A DNA stretch of 40,628 bases, from the IMG/VR virus record IMGVR_UViG_3300032334_001072, positions 1 to 40,628 of that record; one strand, written 5' to 3'. Shown one piece after another: positions 1 to 40,628 of the stretch. Each line of letters starts with the position of its first letter. Position 1 is the stretch's first letter. Made by a program: the position numbers and the translations under genes. Source of the DNA: a virus. Under the pieces are notes generated by a model, which saw only the letters and a list, made by a program, of their open reading frames with translations, searched no databases and was not told where the DNA came from.

Positions 1-222
1 AACGCGGACAATTGCCCCGGGCTTGATTGCGTCATCATTGATATAGATTTTTTTGTATTTGAAAGTCGTGAATGGTACGGATAACAGCCTGTCGGGCACG
101 CGGAACACGGGCCGTCCATTGTCAAATCCAACAACCGTCAGGCGGTAATGAATCGTTGACATATCGCTGCACGACATAACGCCACGGATCTTATCGCCAA
201 TTTCCAAATTGTGTCGGTTCAT
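1..222 (-). CDS. Unknown small protein, C-terminus beyond window
   Basis: Only the first 74 codons are present; the reading frame runs off the left edge. The start ATG (222-220) is preceded by AAGGAG with seven bases of spacing, so the start is well supported. The visible protein begins MNRHNLEIGDKIRGVMSC and ends near KPGAIVRV, a pattern of short beta strands with a Pro-Gly turn that suggests a small SH3-like barrel. I do not recognise a family. Its leader holds a hammerhead ribozyme (250-303), and the Shine-Dalgarno block CCAAGGAGT is the same as in the genes starting at 40007 and 36188. It would be cotranscribed with the gene at 304-612. Confidence 0.75.
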   Translation of the reverse strand, partial: MNRHNLEIGDKIRGVMSCSDMSTIHYRLTVVGFDNGRPVFRVPDRLLSVPFTTFKYKKIYINDDAIKPGAIVRV

Positions 223-249
223 TTCAAAACTCCTTGGTTGCAACATGCT

Positions 250-303
250 CCCGGACGGGTTGGCTTTCCCCGTTTCGGCCCCCGCCGGGGCCTCATCAGC
301 GGG
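250..303 (-). ncRNA. Type I hammerhead ribozyme, copy 1
   Basis: Read on the minus strand, all core elements occur in order. Stem I 5' strand CCCG is at 303-300 and the core CUGAUGA at 299-293. Stem II is GGCCCC, loop GGCG, GGGGCC (292-277). GAA is at 276-274. Stem III is ACGGG (273-269), a nine-base loop, then CCCGU (259-255). C17 is at 254, and the stem I 3' strand CGGG at 253-250. The predicted cut is between 254 and 253. Ends open in helix I make it type I. It starts directly after the UGA stop (306-304) of the preceding gene and ends 28 bases before the next start codon. Hammerheads are known in phages; self-cleavage here is inferred from structure. Confidence 0.88.
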
Positions 304-612
304 TCAGTTTTCAAAACGGCAATTGGCGGCCTGATCAACAACCAATCCGCAAAAATTTTGAACATCTTGAATGGTTTTGAAACATTCCTCAACATCAGCC
401 GGATAATAACATTCAACAACCCTATCACCGCCGGACTCATAATTTTGTTCGCAAATATGATAAGCTTCATCGACAAATGCTAATTTTTCAGGGGTTGCAT
501 TTGCGAACCACGCTTTCAAATCTGGATCACGAAAGTATGAATAAACGTGTCTTGAGTACAACCGCAACGTATTGCTTTTGAACTGATTCATGATGCTTTT
601 GAACTGATTCAT
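304..612 (-). CDS. Hypothetical 102-residue protein
   Basis: The start ATG at 612 is preceded by GAGG with eight bases of spacing. The protein has no signal peptide or membrane segment and is Cys- and aromatic-rich (motifs YYPADVEECF, NFCGLVVDQ). I do not recognise a family. The first 14 residues are a near-perfect duplication, MNQFKSI followed by MNQFKSN, from a 21-bp tandem repeat, so a second ATG lies seven codons in; the first has the better Shine-Dalgarno. It is probably the first gene of the leftward operon, since the region upstream carries the only good divergent promoter candidate. Its stop codon abuts hammerhead copy 1. Confidence 0.72.
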   Translation of the reverse strand: MNQFKSIMNQFKSNTLRLYSRHVYSYFRDPDLKAWFANATPEKLAFVDEAYHICEQNYESGGDRVVECYYPADVEECFKTIQDVQNFCGLVVDQAANCRFEN

Positions 613-657
613 GGCCTCATCCTCGTTATCGTTTTAAAAATCATCAACCCGAACCAT

Positions 658-691
658 AAGCTAATCGGCAACGTGTAGACGTGTCAACACG
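658..691 (-). promoter_or_regulatory. Candidate leftward promoter with overlapping operator
   Basis: On the minus strand a consensus TTGACA (687-682) is followed after 17-18 bases by TTAGCT or TAGCTT (664-658), a weak -10. The -35 lies inside the near-palindrome CGTGTTGACACG (691-680), an arrangement typical of repressor control. It points at the gene starting at 612. Related TGTTGAC sites lie at 748-757 and 768-777, nearer the ribbon-helix-helix gene. Confidence 0.45.
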
Positions 692-747
692 AATTCCAAA
701 GATTTTTTGAGCATGGCAAAAACCCGCAAGAAATGCGTGTTGCGGGA

Positions 748-777
748 TGTTGACACAAACCCCAGAATGTTGACGTG
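748..777 (+). promoter_or_regulatory. Repeated TGTTGAC operator-like sites
   Basis: TGTTGACACA (748-757) and TGTTGACGTG (768-777) are direct repeats whose starts are 20 bp apart, about two helical turns. The second decamer recurs inverted inside the downstream gene at 883-892, and the core recurs in the palindrome at 680-691. Ribbon-helix-helix proteins commonly bind such short repeats cooperatively, so autoregulation by the product of 805-1050 is a reasonable inference. No clear -10 for a rightward promoter is visible. Confidence 0.4.
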
Positions 778-804
778 TTGTTTTCTCAATCAATGGGCTT
801 TCCA

Positions 805-1050
805 ATGAAGAAAAAAATTGAATCCGCCAAACCCGCTCAACCCGTCATCATGGGCCGGCCGCCGGACGGCGAACCGCGCAGACACGTCAACATGAGGTTA
901 CCCGATACAATTTTGGCCCGGGTTGCCCATGACGCAACCCTGACCGGACGAACCAAAACCGAGGTAATTCGGCGCGTGTTGGAGGAACATTTGCCGCCAT
1001 TGCCGGCCCCGCAAAAATCCCGAAAAATCAAAAACCCTATGGCAAAATAG
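805..1050 (+). CDS. Ribbon-helix-helix DNA-binding protein
   Basis: The 81-residue product has a basic N-terminus and then the fold pattern of an Arc/MetJ/CopG-type regulator: a strand (HVNMRL), helix A (DTILARVAHDATLTG) and helix B (TKTEVIRRVLEEHL), roughly residues 30-66. It is one of only two plus-strand genes and diverges from the leftward operon, with repeated TGTTGAC sites between, so it is a likely repressor of that promoter and of itself. The start is uncertain: ATG805 was chosen because the basic tail begins there, but ATG793 and GTG775 are in frame and none has a Shine-Dalgarno. The last codons lie inside a copy of the dispersed repeat (1022-1075). Confidence 0.72.
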   Translation: MKKKIESAKPAQPVIMGRPPDGEPRRHVNMRLPDTILARVAHDATLTGRTKTEVIRRVLEEHLPPLPAPQKSRKIKNPMAK

Positions 1051-1075
1051 AATTATTCTTTTTGCGGTAACCGGA
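1022..1075 (+). repeat. Dispersed hairpin element, copy 1
   Basis: This shares the core AAATCAAAAACCCTATGG (1025-1042) exactly, but inverted, with 1393-1410, and continues with similarity through TTTTTGCGGTAACCGG, matching the inverted copy's TTTTTGCGGCAACCG. It overlaps the 3' end of the ribbon-helix-helix gene and encodes its last residues. With copy 2 it flanks the gene at 1089-1316 as inverted repeats. Confidence 0.6.
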
Positions 1076-1088
1076 TTGAGGAGAACCA

Positions 1089-1316
1089 ATGCCAACATTG
1101 ATTTGCCCGGGCATGGCCAAATTGGTTGAAAAACCTGACGGTTGGTATTGGGAAATACAATTGAGCATGGGCAAGGAATTGGTGGAATATCCAATTCACA
1201 AATTGCCCGGCCTTTGGAACGAACCAAACCCCATGCCGTTTGTCACGCGTGATGACGCGATTGTTTATTGGCAATTGGTTGTTGAACCCGTGTTGGTTTT
1301 AACAGACATTTTTTGA
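1089..1316 (+). CDS. Hypothetical 75-residue protein
   Basis: This is a plus-strand gene with a strong GAGGAG Shine-Dalgarno five bases before ATG1089. The product is rich in Trp, Pro and acidic residues (PDGWYWEIQLSMG, VTRDDAIVYWQLV) and has no signal peptide or clear membrane segment. I do not recognise a family. It follows the ribbon-helix-helix gene by 38 bases and is probably in the same transcript. It is bracketed by inverted copies of a dispersed repeat. The downstream copy starts at its stop codon and includes a hairpin that may end transcription. The convergent end of the late leftward operon lies about 115 bases beyond. Confidence 0.7.
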   Translation: MPTLICPGMAKLVEKPDGWYWEIQLSMGKELVEYPIHKLPGLWNEPNPMPFVTRDDAIVYWQLVVEPVLVLTDIF

Positions 1317-1425
1317 TTTTTACGGCAACGCCAACCCGTTGCCGTTTCATGACTTAACATCGGTTGCCGCAAAAATGCAAAAATCATTTCCCCCATAGGG
1401 TTTTTGATTTAATTGATTTTTACGG
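1315..1425 (+). repeat. Dispersed hairpin element, copy 2, between convergent genes
   Basis: It begins within the TGA stop of the preceding gene (1314-1316). Its first 20 bases, 1315-1334, are identical to 27514-27495 on the other strand. The second half (1366-1410) matches 27404-27440, with the arm GCCGCAAAAATGCAAAAATC differing from that copy by two C/T changes. The segment holds two hairpins, one at 1323-1344 and one across 1366-1410, and no gene. It occupies the space between convergent transcripts, so a bidirectional terminator is the simplest role. Confidence 0.62.
1323..1347 (+). terminator. Hairpin terminator candidate between convergent genes
   Basis: CGGCAACG (1323-1330) and CGTTGCCG (1337-1344) form a perfect 8-bp stem with a six-base loop. 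Only TTT follows on the plus strand, so the U tract is short. On the minus strand the stem is followed by TAAAAATC. It lies seven bases after the stop of the plus-strand gene and faces the end of the late leftward operon. Confidence 0.45.
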
Positions 1426-1431
1426 GGCCGC

Positions 1432-1542
1432 TCAAAATCGCGGCGGCGGGCATGCCTCCCCGGCGTGTTGGTTTGTCATCGGCCGGGGCCGCGCTACGGA
1501 ACCCCGGCCGCCGGGTAACCGGGGCCAACGCCGCCGCGTCAT
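1432..1542 (-). CDS. Possible 36-residue basic peptide
   Basis: An ATGA overlap couples this frame to the stop of the membrane-protein gene at 1539-1703. The 36 residues are Arg/Pro/Gly-rich with no recognisable domain. The only support is the 4-base overlap that this genome uses repeatedly between real genes, and the GC-rich sequence keeps frames open by chance. Real translation is uncertain. Confidence 0.25.
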   Translation of the reverse strand: MTRRRWPRLPGGRGSVARPRPMTNQHAGEACPPPRF

Positions 1543-1703
1543 TTCATCAGGATTGAGACAACAACCCATACCAACCATGCCACGGGCCCCACAATGGCCC
1601 CCCATGCCCCGATTGTTGCCAACGGGCCCGGTTGGGCGGGCTCGGGCCAATCGGCGGCCCCATGGTCATCAGCGGGCCCGGAATTGTATTGGGGTTGGTT
1701 CAT
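1539..1703 (-). CDS. Small membrane protein, holin-like
   Basis: The 54-residue product has a polar, Pro-rich N-terminal half and one long hydrophobic segment (about residues 29-53: a GPLATIGAWGAIVGPVAW stretch, then a Val-rich run) ending in a single Lys. Its ATG overlaps the upstream stop by four bases (ATGA). One membrane span, small size and a place at the end of the late operon fit a small holin, pinholin or other membrane-active lysis protein, but no family match is claimed. It follows a helix-turn-helix gene and precedes the convergent terminator region. Confidence 0.6.
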   Translation of the reverse strand: MNQPQYNSGPADDHGAADWPEPAQPGPLATIGAWGAIVGPVAWLVWVVVSILMK

Positions 1704-1882
1704 TGCTTTCCATTCAAAAATTCAAATATTTTGTGGGCATGCTTGGCGTACCAAAATCTTCGGATTGAGCCAAACATCGGAATTGGTTTCAACAATTTGT
1801 GTTTTTTCATCAAATACCATAACCGTTCCATTGAAACATTGAGACATTTTGCCATTTCCGAAACGGCAACAAAATTGGGCAT
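1700..1882 (-). CDS. Small helix-turn-helix protein
   Basis: The 60-residue product starts MPNFVAVSEMAKCLNVSMER and resembles the N-terminal winged helix of MerR/excisionase-type proteins: a helix-turn-helix (about residues 6-25) followed by a basic helix (YLMKKHKLL) and an aromatic strand (IRRFWYAKHAHKIFEF). DNA binding is likely; the target is unknown. ATG1882 is the first plausible start after the end of the upstream gene, 64 bases away; its Shine-Dalgarno is weak. No integrase is visible, so a role as excisionase is not supported and a late-gene regulator is equally possible. Confidence 0.6.
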   Translation of the reverse strand: MPNFVAVSEMAKCLNVSMERLWYLMKKHKLLKPIPMFGSIRRFWYAKHAHKIFEFLNGKQ

Positions 1883-1946
1883 GGCGTGTTTTAATCCGGG
1901 ACCGGCGATTGGATCGGCCCCGGAATCATTGCCCGGCGTTCCAATG

Positions 1947-2219
1947 TCAACGATATCGGACGCAGGCGAACCAACCGTTTCGGCCCCGGGCAACCGCGAT
2001 TTCAATTGCCGGCCGTTCACCATAATAACAACAATTCCGAATAGCTTGGGCGGCCGAACGGGTTGAAAATCCAACCCCTTCAAAACGATATGATCCGCCC
2101 CTATGGGCCATGCGGCCAACGGCGGCCGATTGTTGAGCCGATTGTTGAGCCGATTGGGCATTTGCGGCCCCTGACGCCAAACCCAATCCCATTACCGCCA
2201 ATGCAAAAAAACGAACCAT
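1947..2219 (-). CDS. Secreted small protein, Arg/Gly-rich
   Basis: The start at 2219 has GGAGG six bases upstream. The N-terminus (MVRFFALAVMGLGLASGAAN) is a clear Sec signal peptide with a likely cut after AANA. A Gln/Ser repeat (SAQQSAQQSA) and a mature domain with two adjacent Cys (RNCCYYGERP) and a final GWFACVRYR motif follow. I have an impression of similar small secreted proteins in planctomycete genomes, but the function is unknown. It sits among late genes encoding secreted and membrane proteins. Confidence 0.7.
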   Translation of the reverse strand: MVRFFALAVMGLGLASGAANAQSAQQSAQQSAAVGRMAHRGGSYRFEGVGFSTRSAAQAIRNCCYYGERPAIEIAVARGRNGWFACVRYR

Positions 2220-2291
2220 TGGAACGCCTCCAAAATAACGGCCCGATCGAAATTGACCGGGCCGGCAACGTCCGTGTTGCGTTAGGTTGTT

Positions 2292-2657
2292 TTACTGATT
2301 TTGGCGATATCGGGCCAAATATGTTGCGGCGTCATCAACAATGGCCGGATTCCAATGGGCCCAATCCTGCAAATGGCCAAGGAAGAAATGACATTGGCGG
2401 CATAACGGAATCAAATTTGATTCGTCCAATTCGCGTTCGGGCTCAACATGAAACGGAATGATATGGTGACATTCCAATAACGTTGTTGCATCGCATGCCG
2501 CGCAACATTTGCCTGCCATGAATTTGTTGCGGACGGAATCCCAACGCGGCGAACGCAACGCTCCGCCGTAACCGGTTTCGCTCAACCATGTTGGCGGTTC
2601 AATCAACGGGCCGCCGGATTTCATACCGCCAAGCCAATTGAGGAATTGCGAAATCAT
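2292..2657 (-). CDS. HNH endonuclease
   Basis: The 121-residue protein has the HNH/zinc pattern: Cys pair CCAAC (51-55), LECHHI with the catalytic His pair (64-65), Asn81 in ESNLIPLC, and the second Cys pair CRQCH (86-90). Such nucleases cut or nick double-stranded DNA, and in phages they are often packaging partners or homing elements. Here it lies far from the terminase genes, among late accessory genes, so a homing or free-standing role is as likely. ATG2657 was chosen because GGAGGG sits seven bases upstream; the in-frame TTG at 2672 overlaps that Shine-Dalgarno. The last 72 bases before the next gene look non-coding. Confidence 0.82.
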   Translation of the reverse strand: MISQFLNWLGGMKSGGPLIEPPTWLSETGYGGALRSPRWDSVRNKFMAGKCCAACDATTLLECHHIIPFHVEPERELDESNLIPLCRQCHFFLGHLQDWAHWNPAIVDDAATYLARYRQNQ

Positions 2658-2672
2658 TTCCGAACCCTCCAA

Positions 2673-2810
2673 TCAATCACGGGTTTTTTTATTGGCGGGG
2701 TTGCCGGAACGGCGGGCCGCGTTAGGTTTCCCCGGGTTCCGTTGTATTTTGCCGCCGGCGCGACGAACCGTCGAACCGGTTGGGCATTGGCCCCGGGTCA
2801 GGTTGGGCAT
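2673..2810 (-). CDS. Basic 45-residue protein
   Basis: A short frame starts at ATG2810 with AGGGG seven bases upstream and runs to TGA at 2675-2673. The product is strongly basic and Gly/Asn/Pro-rich (for example VRRAGGKIQRNPGKPNAARR) with no acidic residue until the last position. This suggests nucleic-acid or membrane-surface binding. There is no recognised family. It fills an otherwise empty 190-base gap between the preceding gene and the HNH gene. The good Shine-Dalgarno is the main evidence. Confidence 0.5.
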   Translation of the reverse strand: MPNLTRGQCPTGSTVRRAGGKIQRNPGKPNAARRSGNPANKKTRD

Positions 2811-2849
2811 GGCGGGGCCCCTAACAACAACCAACAAATGGCAATCATT

Positions 2850-3179
2850 TTAGTTATTTGCCTGCAATTTCAAAATCAATTTAATTGCCAACATAACAAT
2901 AGCAGACCACGGAATGATTCCCTGAACAATTCCGTTATCGGCCGGCGGCGGAACCCCGTTTTCAATTGTGTAAACCAGCAATTCTTCGTCGGTTGCCTCT
3001 GGTATCGGATTGATTCCGGCAACCATTGGGCCGCCCGGCATGACTTGGCCAAGGCCGTAACCAATCACGTTCCATGCCGCGTTAGTCAATTCCGGAATCG
3101 GAACGGCATGGCCCCGGACACAATCCAAAACCATTGTCAACGCTTCGGTTGGAAATTCGGTTGGATAAGACGCCAACAT
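2850..3179 (-). CDS. C-terminal membrane-anchored protein, unknown
   Basis: The 109-residue product has a soluble N-terminal part (MLASYPTEFPTEALTMVLDC onward) and one C-terminal hydrophobic segment (about residues 85-105, IIPWSAIVMLAIKLILKL), so it is probably tail-anchored. ATG3179 was chosen over the in-frame TTG at 3206 because GGGG sits eight bases upstream. That leader, GGGGTTTTTGATATG, is almost the same as those of the major capsid and tail tube genes, which suggests strong late expression. Next to the papain-like protease it could belong to a lysis or host-surface module. Confidence 0.68.
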   Translation of the reverse strand: MLASYPTEFPTEALTMVLDCVRGHAVPIPELTNAAWNVIGYGLGQVMPGGPMVAGINPIPEATDEELLVYTIENGVPPPADNGIVQGIIPWSAIVMLAIKLILKLQANN

Positions 3180-3193
3180 ATCAAAAACCCCTT

Positions 3194-4084
3194 TTATATT
3201 TTCCAATCAATTTGTTTGATTGGAAAGCCTACCAAATCAGAAAACGCCCATGAATCCCCGGCGGATAACATAGTTTCAACAACAGAATCATCGGCATAAA
3301 ACCCGCATGTTGGCGGGTTGCCGTTGCCAACCGGCCCCGTATGGGCGGCCGGGCCCCATGAATTCAAAATGAAAAACCCGGGCCGCTTTCCAGATTGGTA
3401 ACCGATCAACGCCATACAATGATTCCAACTGCCGGACGGTTGACAAAACCCCTCGGAATCCCGGGCCATGGTAAAACCACGGGCCGAACAAACCGCGATT
3501 CCGTAACCGTTCGCCAACGCTTGGCGGGCCTGTTTTGTTGTTGTCACTTTTGAAATTGAATTGATTTGATGAATTCTAGCCTCGGGTTCCAAATCGTCGG
3601 GAACCCCGGTTGCCCCCCATGCCCGGCAACGTTGTTCGTTGTATTGCCTCAAATCATAATTGCCAACGATTTCACGCGGAATAACGCCATAACGTTTGAC
3701 GAATTCGGCGGCCCATGCCCCGATTGAACCGTCTCCTTTGATTTTGCCGTTGCCGATTTCAACCCGCGAACCCGCGTATATTACCTCTTGCGCCAATGGT
3801 TTGAATTGTTCCGGTTGTCGGTTGATGATTTCCGAAATCATTGTGTATTCAATCGCGGCGGCCGTTCCAAACGAAACGCATGAACCAACCTTCCCCTGAT
3901 TTCGGGCCGGCCATGGGGCCCCGGTCAATTGTTCGTGTAATTTCCAACCGAATATTTCCGCCGGCGGTTCAACCGCGTTGCCGGCCGGCGTTTCCCCAAA
4001 TGACGGAAACGGTTGTTGTTCGGCAATTGCCTCAACCGCGCCGGCGTCATCAACCCAACCGGAAACGTATGGTTCGTCAATCAT
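3194..4084 (-). CDS. Papain-like (C1 family) cysteine peptidase
   Basis: This 296-residue protein carries the full papain catalytic set. Gln63 and Cys69 are in NQGKVGSCVSFG, His222 in WNHCMALIGY, and Asn241 in ILNSWGP. Spacing and flanking glycines match C1 peptidases. There is no signal peptide. The gene overlaps the upstream secreted-protein gene by four bases (ATGA) and precedes a membrane-anchored protein gene. Phage papain-like proteases are uncommon. Possible roles are cleavage of a host surface or wall protein during lysis or entry, or processing of a virion protein. No other endolysin is visible in the window, which makes a lysis role attractive but unproven. Confidence 0.85.
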   Translation of the reverse strand: MIDEPYVSGWVDDAGAVEAIAEQQPFPSFGETPAGNAVEPPAEIFGWKLHEQLTGAPWPARNQGKVGSCVSFGTAAAIEYTMISEIINRQPEQFKPLAQEVIYAGSRVEIGNGKIKGDGSIGAWAAEFVKRYGVIPREIVGNYDLRQYNEQRCRAWGATGVPDDLEPEARIHQINSISKVTTTKQARQALANGYGIAVCSARGFTMARDSEGFCQPSGSWNHCMALIGYQSGKRPGFFILNSWGPAAHTGPVGNGNPPTCGFYADDSVVETMLSAGDSWAFSDLVGFPIKQIDWKI

Positions 4085-4743
4085 TTCAAATTCTCCAAGA
4101 TGTTGGCGATTTTGTTGTAAATTTTGGCAACGTCCGCGCGAATAGCATTTGTTAGGTTGGCGGCCGGATCGGTTGGGGCCAAGGATCTGATTTCAACGGC
4201 AGCCCGGTCACGCAACGCTTCCAACGCGTCAACCGGCAACGTTCGGGCCGCCTCAATCCCGGCCGCCGTAAACAAATCCCCAACCGTTTTCAATTTGTCA
4301 TCAGCACAAAATCCGGCAACGCGACGATACAACCCCGCCAATTTCACGCGGTTATCATTCCGGCCGGGTTCATGAATTGCCCCCCAAATTGCCGCCATGG
4401 CGGCGGTCAACGCGTCATCGGGCTCGTTGGGCATGGGCGGTTTTGGCGGCGTTCCCGGGCCAATTACAACAACAACAATAACCGGTTCGGACGGGCCGGC
4501 GTCCGTTGACGTATAGGCTAACAACCGATAACGGCCGGGCTCAATTGACGTTACTACGGTTGCCCGAGAATCAGATAACAACGCGGCCGGGAACACGTTC
4601 AACCCGGAATCAATCGCAACATATCGGACAATTTTGCCTTCGGTTTCCGCCCGAATTGCCACAAATTCCCCGGGCTTCCCAATGATTTCGGCCGGCAATT
4701 TGATTGTTGGTTGAGACGCCAACGCCAACAAAATCAACAACAT
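4081..4743 (-). CDS. Secreted/exported protein, unknown
   Basis: AGGGGG lies seven bases before ATG4743. The 220-residue protein begins with a short hydrophobic signal (MLLILLALASQ), followed by a beta-rich domain with strands ending in a VIVVVVIGPG segment (about residues 88-96), a Pro-rich linker (GTPPKPPMPNEPDD) and a helical C-terminal half. The N-terminal domain reads like an Ig/PKD-type sandwich. I associate this organisation with planctomycete phage and genome proteins. It overlaps the start of the papain-like peptidase gene, so the two are probably coexpressed and may act together outside the cytoplasm. Confidence 0.7.
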   Translation of the reverse strand: MLLILLALASQPTIKLPAEIIGKPGEFVAIRAETEGKIVRYVAIDSGLNVFPAALLSDSRATVVTSIEPGRYRLLAYTSTDAGPSEPVIVVVVIGPGTPPKPPMPNEPDDALTAAMAAIWGAIHEPGRNDNRVKLAGLYRRVAGFCADDKLKTVGDLFTAAGIEAARTLPVDALEALRDRAAVEIRSLAPTDPAANLTNAIRADVAKIYNKIANILENLK

Positions 4744-4786
4744 GGAAAGCCCCCTGATTTGAATTCACGGACATTCTACAACAAAA

Positions 4787-5074
4787 TCACGGACGGAACA
4801 CGGATTCGTTCACCTCAAATTCTGATTCGGCGGCCCCCTGCCCGGTTCCGGTTCCTTCCCAACGGAAATAATGAACCCCGGACGCGGCCGCCAAATAATC
4901 ATATTGAAATTGGCCCGTTGCCGTTTTTGTCACTTGGCCCGGGTAATCGCGTTGAAGCTTGGTTCCATCGGGCAATTGAATCAATAAAATCAATGTACTT
5001 GGATCAACATACGTTCCCGATAAATTTTGAAATGTTACCATTAACCGAACCAAATCGCCAATATCGTAATTCAT
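4787..5074 (-). CDS. Small beta-sandwich virion protein
   Basis: The 95-residue product (MNYDIGDLVRLMVTFQNLSG onward) follows a pattern common in phage Ig-like structural domains: a DP-x-T strand, a PDGT turn, a tyrosine-rich QFQYDYLAA strand, YFRWEGTG, and a final acidic strand. ATG5074 was chosen because GGGAGG precedes it and it overlaps the stop of the repeat-protein gene (5071). It is probably an accessory tail or fibre component made with that protein. Confidence 0.7.
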   Translation of the reverse strand: MNYDIGDLVRLMVTFQNLSGTYVDPSTLILLIQLPDGTKLQRDYPGQVTKTATGQFQYDYLAAASGVHYFRWEGTGTGQGAAESEFEVNESVFRP

Positions 5075-7173
5075 TGGACGGCCTCCCAAACCCTGTAAGT
5101 ATAACTCAAAATTGGCGTGTCAATGATTGCCCGCATTGTTTTGGCGCAAACAATAACCGATTCGGTTTTTGTTGCCCGAACGCGGGTTGTTTCAATGGCC
5201 CATGATTTCAAAATCAATTCTTCGGAAACCAACGGCAATTCCCTGAATGCTAGCATTGTTTGCGTTCCAATTGAAATGACCGACGCGGTTTTGGCCCGAA
5301 CAACAATTGTTTCGGATATTGAGGAAACAACCGGGTAAACAATTCGGGGCCATGCCCAAACCGAAACCCGAACCAAAACGGAATCGGCAACGCCATTGGC
5401 CAAAACCGGGTTGATGATAACGGTTTGGACCAATCCGGCCCCGATTGCCGAACCGGCCCCGGAACCCGCCGGCCTTGAAATGGTAATTGTTCCCGGGCCC
5501 GATCCGGCGGCGGTTGCTCCGGTTCCGCCGGCGGCCGATCCGGCCGGGCCGGTCAACGATACGGTTGCCATTGCGCCAACAGAAATGGCCGTTGCGGCCC
5601 CGATTCCCGCCGGGTTGGCCAATGTCACGGTTTTGGCCGGGCCCGTAGCCAAGGCCGTTCCCGTGGCCGATCCGCCGGGCCCGGTCAACGTCAACGTTGG
5701 AATGCTTCCCAATGATATCGCCGGAACGTTCCCGGTTGCCGCCGTTATTGTCACGGTTGCCATGGGCCCGGACGTTGTTGCCGTTCCGGTTGCCAATCCG
5801 GCCGGTTGACTCAAAACAATATCGCCGCCCAACGGGTTGGATGTTTCGGCCGTTCCCCGCCCTGACGCGGCCCCGGCCGATATCGTCACGGTTGCCGCCG
5901 GCCCGGTTGCCCCGGCCGTTCCGGTTGCCAATCCGGCCAACGCCGTCAACGCAATTGTTCCGGTTGGGCCGGACGTTGTTGCCCCGCCGGTTGAGGAGCC
6001 CTCCAACGCCGTTATTGCAACCGTTCCGCTCAATCCTGATGTTGTTGCCCCGCCGGCCCCGGAACCTGCCAACGCGGAAATTAATACGGTTCCGGTTAAG
6101 CCCGTTGCGGTTACAACCGTAACAACCGAACCGGCCCCGGTTGCCGCCGTCAACGTTATTGTTCCGGTTGCCCCGGACGTTGTTGCCGTTGCGGTTCCGG
6201 CCCCGGCCATGGCAACCAATGCAACCGTTGCCATTTGGCCGGACGTTGTTGCCGTTCCGGCCCCCGAACCCGTTGGCCCGGCCAATGTCACGGTTGAGGC
6301 AACCCCGGACGTTGCGGCCCCCCCTGACGCGGCCCCCGCCATGGCAACAATGGAAAGCGTTCCAATTGCCCCGGACGTTGTTGCCGTTGCGGTTCCGGAA
6401 CCCGCCAAGGCCGAAATCGTTATTGTTGCAATTGCCCCGGACGTTGCAGCGGTTCCGGCCCCTGAACCCGCCGGCCCGGTCAACGTCAACGTTCCAATTG
6501 CCCCGGTTGCCGTAATTACCGCCGTTGCCGAACCGGTTGGGCCCGATACGGTTATAGTTCCGCTCAATCCGGACGTTGTTGCCCCGCCGGAACCCGCTCC
6601 CGCCAATGCCGAAATTGTTATTGTTTTTGAAAGGCCGGACGTTGTTGCCGTTCCCGATCCGGCCCCTGCCAACGCGGAAATTGTTACGGTTCCGCTCAAT
6701 CCTGATGTTGCAGCCGTTCCCGAACCGGAACCCGCCAAGGCCGAAATCGTTATGGTTTTATTCAATCCGGACGTTGCGGCCCCGCCCGATCCGGCTCCCG
6801 CCAATGCAACCAATGAAACGGTTGCCATGGCCCCAGACGTTGCGGCGGTTCCTGAACCCGAACCCGCCAACGTCGAAATTGTTATGGTTGAGACGGCTCC
6901 GGACGTTGCCGCCGTTCCGGTTGCCGATCCGGCCAACGCCGTTAATGTCAACGTTCCAATTGAACCCGTTGCCGTGGCAACCGTGGCAACCGTACCTTCG
7001 CCGATTGGGGCCGAAATAGTTACGGTTACCATTGCCCCGGACGTTGCCGCCGTTCCCGATCCGGAACCGGCCAACGCCGTCAATGTTATGGTTGTAATTG
7101 CCCCGGACGCCGTGGCATTTTTAATTTCAAATGACGAAATTGAAGCTGTTGATAACGGAAAATGGCCAAGCAT
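5071..7173 (-). CDS. Repeat-built fibre-like protein, 700 residues
   Basis: After a 24-residue lead, residues 25-580 consist of 25 consecutive units, most exactly 22 residues, with consensus like xxxTITISALAGSGSGTATTSG. A different 120-residue C-terminal region follows, richer in Arg, Trp and Tyr. The composition is almost all Ala, Gly, Ser, Thr and small hydrophobics with hardly any charge, as expected for a stacked beta structure such as a solenoid or fibre shaft. The start has GAGGG seven bases upstream. It lies in the fibre end of the tail operon, after two small fibre-region genes. Receptor binding by the C-terminal domain is an inference. Confidence 0.75.
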   Translation of the reverse strand: MLGHFPLSTASISSFEIKNATASGAITTITLTALAGSGSGTAATSGAMVTVTISAPIGEGTVATVATATGSIGTLTLTALAGSATGTAATSGAVSTITISTLAGSGSGTAATSGAMATVSLVALAGAGSGGAATSGLNKTITISALAGSGSGTAATSGLSGTVTISALAGAGSGTATTSGLSKTITISALAGAGSGGATTSGLSGTITVSGPTGSATAVITATGAIGTLTLTGPAGSGAGTAATSGAIATITISALAGSGTATATTSGAIGTLSIVAMAGAASGGAATSGVASTVTLAGPTGSGAGTATTSGQMATVALVAMAGAGTATATTSGATGTITLTAATGAGSVVTVVTATGLTGTVLISALAGSGAGGATTSGLSGTVAITALEGSSTGGATTSGPTGTIALTALAGLATGTAGATGPAATVTISAGAASGRGTAETSNPLGGDIVLSQPAGLATGTATTSGPMATVTITAATGNVPAISLGSIPTLTLTGPGGSATGTALATGPAKTVTLANPAGIGAATAISVGAMATVSLTGPAGSAAGGTGATAAGSGPGTITISRPAGSGAGSAIGAGLVQTVIINPVLANGVADSVLVRVSVWAWPRIVYPVVSSISETIVVRAKTASVISIGTQTMLAFRELPLVSEELILKSWAIETTRVRATKTESVIVCAKTMRAIIDTPILSYTYRVWEAVQ
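5434..7101 (-). repeat. 25 tandem 66-bp coding repeats
   Basis: The DNA encoding residues 25-580 of the fibre-like protein is a degenerate tandem array with a 66-bp period; a few units are 60-78 bp. Adjacent units differ by many silent and conservative changes, so the array is old rather than newly amplified. Unit number could vary between relatives by recombination. Confidence 0.8.
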
Positions 7174-7186
7174 GGAATGCCCTCAA

Positions 7187-7573
7187 TTATGTTAGGGCAA
7201 TATCAATTTCATTTTGTGTCATCAATCCGGCGTCTCGCATGGTATTCAAACCGGCAATCAATCGCGGGTTTTTCAAATCAACCGAACCGTTGGCAAGCAA
7301 CCGGTCATACCAAAGACGAATTGCCGGATTTTGAGACGCAGCCGCAACAACCGCCAATTGTGTTGCTTCGCTGAACCGGTCAAGAAAATCCAACGCGTAA
7401 ACCAATCTTGGTTCCGGCGGTTCAACCCATGAATCAACAATTGATTGCGCCGCAATTCGTTGTTCGTTGGTTGCCGATTCGTCAAATTGAATTTCATATT
7501 TGTTGTTGCCGAAAAACGAAACGCCTTGAATCGGGCAAACGGATTCAACAGCCAAATGAATTTTTGTTAGCAT
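7187..7573 (-). CDS. Small tail-fibre-region protein
   Basis: The 128-residue product begins MLTKIHLAVESVCPIQGVSF, followed by an all-helical second half (FLDRFSEATQLAVVAAASQ and NTMRDAGLMTQNEIDIALT). Its place directly after a large tail protein and before the repeat fibre, with a length near 130, resembles small tail-fibre assembly or accessory proteins of siphophages. ATG7573 was chosen because GGGAT lies upstream and it overlaps the stop of the preceding gene by seven bases; a longer frame reaching 7615 would overlap too far. Confidence 0.68.
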   Translation of the reverse strand: MLTKIHLAVESVCPIQGVSFFGNNKYEIQFDESATNEQRIAAQSIVDSWVEPPEPRLVYALDFLDRFSEATQLAVVAAASQNPAIRLWYDRLLANGSVDLKNPRLIAGLNTMRDAGLMTQNEIDIALT

Positions 7574-8754
7574 ATTATAAATCCCGTTATTCCGGCAACA
7601 GACGAGGAATACCATGTTGTTGTTCCGGTTGTTGTTCCAATTTCATTCCACGAACAGAAATGGTAACCAATGCCCGGATATCCCAAATTTGTACTGGTTC
7701 CAGACGTTATTGCGTTGGCGGCGGCCGAACGGATTGTAGCCTGACGATATGTTCCGTTTGGCATTGCCGTTGAATTTGATGTTGTATCGTAGCCAACGGC
7801 AACGATACCGCCTTGCGCCGCCGTTGAATTTGATAGAATAGCGTTCACTTGCAATTGGGCAAACGTGTCCGCAATTCCAACAACAAAATCAACCTGATTC
7901 GTTGCCGTCGCCCGCGCCTGACGCCATGTTGCCGTGTTGTAGGACCAAGACGCCGTTGCGTCCGTTACCGCCAACATTCTTGGGGTTCTGTTGTAATAAT
8001 TCCATACAAACCGTGATGTTATTGTGTCTTGTAAATATCGTGTTCCAACCGCGTTGGAGCGTATTGTTCCAACATACCGCCGCGTTGCGTCTCCTGATTT
8101 TACCAATATGCCGTCCTGCAATACCAACGCGGTTGATCGAACCGTGTCGCTGGTCCAATCCGGCCCTGTTTCAAGCGTTGGTGTATTTGCTCCCGACAAT
8201 TGTGAATTGTAAACAAAAACGTCTTTTGGCCTGTTTGCGGTCAATGTATTGGCCGGAATTGATAACGATAATTCAGAAAACAAATGAGGCCGCCACAATG
8301 CCCCGTCATACAAATCAATTCTGTTACTAGAATATTGAGCGTAGTAAATTGTTGTTGCGTTTGAAACGTCCGCAACCGTTACCGGCGTTCCCGATGTTAA
8401 TGTTAATCTTCCGCCGGGTATCGGGCTTGAAATTGTTTGGCTTATGGCCGGAATGGTAACAAAAACATCTTTGGTTCCCGATGAAAACGAAACAAGCTGC
8501 GGCGTTCCAAGTGATAACGTTGATGATGAAATCACGGACGTTCGGGCCAAACCCGATCCGATCATATCAACGGTTCCCAACCCGACTTCCCATTCCGAAG
8601 CGGTTTGATGAGAAATAACATAATAACAAGTGTTGTTTGTTCCGATTGAAGCCAAAAATGTTTGGAAACCGGAAACCGCGCCGGCAAGGGTAATTGAACC
8701 CGTGCCGGTTGTTGTTGTTGTTTCCCTGACGCGGTCAGAATAACGAAACGCCAT
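7567..8754 (-). CDS. Tail/host-recognition protein
   Basis: The 395-residue protein starts MAFRYSDRVRETTTTTGTGS, followed by a domain I recognise from phage tail tip or fibre proteins (ITLAGAVSGFQTF, then ASEWEVGLGTV). The rest is a Ser/Thr/Asn-rich beta domain with Tyr-rich strands, typical of adhesins. AAGGA lies seven bases before the start. It is followed within overlaps by the small fibre-region gene and the repeat fibre gene. It probably forms part of the tail tip or side fibre. Confidence 0.72.
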   Translation of the reverse strand: MAFRYSDRVRETTTTTGTGSITLAGAVSGFQTFLASIGTNNTCYYVISHQTASEWEVGLGTVDMIGSGLARTSVISSSTLSLGTPQLVSFSSGTKDVFVTIPAISQTISSPIPGGRLTLTSGTPVTVADVSNATTIYYAQYSSNRIDLYDGALWRPHLFSELSLSIPANTLTANRPKDVFVYNSQLSGANTPTLETGPDWTSDTVRSTALVLQDGILVKSGDATRRYVGTIRSNAVGTRYLQDTITSRFVWNYYNRTPRMLAVTDATASWSYNTATWRQARATATNQVDFVVGIADTFAQLQVNAILSNSTAAQGGIVAVGYDTTSNSTAMPNGTYRQATIRSAAANAITSGTSTNLGYPGIGYHFCSWNEIGTTTGTTTWYSSSVAGITGFIIC

Positions 8755-8765
8755 TTGTTATTCCT

Positions 8766-9185
8766 TTATGTTATTGTTAAAACGCCCGCGCTTGGGTCAA
8801 AATCAACCGTGAACGTTTCCCCATTTGATAACGAAATGCTTGAACCATAATCGTAAAACCCGATCAAATCTTTATTGGTTGCCGTGTCATTGTACAAAAC
8901 AACATAACGAAACGGCCCAACGGTTCCGGTTGCCGTGAAAACAACATCGCCCAAAACCAATTTGTAAACACCAGCGGTTTGGGCTGAACTTGTAATTGTC
9001 GCGGCGGTTCCGCCGGCCGTGTAACCGTTGCCCGCCGTTATTTCTGTTATATCGGCCTTGACATTGCTGGCACTTGCGGACGGGGCCGTGTTTGTTAGCA
9101 TAACTTTAATAACATCGGAACCAAGATTGTGAACCTTCTCGGCCAATTTCTCAACAAACGATTGGAATTTTGAAAATGTTGCCAT
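8766..9185 (-). CDS. Tail-tip/fibre-region beta protein A
   Basis: The 139-residue protein starts MATFSKFQSFVEKLAEKVHN, followed by IKVMLTNTAPSAS, an ADITEITAGNGYTAGG motif and a C-terminal NGETFTVDFDPSAG. This domain is frequent in siphophage tail regions as a small structural or receptor-region protein. The neighbouring gene at 9201-9644 shares the IT-(E/N)-x(3,5)-YTAGG motif, the VLY strand and the NGxFxVxF end, so the pair looks like an old duplication. The exact virion position is unknown. Confidence 0.75.
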   Translation of the reverse strand: MATFSKFQSFVEKLAEKVHNLGSDVIKVMLTNTAPSASASNVKADITEITAGNGYTAGGTAATITSSAQTAGVYKLVLGDVVFTATGTVGPFRYVVLYNDTATNKDLIGFYDYGSSISLSNGETFTVDFDPSAGVLTIT

Positions 9186-9200
9186 TTCGTTGCCCCGTTA

Positions 9201-9644
9201 TTAGTTTTGGAATTTCAAATTGCTTGAAAACGTCACGGCAAACGTTCCATTGGTACAGGATACGGGCGAATTTGTGAACGAAACATAGCAAACCAATTCA
9301 TCGGCGGTTGAGGCCCCGCCGCGTGATTTGTACAAAACCCCGCCATATGCCGAGGTTATCGTTGCCGAGGTCCAAGACGTAACCGCAAACGAAATTTCAA
9401 CGTCATTGTTGGTTGTATCAATCGCGGCCACGGTTGCCGCCGCCGCGTTTCCGCCGGCCGTGTAATTTGTTCCCGTCAATTCATTTGTGATATCCGAACG
9501 TTTCGCATGGGAATCTTTTTTGGTTTCGTCCGCAATAGCGTCATACGTTGAGCCAACTAACAAAAACTTAAACGTGTCTGTATCCATATCAATTGCGCCG
9601 GTTATCACGTCCCGAACGTATGAATTATATACTATGCTTGCCAT
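9201..9644 (-). CDS. Tail-tip/fibre-region beta protein B
   Basis: The 147-residue protein starts MASIVYNSYVRDVITGAIDM. It shares with its downstream neighbour the order TFKFLLV, DITNELTGTNYTAGG, GGVLYKSRG and NGTFAVTFSSN. The start codon overlaps the stop of the upstream holin-like gene (TAATG). It is an expected virion protein of the distal tail, probably a paralogue of the 8766-9185 product. Confidence 0.75.
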   Translation of the reverse strand: MASIVYNSYVRDVITGAIDMDTDTFKFLLVGSTYDAIADETKKDSHAKRSDITNELTGTNYTAGGNAAAATVAAIDTTNNDVEISFAVTSWTSATITSAYGGVLYKSRGGASTADELVCYVSFTNSPVSCTNGTFAVTFSSNLKFQN

Positions 9645-9904
9645 TATGAATTCTCCTTTTTGCTACGAACACGGGTTGAAATTGAATCAGAAATCACGCT
9701 GATTTCATGAGCCATTGATTCCTGCGTATCGGCCAACGTTTTCAACGTTGCGGCCAATGAATCCAAGAACCCCAAATGGCGGTTTCGTAATGGAATGATC
9801 ACCTCCCGGCCAAGCCACTCACAAACCCGCCATATGCCGGCCCCAATTGCCAATAACGCTGCCACGGGCAAACCCAATTCGCGAATTGCCGCCAACGGTT
9901 CCAT
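9644..9904 (-). CDS. Single-span membrane protein, holin-like
   Basis: The 86-residue product has one hydrophobic segment (about residues 10-22, GLPVAALLAIGAG) just ahead of WRVCEWLGR, then a long amphipathic helix likely to be a coiled coil (FLDSLAATLKTLADTQESM), and a basic tail RVRSKKENS. One membrane segment, a coiled coil and a charged C-terminus fit some holins and also small phage membrane proteins of unknown role. ATG9904 is best placed eight bases after GGAGG; ATG9910 is too close to it and the longer frame from 10003 lacks a site. It lies within the tail operon. Confidence 0.6.
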   Translation of the reverse strand: MEPLAAIRELGLPVAALLAIGAGIWRVCEWLGREVIIPLRNRHLGFLDSLAATLKTLADTQESMAHEISVISDSISTRVRSKKENS

Positions 9905-9966
9905 TGCCATTTCCTCCGCGTTGATTAACCGGCGGATTGTAACCGCCATTGCCTCAACCGACAAAA

Positions 9967-11562
9967 TCAACGGCTTCCCAAATAATCGGGGCATTTCCAA
10001 CATAATGCAACCGTTTGATCATTCCCCGCCTGACGACATTTGTCATGAATCGAGCAACCATGCAAAATACCGCCGCCACAACCGCATGACGCCGCCGTTT
10101 CCAACGCCATGCCCAGATTGACGCATGGGTTGCCCCTGACGGCCCGCATTTTGTCCGCCATGATTCGGGCCGGGCTCGGTTGTTTCGGCGGTTCAGGGGC
10201 CAACGGCGGGCCGCCAAACGCCACGGGTTGCATGCCCTCAATTGGGATTGGGACACAATCGGCCGTTATGCCTGACGGAAATTCCATCCCGTAGCAAATG
10301 GCAATTGGATTGCCGGTCAATCCTGAAAACGTTGCCGTTGCAATCCAATGGCCCGTTTGTTCCAAGATTGAGGAATTAACCGTGTAGGCTCCAACCGTCC
10401 ACGGGTTGCCGTTTCCATGAACCCTCATGGCAATACACGGGGCCCCCCGATTGACTGATTTGATCACAATATCATAAAGCGGGTCAGTGTCCGGCGTAAT
10501 ATCAACAACGCGTTGATCCGTGAATTGAATTTCTTGCCTATCGCCAACCAACGTGTTTTCACCCGCGCAACCACAATTCAAAATGTCATTTGTTAGCGGG
10601 TAACCATTTGCATTCATCGGGCCATATGAAGCGGCCGTTGGCGGCGATAACGTTGAACCGCCATTGCCGCCAAAAAAACAACCATTGACCGATTCGGTTC
10701 CTTTCCCGTTGACGCCCAATTGCTTCCAAATTGGTTTGAAATCCCCGGCCGTTGTTGGCATAGTCAAAACAGAAAAACAAGAATACGTTCGGTATCCTGT
10801 ATTGAGCGAACATTCAGCCGAAGCGTAACCGTCCGCCGTTCCATCACAACCAACCTTGTACGGAACCAACATCAATGAAATTTTTGCCGAATTGATATCG
10901 AGCGGACATTCCATGCCGGTTGGCGTAAAACTCAAATAACCGTCATGTTGCAAATACCATGGTTCATTGATAAACGGCGTATAACCGGGAGCAACAACCC
11001 GGGTTAGCGTTGCGCTTATGCTTCCGCATGAAACGATAGCATTCAATCCGTTTTCAGGCGGCGGAAAGATTTCTGCCGCCAATATGATTCGGAACAATTC
11101 AACGGTAACGTTAATGGTTGCATCTTCATTAACGGTCATCTTCGCACAAAATTGAACCGTTAATCCGCGTTGCGGCGGGCCTTCCAAAACAACCCCATTT
11201 TGAATTGTAACGCCTTGCCAATTGCCATTATCAACAACCGGCATGGTTGGCGGGCAACCTAACGGAATCCATGCCTGCGGGAAAAATTGGCTTGGTTTGG
11301 TTGCAATAATCGGGCAATCAGATTCAGGCTGGAACATTTCCAACGTAACCAATCCCGAAATCATTGGCCAACCAATTGCCGTACACGCCAACGAACAATC
11401 CAACGAAACGGGAACGCCACGGCATGACGATTCCGAAGTGCAAATGTCATAACCAATTTGCCTTCGCGGCGCGTATCTCAAATCTGTTTTTCGTGTGCTT
11501 CCTTCCTCAATATTCAAAACATCAACAACAAAAACGCCAACCGTTGGGTATATTGTTGGCAT
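9967..11562 (-). CDS. Large Cys-rich tail-region protein
   Basis: This 531-residue protein is beta-rich with many Cys, unusual for a cytoplasmic or virion protein, and ends in a compact module of about 50 residues with eight or more Cys (CVNLGMALETAASCGCGG, then CSIHDKCRQ and CWKCPDY). That C-terminal module resembles short Cys-rich tails I associate with planctomycete phage and genome proteins and may bind zinc or form disulfides. The N-terminal 400 residues are unrecognised and read like a virion surface protein. It overlaps nothing and is four bases after the upstream gene. No enzymatic motif is evident. Confidence 0.65.
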   Translation of the reverse strand: MPTIYPTVGVFVVDVLNIEEGSTRKTDLRYAPRRQIGYDICTSESSCRGVPVSLDCSLACTAIGWPMISGLVTLEMFQPESDCPIIATKPSQFFPQAWIPLGCPPTMPVVDNGNWQGVTIQNGVVLEGPPQRGLTVQFCAKMTVNEDATINVTVELFRIILAAEIFPPPENGLNAIVSCGSISATLTRVVAPGYTPFINEPWYLQHDGYLSFTPTGMECPLDINSAKISLMLVPYKVGCDGTADGYASAECSLNTGYRTYSCFSVLTMPTTAGDFKPIWKQLGVNGKGTESVNGCFFGGNGGSTLSPPTAASYGPMNANGYPLTNDILNCGCAGENTLVGDRQEIQFTDQRVVDITPDTDPLYDIVIKSVNRGAPCIAMRVHGNGNPWTVGAYTVNSSILEQTGHWIATATFSGLTGNPIAICYGMEFPSGITADCVPIPIEGMQPVAFGGPPLAPEPPKQPSPARIMADKMRAVRGNPCVNLGMALETAASCGCGGGILHGCSIHDKCRQAGNDQTVALCWKCPDYLGSR

Positions 11563-11565
11563 AGG

Positions 11566-12729
11566 TTACGCTCCCAAAACAGCTAAGAAATTACCAAATT
11601 TCATATTTGAAACCTTGGTTTCCAATTCATCAGGATTGTTTTCGTTTTGTAACAATGGAAATGTTATTTGAACATTCATTGCCCCGGCCGATTCGGTACT
11701 CAAAAACAAATATGGTGAAAATGGCGAATCATACGAACCCGAATCAATGTATTGAACGCCTTTTGTGTAATGCCAAAATCGAACGGTTGCAATTCTTGGG
11801 GATTTCAAAACCGAACCGTTTGACGAAGACAAATAAAACCATATTTCCAAATTGATGATTTGCCGTTTTGGATCAAGCCATGGGCGCGGTGTTTCGTCAA
11901 ATGGCGTCAACGTGAAATCGCGCGGCAATACGCCAAGCGGCATATCGCCAACCCATGCCCCTGTTGGTTCCAACGTTATTGGATTGGTTGCCGTTGCGTC
12001 CCATTTCCGTTTTTTAACGGGAACCTTGACGCATGCCGCATTAAAAAACGCAATATAGGAAATGCCGTCAAACGTTCCGATATTTGAACCTTCAGAATTG
12101 AAAACGTTTATTGGGTTGCATAACGGCGTCCAATTTTCACGGATTGAGGAATTTGTCTTATCAACCAAATTTGGCGGATCTTCGGGTTTCCTAGCGTCCT
12201 CAAAATATGTTTGGCCAAGCATTGGTTCTGGAACGCCACGCGACGAATAACACCAACCGCCGGGCATAAGATTCCCAAGCCAATCGTCTTCGTAAACCGA
12301 CAAATCCGCCGGCGTCCAATTGACATTTTCAACGCCTTGAAATGGCGTCTCAATTTGATCTCGCAACATCAAACGTTTGTATGTTGTTGAATTCTGAAAT
12401 CTTGGCGCGTAAAACGTTTCGTAAAACCCAATCATCCGCGATTCATCCCATTCCGATATTTCCGCCAAATCAAATTTCAAATTTGAATCAAAAACAAATG
12501 GGCTAACGTTTTTTCCGTAATATGTTGCCCCGTAATTAACATCAGGGCTTGTCATCGGCGGCGGCGGTTGAGGCCCGCCACGGTTAACATGCTTTCCAGT
12601 TATGTCATTCAATCCGCACAATAACGCATTTGAAGACATAACGTGTAACGATACGGAACCAAGGCCGTTTCCGGCGCGGACATTTGGGCCAATACACGTT
12701 CCGTCCAATAATCGCCCTTGAAATGTCAT
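11566..12729 (-). CDS. Tail-region structural protein, unknown
   Basis: The 387-residue protein starts MTFQGRLLDGTCIGPNVRAG and is rich in aromatic residues, Pro and Asn, with several extended segments (WYDP-like and FPLLQNENNPDE). There is no signal or membrane segment. Its start overlaps the upstream stop by four bases. It belongs to a run of five unrecognised proteins between tape measure and the adhesin-like gene, where distal tail, hub and baseplate proteins are normally encoded. Confidence 0.65.
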   Translation of the reverse strand: MTFQGRLLDGTCIGPNVRAGNGLGSVSLHVMSSNALLCGLNDITGKHVNRGGPQPPPPMTSPDVNYGATYYGKNVSPFVFDSNLKFDLAEISEWDESRMIGFYETFYAPRFQNSTTYKRLMLRDQIETPFQGVENVNWTPADLSVYEDDWLGNLMPGGWCYSSRGVPEPMLGQTYFEDARKPEDPPNLVDKTNSSIRENWTPLCNPINVFNSEGSNIGTFDGISYIAFFNAACVKVPVKKRKWDATATNPITLEPTGAWVGDMPLGVLPRDFTLTPFDETPRPWLDPKRQIINLEIWFYLSSSNGSVLKSPRIATVRFWHYTKGVQYIDSGSYDSPFSPYLFLSTESAGAMNVQITFPLLQNENNPDELETKVSNMKFGNFLAVLGA

Positions 12730-13217
12730 GGCATATTCACCGTATTCAAAATGATTGATTTTGTTAGAACGCTGGAATCAGGAAACGTTCTGGTTGATGT
12801 TGCGGAATAATAAAAATTGTGAACGCCGTCAACAAATGAACAGCTTTGGGTAACGGAACCAATATCCGGCGAAGACACGGACCAAAAATAAAACGTCACA
12901 ATAACATCATTGATTCTGTCAGAACAATTTGCATTAGCACAAAATAAACGTTCAATTGTCAAATATGCTTTTTCAATTGCTTCGTAAGTATATTGAGGAG
13001 GATAACATTTGTTGACAAGCGTCAATGTTATTGGTTGATCAACAACATTTGTTCCGCATGAATCAAAAACGGAAGCGGCGGTTCCGCCGGTTGCATTACA
13101 CGAATACAAACCTGAAAACGATAATGGCGGAGCATCAAATCCACAGCACCAATACGCGCGCGGTATGGCGGGTAATGACGTTGACGAACCGTAACAATTG
13201 AACGCTTGGCGAACCAT
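12726..13217 (-). CDS. Tail-region protein, Cys-rich, unknown
   Basis: The 163-residue product begins MVRQAFNCYGSSTSLPAIPR and contains about ten Cys. ATG13217 was chosen because it lies two bases after the upstream stop (TGA-AA-ATG). A longer frame to 13376 would overlap almost the whole end of the previous gene with a run of Arg that looks like a frame shadow. Tyr/Phe-rich strands (VIVTFYFWSV, HNFYYSATSTR) fit a virion protein. No family recognised. Confidence 0.62.
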   Translation of the reverse strand: MVRQAFNCYGSSTSLPAIPRAYWCCGFDAPPLSFSGLYSCNATGGTAASVFDSCGTNVVDQPITLTLVNKCYPPQYTYEAIEKAYLTIERLFCANANCSDRINDVIVTFYFWSVSSPDIGSVTQSCSFVDGVHNFYYSATSTRTFPDSSVLTKSIILNTVNMP

Positions 13218-13219
13218 TT

Positions 13220-13720
13220 TCAAGGCCCATAGGTAACATACAAAACATTCCCAACGCATTGTACGGACGTTACAGGCCCTGCTCCGCCGCCGCCTGAACC
13301 GCCATAGGTAAACGGGTACAATTGCGTTGCGTAGCCTGACGCGGTTGGTTCGCCGGCGATTGGCGGTTGTAGCCAAATCATGGTTCCCGTGATGATTCCG
13401 GACGAATAATTAACCTCAACCGCCGGGTCAACGTCATAAACGGATTCGCGGCCTGTATCGGGAACAAACCATGTTTCCCCGGTGAAATCCAAAAACACTT
13501 CCCGCCAAGAATAATGCCCCGGAATGGTTGGGGATTCGCCGCGAATTTCCGCCCAAAACCCTTCCTTCCGGTCAATTGAAATGTGAACGCCTGAACTCAA
13601 ATTGGTTATTGTTCCGCCGTCAATCGTCATTTTTGAGACGCGGCGCAATTCGGCTAATTGGTCAACCAAATCCGCGCGTTTGAATTTGCCGCCTCGGCGC
13701 GGCGGTTCAAATTCCCTCAT
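13220..13720 (-). CDS. Tail-region protein, unknown
   Basis: The 166-residue product starts with a basic segment (MREFEPPRRGGKFKRADLVD), then a helical stretch and a beta-rich domain, and ends in a Gly-rich linker (YGGSGGGGAGPVTSVQ) and a last strand. The Gly linker followed by a short terminal strand recalls tail proteins whose C-terminus inserts in a neighbour. The start overlaps the upstream stop at 13720. Function unknown. Confidence 0.62.
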   Translation of the reverse strand: MREFEPPRRGGKFKRADLVDQLAELRRVSKMTIDGGTITNLSSGVHISIDRKEGFWAEIRGESPTIPGHYSWREVFLDFTGETWFVPDTGRESVYDVDPAVEVNYSSGIITGTMIWLQPPIAGEPTASGYATQLYPFTYGGSGGGGAGPVTSVQCVGNVLYVTYGP

Positions 13721-14703
13721 CAGGTGGCCCTCGGATGGAATAACAACCGGAACCCCGAACCAACCCCGGGTTGTATGATTTCATTATCCATTCTATAGAT
13801 TCCGTTTTTGACCGATGACGCCAAAACCGGCGTGTCCCAAAACCCTCGATCCGGCCGAAATACGCGGTTCCAACCGACAAAATCCAACGCGGTTTCCGAG
13901 GCCCGGGTTATGATTGATTTGTTGGCCCCAAGAACCTCGTTGGTTCGGGCAACGTAATCGTACACGGGTTGAACCGCGAATTTGTGTTGTATCTCAAAAA
14001 ACTTAACGCCGGTATTTGTTGTTTTTTGTGTTGTTGTTGATCCGTCATAACGCAACGTTTCCGGCGGCCATTGGATACCGCCAACCCGGAACGCCGAAGA
14101 ATTGATCCGTCCAATCAAGGCAATCATCGCGTTCAACGGACGGTTGACAACAAAATTCCGAACGTTGGTTGTTGTTATTTGAGGCATTGTCTTGGTTGCA
14201 TTGGTTCCGGATTGTTGCAACGTGTTGGAAGGAGAATAACGCCATTTGTAATATTGCGTTGGTAACGTTAATTGTTGCGCCGTTATTTCCATTGAATTTG
14301 TGGCCAAATCAATTTCTGATGTTTCGTTTTGATCACCGCCGGCGTCTCCGGCCGATGAATCCATTTCGTCGGTTGATTGTTGAACATTTTTGTAAACAAC
14401 CGTCATGCGCGCGCGGCGGTAATAATTGTTGGCGTTTAATTGCAAAATTGGATCAACCGGCCCTGTTCCGGCAAACGTACCAACGCCTTCAACGTCAACC
14501 GAATCACAATATGCCCATTTGATAACCGGATCGGACATTGGCGGGGTTCGATACAATGCCCCGCCAACCAACCGAACGCCGCCCAATAACAACCCGGCCA
14601 TAGTATACCATGCCGAATATGGCTCAACCTCCAACACGCGGGTAACCGTGATTGTGTCGCGGCCCGCCTGAACCTTCCGGCTAATTTCGGAGCATAGTGC
14701 CAT
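13720..14703 (-). CDS. Distal-tail candidate
   Basis: The 327-residue protein follows the tape measure gene with a one-base overlap, the position of the distal tail protein in many siphophages. It starts MALCSEISRKVQAGRDTITV and has no membrane segment. It has a central acidic/Ser-rich loop (DEMDSSAGDAGGDQNETSE) and many Asn/Thr strands. I cannot match it to a Dit family by sequence, so the call rests mainly on gene order; a hub or other baseplate protein is possible. Confidence 0.55.
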   Translation of the reverse strand: MALCSEISRKVQAGRDTITVTRVLEVEPYSAWYTMAGLLLGGVRLVGGALYRTPPMSDPVIKWAYCDSVDVEGVGTFAGTGPVDPILQLNANNYYRRARMTVVYKNVQQSTDEMDSSAGDAGGDQNETSEIDLATNSMEITAQQLTLPTQYYKWRYSPSNTLQQSGTNATKTMPQITTTNVRNFVVNRPLNAMIALIGRINSSAFRVGGIQWPPETLRYDGSTTTQKTTNTGVKFFEIQHKFAVQPVYDYVARTNEVLGANKSIITRASETALDFVGWNRVFRPDRGFWDTPVLASSVKNGIYRMDNEIIQPGVGSGFRLLFHPRAT

Positions 14704-16898
14704 TATTCAACCGCGCCTCCACCATTTTTGTTTTCAATTGTTTGCAATGACGCGACAGATTTTTGAATTCCAGCGTTCATTTGTTTCAATTCGCCCAATT
14801 GGGCTTGTTCAATTGAAATGCCTCCGGTTGCCAATGCTTTTTGTAATCGTTCAAACGTTCCCTGCAACGATTCAAACGCAACATCCATTTTGATTTTGAA
14901 CCCGGGCCCGGTTGTTGCCTGCTTTCCAATGTTTTTGATTCCATCAACGGCCGATTGGACCATTATGTCCGCGCGTTTTTTGGCGTTGTCAAACATGCCG
15001 CCAATCGTGCCTTCGGCGGCAACCGCAAATTCCTTGGCCTTGATTTTGTTTTGATCAAATTTCTCATCCAACCTATTGCTGGCCCCGCCCAACGCTCCGG
15101 TTAATTTGTCCGTGTCAATCAATTTGATATCGCCAATTGCCTTGCCATAATCGCGCATTTGTTTAATGGTTGCCTTGCTCAATATGTTTGTTTTTTCGGC
15201 AACCCATGCCAACCCGTCCAAAATCTTTTTGATAACATAACCAAACGCGGTTCCAATTCCGTTGATTGTTTGGGCAATTGCCAAAACGGTTCCCAACAAA
15301 ACGTCTTTCAAAAATTTCATTGCCCCAATCCAAGAAAATTCAATTTTGCCAACCATTGAAACCCATGCGTCCGAAATCCAATTCACGGTTGGGGCCATGT
15401 AATCGTTGTACAACCCGCCAAACGCGGCCCCTATGGCTTCCATTGACGGTTTGACGTATTCGGTATACAACGCCGCGAACGTCTCGCCAATTGAATCAAT
15501 CGCCGGCCCAATTGAATTCAGCAGATACGCTCCCATTTCCGAAACGGATTGGTATGCCGCCTCAAATGCCGGGGCCAACACGTCCCAAGCCATTGAAGAT
15601 AATTCCTCAACCGTGCTGTAAATATCCAAAAACATTTCAGAAATGCCGGCCAAGCTTTCCACAAACAATGATGATTCCGATTCGCCAAACGAAAAGAATT
15701 CCGAAATGGTTGTTGTCAAATCTGAAATCACGGTTCCAACGCCTTCGGAAACAGAATCCCATGCCGATTGCAACGTATCCAAAACCGGTTGGCCAATTGC
15801 GTTCCAAGCCGATGACATTCCTTCCATGGCCATGTTGAACCCGGCAACGATTCCGTCCCAAACAACCAACAACGCCGCCAAAACATTTGTTGCCACGGAT
15901 TTCCATTCCAACATCGGCATTTTGATAAGGCCCATGCTTGCGGCCAAGCTAACCAATATTGAAATGATGATTCCGATTGGGCCCAATACGATACCAAACG
16001 CGGCCCGTAGGGCAATGAATCCAACCCGCAACAGATTGACCGGATTGAGAACAAACATTAACGCCGGGCCAATCATGGCGAAACCACGGGCAATCAATCC
16101 GGCCGCCGCCGCCGCGACGCGCAACGGTGAAGCCAAAAACAAAAACGCCGAACCGATTCCCCGGCCGGACAATGACATTGTCAACGAGGCCGCCCGAACC
16201 AATTTCATTGGGTTGAGCATTCCAAGCATGGAAACGGCCGCGCCTTTGGCCGATGTTCCCATGAATATCAACGCAACGGCGGCCGCGCGGATCGGGCTAA
16301 TCAATACACGGACGGCGGCCCCAACCAAACCAAATGCCCCAACCAACGGCCGGGTTGCCAATAACAACAACCGCATTGGCAACGCGACGGCCCCTGACGC
16401 AATGGCAAAAATTCGCATGGGACTGGCCACGGCCAAAAACAAACCCCCCAACGGCCCCAACACGGGTTTGATGATGAGAAATGCCCCGCCCAAGGCCGTC
16501 AATGCGGCCACGGCGGCAATTATGCCGCCAATCATCATGCGGGTTCGGGGCGGGATTGACAACACGGCGGCGGTAAACCGTTCAATGTATTGGGTTGCCA
16601 ATCGTACAACCGGCGCGAACATATCGCCAACGGCCCGGGTTGCCATTTCAATTGCCCGGCTGAACCTATCGCCCTCAACCGTTCCGGCCATGGCACCACG
16701 GGCAAAATACGCGAAAAATCCGGAAACAACCGCGCCGGCCGCCAACGCCGAACGGCCAAGATTCTGGAAAGCTTCTTTTGATATTGTGCCGAAATTTTGA
16801 GTTATCGCGGACGCCGTTTTTTTGGCGTCCGTTATTGTTTTTTCAACGCCTTTGGCCACAATCTCAATAACGCCTTGGGCCAACACGGTTGAAGACAT
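14703..16898 (-). CDS. Tape measure protein
   Basis: The 731-residue protein lies directly after the tail-assembly chaperones. It shows the expected composition: a helical, Ala-rich N-terminus (VEKTITDAKKTASAITQNFG), a long hydrophobic central region with several membrane-like segments (about residues 120-340), amphipathic helices, and a polar C-terminus. Tape measures set tail length and pass through the tail tube at DNA entry. At about 0.15 nm per residue it predicts a tail near 110 nm. No lysozyme or peptidase motif is visible inside it. Confidence 0.85.
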   Translation of the reverse strand: MSSTVLAQGVIEIVAKGVEKTITDAKKTASAITQNFGTISKEAFQNLGRSALAAGAVVSGFFAYFARGAMAGTVEGDRFSRAIEMATRAVGDMFAPVVRLATQYIERFTAAVLSIPPRTRMMIGGIIAAVAALTALGGAFLIIKPVLGPLGGLFLAVASPMRIFAIASGAVALPMRLLLLATRPLVGAFGLVGAAVRVLISPIRAAAVALIFMGTSAKGAAVSMLGMLNPMKLVRAASLTMSLSGRGIGSAFLFLASPLRVAAAAAGLIARGFAMIGPALMFVLNPVNLLRVGFIALRAAFGIVLGPIGIIISILVSLAASMGLIKMPMLEWKSVATNVLAALLVVWDGIVAGFNMAMEGMSSAWNAIGQPVLDTLQSAWDSVSEGVGTVISDLTTTISEFFSFGESESSLFVESLAGISEMFLDIYSTVEELSSMAWDVLAPAFEAAYQSVSEMGAYLLNSIGPAIDSIGETFAALYTEYVKPSMEAIGAAFGGLYNDYMAPTVNWISDAWVSMVGKIEFSWIGAMKFLKDVLLGTVLAIAQTINGIGTAFGYVIKKILDGLAWVAEKTNILSKATIKQMRDYGKAIGDIKLIDTDKLTGALGGASNRLDEKFDQNKIKAKEFAVAAEGTIGGMFDNAKKRADIMVQSAVDGIKNIGKQATTGPGFKIKMDVAFESLQGTFERLQKALATGGISIEQAQLGELKQMNAGIQKSVASLQTIENKNGGGAVE

Positions 16899-16902
16899 TT
16901 TG

Positions 16903-17552
16903 TTATTCCCTCTTGCGGTTTGCCACGGTTTGAAGGAATTCGCCCCAACCCATTGTTTTACGTTCCGGGTTCGTCCAACCCAACGCGGCCAATTGACCGA
17001 TTGACATTTTTGATACCACGTCCGGCGTTAATCGGCCTTCCGATTTTTCCATTGTTTGCCGGTAATTTTCCGGCCGATCCTGTTGTTGCCACGCAATCAA
17101 CCAGTCCGGCCACTCAAGTTTTTTTCCAAATCCCGCAAACCGGCGGCGTCATACAATTCTGCCAAAACGGCTTCGGGGTTGCCCGCCTGAACCAATGCCG
17201 TCAATTCGGCATGGGTTGCATTTGGGTGATTGCCGCGAATCAAAACCCATAACAGAAACGCGCATGGTTCCGGTTCCATCAATTGCTGCTCAATATGGGA
17301 ACGGGTCATTTCAACGCCGCCGCCCGCCTTCAGGGCCACGGCTTCCCGAACCGCGATTTCTTGCAAATGTTTTGGCAACCCGGTTAATGACGCGGCAATT
17401 GCGGCCAACGGATCGGCCAACCGTTTCCTCAACCATTTGGAAAGCGTTCCAAATGTTCGTTCGGTCATCGGATCGACCAAATAGGTTTGGCCGCCCAAGG
17501 TTATTGTTCCCTTGGCGGCCGCAATGGATTCGTTGGCTTCGACCTGATTCAT
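16903..17552 (-). CDS. Tail assembly chaperone G-T fusion by -1 frameshift
   Basis: This entry is the frameshifted product. Ribosomes slipping back one base at A-AAA-AAC (17124-17118) leave the G frame after DLEKK and continue LEWPDWLIAWQQQ through the end of the T segment at 16903, giving about 216 residues. The T segment has no ATG near its beginning; the only in-frame start near the overlap is a TTG inside the G frame, so translation by frameshift is the better model. This mirrors lambda gpG/gpGT and many siphophages. The chaperone binds the tape measure during tail assembly and is absent from virions. Confidence 0.82.
17097..17552 (-). CDS. Tail assembly chaperone G
   Basis: The 151-residue zero-frame product sits between the tail tube and the tape measure, the universal position of G-type chaperones. 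It starts MNQVEANESIAAAKGTITLG, contains a helical core (FGTLSKWLRKRLADPLAAIA) and ends DLEKNLSGRTG just after the slippery site. Family sequence conservation is weak, so the identification rests on position, size and the frameshift signal. Confidence 0.82.
   Translation of the reverse strand: MNQVEANESIAAAKGTITLGGQTYLVDPMTERTFGTLSKWLRKRLADPLAAIAASLTGLPKHLQEIAVREAVALKAGGGVEMTRSHIEQQLMEPEPCAFLLWVLIRGNHPNATHAELTALVQAGNPEAVLAELYDAAGLRDLEKNLSGRTG
17118..17124 (-). other. Programmed -1 ribosomal frameshift site
   Basis: The heptamer A-AAA-AAC is in phase with the G frame (GAA AAA AAC encodes EKN, with N at residue 145). Shifting back one base opens an uninterrupted frame to 16903. It is the classic X-XXY-YYZ type of site. 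Confidence 0.85.
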
Positions 17553-17573
17553 TTTCGTAATTCCAATCTGTTA

Positions 17574-17993
17574 TTACGCTCCAAGCGGGCCCGTAATCAC
17601 GCCGGTTGATTTGAAATTCACCGAGAATTTCACGGCGTCATTTTGAGCGTTGCTTGTAACCTGCAACGATTCAATTACGGCGGCAAACGAATAGAATTTC
17701 GTTGAACTACCGCAATACAATTTCAAAGTTACGGTATCGGTTCCGCTTATTCTAGTGGGGTCGAGCGGGCCGGCGGTTCCAACGTCCGGAATGTTGGTTG
17801 AATCCCATAGGCAATTTGCCGTTCCGGAACCCTCAACAACGGTTGGAATATATTCGGCGTATCCGCCGGAACCGGCGTTGGTAGTTTCCGCGACGCGGTT
17901 TGTTGTTGTGAATGACCAATCGATAACATTGAAATCGATTGCCCCAGACATTAACTTGCCGCCCACGCCGGAATGAAATACTGGTGTTGGCAT
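17574..17993 (-). CDS. Major tail tube protein
   Basis: The 139-residue beta-rich product starts MPTPVFHSGVGGKLMSGAID and ends FSVNFKSTGVITGPLG, the pattern of small siphophage tube proteins. It directly precedes the chaperone genes. Its leader GGGGATTTTGATATG closely matches that of the major capsid gene, fitting the high output needed for a tube subunit. The neighbour at 18015-18542 is another candidate, but this one has the better length, ending and leader. Confidence 0.75.
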   Translation of the reverse strand: MPTPVFHSGVGGKLMSGAIDFNVIDWSFTTTNRVAETTNAGSGGYAEYIPTVVEGSGTANCLWDSTNIPDVGTAGPLDPTRISGTDTVTLKLYCGSSTKFYSFAAVIESLQVTSNAQNDAVKFSVNFKSTGVITGPLGA

Positions 17994-18014
17994 ATCAAAA
18001 TCCCCTTTTTGTTA

Positions 18015-18542
18015 TCAACCGTTTCCTACAACCCAAATAACGTAATCAAGCGAGGTTGCCCCGGGATTTGATATCCGCAACAAATCTCCGGTTCCGGCCG
18101 TAACCGTAAAACCCGCCGCGCTATTGTCAACGAACGCCTGCCAATATTTTACTGTAACATAATCGTTGCCGGAACCAAACGGGCCAACCCAAGCGTTGGA
18201 AACGCCGGCGGGCCCAACCCGAACGGCCTTGGTTCCATCAGGCGAAACAATCGCAACAATAACCGCAACAATACGGGTAAACGTTATTGTCTCGCCAAAT
18301 GGATTGGCAACGCCGCCGGCCAAGTCGATTGATTCCCCGGTTGAGCCCGCCAACGTCCGTTTGGCCCGATACCATGTATTCGCCAACGCGGCCCCGGAGC
18401 CAAAACTGAAATCCCCCGCCATGGCCGGGAAATCTTTGGACGCCGAGGCAACCGGATCAACGACGGCGGAAACCCCGTCATCTTTAGTTAATCGCCCTGA
18501 CGCCGCAAAATCCAACGTTAATGCCAACCCGGTTGCCGCCAT
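18015..18542 (-). CDS. Tail-region virion protein
   Basis: The 175-residue protein starts MAATGLALTLDFAASGRLTK and is beta-rich, with Gly/Ala turns and a strand pattern ending SLDYVIWVVGNG. It lies between the tail terminator and the tail tube and overlaps the upstream stop (TAATG). It could be a second tube-like protein, a tail decoration or a receptor-region component; the sequence alone does not decide. Confidence 0.62.
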   Translation of the reverse strand: MAATGLALTLDFAASGRLTKDDGVSAVVDPVASASKDFPAMAGDFSFGSGAALANTWYRAKRTLAGSTGESIDLAGGVANPFGETITFTRIVAVIVAIVSPDGTKAVRVGPAGVSNAWVGPFGSGNDYVTVKYWQAFVDNSAAGFTVTAGTGDLLRISNPGATSLDYVIWVVGNG

Positions 18543-18973
18543 TATTTCATCCTCCCCTGTAGCATGCCACGGTAAACGGTTGAATATTGGATAACGTCCG
18601 CCGCCGCCCGTTGCAAATCGTCCAAATCAATTGTGGCCGCGTCTGGGGCCAATCCGGTCAATGAACCGTTGGCCAATATGATCGGGGCCCCAATGGCCAT
18701 TATTGAGGAAATGCCGGTTGTTATCGCGCGCAACGCAACGCTTCCCAATTGTTCCGATGACCAAACGGCAATTGTAATGTTGCAAAATGCAACATAATGG
18801 CCGGTTGCCGTCATTGTCACGGAATCGGCGGCAACCGTAATGGTTGCATATGGGGCAACCGTTGTTTCGTTTGCGCGTTTGTGCCACAAACCGCCGGGAA
18901 CGTATGTTGCCAACGTCCCCGACAAATCCCAACGGGTTTGAATTTCAACCAAAATTTCCGGAATTGGAATCAT
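18542..18973 (-). CDS. Tail terminator-like protein
   Basis: The 143-residue protein starts MIPIPEILVEIQTRWDLSGT, with GGLWHKRANETTVAPYATIT and a later helical segment. This resembles tail terminator/completion proteins (lambda gpU and DUF3168 types), which begin with a helix, carry a P-Y-hydrophobic strand and cap the tail before head joining. Its place between the neck protein and the tail proteins agrees. It overlaps the upstream gene by four bases. Confidence 0.68.
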   Translation of the reverse strand: MIPIPEILVEIQTRWDLSGTLATYVPGGLWHKRANETTVAPYATITVAADSVTMTATGHYVAFCNITIAVWSSEQLGSVALRAITTGISSIMAIGAPIILANGSLTGLAPDAATIDLDDLQRAAADVIQYSTVYRGMLQGRMK

Positions 18974-19422
18974 CGAATAACCTTCATGGGTTGCCCAACA
19001 ATTTTACTCAATAACGGAATCAAGTCGGTTAACGTCCGAACCAACCCCAACCGTTTCATCATGACTTCTAAAACGGGCCCGTAAAACGCCGCGCGCGCGT
19101 AACCAATCCGAACCCGTTTTTGTTGGCCCAATTCCGGAATTGTTGTTGGCGCGGAAATCACGGACGATTGCAAAAACCCGGTTCGTTTTTTTGGATATTC
19201 GCCCGGCCGCGAAGCGTTGTAATATTGAATTGTTGGCGAACCGTTGACCGATTGAACGCGGTTGCTTGGGCATGGTATGCCCAATTTTTGTTGATGATGA
19301 TTCATAATAAAAATGGCGCAACGGGCCAATTTCATTCCAATATCGCGTTCCAATGTTGAACCAAACCCATTGGAATTGTTTTGGGTTGCCGCCGCGCCAT
19401 TTCTCAACCCAACGCCAAACAT
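18970..19422 (-). CDS. HK97 gp10-like neck protein
   Basis: The 150-residue product has a basic, helical N-terminus, a region RPGEYPKKRTGFLQSSVISA and a final segment YGPVLEVMMKRLGLVRTL. The P-x-R-TG-L-x-x-S core and the late helix after a Y-G-x-x-x-E motif are typical of gp10/minor-capsid-completion proteins that join head and tail in HK97-like phages. Gene order (connector, this gene, tail terminator) is as expected. Confidence 0.7.
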   Translation of the reverse strand: MFGVGLRNGAAATQNNSNGFGSTLERDIGMKLARCAIFIMNHHQQKLGIPCPSNRVQSVNGSPTIQYYNASRPGEYPKKRTGFLQSSVISAPTTIPELGQQKRVRIGYARAAFYGPVLEVMMKRLGLVRTLTDLIPLLSKIVGQPMKVIR

Positions 19423-20099
19423 TACAAAACCCTTTCGGCTGTCAGAACAATTGAGGCCCCGTCAATAGTACCAACGGCCCCGGTTGAAACAATTTGGTAA
19501 ACAACAGAATTCTGGTCAATGATTTGATCCGTTGGTTTCCAATCAATCATTTGCCCACAATGAATTTCATACGTTCGGCGGGCTTGGCGTTTGCCTAGCA
19601 AATCTTCCCGGGCCGCCGTTATTTCCTGAATCTTGGCGGGAACGTTTGACTTGATTTGAGTATACGTCCCGGGAACGCGGCCGCCGCCGGCGTCTTGGGT
19701 ATTGGCCGCGCTCCAATGGGCTATTGTGTCGCGCAAATCATAGGCAAAAATCAAATCACGCGTGGAAAGCTTCCACCAATTTTGCCAACCATTTCGGAAT
19801 GAATCCAAAATCGTGTATTCGTTGCCGGCTGAATCTTTTATCCGATCCGCGATTTTGGGCGACAATAACCCGGGCAATTTTGTTGCCGGCAAAATCCAAA
19901 CCAAATCGGAACCGGTGAAGGCCCCGGTTCGTTGCGTTGGAATGTCTCGGCTTGTTACCTCAAAACGCTTGGCGTCATCAACCGTATATTCGGTATCGGA
20001 AACGCGGCCGGTTGAAATAAACGTGATTGATTCCCGGCCATGCCAATAACGCCATGATTGCCCCAATATGTTGCGAACAGATTGGTTCAAATTCAACAT
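19422..20099 (-). CDS. Head-tail connector/head closure candidate
   Basis: The 225-residue protein starts MLNLNQSVRNILGQSWRYWH and contains a Trp-rich middle (GWQNWWKLSTRDLIFAYDL) and a C-terminal strand region (VVYQIVSTGAVGTIDGASIV). Position before the gp10-like gene suggests a head-completion or closure protein. The C-terminal YQI-x-S pattern recalls closure proteins, but the identification is positional. It overlaps the upstream stop by one base. Confidence 0.58.
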   Translation of the reverse strand: MLNLNQSVRNILGQSWRYWHGRESITFISTGRVSDTEYTVDDAKRFEVTSRDIPTQRTGAFTGSDLVWILPATKLPGLLSPKIADRIKDSAGNEYTILDSFRNGWQNWWKLSTRDLIFAYDLRDTIAHWSAANTQDAGGGRVPGTYTQIKSNVPAKIQEITAAREDLLGKRQARRTYEIHCGQMIDWKPTDQIIDQNSVVYQIVSTGAVGTIDGASIVLTAERVL

Positions 20100-20419
20100 C
20101 AGGCTAAAACCTCATAGTAGGTCAAATGCCCGCCAATAACCGGCGTTGTTCCCGCAACGGTCAGGTTGAGCGATTCGCCCGCCGCCGTTTCCAAAACGGG
20201 CAACCCGCCGGACGGCCAATTGTCGCCCAAATGAATTGCAATATTGCCGTTGGCCCCCATATGCATTACCCCGGAAATCGCGGTTGTTGCCGATTTCCAA
20301 GTTAATTCTGACGCAACGGAAGAACTGACGGTATATGCCAAAACCCGTAATTTCTTTCCGGCAACCCCGGCAATGATTTCTGTTGTTCCGGTTGTTGCCG
20401 ATATGATTTTTGTTTTCAT
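20099..20419 (-). CDS. Small beta-sandwich virion protein
   Basis: The 106-residue product starts MKTKIISATTGTTEIIAGVA and is made of short beta strands with Gly/Asn turns, ending GHLTYYEVLA. Proteins of this size and pattern occur as small decoration or neck proteins in several phages. GAGGA lies upstream of ATG20419. There is no catalytic motif. The function remains unknown beyond a probable structural role. Confidence 0.62.
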   Translation of the reverse strand: MKTKIISATTGTTEIIAGVAGKKLRVLAYTVSSSVASELTWKSATTAISGVMHMGANGNIAIHLGDNWPSGGLPVLETAAGESLNLTVAGTTPVIGGHLTYYEVLA

Positions 20420-20423
20420 TTCG

Positions 20424-20639
20424 TTATGTCCTCATCCGTGTAACGCGTTGATAGGGGCCTTGTAATGATTGTTGAACCTGTAACAGAATTGGCAACGTTG
20501 CGGCCAAATTGGACAAATAACCGGCCGTGTCAATCGTTTCGCCATTGATTGTTATCGTTGGGCTCGGGCTGGCCGTCAACAATTTGATGAGGCCGGCAAC
20601 CTGCCCCAATCCGCTGGAAATGTCATCGGTTGCCGCCAT
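20424..20639 (-). CDS. Small hypothetical protein, 71 residues
   Basis: GGGGAA precedes ATG20639. The product (MAATDDISSGLGQVAGLIKL onward) is amphipathic, with a strand TITINGETIDTAGY and a helix LSNLAATLPILLQVQQSL, ending in basic residues. It lies in a tight operon between capsid and neck genes, so it is probably translated. No family recognised. Confidence 0.6.
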   Translation of the reverse strand: MAATDDISSGLGQVAGLIKLLTASPSPTITINGETIDTAGYLSNLAATLPILLQVQQSLQGPYQRVTRMRT

Positions 20640-20641
20640 TG

Positions 20642-20842
20642 TTATTCCCCAAGTTCAATGATTTTGTAACCACTATCGGGCCGGCGTTCCGAAATTCGGA
20701 ACATTTCAGAATAACGCCGAATCGCCTCGGGCTTTCCATATGCCTCAATCAATTCGCGCGGGTAACCGTATCCGGTAACATAATAGGCAACAAGCCGGGT
20801 TTCCCCGGCCGTTGGCTCCGCCTGAAATGCGGTTCGTTTCAT
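20642..20842 (-). CDS. Small hypothetical protein, 66 residues
   Basis: The product starts MKRTAFQAEPTAGETRLVAY and ends YKIIELGE. It contains a Tyr/Gly-rich stretch (YYVTGYGYPRELIEAYG) and a basic helix. The Shine-Dalgarno is weak (GGAT). Support comes from its fit between the capsid gene and the next gene, with gaps of 19 and 2 bases and the same strand. Possibly a head-completion accessory. Confidence 0.52.
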   Translation of the reverse strand: MKRTAFQAEPTAGETRLVAYYVTGYGYPRELIEAYGKPEAIRRYSEMFRISERRPDSGYKIIELGE

Positions 20843-20861
20843 TGTTATTCAATCCGCCAAA

Positions 20862-22238
20862 TTAGTTTTTGTTGCGTACAACGTGCCACGGCGAAACAAT
20901 CGCCGGGATTCCGCGTTCATTTGCAAAATAGCTGGCAACAATCCCCTTGTCCAACATTTCATATTGGTTCGGGGCCGCCTGCGAAATTGTTAGCGGGTAA
21001 TTTTGCATGTACTTAAACGATTTGCCCGCCTGCATCATCCACCAATATTCATCGGCGTTTGCTTGGTTCAGGTTGAGGCCGTCCGCCGCCAAACAACGGA
21101 CTTCAAGCAACGGGCTGGTTATGATTTCAAATTGGCCGCCGTATGGGTTGGCGGAACCGCCGGACGCGAGCAACGGGTTTGACGTTGTTTGCGGGGTTGT
21201 TGCCCCGGCCCCGGTTCGGCGTTCAATTGTGGACGCGTTCAAAATCAAATTTGCCGTAACAATTTTGGCCGGATTGACCAGAATTACGTTAGGCTGAATC
21301 AGGATTCGCTTGCCGGTATGCGGATCTTCGGTTCTCATGAACTGAAGAATATCGGCTTGGAATGACGTGAAATCCAACATGGGGTTGCTGAAATCGTTCA
21401 GATAACCCAACGTCCGGCTGGTTTGATATGTATTGTAAGCCGTTCCGTTGTAGATAAAGTTATTGGTTACGCCAATAACGGAATCAATGACTTCCAATTC
21501 CTTGCGGTAGGCTAATTCATCGCCAACCGATGACGCCATGTTGAGAATATCGCCGGTCAAATCAAAATAAACGGCTTCCTTCAAAACATCAACGGCCAAC
21601 GCGTTTTCGCGGGTTTCCGGAGTCTGAACCCAACGTTCGCCGAATTGCGCGCGCGTATGGGATTCGCCGGGCAAACGCTTCTTGCCCTTATCGCCAATGG
21701 ATTGAATGCCAATAACTTTTTGGCCGTTCAATTTTGTCGGTTCAGCCGGGGCCAATCGATCCGCGATCAATTGTGGATTTTGGAAGCTTTCCAAAATCTT
21801 AACCTCGATCAACCCGCCAACAACCGAGGTAAACGTGTTGATATTCAAAAATGCGCTCGGATCAATTCCGAACCCGGTTGATTCCAACAACGCCGCGCCG
21901 CCTTGGCCGAACAACGCCGCGCGGTCATTTGGGGCCCCGGACTCAACCAATGAACGCGCCATGGTTGCCTTAGCCAACAAACCCCGTTGGGAATCGTCAA
22001 ACATCATGCGCCATGCGTTGCCGAGAAGGCCTTCCGCCAATTCGCGGATTGAGAAATCTTCCGGACGAATTGAGCGTTCGCCCAATTTCTTATTTCCGGC
22101 AATGTCTTTGTTATCGGAACCATGGCGGTTGGCCAATCCAAGGCCTTCCCGCATTTCCTGAACAAATCGCGCGCGGCCGTTCGTTTCCCGGCAACGGGAT
22201 TCGTACAATGCCCTCAATTTCACAATGTTCGCTGCCAT
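20862..22238 (-). CDS. Major capsid protein (HK97 fold)
   Basis: The 458-residue protein has the size and order expected. Residues 1-110 are a helical, charged N-terminal region. Residues about 130-330 include VKILESFQNPQLIADRLAPA, a charged loop (GKKRLPGESHTRAQFGERWV) and long helices. The C-terminal part holds ANLILNASTIERRTG and the axial-domain-like stretch GQFEIITSPLLEVRCL. It follows the protease-scaffold and decoration genes. The leader GGGGGTTTTTGATATG is shared with the tail tube gene. Confidence 0.85.
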   Translation of the reverse strand: MAANIVKLRALYESRCRETNGRARFVQEMREGLGLANRHGSDNKDIAGNKKLGERSIRPEDFSIRELAEGLLGNAWRMMFDDSQRGLLAKATMARSLVESGAPNDRAALFGQGGAALLESTGFGIDPSAFLNINTFTSVVGGLIEVKILESFQNPQLIADRLAPAEPTKLNGQKVIGIQSIGDKGKKRLPGESHTRAQFGERWVQTPETRENALAVDVLKEAVYFDLTGDILNMASSVGDELAYRKELEVIDSVIGVTNNFIYNGTAYNTYQTSRTLGYLNDFSNPMLDFTSFQADILQFMRTEDPHTGKRILIQPNVILVNPAKIVTANLILNASTIERRTGAGATTPQTTSNPLLASGGSANPYGGQFEIITSPLLEVRCLAADGLNLNQANADEYWWMMQAGKSFKYMQNYPLTISQAAPNQYEMLDKGIVASYFANERGIPAIVSPWHVVRNKN

Positions 22239-22272
22239 ATCAAAAACCCCCTATAATTTCAAAATTGTGTTG

Positions 22273-23091
22273 TTAGGCTCCAAGGAGTCCAAACCATGTT
22301 GCGCCGTCACAAATAACAACCGCCCGTTTATTTTGTGCCACGGAAACAATGGTTGAACCGCCGGCGTTTTTCACGGTCAACGTGTTGGCCCCGGCCGAAT
22401 TGTTGACAATGTAAAATTGAAGGCCGGCGGAATATGCCACGGCCGGCAACGTAACATCGCGGGCCGCCGTTGGAACGCCAACCTGAATCGGGGCCGAGGC
22501 AACCGTTAGGGTAACGTTGGAATCGGCCAATGACGCGGACGCCGCATTCTGGCGGGCCCCAATTCCGTTGCCAATGTTTGGGTTTCCGTCAACATGGGCT
22601 TTGCCGTACAATTGAACCCGAACCTTGGTTGTTGCGGTTGCATAGCGGGCAACAACAAAACCAATCGCCAAATTTTTACGGGCCACGGCAACAACCGATT
22701 GATCGGAAATCGCGGCGGCGGCGGCGGCCCCGCTCGAAATGACGCCAACCAAATCGCCAATTTCAAACGTTGCGGAAGCACAATCCGCCTCATAAACGCA
22801 ATCAACCGCAACGTTGATTCCGTTGGCCGGGTTGGCCGGATATCCCGATGTTGTTTGGGCCGCAATTCGGCCCTGTAACGCAACGCCGGCAAACAATGAC
22901 GAAATATCCGATTGATCAAGAACAGCGGCCCCGGCCCCGGTTTTGGCCGATAGTGGGCTAACCACGCTGGAACCGGCGTTCCAATAAAGCAAATCGCCCG
23001 GGCTGATGACGGCCCCTGATGCAACCGGGAACACGGCGGTTGTTTGGCCCGCCGGCAACACAAATCTGTTTCCGCCAAAAATCGCACTCAT
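22273..23091 (-). CDS. Head decoration protein candidate
   Basis: The 272-residue product starts MSAIFGGNRFVLPAGQTTAV. The first 170 residues read like capsid decoration proteins: GDLLYWN, an ALQGRIA segment and repeated short strands. The remainder (DVTLPAVAYSAGLQFYIVNN, then GGSTIVSVAQNKRAVVICDG) is a domain common at the ends of phage head or tail-fibre proteins and often capsid-exposed. Lying between protease-scaffold and major capsid genes supports a decoration role. Confidence 0.68.
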   Translation of the reverse strand: MSAIFGGNRFVLPAGQTTAVFPVASGAVISPGDLLYWNAGSSVVSPLSAKTGAGAAVLDQSDISSLFAGVALQGRIAAQTTSGYPANPANGINVAVDCVYEADCASATFEIGDLVGVISSGAAAAAAISDQSVVAVARKNLAIGFVVARYATATTKVRVQLYGKAHVDGNPNIGNGIGARQNAASASLADSNVTLTVASAPIQVGVPTAARDVTLPAVAYSAGLQFYIVNNSAGANTLTVKNAGGSTIVSVAQNKRAVVICDGATWFGLLGA

Positions 23092-23123
23092 TATTCAACC
23101 CCCCAATTTCGTTGTTGTTGTTG

Positions 23124-24251
23124 TTAGTCTTTCAACCAAGCAAAAATGTTATCCTTTGGAATTCCGGCGTTAGCCTGCCGCGATTCCTGAACCGGCATAA
23201 GCGTACGGGGCCGCGTTGCGTTTGCGGATTCGGCCAAGCGTTTGATATGCCGTTCAACCGATTCGGCGGGCAAGGCCATTAGGTCAGATAACAGGGTTTT
23301 TGTTAGCGGAAGCTTGACCGATTCGGCCAACCGACGAACCCGGGATTCGCGCTTGGTTCGGCGGATGTCTTCCCGCAACGTTGCCAATTCCTTGGAAAGC
23401 TTCCTGAACCGGCGGGATTCCATTGGTTTTTTGTCATCAGGTTTTTCTTCTGAATCGTATTCTTCGTCTGTTTCCTTTTTTGTTTTGTCGGTTTCGTTAT
23501 CGGTTTCGCCGTCCGCTTCCATCGCGGTTTTTTCATCTTCTTCTTCCGGCGCGGGTTCGGTTTCGGTTTCCTCATCAATTTCTGAATCGGGTTCGGTTTC
23601 GGGCTCGCCCATAACCAAATCGACCAATCCCAAAATTTTGGCGATTTTTTCTTCGGTTGCCAAATCGCCGTCAATGATATCGGCCAAATGCGGTTTTAGC
23701 TTTTCCATTTTCATTCCCTCGGTTGTGGGTTTGTAGGCTTCCGCCAAACCCCGTGTTGTTGCCGGATCGGCAACCAAATCAACATGCCGAACGTCCAAAA
23801 TTTTGCGAACAACAAAAATGCCGTCCGCGTTTTCTTCGCCTTCGCCATGGGCATTATGACTTAACCCGTATGATTCCGGCATTGTTTCGGCGGCCGCCAT
23901 AACGGGTTTGGTTATTGCGTGTTCAGGGTTCAGCCAAAGATCGGCATACAACCCTTTGCCCTCAACAAACCGAACATTGATCAAACGGCCGCAACGGTCA
24001 TACGCCGAGCGGGTATCGTCATTGTTAGCGGGGTGATCAACGTTGACCATAACGCCTTCATAACATTTCATCGCGGCCCTGACGGCCTCGGGCAAATATT
24101 GCCGGCCGTTGGCGGACACAAACCCCAGAACCTTAACGTTCCGGATAATTGATTTCTTGCGGTCAACAATCAACCCCTTGGCCAATGCGGTTTGTTCCCG
24201 CAGGCGGATTGATCTTCGTTTGGGAGCCATTTTTATTGCCATGGCGGGCAT
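23124..24251 (-). CDS. Prohead protease fused to scaffold
   Basis: The 375-residue protein has an N-terminal protease domain (about residues 25-180) with GFVSANGRQYLPEAV, His73 in VNVDHPANN and Ser131 in YGLSHNAHG, the His/Ser pattern of HK97-like prohead proteases. After residue 200 comes a highly acidic, low-complexity region of Glu/Asp runs, then a basic coiled coil (RRFRKLSKELATLREDIRRT), typical of scaffolds. The fusion lets the protease co-assemble with capsid. The start is uncertain: ATG24251 was chosen, but ATG24242 and ATG24227 follow in frame and none has a strong ribosome site. Confidence 0.8.
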   Translation of the reverse strand: MPAMAIKMAPKRRSIRLREQTALAKGLIVDRKKSIIRNVKVLGFVSANGRQYLPEAVRAAMKCYEGVMVNVDHPANNDDTRSAYDRCGRLINVRFVEGKGLYADLWLNPEHAITKPVMAAAETMPESYGLSHNAHGEGEENADGIFVVRKILDVRHVDLVADPATTRGLAEAYKPTTEGMKMEKLKPHLADIIDGDLATEEKIAKILGLVDLVMGEPETEPDSEIDEETETEPAPEEEDEKTAMEADGETDNETDKTKKETDEEYDSEEKPDDKKPMESRRFRKLSKELATLREDIRRTKRESRVRRLAESVKLPLTKTLLSDLMALPAESVERHIKRLAESANATRPRTLMPVQESRQANAGIPKDNIFAWLKD

Positions 24252-24280
24252 TGTGTCGGTTGTCAACCTAATTGTCAAAT

Positions 24281-24598
24281 TCAATAAACAATTCCCGGCA
24301 TTGGCGTTGCCGGGCTGCGCGGCGGCGGTTGTTGGCTAATTATGTTGGCGGGTTTCAAAAATGCCAACAAATCAAACCAATACGGGTAACCGAACGAATC
24401 GGGATGAATCCCCGTCCGGGGCCCAAACAACATATTGAGCATGCCCGTGAATTCCGGGTTGCCAACGCAAACCCAACGGTGTTTCCCGGGCTCAACGTAA
24501 ACCATTTGGATAATTGATTTGCCCCCGCCATATTTCTTGGGAATGCGGGCCGTTAGCGTTCCAACAATCTCATCATGGCCGTTTGGCGTTGTTGTCAT
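24281..24598 (-). CDS. Hypothetical 105-residue protein
   Basis: GGGGGC lies five bases upstream of ATG24598, which overlaps the stop of the MuF-type gene (ATGA). The product starts MTTTPNGHDEIVGTLTARIP and has an aromatic segment (HPDSFGYPYWFDLLAFLKPA) and a Pro-rich end. There is no recognised motif. Coupling to the large head protein gene suggests a partner or immunity-type function for its C-terminal domain, but that is speculation from gene order only. Confidence 0.6.
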   Translation of the reverse strand: MTTTPNGHDEIVGTLTARIPKKYGGGKSIIQMVYVEPGKHRWVCVGNPEFTGMLNMLFGPRTGIHPDSFGYPYWFDLLAFLKPANIISQQPPPRSPATPMPGIVY

Positions 24599-27387
24599 TG
24601 TTTGCCCCCGGTTGCCTTGGCCGCCGCCATGGCGTCCGCGATTCGTTTTGATTCTTTGTATTGTAAAACGCTTACAACGAAATTGGCGTATTCCGGGTCA
24701 TTTTTGAAAAATTTGACCGGGTCTTCATGCAACGCCTGAATTCCCATTGAAAGAATTTCGGAATTGTCGCCGTATTGTTTGCCAACATAGTAAGAAGACA
24801 TTGAATTAAAATAGCGGTCGAAATGATTTTTCCTTCCTGCCTCATCCGCTGTGAAACCATAACCGGGAAACAAATTGGCCATGCGTTGGGGTTTTTCATC
24901 GCCAACGCGATAATGCAAAAATGTCTGAACCATTTCATAAACGTATGGATCGGAGTCTTCTATGATATGTCCTAATTCATGGGCCACAACCGAAGCACTG
25001 TTTTTGTTATGAATAAAAATTGACGGCCTGTCGGTTTGTTGTCCGGACAAAATGAATTCGGGAACGTGTTCCGTTGTCATGGCAAACGCTCGATCATAAC
25101 CTTCCGGTTTGGTTGGCAAAATGCTGTTGGCATGATTTGAAGCAACAATGTTTTGAGCGGGAATTGTCGAAATGCTGTTTACAAAATCCAATCCTATTTT
25201 CATTTTTTCCAAATACGTTCTTTCATAACGCGGCGTTACCCCATTTCGTTTTTGAGAAAGCAATTGAATTTGAACAATTTCATCATTTCCGCCGGTTTTT
25301 GAAATGGCGGCGTGAATTGCTTGACGTGTTGCCTGCCCTGAATCGCTTGTTGCTATTTCAACAATGCCGTCCAATTTTTGTTTCATCGGTTCGGCTAATT
25401 TCTCAATTGAGCGTTTGGCAATTTCAGGAATTGCAACGCAAATGTTTCGCGGTATTGGTTGGCCATTGTCCGCCAAGCTTTCCAATTCATCCAAATAAAC
25501 GGCAACGGCCGCCAATTCATGATGAATTGCTTTATATTCCTCAATCTCATTTGCCCTCAAATTTGATTTGCTTTCAAAATCCAAAATGTTGAATTCCATT
25601 GAACGGTCCAATTGAATTTTTTCTAACGCTTTCATTCCATATTTGTTTTTCAATTTTTCAAACAATTTTGGCGCGGTTGTTTCCTCAACCTTTTTTTGAA
25701 TTGCCGTCATTGTTTTTTGAAATGATTCGGATTGTTTTACGGTTGCCAAATTGTCTTCAAAATCATCGGCAATAACAAACGGCGTTATTTGAATTATGTC
25801 ATGAACAAAATATTGATCTCGCCTTGATTCGTTGCCTTGGGATAAACGGCCAATTGCTTTCCAATGCGTTTGAGCAAAATTTTGCATTGTTGAAATATGT
25901 TCAACCATTGTTTTAATTTTGACCGGGCCGCCCGTTGGATGAATCGCCTCGGTTTTTCCACGGCGGGCAATTTCCCGGGCCGCCAATTTTTGAGCGTATT
26001 CAATGCTCGCCGAAACGGCGGCCGTCATCAACGGAACCGGCGGGAAGAACGCGGGTTGGCGGTATGCCGGTTGAGGAATGGTTGAGACGGGAACCGGAGC
26101 CGGCGGCGGAACAATAACCGGGGCAACCGGGCCGCCGGGCATGGCGGGCCCGGAACCGGGCACGAAACCGAATTTGGAAACCTGACGAACCAATTCCCGG
26201 CGTTCGGCCAACATCGCGTTGACGGCCGCAATTCGGGCTTTCCGCGCGGCCGGGGTTTCGGCAACCAGCGTTTTGTGATCAATCAATTTGCCGGTTTTGG
26301 GGTTGATGAAATGGGCCCATGACGCAACCTCCCCGGGTTGCAATGATTGCAAAATAGCGTTCAACCGCCGGGCCCCAACCGCGTATCGTTGTTGGGTTCT
26401 ATCGGTTGAGGCAAACCAATCCGAATAAACGGTTGGATCGGGAATCAAATTGGCTTCGTGATTCGTAAACAATTGTTGGGCGGCCGGATCATTTTTGATA
26501 TCGTCATCAACCGTCAAAACCGGCGTTAACCAACAACGGCAATTGTGGGCAACCGTTCCGTCCGATTCCATTGGAGGATGAGGACATTGGCTCAACCCGG
26601 GTTGGCCCGGCGGCGGGGCCTTCCAAAATATCATTCCGTTTCGGGCCGCGTGATGAGGCCGTGTCCGTGAATCCATTGTTCCATGAATTTGATAGCCGGC
26701 AATCACGTCATCCATTCCGGAATATGCTTCCATGCGGGCCGCGTTGGCAACCCGTTGGCCCTCGGTTCGGGCAACCCGCCGGGATGTTGAGCGGACGCCT
26801 TGAACCACGGGCCGCAACGCGCGTTCCAATGTTGCCGGCGGTTGCCCTGACGCCGCCCAACCGGCAACCAAATTGGCAACATCGACCGGGGCCGCCAGCC
26901 GCGTCAATTGAGTCATACGGGCCTGCCATGACGTTCCGGCGGACGGAGCCCGGACAATTCGTTCGGCGGTTGTTGTTTCCATCGGCGGGAACAACATACG
27001 TTCGATTTGTTCGGCTTCGTCCGCCGTTGCCTTCCGTTCCATCAATTTGCCATTTGCGGGCCGTGTTTTGGCCCGCCGTTGAACGATTAGCCCGAGACTG
27101 GCCGTTGGCATGGTTTGCATGATTTTGGCCACCGTATCGGAATGCGCGGCCCGGGCAACGGCCCCGAGGCCGGCGTCCATGATTCGTACGGATTGGGCAA
27201 TCATGTTGCGGATTGAGGCCGCCAAGGCAAACGCCATATTTGGCGGCCGTTCGTCAATGATTCGTTGAATTTGTTTCATCGACCGATCAACCCAACGGTC
27301 AATCGCCAAGGCAATTTTGTCCGCGCGCATGGTTTGTTTGGGTTGGGTTGTTCCGATCCGCGCGGCCAACCGGGAAGCCAAAATCAT
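24595..27387 (-). CDS. MuF-type head protein fused to metalloprotease-like domain
   Basis: The 930-residue protein has a MuF/SPP1 gp7-type minor head domain (about residues 150-330) with RRVARTEGQRVANAARMEAY, MDSRTRPHH and AHNCRCWLTPVL. A Pro-rich linker (about 430-480) follows, then a long helical region. A C-terminal domain carries HELGH at 803-807 and a Glu in NSEILSMG (about 877), a plausible zinc site with third ligand. MuF proteins enter the host with DNA or aid assembly, and fusions to toxin or enzyme domains are known. A delivered protease is an inference. GAGGA is upstream, and the leader contains a long hairpin. Confidence 0.8.
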   Translation of the reverse strand: MILASRLAARIGTTQPKQTMRADKIALAIDRWVDRSMKQIQRIIDERPPNMAFALAASIRNMIAQSVRIMDAGLGAVARAAHSDTVAKIMQTMPTASLGLIVQRRAKTRPANGKLMERKATADEAEQIERMLFPPMETTTAERIVRAPSAGTSWQARMTQLTRLAAPVDVANLVAGWAASGQPPATLERALRPVVQGVRSTSRRVARTEGQRVANAARMEAYSGMDDVIAGYQIHGTMDSRTRPHHAARNGMIFWKAPPPGQPGLSQCPHPPMESDGTVAHNCRCWLTPVLTVDDDIKNDPAAQQLFTNHEANLIPDPTVYSDWFASTDRTQQRYAVGARRLNAILQSLQPGEVASWAHFINPKTGKLIDHKTLVAETPAARKARIAAVNAMLAERRELVRQVSKFGFVPGSGPAMPGGPVAPVIVPPPAPVPVSTIPQPAYRQPAFFPPVPLMTAAVSASIEYAQKLAAREIARRGKTEAIHPTGGPVKIKTMVEHISTMQNFAQTHWKAIGRLSQGNESRRDQYFVHDIIQITPFVIADDFEDNLATVKQSESFQKTMTAIQKKVEETTAPKLFEKLKNKYGMKALEKIQLDRSMEFNILDFESKSNLRANEIEEYKAIHHELAAVAVYLDELESLADNGQPIPRNICVAIPEIAKRSIEKLAEPMKQKLDGIVEIATSDSGQATRQAIHAAISKTGGNDEIVQIQLLSQKRNGVTPRYERTYLEKMKIGLDFVNSISTIPAQNIVASNHANSILPTKPEGYDRAFAMTTEHVPEFILSGQQTDRPSIFIHNKNSASVVAHELGHIIEDSDPYVYEMVQTFLHYRVGDEKPQRMANLFPGYGFTADEAGRKNHFDRYFNSMSSYYVGKQYGDNSEILSMGIQALHEDPVKFFKNDPEYANFVVSVLQYKESKRIADAMAAAKATGGKQ

Positions 27388-27403
27388 TGTTGTTTTTCCT
27401 CAT

Positions 27404-27514
27404 GCCGTAAAAATGTAAAAATCAATTTCCCTATGGGGATTTGGATTTTTACAATTTTACGGCAACCCCGGTTAAAACGTTGCGCCATAACGATTTGGCG
27501 TTGCCGTAAAAATC
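27404..27514 (-). repeat. Dispersed hairpin element, copy 3, with long stem
   Basis: This fills the gap between the portal stop and the MuF-gene start. On the minus strand it begins at the portal TGA, and its first 20 bases (27514-27495) equal 1315-1334. The second half folds into a 20-bp stem with one mismatch (27404-27423 with 27444-27463) around a loop containing TCCCTATGGGGA. The end of the stem lies directly before the MuF Shine-Dalgarno. It could be a terminator, attenuator or RNA-stability hairpin, and its repeated nature also allows a small mobile element. Confidence 0.72.
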
Positions 27515-29117
27515 AACCGACAAAATCATTTCCGTTGAATTCCGATTCCATGCCCGGGCCCGGTTGGCCGGGCATGTTTGGATTGGCAACCGGCGGCCCG
27601 AAATCATCAGCGTAGGCTTCCCAATCGGAAACGTTGCGTTCCCAATCAACCCCTAATTCGTCCGCGACAATTTGCGGGCTCTTAACATGGGTTGCCATGT
27701 AAATTTGATTTGCGGCCGCCTCGGCTGCCTTGTCGCGGGTTTCGACGGACGGCGCGGTTGCCATGATTTCAATTTGGCTCAATATGTTTGACGGCAAAAT
27801 CCCGGCCCGCATGGCGGCAACAATCGCGGCCCGGATCACGCGGACGAACGGACGCCGATAGATTTCTTGCAACCGTAGGCAATTCCTCAAAAATGGGGAT
27901 TCGGCCGTCAGGCTGGAAGCGTAATTGTTATTGCTGGCGTCTGATGAGGTCAACCATTCCGGGGCATTGTGTCGGTTGCCAGCCGTCCGCAACAACGCTT
28001 GGGCAATTGACAAATGGGCGGCCGCGTTGGTTGCCCCGGGCGGCGGAACGTACGCCATGCCCTTGGGAATATCCAAAAATGATCCGGCTTCCAATTTTTG
28101 AAAATCTTGGGCCCGGCCGGTTGTTGGATCGGAAATTGAATAATCAACGGCTTGTTGAATGAACGTCTCAACCTGCCCTGATGTTGATGTTTCGTGTTGG
28201 CGAATTGCGGCAATGGCGGCCTGAACGGCGGCCCCTTCGCCCATGTTCCGCCTCAATTTCCCGGCCTGTTGGAACGCTTCCAACGTGTCGTAACTAAAAT
28301 CAGACAACCCCCGTTTGATTGAGCGTTTGACGTTGCATTTCAAATGAATGATTTCGTTAGCTGGAACGATTTCGCCATTGGTTGGGCTGGTTTCATCTTG
28401 GCCGCCCGGGGCCAAATAATGAACATGATAATTTGTTATGGCAAAAACGTCATCGGGTTCGGTTTGAATTCCGTATGACCATTCCTGAAATGAACCGCCG
28501 GACGGTTGAACAATTTGTTCGGGCTCAACCGTTCGGACGTGTAATTGGCCGGACGGTTGAGGAAACAATCTCAAAAAGAATTCGCCGTCTTCGCGGGAAC
28601 GCCAAAACAATTCCTGTTCCATTTCGGCCCATGCGTTTTGTTCAATGAATTTGTCAACAATTCGTTGGGCGGAAGCAATAACGGAATCATCGGCCCCGGT
28701 TCCGGGCCGGGTCGTGATTCGGTATTGGAATCCGGAACCAACAACATAACTGGTTAAACCATTGAGCAACCCGTACGCGTTCGGATTCATCGCAACAACC
28801 AAACGGGCTTGGGCCCGGATCAATGACAATTGGGCTTCGCTGGTCCAAAACGGGAAATTGGAACCCCAACGCCGATCGGTTGGTTGTGATATCGGATAAG
28901 AAATCACGCCGCCGTCGCGGTATCGGTCTAAAACATTTGTGTAGGCCGCCAACCAATAATCCGTTGCGGGGCCTGATTCCAAAAACCGTTTGGCGCGTTC
29001 CAAATGTTTTAGCCTGATTTGTTCCTCAAGATTTTCACGCAATTGGCGCGCGGTTGGCGTTTGCGGGCCGGATTTGCGGCCCGTGGCCGCCTCAATTATT
29101 CGTTGATACCAATTCAT
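27513..29117 (-). CDS. Portal protein
   Basis: The 534-residue protein starts MNWYQRIIEAATGRKSGPQT and has typical portal features: an N-terminal helical clip region, ARLVVAMNPNAYGLLNGLTS, the FLRLFPQPSGQLHVRTVEPE strand pair, a later RAQDFQKLEAGSFLDIPKG segment and a PLL-type core. Portals form the dodecameric ring for DNA packaging at one capsid vertex. It starts in a four-base overlap with the large terminase stop, the usual order. A repeat element follows its stop codon. Confidence 0.88.
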   Translation of the reverse strand: MNWYQRIIEAATGRKSGPQTPTARQLRENLEEQIRLKHLERAKRFLESGPATDYWLAAYTNVLDRYRDGGVISYPISQPTDRRWGSNFPFWTSEAQLSLIRAQARLVVAMNPNAYGLLNGLTSYVVGSGFQYRITTRPGTGADDSVIASAQRIVDKFIEQNAWAEMEQELFWRSREDGEFFLRLFPQPSGQLHVRTVEPEQIVQPSGGSFQEWSYGIQTEPDDVFAITNYHVHYLAPGGQDETSPTNGEIVPANEIIHLKCNVKRSIKRGLSDFSYDTLEAFQQAGKLRRNMGEGAAVQAAIAAIRQHETSTSGQVETFIQQAVDYSISDPTTGRAQDFQKLEAGSFLDIPKGMAYVPPPGATNAAAHLSIAQALLRTAGNRHNAPEWLTSSDASNNNYASSLTAESPFLRNCLRLQEIYRRPFVRVIRAAIVAAMRAGILPSNILSQIEIMATAPSVETRDKAAEAAANQIYMATHVKSPQIVADELGVDWERNVSDWEAYADDFGPPVANPNMPGQPGPGMESEFNGNDFVG

Positions 29118-30598
29118 GCGGTTACCCTCCGGGCCGTTGGACGGGCCGTTTTTCCGTTGTGTAAATCAATCATAACCCGCAACGCCATTTCCAACGAATC
29201 GGGGCCGTCATCATGTTCGGCAACCGGGAAATCACGCAATTGGTTGACCAACAATTTGACGCCGGGCCGGTTGGCCCTGAACCGTACAACGCCTTGGGCC
29301 AGATACGGGCCCAACCGACGAATCCGAACGGCCTTGGCCACGGTATTGACAATGGGCATAACGGGAACCGGGAACCCGGCCAAACGCGCCTTGGCCCCGA
29401 TTTGAACGGCCAACAATTCTTGAAATTGGTTCGCCTCAACCGCGATGATATCGGCCCGAAATTCCCGTTGGGTTTCCAAAATTGAATCAACCAAAACTTC
29501 AGAATTAACCCGGGCCAAATCCGCGTCAACGTACAGCGTTCCGTCAATGTCCCGGCCCAACATGACGATTGCGGAATAATCGCCGCGTTTGCCGTCGCGG
29601 CCCTTGGACGGGTCAACCCCAATCGTTTTTATTGTTATTGTCTTGGGCCAATCGTCAAACCAAACATCATTTTTGAAATATGATTCGGGCCACTCCGTTC
29701 CGCCGCCAAGACGGGGTTGTTGTTGATATAACGCGGCCCATTGATATTCGCCCATGCTTGCCCGCATGCGTTCCAATTCATCGATTGGAAAGCGTTCGGG
29801 CCATAACGGTTCGTTGGGTTGCCGCCGGTCATAATCCGGCAACGCCTCATCAGGGGCAATAGCGGGCAGGTTGATGACGCGCCATTGATCCGCCTTGGGT
29901 TCATTGGCCGCCAATTCCAACAACCGGCCAACCAAGTCATCGGCATGCCAACGGGTCATAACAATTAGAATTCGGCCGCCTGATTCCTGACGCGTTGAAA
30001 ACGTTGACGTGTACCAATCCCAAACCATTTGCCGATAAACGGGCGAATCCGCCTCCTCGCGGTTTTTGATCGGGTCATCAATGATAAGCCATTGGCCGCC
30101 CATGCCCGTTATGCCGCCGCCAACCCCGGCCGAACGATAAACGCCGCCATGATTGACGATTTCAAACAAATCGGAATTTCTCAACCATGAACCGGCAACC
30201 GTTCGGGAATTGCCCTGATTCAATTTCGTTGTTGGAAATAACGCTTTGTATCCTGATGAATCAATGATTCGTTGAACGTCGCGGTTGTTTCGGCTTGCCA
30301 AATCGGCCGAATATGATGACGCGATGATTGACGTTGCCGGGTTGCAACCTAACAGAAATGCAGGCAACCGCCGCGAAATCAATTCCGATTTGCCATGCCT
30401 TGGCGGCAATGAAATGATCAACCGCCTCAAATCGCCGGTCATCATTTCGCCAACACAATCTGAAATCATTTTGTGATACCAACCCGGTTGATATCCGGGC
30501 ATAGTATAGCGGGCAAAATCAATCAATGATTTCTTGGCCGTCCGGCGTCTTATCAACAATTCGGCCGCGTCCTGTGGCGATAGCGGCAAGTTCGTCAT
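29114..30598 (-). CDS. Terminase large subunit
   Basis: The 494-residue product has a Walker A-type motif LPPRHGKS (about 64-71), a Walker B IIDD (172-175), VMTRWHADDL (coupling region, about 213-222) and a nuclease-domain start TIGVDPSKG with Asp at about 329. It is the packaging ATPase-nuclease. ATG30598 was chosen because AGGA lies eight bases upstream and the protein then starts MTNLPLSPQD; a longer frame to 30739 overlaps the small terminase almost completely. It overlaps the small-subunit gene by 80 bases. Confidence 0.92.
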   Translation of the reverse strand: MTNLPLSPQDAAELLIRRRTAKKSLIDFARYTMPGYQPGWYHKMISDCVGEMMTGDLRRLIISLPPRHGKSELISRRLPAFLLGCNPATSIIASSYSADLASRNNRDVQRIIDSSGYKALFPTTKLNQGNSRTVAGSWLRNSDLFEIVNHGGVYRSAGVGGGITGMGGQWLIIDDPIKNREEADSPVYRQMVWDWYTSTFSTRQESGGRILIVMTRWHADDLVGRLLELAANEPKADQWRVINLPAIAPDEALPDYDRRQPNEPLWPERFPIDELERMRASMGEYQWAALYQQQPRLGGGTEWPESYFKNDVWFDDWPKTITIKTIGVDPSKGRDGKRGDYSAIVMLGRDIDGTLYVDADLARVNSEVLVDSILETQREFRADIIAVEANQFQELLAVQIGAKARLAGFPVPVMPIVNTVAKAVRIRRLGPYLAQGVVRFRANRPGVKLLVNQLRDFPVAEHDDGPDSLEMALRVMIDLHNGKTARPTARRVTA

Positions 30599-30938
30599 CA
30601 GATAATTCCTCGGCGTCCGTTGCCAACACAATTCTGGATTCCTGACGAACCTCGGAACGTTCAACAAAACCGCGTTTGCGGCCTTGGGTTTTGAGTAGAA
30701 AACAAACGGCCCATGCCTCCCCGTTACCAACCGCCTCAATCAATTTGGCTTCGGCAAAATCCAAAACCCGGTTCCGTTCCGTTTCAATGATTTCCCGAAT
30801 CGCCGGTTTTTTTTGGGCCCGGTGAAATATTGTCGCCGGATCACAACCCAGATTTTGGGCCGCCAGATAAACCAAACCACGGGCCCGGGTTATGGCGGCA
30901 ATCATTTGTTTATCGGAATAACGCGGCGTTTTTGGCAT
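30519..30938 (-). CDS. Terminase small subunit
   Basis: The 139-residue protein starts MPKTPRYSDKQMIAAITRAR. Its N-terminal helix-turn-helix (YLAAQNLGCDPATIFHRAQK) and central helical region (RVLDFAEAKLIEAVGNGEAW) match small terminases of the HTH type that bind the packaging site. The C-terminus (EELSDDELAAIATGRG) is a common terminase-small ending. It lies directly upstream of the large subunit. Confidence 0.82.
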   Translation of the reverse strand: MPKTPRYSDKQMIAAITRARGLVYLAAQNLGCDPATIFHRAQKKPAIREIIETERNRVLDFAEAKLIEAVGNGEAWAVCFLLKTQGRKRGFVERSEVRQESRIVLATDAEELSDDELAAIATGRGRIVDKTPDGQEIID

Positions 30939-30957
30939 TGTTATTTGGCCCTTTTAG

Positions 30958-32112
30958 TTATGGCGTTTCATGGCGGACGGCCGTTTGCCCGGTCAATTCT
31001 TCCCAACGTTTTATAATCACGTCAACGTATTCGGGCAAAATTTCCATTCCGTAACATGCCAACCCAAGCTGTTCACAGGCTACCAACGTCGTTCCTGAAC
31101 CCAAAAACGGATCATAAACAACGTCAGGGCTGCCCGCCTTATCAATACACCATTTCATTAACTCAATTGGTTTTTGTGTCGGATGGACGCGCGGAATTCC
31201 GGATTCGGACGCCTTGGCAAATCCCATCCAAACATGACGGAACATGCGCGCGGTATTTTTGATATTTGTCCAAGCAATTTCACAATCGGATTGATCATTG
31301 CTGTTTTCATTTTTTTCGCGTTTGTCCCAAACAAACCAAGACGGAGAAATCGGCAATTTGTTAGCGTAATGGTTTGCCCCCCATAGTACAATCTTTTTGA
31401 ATTTCATGAACGGCGTTGGGTCAAACGGTTTGTCATCATTCACAACCTTTATGTTTTTGAATTTTGTTTCAAACGGGTTGTTTGGTTCGGCCCCGTGAAC
31501 ATAATTGATTCCGTACGGCGGGTCAGTTATGCAGCAATCAATTTCAGAATTGCCTTTGAGCAAATCAAAATCTTTGGGGTTGGATGAATCCCCGCACAGA
31601 ACGCGGTGCTTTCCAAGCAACCACAAATCGCCCGGTTTGGTTATCGGGATTGCCGGCGGTTCGGGAACGTCATTGCCTTGGCCGGATTCGGTATCGTCGC
31701 CCGGAATGATTCCGGCCCCAACGGCCAATTCGGATAACATGGTTGCCAACGCTTGGTTATCGGTTTGAATATTCCTCAATACCGCGTCAAGCTTGGCCCC
31801 GTCCGCAATGGCCATGGCCCCCAACGGATCGAACGTTGCCAAAATTTTGTCCGCCTCATTTTCGTCAACATCCAAAATCAACACGGGAATTTCCATTGTT
31901 CCGGCGGTTTCAACCCGAAGGTGCCCGTCAATCAACATCAACCCATTTTCGGTTTCCCGGGCCAACACGGCCCCGGCAAACCCTATTTCCGCCAATATGC
32001 CTTGCAACGCTTCGGCTTGGGCCTTGGGATGTTTCCGCCAATTGCGCGGATTTGGCAACAAATCCCCGGCGGGAACACGGCGGAATTCTTTTATTCTATC
32101 GCGGATTTTCAT
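30958..32112 (-). CDS. ParB-like nuclease domain fused to DNA methyltransferase
   Basis: The 384-residue protein starts MKIRDRIKEFRRVPAGDLLP. Residues about 10-130 are a ParB/Srx-like domain (NPRNWRKHPK, LIDGHLRVETA). The rest is an amino-methyltransferase with TDPPYG (DPPY at 197-200), VHPTQKP and DPFLGSGTT (334-342). The DPPY-before-FxGxG order is typical of beta-class N6-adenine or N4-cytosine enzymes. Such fusions are common in phages and may protect phage DNA from host restriction. No cognate restriction enzyme is seen. Confidence 0.88.
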   Translation of the reverse strand: MKIRDRIKEFRRVPAGDLLPNPRNWRKHPKAQAEALQGILAEIGFAGAVLARETENGLMLIDGHLRVETAGTMEIPVLILDVDENEADKILATFDPLGAMAIADGAKLDAVLRNIQTDNQALATMLSELAVGAGIIPGDDTESGQGNDVPEPPAIPITKPGDLWLLGKHRVLCGDSSNPKDFDLLKGNSEIDCCITDPPYGINYVHGAEPNNPFETKFKNIKVVNDDKPFDPTPFMKFKKIVLWGANHYANKLPISPSWFVWDKREKNENSNDQSDCEIAWTNIKNTARMFRHVWMGFAKASESGIPRVHPTQKPIELMKWCIDKAGSPDVVYDPFLGSGTTLVACEQLGLACYGMEILPEYVDVIIKRWEELTGQTAVRHETP

Positions 32113-32115
32113 GGC

Positions 32116-32403
32116 TCAATCTTCCTCAATTAGTTCTTCACCGTCCGCGTTCCATGCGGCGTCATGGGGGTGCCACAATGCCTCCCCGTTTTTTAGTCTA
32201 TCAATTAAAAATGAAATTTTGTTTGGATCACCGGGAGGATACGGGCAACGTTTTTTGGATTGGGGCATTTCGCCAAACCATTCCGGAATGAGATTCATGC
32301 AAAACCATTCATATTGCGCGGCCGTCAACGCCATGGCCACGGATAAGCGTTCCAAACGTTCGATCATAATTGAAATGGCAATCTTACTTGGCCGGGTTGT
32401 CAT
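32116..32403 (-). CDS. Hypothetical 95-residue protein
   Basis: ATG32403, with GGAG upstream, gives MTTRPSKIAISIMIERLERL onward; a longer frame to 32508 lies inside the RusA gene. The C-terminus is acidic (NADGEELIEED), with a middle region HPHDAAWN. No family is recognised. It sits between resolvase and methyltransferase genes, overlapping the former by 20 bases and nearly abutting the latter. Confidence 0.6.
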   Translation of the reverse strand: MTTRPSKIAISIMIERLERLSVAMALTAAQYEWFCMNLIPEWFGEMPQSKKRCPYPPGDPNKISFLIDRLKNGEALWHPHDAAWNADGEELIEED

Positions 32404-32827
32404 CGGCAATTCTCCGGATAACAACACGGAATTTGCATTTGTCACGGGGTTTTTCCGGTTCAAAATATCGGGCCGTGATTGCCCTAACAATGGTAACGTT
32501 GTCATCAACCAAAATATGCAAATAACGAATCAAATCAATTGTTGGTTTGATAACATTATCCAAATCTCGATTGGAACGCCAACCAACGCCGCCGGTCAAA
32601 TCCATGTTGATTTCAACAATGCCGTTGACGCGGCCCGGGGTTGAGCCAACCAACAATTTGCATTCCTGAATCCAAATTTTGTAACCGGTTGAACGATAAA
32701 CACGGCCGCGCCCAACGTCATTCATTCCGTTAGCGGAAATGGGAACCGGCAAATTCAAAGTCAATTGATCAACAACCCCAACCCCCGGGTCAAACGATTC
32801 ATCAAATTTGAGCGGAAAAAACGCCAT
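32384..32827 (-). CDS. RusA-type Holliday junction resolvase
   Basis: The 147-residue protein has the RusA signature NRDLDNVIKPTIDLIRYLHI followed by LVDDN: Asp88, Asp90 and Asp108/109 are the expected metal-binding acids and Lys94 fits the catalytic Lys. An N-terminal beta segment and VVIRRIADDN end agree with length and fold. RusA enzymes cut branched DNA, removing recombination and replication junctions before packaging. It belongs to the replication-recombination operon with the primase-helicase and Sak4-like genes. Confidence 0.85.
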   Translation of the reverse strand: MAFFPLKFDESFDPGVGVVDQLTLNLPVPISANGMNDVGRGRVYRSTGYKIWIQECKLLVGSTPGRVNGIVEINMDLTGGVGWRSNRDLDNVIKPTIDLIRYLHILVDDNVTIVRAITARYFEPEKPRDKCKFRVVIRRIADDNPAK

Positions 32828-32835
32828 GGTTGAAC

Positions 32836-33318
32836 CTATTCTGTTATTGCTTCGGGTTCGGTCAAATTTCGCAAATTGCGATAAAAAACAACGGCGTCTC
32901 CGTCCGGAAAATGGCCGGCGTCAATTTCGGCGGCCCGCCAACCTTGACGCCTCAACCAGATTTGACCGGGCAACCAACGTTCCGGAACGTTGGCAACGTA
33001 ATGATGACCGGGCGAAATTATGTAATCGTGCAAATATTTTCCGATTCCAAGGCCGCGATATGGCGGGAGAACAACCATACGAAAAACATAAACGCGGGAT
33101 TTCCTAACGTTACAAACGCAATAGGCAACCAATTTGGTTGTTTTCTCATCATACAAAAACAGGCTGAACCAACGGGTTTGTTGGTTCAGCCGGCGTAGGT
33201 CAACAATTGTAAGGGCAGCCTCCCCGTACAAATGCCGTTCCGATTCGTCGAAATCATCGCATGACGATTCATGCAACGCCGCCAAGGCAATCAAATCCGT
33301 TGGCGGAACGTCGGTCAT
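32836..33318 (-). CDS. GNAT-family acetyltransferase
   Basis: The 160-residue protein has the acetyl-CoA-binding signature: strand VYVFRMVVLP, then YRGLGIGKYLHDYI (RGLGIGK at 88-94). Earlier strands (WFSLFLYDEKTTKLVAYCVC) and a later NVPERWLPGQ segment complete the fold. It overlaps the primase-helicase stop by four bases. The substrate is unknown; in phages GNATs may modify proteins, antibiotics or DNA-modification intermediates. Confidence 0.8.
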   Translation of the reverse strand: MTDVPPTDLIALAALHESSCDDFDESERHLYGEAALTIVDLRRLNQQTRWFSLFLYDEKTTKLVAYCVCNVRKSRVYVFRMVVLPPYRGLGIGKYLHDYIISPGHHYVANVPERWLPGQIWLRRQGWRAAEIDAGHFPDGDAVVFYRNLRNLTEPEAITE

Positions 33319-35450
33319 TCAATCGCCTCGCATTCCCGGGATTCGTCAATGTCCGAAATTAGGCTCCACCATTTCTTGCCGTCAATTTCCGATTCCTCAA
33401 CCGGGGCCGCGCGCATGGCCCGATATACGCGGTCAATTGAAATGCCGGCGGCCCCGGCGTCATCAATCACCGTTTTAACCCGCCGGTTGCCCAATGCCAA
33501 ACATTCTATCAACCATGCCGTATCCTCGGCCAATTTTGACGGACGGCCACGGGGCCGGGCCGGTTGGCGGCCGGGTTCGTCATTGCCGGCCATGGCGGCG
33601 GATAGCGGCGGGTTGTTATCATATTCGTTTTTGTCGCCCATTGTTATTCCCAACGGATTGGGTTTTTTGGCGTTGGTTTTATCAACCCACAAACGCCGCC
33701 GGTTCGGTTCGCCTTCCGGATTGGGTTGTTCCAATTTGATGACCTGACGGCATGCGCCAACAATCCGCCGGCCTAACGCCTCCCCGGATTTGCTCAAATG
33801 CGTTACCAACACAATCGCGCAATTGGTACGCGTTGCGATTTCGGCAAGCGGTTTGAAAAATTGTTTGGCCTCCTCGGGCCGTGTTGTGTTTCGATCCGTG
33901 GCCGAACCGCATGTATCAACAAAAACCAAACCCGGTTGAACCCGCCTCAATCGGCGTTCAAATTCCGCCAAGTCTTCCACGGTATCCAAATTGGTTCCGG
34001 CATATGGATTGGAACGCCGGCCGTTCAAAACCAATGCCTCCGGCGGAAATTCCATTTCGTTAGGCAATGACGTTAATTCCGACCATTGGGAATCGGCGGC
34101 AATCCAAACGGCCACGGTTCCGGCCGGGAACGTTGGCGGGGTTCCATCGGGCCAAGGCAATCCCAAATGAATCCGCCTCAACAAATCGGCACAAAACCGG
34201 GTTTTTCCTATGCCCGGATCGGACGCAATTGCCGTTATTGTTCCGCGCTGAATCCAACCCGGCCATGCCCATTGAACCGTAGCCTGAACCCTCAATAGGT
34301 CAACCGCTGTGGCGTCCGGGTCATCCGCTTCGGTTTCCGGGGCAGCCACGGCGTCCGGGCCCGTGTATTGCGTGCGGGCCGGCAATTGGACCGTCCGGCC
34401 GGTTGACGGCCTTGGCGGGCCATTTTGAGCCAACAAATGGCCACGGTTCGGGCCGGCGTTGCGGGCCGCGTCACGGAATTTGTGGGCTAATTCGTTGTCA
34501 TTCCATGGCGGTTGGCAACGCGCGTTCCATGGGGCAATAGCGGCGGCCGCCTCATCAGCGGACAAACCAAACCCGTCAACCAAAATCATGGCAACATGGT
34601 AACAATGGGAATGCCCGCCGGAACCGGAAACGGCCGGCGGAACGTTCGACAAATATGCCGCCGCCCGTTTGACCGAATCAGGCTGCCCCCGTTGGGACTC
34701 AATCGCGGCCAATGCCAAATCTTGGGTTGCCCATGCGGCCAACAACCGCCGGATAGCTGCCGGCGTATTGTTGTTGCGGGCCGCGTCAATGGCGGCCCGT
34801 TCCGGCGCGGCGGTAACAAATGCTACCCTGTGGGGCCGTTCGGCCGTCTCAATTCCCTTGCGTGCCGTTGTTCCGTACAATTTCCAAATCCGGCTGGCGT
34901 TGTAGGTTTTGGTATCAACCCGGGCCCCGGCGGACGAACAGCGTTGGTCCAATCCGGCCAACAACGCCTTGATTTCATTGGTTGCAATTTCATCATTGGC
35001 CCGGGCGATTGGATAACTCAAATGCCAACCATTGCCCGAACACGCAACAATCGGGCCCCTGAACCCGGCCGATTCCATCGCGGATTGAACGTTGCATAAA
35101 ACCCGCCATGCCTCGCGGCGTTCGTCATCGGTTGCGGACGTGTCGCGGGGCCGAACCGGGTCAACGTCAATCAAAATCCAACGGCGTTCGGCAATGTCAA
35201 CATCGGCCGTTGTTTGCCCGGCCGGCTTGATTTCGTTGGTTGCCGGCCGATTGATCGGGTTGGGAACAAAATAGACTCCCCGGAACCCGCGCATTTCGGC
35301 GGCCGCGCGCGCCATGCCTTCCAAATGGTTGGCGTCAAACGTCCCCGATAGAATTTGGCCGGTTGGCCCGAACGCGCGCAATTCTGTTATGGCGTCATCG
35401 GAAACAAACAATTTCAAATATGCCGCGATTCGTTTCGTATCGTCTGTCAT
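33315..35450 (-). CDS. Primase-polymerase fused to RecA-like helicase
   Basis: The 711-residue protein has an N-terminal archaeo-eukaryotic-type primase region: a WILIDVDP acid motif (D95, D97), ACSGNGWHLS (about 136-144) and SRIWKLYGT. Then comes a PriCT-like helical part (about 260-335, WNARCQPPWNDNELAHKFRD). A C-terminal RepA/DnaB-like ATPase (about 400-600) follows, with ASDPGIGKT Walker A (410-417), LVFVDTC Walker B and IVLVTHLSKS, and last a helix-turn-helix tail. It probably makes primers and unwinds the fork. No replicative polymerase is visible in the window. Confidence 0.85.
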   Translation of the reverse strand: MTDDTKRIAAYLKLFVSDDAITELRAFGPTGQILSGTFDANHLEGMARAAAEMRGFRGVYFVPNPINRPATNEIKPAGQTTADVDIAERRWILIDVDPVRPRDTSATDDERREAWRVLCNVQSAMESAGFRGPIVACSGNGWHLSYPIARANDEIATNEIKALLAGLDQRCSSAGARVDTKTYNASRIWKLYGTTARKGIETAERPHRVAFVTAAPERAAIDAARNNNTPAAIRRLLAAWATQDLALAAIESQRGQPDSVKRAAAYLSNVPPAVSGSGGHSHCYHVAMILVDGFGLSADEAAAAIAPWNARCQPPWNDNELAHKFRDAARNAGPNRGHLLAQNGPPRPSTGRTVQLPARTQYTGPDAVAAPETEADDPDATAVDLLRVQATVQWAWPGWIQRGTITAIASDPGIGKTRFCADLLRRIHLGLPWPDGTPPTFPAGTVAVWIAADSQWSELTSLPNEMEFPPEALVLNGRRSNPYAGTNLDTVEDLAEFERRLRRVQPGLVFVDTCGSATDRNTTRPEEAKQFFKPLAEIATRTNCAIVLVTHLSKSGEALGRRIVGACRQVIKLEQPNPEGEPNRRRLWVDKTNAKKPNPLGITMGDKNEYDNNPPLSAAMAGNDEPGRQPARPRGRPSKLAEDTAWLIECLALGNRRVKTVIDDAGAAGISIDRVYRAMRAAPVEESEIDGKKWWSLISDIDESRECEAIE

Positions 35451-35950
35451 TGTTCCAAATCCTTGGTTACCAAATTGATTGAACGCCTCAAAAACCGTTT
35501 CATTTTGGCCATTGCCCGAAGAAATTTCTGGCTAACGGCCTGTCGGGAAATTTGCAATTCGTTGGCACAATCCGTGATTGATTTGCCTTCCATCATTTTT
35601 TCCATGATTTCCCTATCGGCGGGAATTAAACAAACCATGGCGGTTTGAACGTCAACCACGGCGTCGATAATTGAAACAACATCAAAATCATCAGGAACAA
35701 ATTCCATGTTCGGGGCAACCGTTTTGGGCCGGTTGTACTGAACCCTCATTTTGTCGTGACGCAATTGCCGAACCACGGCGTTAACCCATGTTGAGAACGT
35801 TCCGCGTTCCGGGTCAAAAATGTTCAACCGTTTCCAAACATGCAAAAACGCCGTCTGGAACCAATCATCATGCTCCCCATACGGGAACCGATTTGCCGCG
35901 TCTCCGATGATTTTGGCAATATCGGAATCATTCAGGTTGGCTGGTTTCAT
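35447..35950 (-). CDS. Small sigma-70-family factor
   Basis: The 167-residue protein has region 2 (HDDWFQTAFLHVWKRLNIFD, then ERGTFSTWVNAVVRQLRHDK) and region 4 (ITDCANELQISRQAVSQKFL), linked by a short spacer, as in extracytoplasmic-function-type sigma factors. It may direct host RNA polymerase to phage late promoters. ATG35950 was chosen because the longer frame to 36070 lies inside the csrA gene and is Arg-rich nonsense. The start overlaps csrA by 23 bases and the stop overlaps the primase gene by four. No anti-sigma gene is seen. Confidence 0.82.
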   Translation of the reverse strand: MKPANLNDSDIAKIIGDAANRFPYGEHDDWFQTAFLHVWKRLNIFDPERGTFSTWVNAVVRQLRHDKMRVQYNRPKTVAPNMEFVPDDFDVVSIIDAVVDVQTAMVCLIPADREIMEKMMEGKSITDCANELQISRQAVSQKFLRAMAKMKRFLRRSINLVTKDLEQ

Positions 35951-36188
35951 TTTTGGATTCCGCCAATTGTTGTTCGGCCAACGCGACGAACGCAGCAATT
36001 GTTGCCGCCTCCCGTTTGGCCATGACGGAACGGCGGGCAACCCGCAACGCCGTTGGGCCGTCAATGCCAACCTTGACGGAACCTGATTTGTTATTGAATT
36101 TCATTATCCGTACAACAAAATGAACCCCGCCAATTTCAAATAACAAATCGTCATCCCGATTTTCTGGACGAACCGCAACAATCAACAT
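35928..36188 (-). CDS. csrA: CsrA-like translational regulator
   Basis: The 86-residue product starts MLIVAVRPENRDDDLLFEIG and has the CsrA pattern: a first strand MLI, a central beta strand HFVVRIMKF, then VKVGIDGPTALRVARRSV with the conserved Gly-Ile, Pro and a late Arg matching the RNA-contact region. The helical tail is longer than in E. coli CsrA. CsrA binds GGA motifs in leaders to control translation. Its own start region has AAGGAG and CAGGA flanking the start (two GGA motifs), a typical autoregulation layout. Upstream lie structured RNA and a tRNA-like element. Confidence 0.68.
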   Translation of the reverse strand: MLIVAVRPENRDDDLLFEIGGVHFVVRIMKFNNKSGSVKVGIDGPTALRVARRSVMAKREAATIAAFVALAEQQLAESKNETSQPE

Positions 36189-36219
36189 TCCTGAACTCCT
36201 TGGAATTACAAAATGAAAT

Positions 36220-36296
36220 CGGCCATGGATGACAGTTCAATGGCGGCATGCCCAATGAAATGATTGTTGGAAACAATCCAACAACCGCCATGGCCG
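36220..36296 (-). promoter_or_regulatory. Structured csrA leader with alternative helices
   Basis: The leader between the tRNA-like element and csrA holds an 8-bp hairpin (36264-36271 with 36277-36284), a 7-bp helix (36240-36246 with 36285-36291) enclosing it, and a 9-bp helix (36220-36228 with 36288-36296). The last two share 36288-36291 and cannot form together. Such exclusive pairings are typical of leader switches. A GGA lies in the hairpin stem. Function is inferred only. Confidence 0.5.
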
Positions 36297-36300
36297 AATT

Positions 36301-36387
36301 GCAGGGCCCGGGAATTGAACCCGGGAAACATGCGGGCAACCGTGCCCCGATAACCCGCATGAATACCATTCCCCGCGTTAGCCCGGC
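36301..36387 (-). tRNA. tRNA-like element, atypical anticodon arm
   Basis: On the minus strand the 3' part is a textbook T arm: five pairs (36324-36320 with 36312-36308) around a TTCAATT loop, followed by GCCCTGC and an A. A 5' partner GCCGGGC (36386-36380) pairs with one mismatch, and TA follows it. The anticodon region instead forms an 8-bp stem (CATGCGGG/CCCGCATG, about 36361-36354 with 36336-36329) and a 17-base loop rather than seven. It may be a degraded or intron-bearing tRNA or a tRNA mimic. Anticodon not assigned. The rest of the 273-base gap, 36388-36462, shows no gene. Confidence 0.35.
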
Positions 36388-36462
36388 CGGCATGGTTGTT
36401 GCCGGGCCCCGTGCGGATCTCAACCGTCATGACTCAACCGGCCCATGCCCCCACGGAACGGA

Positions 36463-36933
36463 TCAAAACGGCAACGGTTCGGACGGCATGGCCGCCGGTT
36501 CGGTACGCGTTTTAATCCGTATGTTGTGATATGTTTTGAGACCAACAACCCGGGAAATCTTGGTTGCGGCAAAATGAATTCCGCTCAACCCGGGCAAACA
36601 TTCCGGCAACATTTTTGAAAATGGTTTGCCGGCGGAAGCTTTCCAATCATTGGTTGGAATCCCCAAAACTAACAAATCCGCGCCAAGCATGTTGCAAGCC
36701 TCGGCGTTCCGAAAAAACGTTGCCGCCTCAATACGGTTGCCAACGTATGATTCGCCCGCATGGATTTTGTAAATCCAACGCAAAATCGCTTCGCCGGTTT
36801 TTGGCGTTGTTACCAATTCCGCGCTGATGATTTCCATTGTGTATTCACCGTCCGCCAACGCGTCAATATTTGGCGTTCGGCCCGGGGCCATTGGCTGGAA
36901 CGTATCGTCAAATTGGCTCAATCCATTGGACAT
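36463..36933 (-). CDS. DUF669-like recombination-associated protein
   Basis: The 156-residue protein starts MSNGLSQFDDTFQPMAPGRT and contains DGEYTMEIISAELVTTPKTG, RWIYKIHAGESYVGNRIEAA and a late PECLPGLSGIHFAATKISRV. This layout and the place next to a RecA-like ATPase fit phage DUF669 proteins, which are often linked with recombination or ssDNA binding. AGGGAG lies upstream of ATG36933. It probably assists the Sak4-like ATPase. Confidence 0.68.
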   Translation of the reverse strand: MSNGLSQFDDTFQPMAPGRTPNIDALADGEYTMEIISAELVTTPKTGEAILRWIYKIHAGESYVGNRIEAATFFRNAEACNMLGADLLVLGIPTNDWKASAGKPFSKMLPECLPGLSGIHFAATKISRVVGLKTYHNIRIKTRTEPAAMPSEPLPF

Positions 36934-36992
36934 AACAAAAACTCCCTAGAAAAAAACAAAATTGAAATTGGAACCGTTGAACCGTTGAATTG

Positions 36993-37970
36993 TTATTTGG
37001 CCGCCATGGTTGCCATGGTTGCCAATTCATCAATCAACAACGCCGCCTGTTGTTTCGTCAATTCTTGCGATTGTTTGACGTTGAACCGGGTTTTTACCGA
37101 TTCATAGAATTCGGCCCCAACGCCGGCGGCCGAACCTAGGCTGCGGATTTCAGCCAATTGTTTGCCGGTTGCCAACGCTGGTTTCCGCGTTGCCTCAACC
37201 GGGGCCGGTTCGACGGCCGGGGCCGCCTCAATCAATTTGGGCAACCCAATCATTGGCTCGGGCTGAACGGACGGTTTGCCTTCCAACCATGCCGCCATGA
37301 TTGCCCCAAACGCTTGGTTGGGTTTTGAAACAACCGAATCCGCCAATAACGGAATTCGCGATTTTGTTACGATTAGCCTGTGTTCAAGGTCAATATCGCC
37401 AACAACATCGAATTCGTATTCCAGCCCGTCTCGTTGGATTGGGGCCATGCCAATTTTGCGCGGAACATTGCGGCCCGTGCGCGGATCGGGCTCCACAATG
37501 TATTCGGTTTTGGAGCGCATGGTTGCAATAACATGACAAGGGGAGGAAACAATCGCCTCAACCATGGCGTTATGGGCCGGCGTAACCTCCCGCCATGCCC
37601 CAAATGAATTGGCCGATTTGGAACGGGCAACGGCCGCGTCAACCATTTCCAACGCGCCGCCACGGCCACTCCAAGCATGGGTTAGGCTGTCAATAATTAT
37701 GATATCATAACCGGCGTTTTCGGCGGCCTTCATGGCGTCAACGTAATTAGCCGGGCTGAATGACGCCATTTCCAACACGTCAAAATTAAACAAATCGGCA
37801 TATTTCGACGCGGAACCGCGCTCCGTGTCAATCACGGCAATTCGTCCGTTGGGATTCAATCCCCGGGCAATGGCCATGGCCGAATATGTTTTTCCTGAAC
37901 CGGACGGCCCAATTAACGCCAACCGTAATCTGGCGCGTGATTTCACGGCCTTTTTGAATTCTAATGTCAT
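36993..37970 (-). CDS. Sak4-like RecA-family ATPase
   Basis: The 325-residue protein has Walker A GPSGSGKT (21-28), AVIDTERGS, and Walker B IIIIDSLTH (about 90-98). It resembles AAA_24/Sak4 phage ATPases, single-strand annealing or recombination proteins with a RecA core. The C-terminal third (Pro/Glu-rich linker, then ATGKQLAEIRSLGSAAGVG) is an added helical module. ATG37970 has GAGGG eight bases upstream. Paired with the DUF669 gene. Confidence 0.82.
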   Translation of the reverse strand: MTLEFKKAVKSRARLRLALIGPSGSGKTYSAMAIARGLNPNGRIAVIDTERGSASKYADLFNFDVLEMASFSPANYVDAMKAAENAGYDIIIIDSLTHAWSGRGGALEMVDAAVARSKSANSFGAWREVTPAHNAMVEAIVSSPCHVIATMRSKTEYIVEPDPRTGRNVPRKIGMAPIQRDGLEYEFDVVGDIDLEHRLIVTKSRIPLLADSVVSKPNQAFGAIMAAWLEGKPSVQPEPMIGLPKLIEAAPAVEPAPVEATRKPALATGKQLAEIRSLGSAAGVGAEFYESVKTRFNVKQSQELTKQQAALLIDELATMATMAAK

Positions 37971-38082
37971 GACACAAACCCTCAATCAATCAACCTGAAC
38001 AGCGGGCAAAATTACCCGCAACAACCATTCCGGGAATGATCCGGCAACGCAATAACGTTGTTGCCAACATGGTTGGATTTTG

Positions 38083-38304
38083 TTATTTCATGCCTCGGCA
38101 ACATTCATGGCAAATGGGCCGCCCGGTTGCCGTGTCAAAACCCGTCCATTTCAAAATTGTTTTTGCGTAATGGCGGCGTTTTGAAATCTTCTCAAATTCG
38201 GATTCCTGCGCCATTGCCCGTTTGCATTTGGAACAATCCAACAACCGCATTGTTGCGGGGCACTCAATCCGGCGGCCGGCCCAGTCAATCGTATGGATTA
38301 GCAT
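38083..38304 (-). CDS. Small zinc-ribbon-like protein
   Basis: The 73-residue product starts MLIHTIDWAGRRIECPATMR and has Cys pairs C-S-K-C (in DCSKCKRAM) and CHECC (in RPICHECCRGMK), probably binding zinc. It is basic in the middle. ATG38304 follows the previous stop by one base with GGAGG upstream. The 112 bases between this gene and the ATPase gene hold only weak hairpins. Function unknown. Confidence 0.62.
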   Translation of the reverse strand: MLIHTIDWAGRRIECPATMRLLDCSKCKRAMAQESEFEKISKRRHYAKTILKWTGFDTATGRPICHECCRGMK

Positions 38305-38305
38305 T

Positions 38306-38509
38306 TCAACCCCGCCTCCACCAAACCACAATGGGTTTGGCCGTTTCCCAAGTCAGACGAACCCAACCCGTATTTTTATGGTCCTGAATGTAAATTTCAA
38401 CCATGCCGTCACGGATTTGCAAATCCATAATTGACAGGCTGTTCACAACAAATTCATCACGTTTGCGGCCCCTGACGGGACGAAGCGTAAAATATGAATT
38501 ATCGGTCAT
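38306..38509 (-). CDS. Hypothetical 67-residue protein
   Basis: The product starts MTDNSYFTLRPVRGRKRDEF and is rich in Arg, Trp and Val strands (MVEIYIQDHKNTGWVRLTWE) with a basic end. Its ATG overlaps the lipoprotein stop by four bases, the standard coupling here, and AGG lies upstream. The composition is that of a small beta-rich nucleic-acid or protein binder. No family. Confidence 0.6.
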   Translation of the reverse strand: MTDNSYFTLRPVRGRKRDEFVVNSLSIMDLQIRDGMVEIYIQDHKNTGWVRLTWETAKPIVVWWRRG

Positions 38510-38625
38510 TTTGTCACCTGAACAGATACGTTATACGGGCCGTCAACAAATGACACGGTTATTGCCGTCTGCGCGTGTTGGCAACCGGCGGCCAACAACA
38601 TCAAACCAACAATCAATCTTCGCAT
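38506..38625 (-). CDS. 39-residue lipoprotein
   Basis: GAGGAG lies seven bases before ATG38625. The product starts MRRLIVGLMLLAAGC, a complete lipoprotein signal with Cys15 in LAAGC, so it should be lipidated and anchored on the membrane. The mature part (QHAQTAITVSFVDGPYNVSV) is short and beta-like. It overlaps its two neighbours. Small phage lipoproteins can be outer-membrane spanins (Rz1-like) or superinfection-exclusion proteins; no inner-membrane spanin partner is visible here. Confidence 0.65.
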   Translation of the reverse strand: MRRLIVGLMLLAAGCQHAQTAITVSFVDGPYNVSVQVTK

Positions 38626-39056
38626 GGTTTGCGCTCCTCAAATTGAGCCCGTTCAACCAAATTGGCGGATTCGTCCAAACCCATTTTTCCGCCGGCCAAG
38701 GCAACGGAAATTCGCAACGCGGAACCGTCAATTTCAATATCGGCCTGCAATTTGCAAACCCACACAATCAACGCCTCAAAATCGGATTGCCGGCCTTGCG
38801 CCCAACGGGCCGTTCTTTCAAGGCAACCCCAACACGCGCGGCAATATGGTTGGCCGGCACAATGTTTGGCGTTCCCAAAAATGGAATTTTTCCGATGGAA
38901 CACAAATTCGTGTTCCGTCTTGGCCGTTACCCAATCGGCCAACGCCGGCTCAACCTTGGCGTATGCCGCCTGCAATGGGCCGGTTCGGCTGTCGCGTTCC
39001 AATTCCTCAACCGTTGCGGCCACGGCGGCCGCGTCAACATCAATTGGGTTTTTCAC
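38613..39056 (-). CDS. Hypothetical 147-residue protein with Cys motif
   Basis: The product starts MKNPIDVDAAAVAATVEELE, has a helical first part, then a Cys-rich segment (HCAGQPYCRACWGCLERTAR) that may bind zinc, and a C-terminal beta/helix region. The start overlaps the upstream stop by four bases, and the end overlaps the lipoprotein gene. Not recognised. Confidence 0.62.
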   Translation of the reverse strand: MKNPIDVDAAAVAATVEELERDSRTGPLQAAYAKVEPALADWVTAKTEHEFVFHRKNSIFGNAKHCAGQPYCRACWGCLERTARWAQGRQSDFEALIVWVCKLQADIEIDGSALRISVALAGGKMGLDESANLVERAQFEERKPCED

Positions 39057-39526
39057 TTGCTGCCCCCCTGAACCATTGATGAATCCATTGCCCGGCCGAT
39101 TCCGTCAACAACGCCGGCCGCCGTAATCACGGCCCCTAATTCCCGGCAAATCCGGGCCAAGGCCGCGTCCAATCCCCGCAGGTTGGAATCTGGCCCCGCC
39201 AAATTCATTCCGTGTGCCACCGCCGAATCTAGGGCCGCAAATGCCCCATACAAATTGTCACGGTTGGCCCGCAACAAATCGGCCATGGCGTTTCCTCGGA
39301 TTTCGTCCGCCAACGCCAATGTTGCCCGGCACTCAATTTCGCGTAGCCAACCCCATGATTCAGAATGAAAAATGGTTTGTTCAAACAACATATCCCAATC
39401 GTCTTTTGTGACCGGTTCAAATTTCTTGAGAACCGTTGGCACAATATCGGAAAAATGTTCAATCCAATCGGCGGATTGGGTTGGATATTTTTTTGCCAAA
39501 TATAACAAAAATTGTGCGCGCGTCAT
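39053..39526 (-). CDS. Hypothetical 157-residue protein
   Basis: The product starts MTRAQFLLYLAKKYPTQSAD and is helical and acidic overall, with Trp-rich DDWDMLFEQTIFHSESWGWL and a Met/Ser-rich end. ATG39526 was preferred because GGGGG sits six bases upstream; the ATG at 39538 has a purine block only one base away. No family. It overlaps the next gene by four bases. A GC-rich hairpin lies in its leader. Confidence 0.65.
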   Translation of the reverse strand: MTRAQFLLYLAKKYPTQSADWIEHFSDIVPTVLKKFEPVTKDDWDMLFEQTIFHSESWGWLREIECRATLALADEIRGNAMADLLRANRDNLYGAFAALDSAVAHGMNLAGPDSNLRGLDAALARICRELGAVITAAGVVDGIGRAMDSSMVQGGSK

Positions 39527-39558
39527 GACAACCCCCATGCTCCGTTTTACTCAACCCC

Positions 39559-39582
39559 GGCCGGCGGCCCCAACCGCCGGCC
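39559..39582 (-). other. GC-rich leader hairpin
   Basis: GGCCGGCGG and CCGCCGGCC pair perfectly over 9 bp around TTGGGG (minus strand), starting 12 bases after the upstream stop (39596-39594). No U tract follows, so termination is unlikely. It occupies the same stop-to-Shine-Dalgarno slot as the hammerheads in neighbouring leaders, but the CUGAUGA and GAAA core is absent. Confidence 0.55.
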
Positions 39583-39593
39583 TCAACCCTGAA

Positions 39594-40007
39594 TCAGAAT
39601 TCAGCAAAAACCCGGCGGGCCTGCCCGTCAATCATTGTTTCAAAATGCCCGGTTGGGCCCTCAATAAACGATTCAATGATTTCGTCAGGGGTTGCCTGCC
39701 GTAATTTTTCGTTACTATCCGAATCGTTCAAATCAATATCGGCCTCCCAAATTTGTTCCATTAATCCGTCGAAAATCAGGGCAAGAATATCGTCATCGGA
39801 AACATCGCAATCATAAACGCCAATTTTAATTTGTAAATCATTTTTGTTTTCTGTGGTAACCAAAATTTTGCCCGATGAATGAAACGTCACAAACCTATCA
39901 ATTCGGGTTCCATCGCCCATTATCCCGCGAATATTGTCAATTTCCAATCCAATTTGATATCCAAGCTTCGCTTTGATTGCCCGCTGAATGTTCGTCAAAT
40001 TTTCCAT
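39594..40007 (-). CDS. Acidic hypothetical protein, 137 residues
   Basis: The product starts MENLTNIQRAIKAKLGYQIG, with a regular series of beta strands (DRFVTFHSSGKILVTTENKN, LQIKIGVYDCDVSDDDILAL) and an acidic end. ATG40007 has AAGGAG eight bases upstream; the longer frame to 40088 runs through ribozyme copy 2 and is a shadow. The leader contains the whole hammerhead. Acidic small proteins in this position are often host-takeover or anti-defence factors; nothing specific is seen. Confidence 0.68.
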   Translation of the reverse strand: MENLTNIQRAIKAKLGYQIGLEIDNIRGIMGDGTRIDRFVTFHSSGKILVTTENKNDLQIKIGVYDCDVSDDDILALIFDGLMEQIWEADIDLNDSDSNEKLRQATPDEIIESFIEGPTGHFETMIDGQARRVFAEF

Positions 40008-40041
40008 TACCAGACTCCTTGGTTTCGGTTTGCAACATGCT

Positions 40042-40095
40042 CCCGTACGGGTTGGCTTTCCCCGTTTCGGCCCGTGCCCGGGCCTCATCAGCGGG
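40042..40095 (-). ncRNA. Type I hammerhead ribozyme, copy 2
   Basis: The core matches copy 1. Stem I is CCCG (40095-40092), CUGAUGA at 40091-40085. Stem II is GGCCCG, loop GGCA, CGGGCC (40084-40069), with one base pair swapped relative to copy 1 (C-G to G-C) and pairing kept. GAA is at 40068-40066. Stem III is ACGGG (40065-40061) with CCCGU (40051-40047), and residue 17 is A at 40046. Stem I returns with CGGG (40045-40042). Predicted cut between 40046 and 40045. It starts two bases after the UAA stop of the upstream gene. Confidence 0.9.
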
Positions 40096-40097
40096 TT

Positions 40098-40526
40098 TTA
40101 CAATGTTCGTTGGTACGCCAACGCCGCCTCAAATTTTGATTTTTTTTCTTCGTCGGTATGACGAAGCCTAATCAAATCTTCAGCCCCAAGGCCAAAACTA
40201 TAGGTTTTACAAATGATCAGAAAAACCCTTGGGTTGTTAACATCCCATCTTGTCGAAACAACCGTAAACCAACCCCAACCGGCCAAGGTTTGCATTCTAA
40301 TAACGTCCCCGGGTTTCAACGCGTCCGCGCGCACAGAACATGATTTGGTTAGCATTTCCATTGCCGCGCGGCCGCGCGCGGTCAAATGCGTGCCATTGCC
40401 CGCACAGCCAAAACATTTGCTGCCGTGTTGAGTGCAATACGAATATTTGCCCGATCCGCCGCAACGCGAACACGTTTGACATTCCCAGCCCTCGGGCGTT
40501 GTCTGTCCAATCGGTTTAATTGCCAT
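40098..40526 (-). CDS. Zinc-ribbon (DnaJ-like) small protein
   Basis: The 142-residue protein has a Cys-rich N-terminal region (about residues 14-44) with CQTCSRCGGSGKY and CFGCAGNGTH, repeated CxxCxGxG-like motifs as in DnaJ central domains. A later part holds ALKPGDVIRM and a beta-rich, Trp-containing segment (LAGWGWFTVVSTRWD). It may bind zinc and nucleic acid or protein. The start is ATG40526 with AAGGA upstream; TTG40532 is too close to that site. Its leader carries hammerhead copy 3. Confidence 0.72.
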   Translation of the reverse strand: MAIKPIGQTTPEGWECQTCSRCGGSGKYSYCTQHGSKCFGCAGNGTHLTARGRAAMEMLTKSCSVRADALKPGDVIRMQTLAGWGWFTVVSTRWDVNNPRVFLIICKTYSFGLGAEDLIRLRHTDEEKKSKFEAALAYQRTL

Positions 40527-40580
40527 GGCCAAATTCCTTCGTTATGGTTGCCAACCGTCTTGGTTGGTTTTTGTGTGCTT

Positions 40581-40628
40581 CCCGTACGGGCGGCGGGCCC
40601 CGTTTCGTCGCCTGCCGGCAACTCATCA
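40581..40628 (-). ncRNA. Type I hammerhead ribozyme, copy 3, 5' edge cut by window
   Basis: UGAUGA occupies 40628-40623, so the first core C and the stem I 5' strand lie outside the window. Stem II is GUUGCC, loop GGCA, GGCGAC (40622-40607), pairing fully with one G-U despite a different sequence from copies 1 and 2. GAA is at 40606-40604, stem III ACGGG (40603-40599) with CCCGU (40590-40586), and residue 17 is A (40585). Stem I 3' strand CGGG is at 40584-40581. It lies in the leader of the zinc-ribbon gene. Confidence 0.75.

Follow-up and report, generated by a model that had tools for sequence, protein, structure and literature searches.

Type I hammerhead ribozymes in successive gene leaders of a phage operon and their possible role in splitting the transcript

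Results

The window considered here, 40,628 bases that make up the whole of the IMG/VR virus record IMGVR_UViG_3300032334_001072 (classed as linear), contains three type I hammerhead ribozymes, each of which lies just upstream of a small gene. These hammerheads probably act as punctuation that divides an operon transcript into messages of one gene each, whose ends would be protected and which could be translated and degraded independently of one another, a reading given a probability of roughly 0.8. It is based on intact catalytic cores, covariance model scores, covariation, the positions of stop and start codons, orientation on a single strand and the presence of arrays in related phages. Counted against it were Rfam scores below the gathering thresholds, minimum free energies no better than those of shuffled sequences, the patchy distribution of arrays and the lack of a common function among the array genes.

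Three hammerheads at the ends of a phage contig

Genes in the window include those for a terminase, a portal protein, a tape-measure protein, a Sak4-like recombinase, a sigma-factor-like protein and a methyltransferase. In terms of the prophage setting in which clustered hammerheads have been described (PMC3088659), the window is a virus contig bearing terminase and portal genes, with no relative being found among cultured phages, either by DNA or by portal protein. A 700-aa reading frame (5071-7173, minus strand) comprises many imperfect 66-bp (22-residue) repeats, while a 384-aa protein (30958-32112, minus strand) presents an N-terminal ParB-like profile match together with DNA methyltransferase profile matches. 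The three hammerheads are as follows:

250..303, minus strand: HHR1 (copy 1), complete type I hammerhead; stem I 303-300/253-250; predicted cleavage between 254 and 253
40042..40095, minus strand: HHR2 (copy 2), complete type I hammerhead; predicted cleavage between 40046 and 40045
40581..40628, minus strand: HHR3 (copy 3), starting at UGAUGA at the contig end; predicted cleavage between 40585 and 40584

Read from 303 to 250, HHR1 corresponds to CCCG-CUGAUGA-GGCCCC GGCG GGGGCC-GAA-ACGGG(GAAAGCCAA)CCCGU-C17-CGGG. HHR2 (40095 to 40042) has the same layout, with GGCCCG GGCA CGGGCC as stem II and A as residue 17, and HHR3 (40628 to 40581) has GUUGCC GGCA GGCGAC as stem II, again with A as residue 17. 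Stem II is thus distinct in each of the three copies, yet is paired in all, and residue 17 is C, A and A, respectively. The elements that define the type I core, namely CUGANGA, GAA, an A-U first pair in stem III and a residue 17 other than G, are complete in HHR1 and HHR2 and are present from UGAUGA onwards in HHR3. The helices, too, are those of type I, with stems of 4, 6 and 5 bp, stem I being open and stems II and III being closed by loops. The 5' arm of stem I of HHR3 falls outside the window, with GCCCGC preceding UGAUGA in an orthologous relative. The coordinates, stems, residue 17 identities and cleavage positions given in the first-pass annotation proved to be correct. As that annotation had also proposed, all three copies are sense to the operon: the minus strand, which is the coding one at either end of the window, bears the motifs as well as the surrounding genes.

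Statistical support and covariation

A descriptor of the type I hammerhead returned two matches in the window, as compared to none in 200 dinucleotide shuffles. Two covariance models were also built. Model R1, prepared from 15 hammerheads of unrelated phages and free of window sequence, assigned 30.1 bits to HHR1 (E = 1.3e-7), 29.8 bits to HHR2 (E = 1.5e-7) and 12.1 bits to HHR3. With model R2, prepared from 142 hammerheads, none from the window, the scores were 45.1 bits for HHR1 (E = 5.7e-12), 43.9 bits for HHR2 (E = 1.4e-11) and, with 5' truncation allowed, 20.8 bits for HHR3 (E = 3.3e-4). The proposed type I architecture and core were borne out by descriptor and models alike, and the hammerheads in the window are confirmed. 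A fourth R2 match at 1625-1678 (18.2 bits) was dismissed as chance, there being no GAAA after its CUGAUGA, as were weaker R2 matches at 34524 and 29822. A CUGAUGA...GAAA pattern match at 11599-11633 was missed by the structural descriptor, and the broad pattern CTGATGAN{8,30}GAAACGGG yielded chance matches for the most part.

The claim that sequence changes in stem II preserve pairing holds not only for the three copies but also across 132 distinct relatives, where covariation is strong. In the R2 alignment of these sequences, which was fitted to the structure and hence is biased toward pairing, 96.5% of cells were paired and 14 of 16 pairs showed double changes. The covariation score of this alignment was 0.774, versus 0.165 for shuffled and at most 0.114 for slid controls. 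A MAFFT alignment of 15 sequences gave a picture in agreement with this, and the closing pair of stem II flips from C-G to G-C between the window and its relative.

Upon minimum-energy folding, HHR1 and HHR2 both showed the hammerhead helices, and truncated HHR3 misfolded. The minimum free energies of HHR1 and HHR2 were no better than those of shuffled sequences (z of 0.76 and -0.02, respectively), a comparison that is uninformative for so short and GC-rich a motif. As to a possible tertiary contact of loop II with stem I, the complementarity of loop II to the strand located 3' of stem I was 3.04 among hammerheads of the CCCG-stem group, versus 2.57 for shuffled sequences (0/200); in the GGTTAA group, it did not exceed that of shuffles. 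In the window, the GGCG and GGCA loops II face AGCAUG.

Gene order around the hammerheads

The genes and putative ribosome-binding sites neighboring the hammerheads, the latter read from the sequence, are listed below, together with the recombinase gene.

304..612, minus strand: gene W, 102 aa; UGA stop immediately ahead of stem I of HHR1; another gene in its place in the relative, L137
1..222, minus strand: gene X, 74 codons before the contig breaks off; 76 aa in L137, with its stop at the UGA of the following hammerhead core
230..235, minus strand: Shine-Dalgarno-like AAGGAG before gene X
40098..40526, minus strand: gene Y, 142 aa, cysteine-rich; follows HHR3; UAA stop 2 nt ahead of HHR2 stem I; missing from L137
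40534..40539, minus strand: Shine-Dalgarno-like AAGGAA before gene Y
39594..40007, minus strand: gene Z, 137 aa; follows HHR2
40015..40020, minus strand: Shine-Dalgarno-like AAGGAG before gene Z
36993..37985, minus strand: Sak4-like recombinase gene, 330 aa; same strand as the array, further down; anchor for finding relatives with syntenic arrays

Because HHR1 and the pair HHR2 and HHR3 lie at opposite ends of the contig, the adjacency of HHR1 and HHR3 had to be addressed by means of a relative. Two contigs of one such relative, L137 and L128, are 99.99% identical, come from different metagenomes and share some 91-95% identity with the window around the array. Both run straight on from window position 1 into the region of gene Z, spanning the window ends. 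In these contigs, gene X ends in ...GTT GCC CGC TGA TGA, such that its stop lies within a hammerhead core. Gene X of the window breaks off at the same GTT, and window HHR3 starts with TGATGA. If the phage represented by the window is colinear with its relative, then about six bases would be missing between the window ends and the minus-strand order would be W-HHR1-X-HHR3-Y-HHR2-Z. This order, inferred from the relative rather than read in the window, supports the earlier proposal that the hammerheads occupy adjacent leaders, and would agree with the description of clustered hammerheads in PMC3088659, namely at least two lying near one another around single genes or short blocks. Each hammerhead was indeed found upstream of a small gene of no known function, as had been noted (HHR1 before X, HHR3 before Y and HHR2 before Z). 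A search with the protein encoded by gene Y revealed a single distant relative, the DNA of which shows no similarity to that of the window.

The proposed processing of the transcript

According to the reading favored here, three type I hammerheads would separate successive genes close to where one phage operon begins, with each ribozyme filling the gap between a stop codon and the Shine-Dalgarno site that follows it. Each would fold in the transcript and cut itself after residue 17, as can be expected given the intact core and the established chemistry of hammerheads. As a result, the message of the downstream gene would start with a 5'-hydroxyl and have a short leader (some 30-60 nt in this phage), and that of the upstream gene would retain, immediately beyond its stop codon, the hairpins of stems II and III together with a 2',3'-cyclic phosphate. 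In bacterial RNA decay, 5'-hydroxyl ends escape 5'-monophosphate-dependent attack by RNase E and 3' hairpins slow exonucleases. Because such ends and hairpins resist decay, separately stable single-gene messages are expected; effects of the ribozymes on message stability and translation are inferred only. Given the positions of stop codons at the core, ribosomes could delay folding. Finally, gene-ribozyme units are also acquired, lost and swapped in this reading, and the breakpoints of these changes lie at the ribozymes.

As to the origin of the transcript, the gene at 35447-36070 (minus strand) resembles a phage sigma factor (phrog_1740), such that phage-specific promoters may drive parts of the genome. 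A scan of window positions 200-1300 found no promoter. Matches at 39400-40628 were weak consensus matches within genes and were left uninterpreted.

Hammerhead rows in other phages

A survey combining pattern scans of IMG/VR with relatives of the recombinase, filtered with the type I descriptor, yielded 227 type I hammerheads (217 distinct) in 134 loci, counts that stem from exact-sequence pattern seeds and do not represent an unbiased census. Two or more hammerheads were seen in 43 loci, the window included, always on one strand and with a median spacing of 526 nt. The same 4-nt start of stem II was shared by only 55 of 196 within-array pairs. When whole records were considered, 11 hammerheads were counted in G032 (24.8-29.5 kb), 10 in G031, eight in both G033 and G034, seven in G042 and six in G041. 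In locus L366, a hammerhead stands before each of nine genes in succession; the upstream stop codons lie -6 to +4 nt from the cores, and the leaders measure 27-41 nt. The rows at L366 5977-9605 (IMGVR_UViG_3300033153_007262) and L370 5090-9606 (IMGVR_UViG_3300015371_000033) contain 9-11 hammerheads, about one per gene, and far exceed the array of the window. Type I hammerheads were also seen in the crAss-like phages cr272_1 and cr131_1 (two and three matches, respectively), including at L372 3632-3704 and 5003-5055 and at L373 4004-4069. The genes found in arrays showed no known function common to them, being mostly without known function, and blastn searches of the other arrays against cultured phages gave short matches only, including to the hammerheads of crAss-like phages, with nothing useful in Tunturi_5.

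Two phages encoding recombinases 55-56% identical to that of the window each contain three hammerheads upstream of the same gene, and have stem sequences and array genes of their own. Arrays were present in four of the 25 recombinase-bearing records searched whole, two of the four being the same phage. Because most recombinase relatives are without hammerheads, the array is accessory and its function is not essential to the lineage.

The position of the ribozymes relative to genes was constrained across the survey. Of 210 distinct hammerheads, 165 (79%) had the stop codon of an ORF of at least 60 codons at -15 to +14 nt relative to the core, as compared to 49 of 681 random positions (7%) and 16 of 214 antisense controls, and the downstream start codon was mostly 20-35 nt from the predicted cut. 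In at least 36 distinct hammerheads, the UGA of CUGAUGA is itself the upstream stop codon. Such placement, with stops inside or a few nt from the core, raises the possibility of regulated ribozymes, in which terminating ribosomes would block folding and so couple cleavage to upstream translation, or in which a ligand or protein would exert control. Stem I and the core would both be covered by a ribosome that terminates there, and gene X in L137 is among the genes that stop at the catalytic UGA. Still, neither an aptamer-like domain nor additional conserved sequence was observed and the compactness of phage genomes also explains tight packing, leaving regulation the strongest of the alternatives to simple message splitting, albeit an unlikely one.

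Exchange of genes at the ribozymes

Comparison of the window with L137 revealed differences with edges at ribozymes. L137 lacks gene Y together with half of each flanking ribozyme and contains one ribozyme, B, at that spot. Ribozyme B is a hybrid, HHR3-like (one mismatch) up to GAAACGGGG and then matching HHR2 and the leader of gene Z; it is what would be left by a deletion or insertion between two ribozymes. Gene W, moreover, is replaced in L137, with homology resuming exactly at the stop codon beside stem I of HHR1. Across 31 pairs of array-bearing loci, which are non-independent, alignment breakpoints were found at 23 of 90 hammerhead junctions versus 55 of 431 other gene junctions (odds ratio 2.3, p = 0.003), an excess that is suggestive only. 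An identical 21-nt leader stretch (GGTTGGCAACC context) is found at window positions 40546-40566, before gene Y, and at L137 605-625, before another gene. In L366, the genes at 7655-7933 and 8438-8698 resemble paralogues and both follow a hammerhead of their own, which points to duplication of gene and ribozyme as one unit.

The hybrid ribozyme, the swapped gene W and the breakpoint counts would all also be expected were the hammerheads mainly module boundaries, short conserved elements at which recombination adds, removes or swaps cassettes of a ribozyme and a gene, with RNA cleavage being secondary. Recombination would, however, require identity and not structure, whereas the stems diverge and yet keep pairing, also within arrays. 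In addition, a conserved element by itself creates alignment ends. It is accordingly rather improbable, more so than regulation, that exchange is their main role, and exchange at the ribozymes is read here as a by-product of repeated short homology, with splitting of the transcript remaining the preferred reading.

Detection by Rfam

When the window was searched at Rfam gathering scores, no family was reached. The best match of any hammerhead family was to RF00008, at 20.0-21.7 bits versus a gathering score of 48.5, and matches to unrelated families (EBER2, TP53TG1 and others) were attributed to chance. With the same library and threshold, no hammerhead was detected in ten array loci of other phages, nor in Pseudomonas phage PaP3, the hammerhead of which is listed among active ones in a supplementary figure on core variants (PMC3088659). 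Model R2 found a sole strong match in PaP3, at 44035-44112 (minus strand), scoring 37.8 bits, below HHR1 and HHR2, and beginning at the nucleotide directly after the stop of ORF67. This match is probably the ribozyme reported to be active there. The first-pass annotation had held that scores below threshold for copies 1 and 2 would refute the hammerheads. HHR1 and HHR2 do indeed score below gathering, but this outcome carries no force, since the same thresholds miss PaP3 and every other phage array tested. The conclusion drawn is that type I hammerheads of phages escape the Rfam thresholds for want of sensitivity. That the window copies are decayed remnants or chance look-alikes devoid of catalytic activity, as the absence of a gathering match might suggest, is hardly credible in view of their intact cores, compensatory changes between close relatives, E-values down to 1e-12 and the lack of matches in 200 shuffles.

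Comparison with known systems

Among Rfam families, RF00163 (Hammerhead_1) and RF00008 (Hammerhead_3) share the catalytic core of the window copies, and RF00008 alone matches them at all, below its gathering score, even though the window copies have the type I strand order, with stem III closed by a loop, and not that of type III. The RAGATH-1 hammerhead (RF03152) is a separate Rfam family that sits near type I hammerheads in the crAss-like phage cr272_1; no match to it was found in the window. The PaP3 match, like the window copies, abuts an upstream stop codon and falls below the Rfam threshold and, unlike them, is a single copy with longer loops.

The closest precedent dates from 2011, when multiple hammerheads flanking single genes or short blocks were described in prophages, in clusters of two to three, namely a triple in Agrobacterium tumefaciens and clusters in Clostridium scindens and Azorhizobium caulinodans (Perreault et al. 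2011, PMC3088659). Self-cleavage was shown for three clusters in vitro and, for the triple, also in E. coli, and it was proposed that long phage transcripts are processed into operon- or gene-length messages (PMC3088659). In 2017, a further paper repeated the clustering and described what hammerheads do in bacteria and phages as a question still open in the field (PMC6155905). The window resembles the prophage clusters in that several hammerheads flank single genes or short blocks in phage DNA. As against the view that an array is the notable part of this locus, arrangements of this kind and the idea of message processing had already been published (PMC3088659).

The differences lie elsewhere. 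The largest arrangement in the main text of PMC3088659 is the triple, as compared to three in the window and 6-11 per row in other IMG/VR phages, and that main text makes no mention of stop codons, whereas here the ribozymes fit between stop and start codons, the UGA of the core can serve as stop and breakpoints fall at ribozymes. A search of freely accessible papers, for the most part of their main texts, returned no rows of up to 11, quantified stop-ribozyme-start layout, stop at the core UGA or exchange breakpoints. What is new here is the scale of the rows, the stop-ribozyme-start layout and the module boundaries, the window itself joining a kind known since 2011. Whether hammerhead rows represent a general and largely unannotated punctuation of phage operons, with one ribozyme per gene between a stop and the next start, one transcript giving rise to as many as twelve messages of one gene each that start with a 5'-hydroxyl, the same ribozymes serving as joints for the exchange of small accessory genes between phages and the whole being hidden by Rfam thresholds, seems an evenly balanced question. 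Phage hammerheads of this type are missed by standard RNA annotation. The stop codon-ribozyme-start codon layout, repeated up to eleven times in one phage, allows the idea of message processing to be put to a direct test by mapping of RNA ends.
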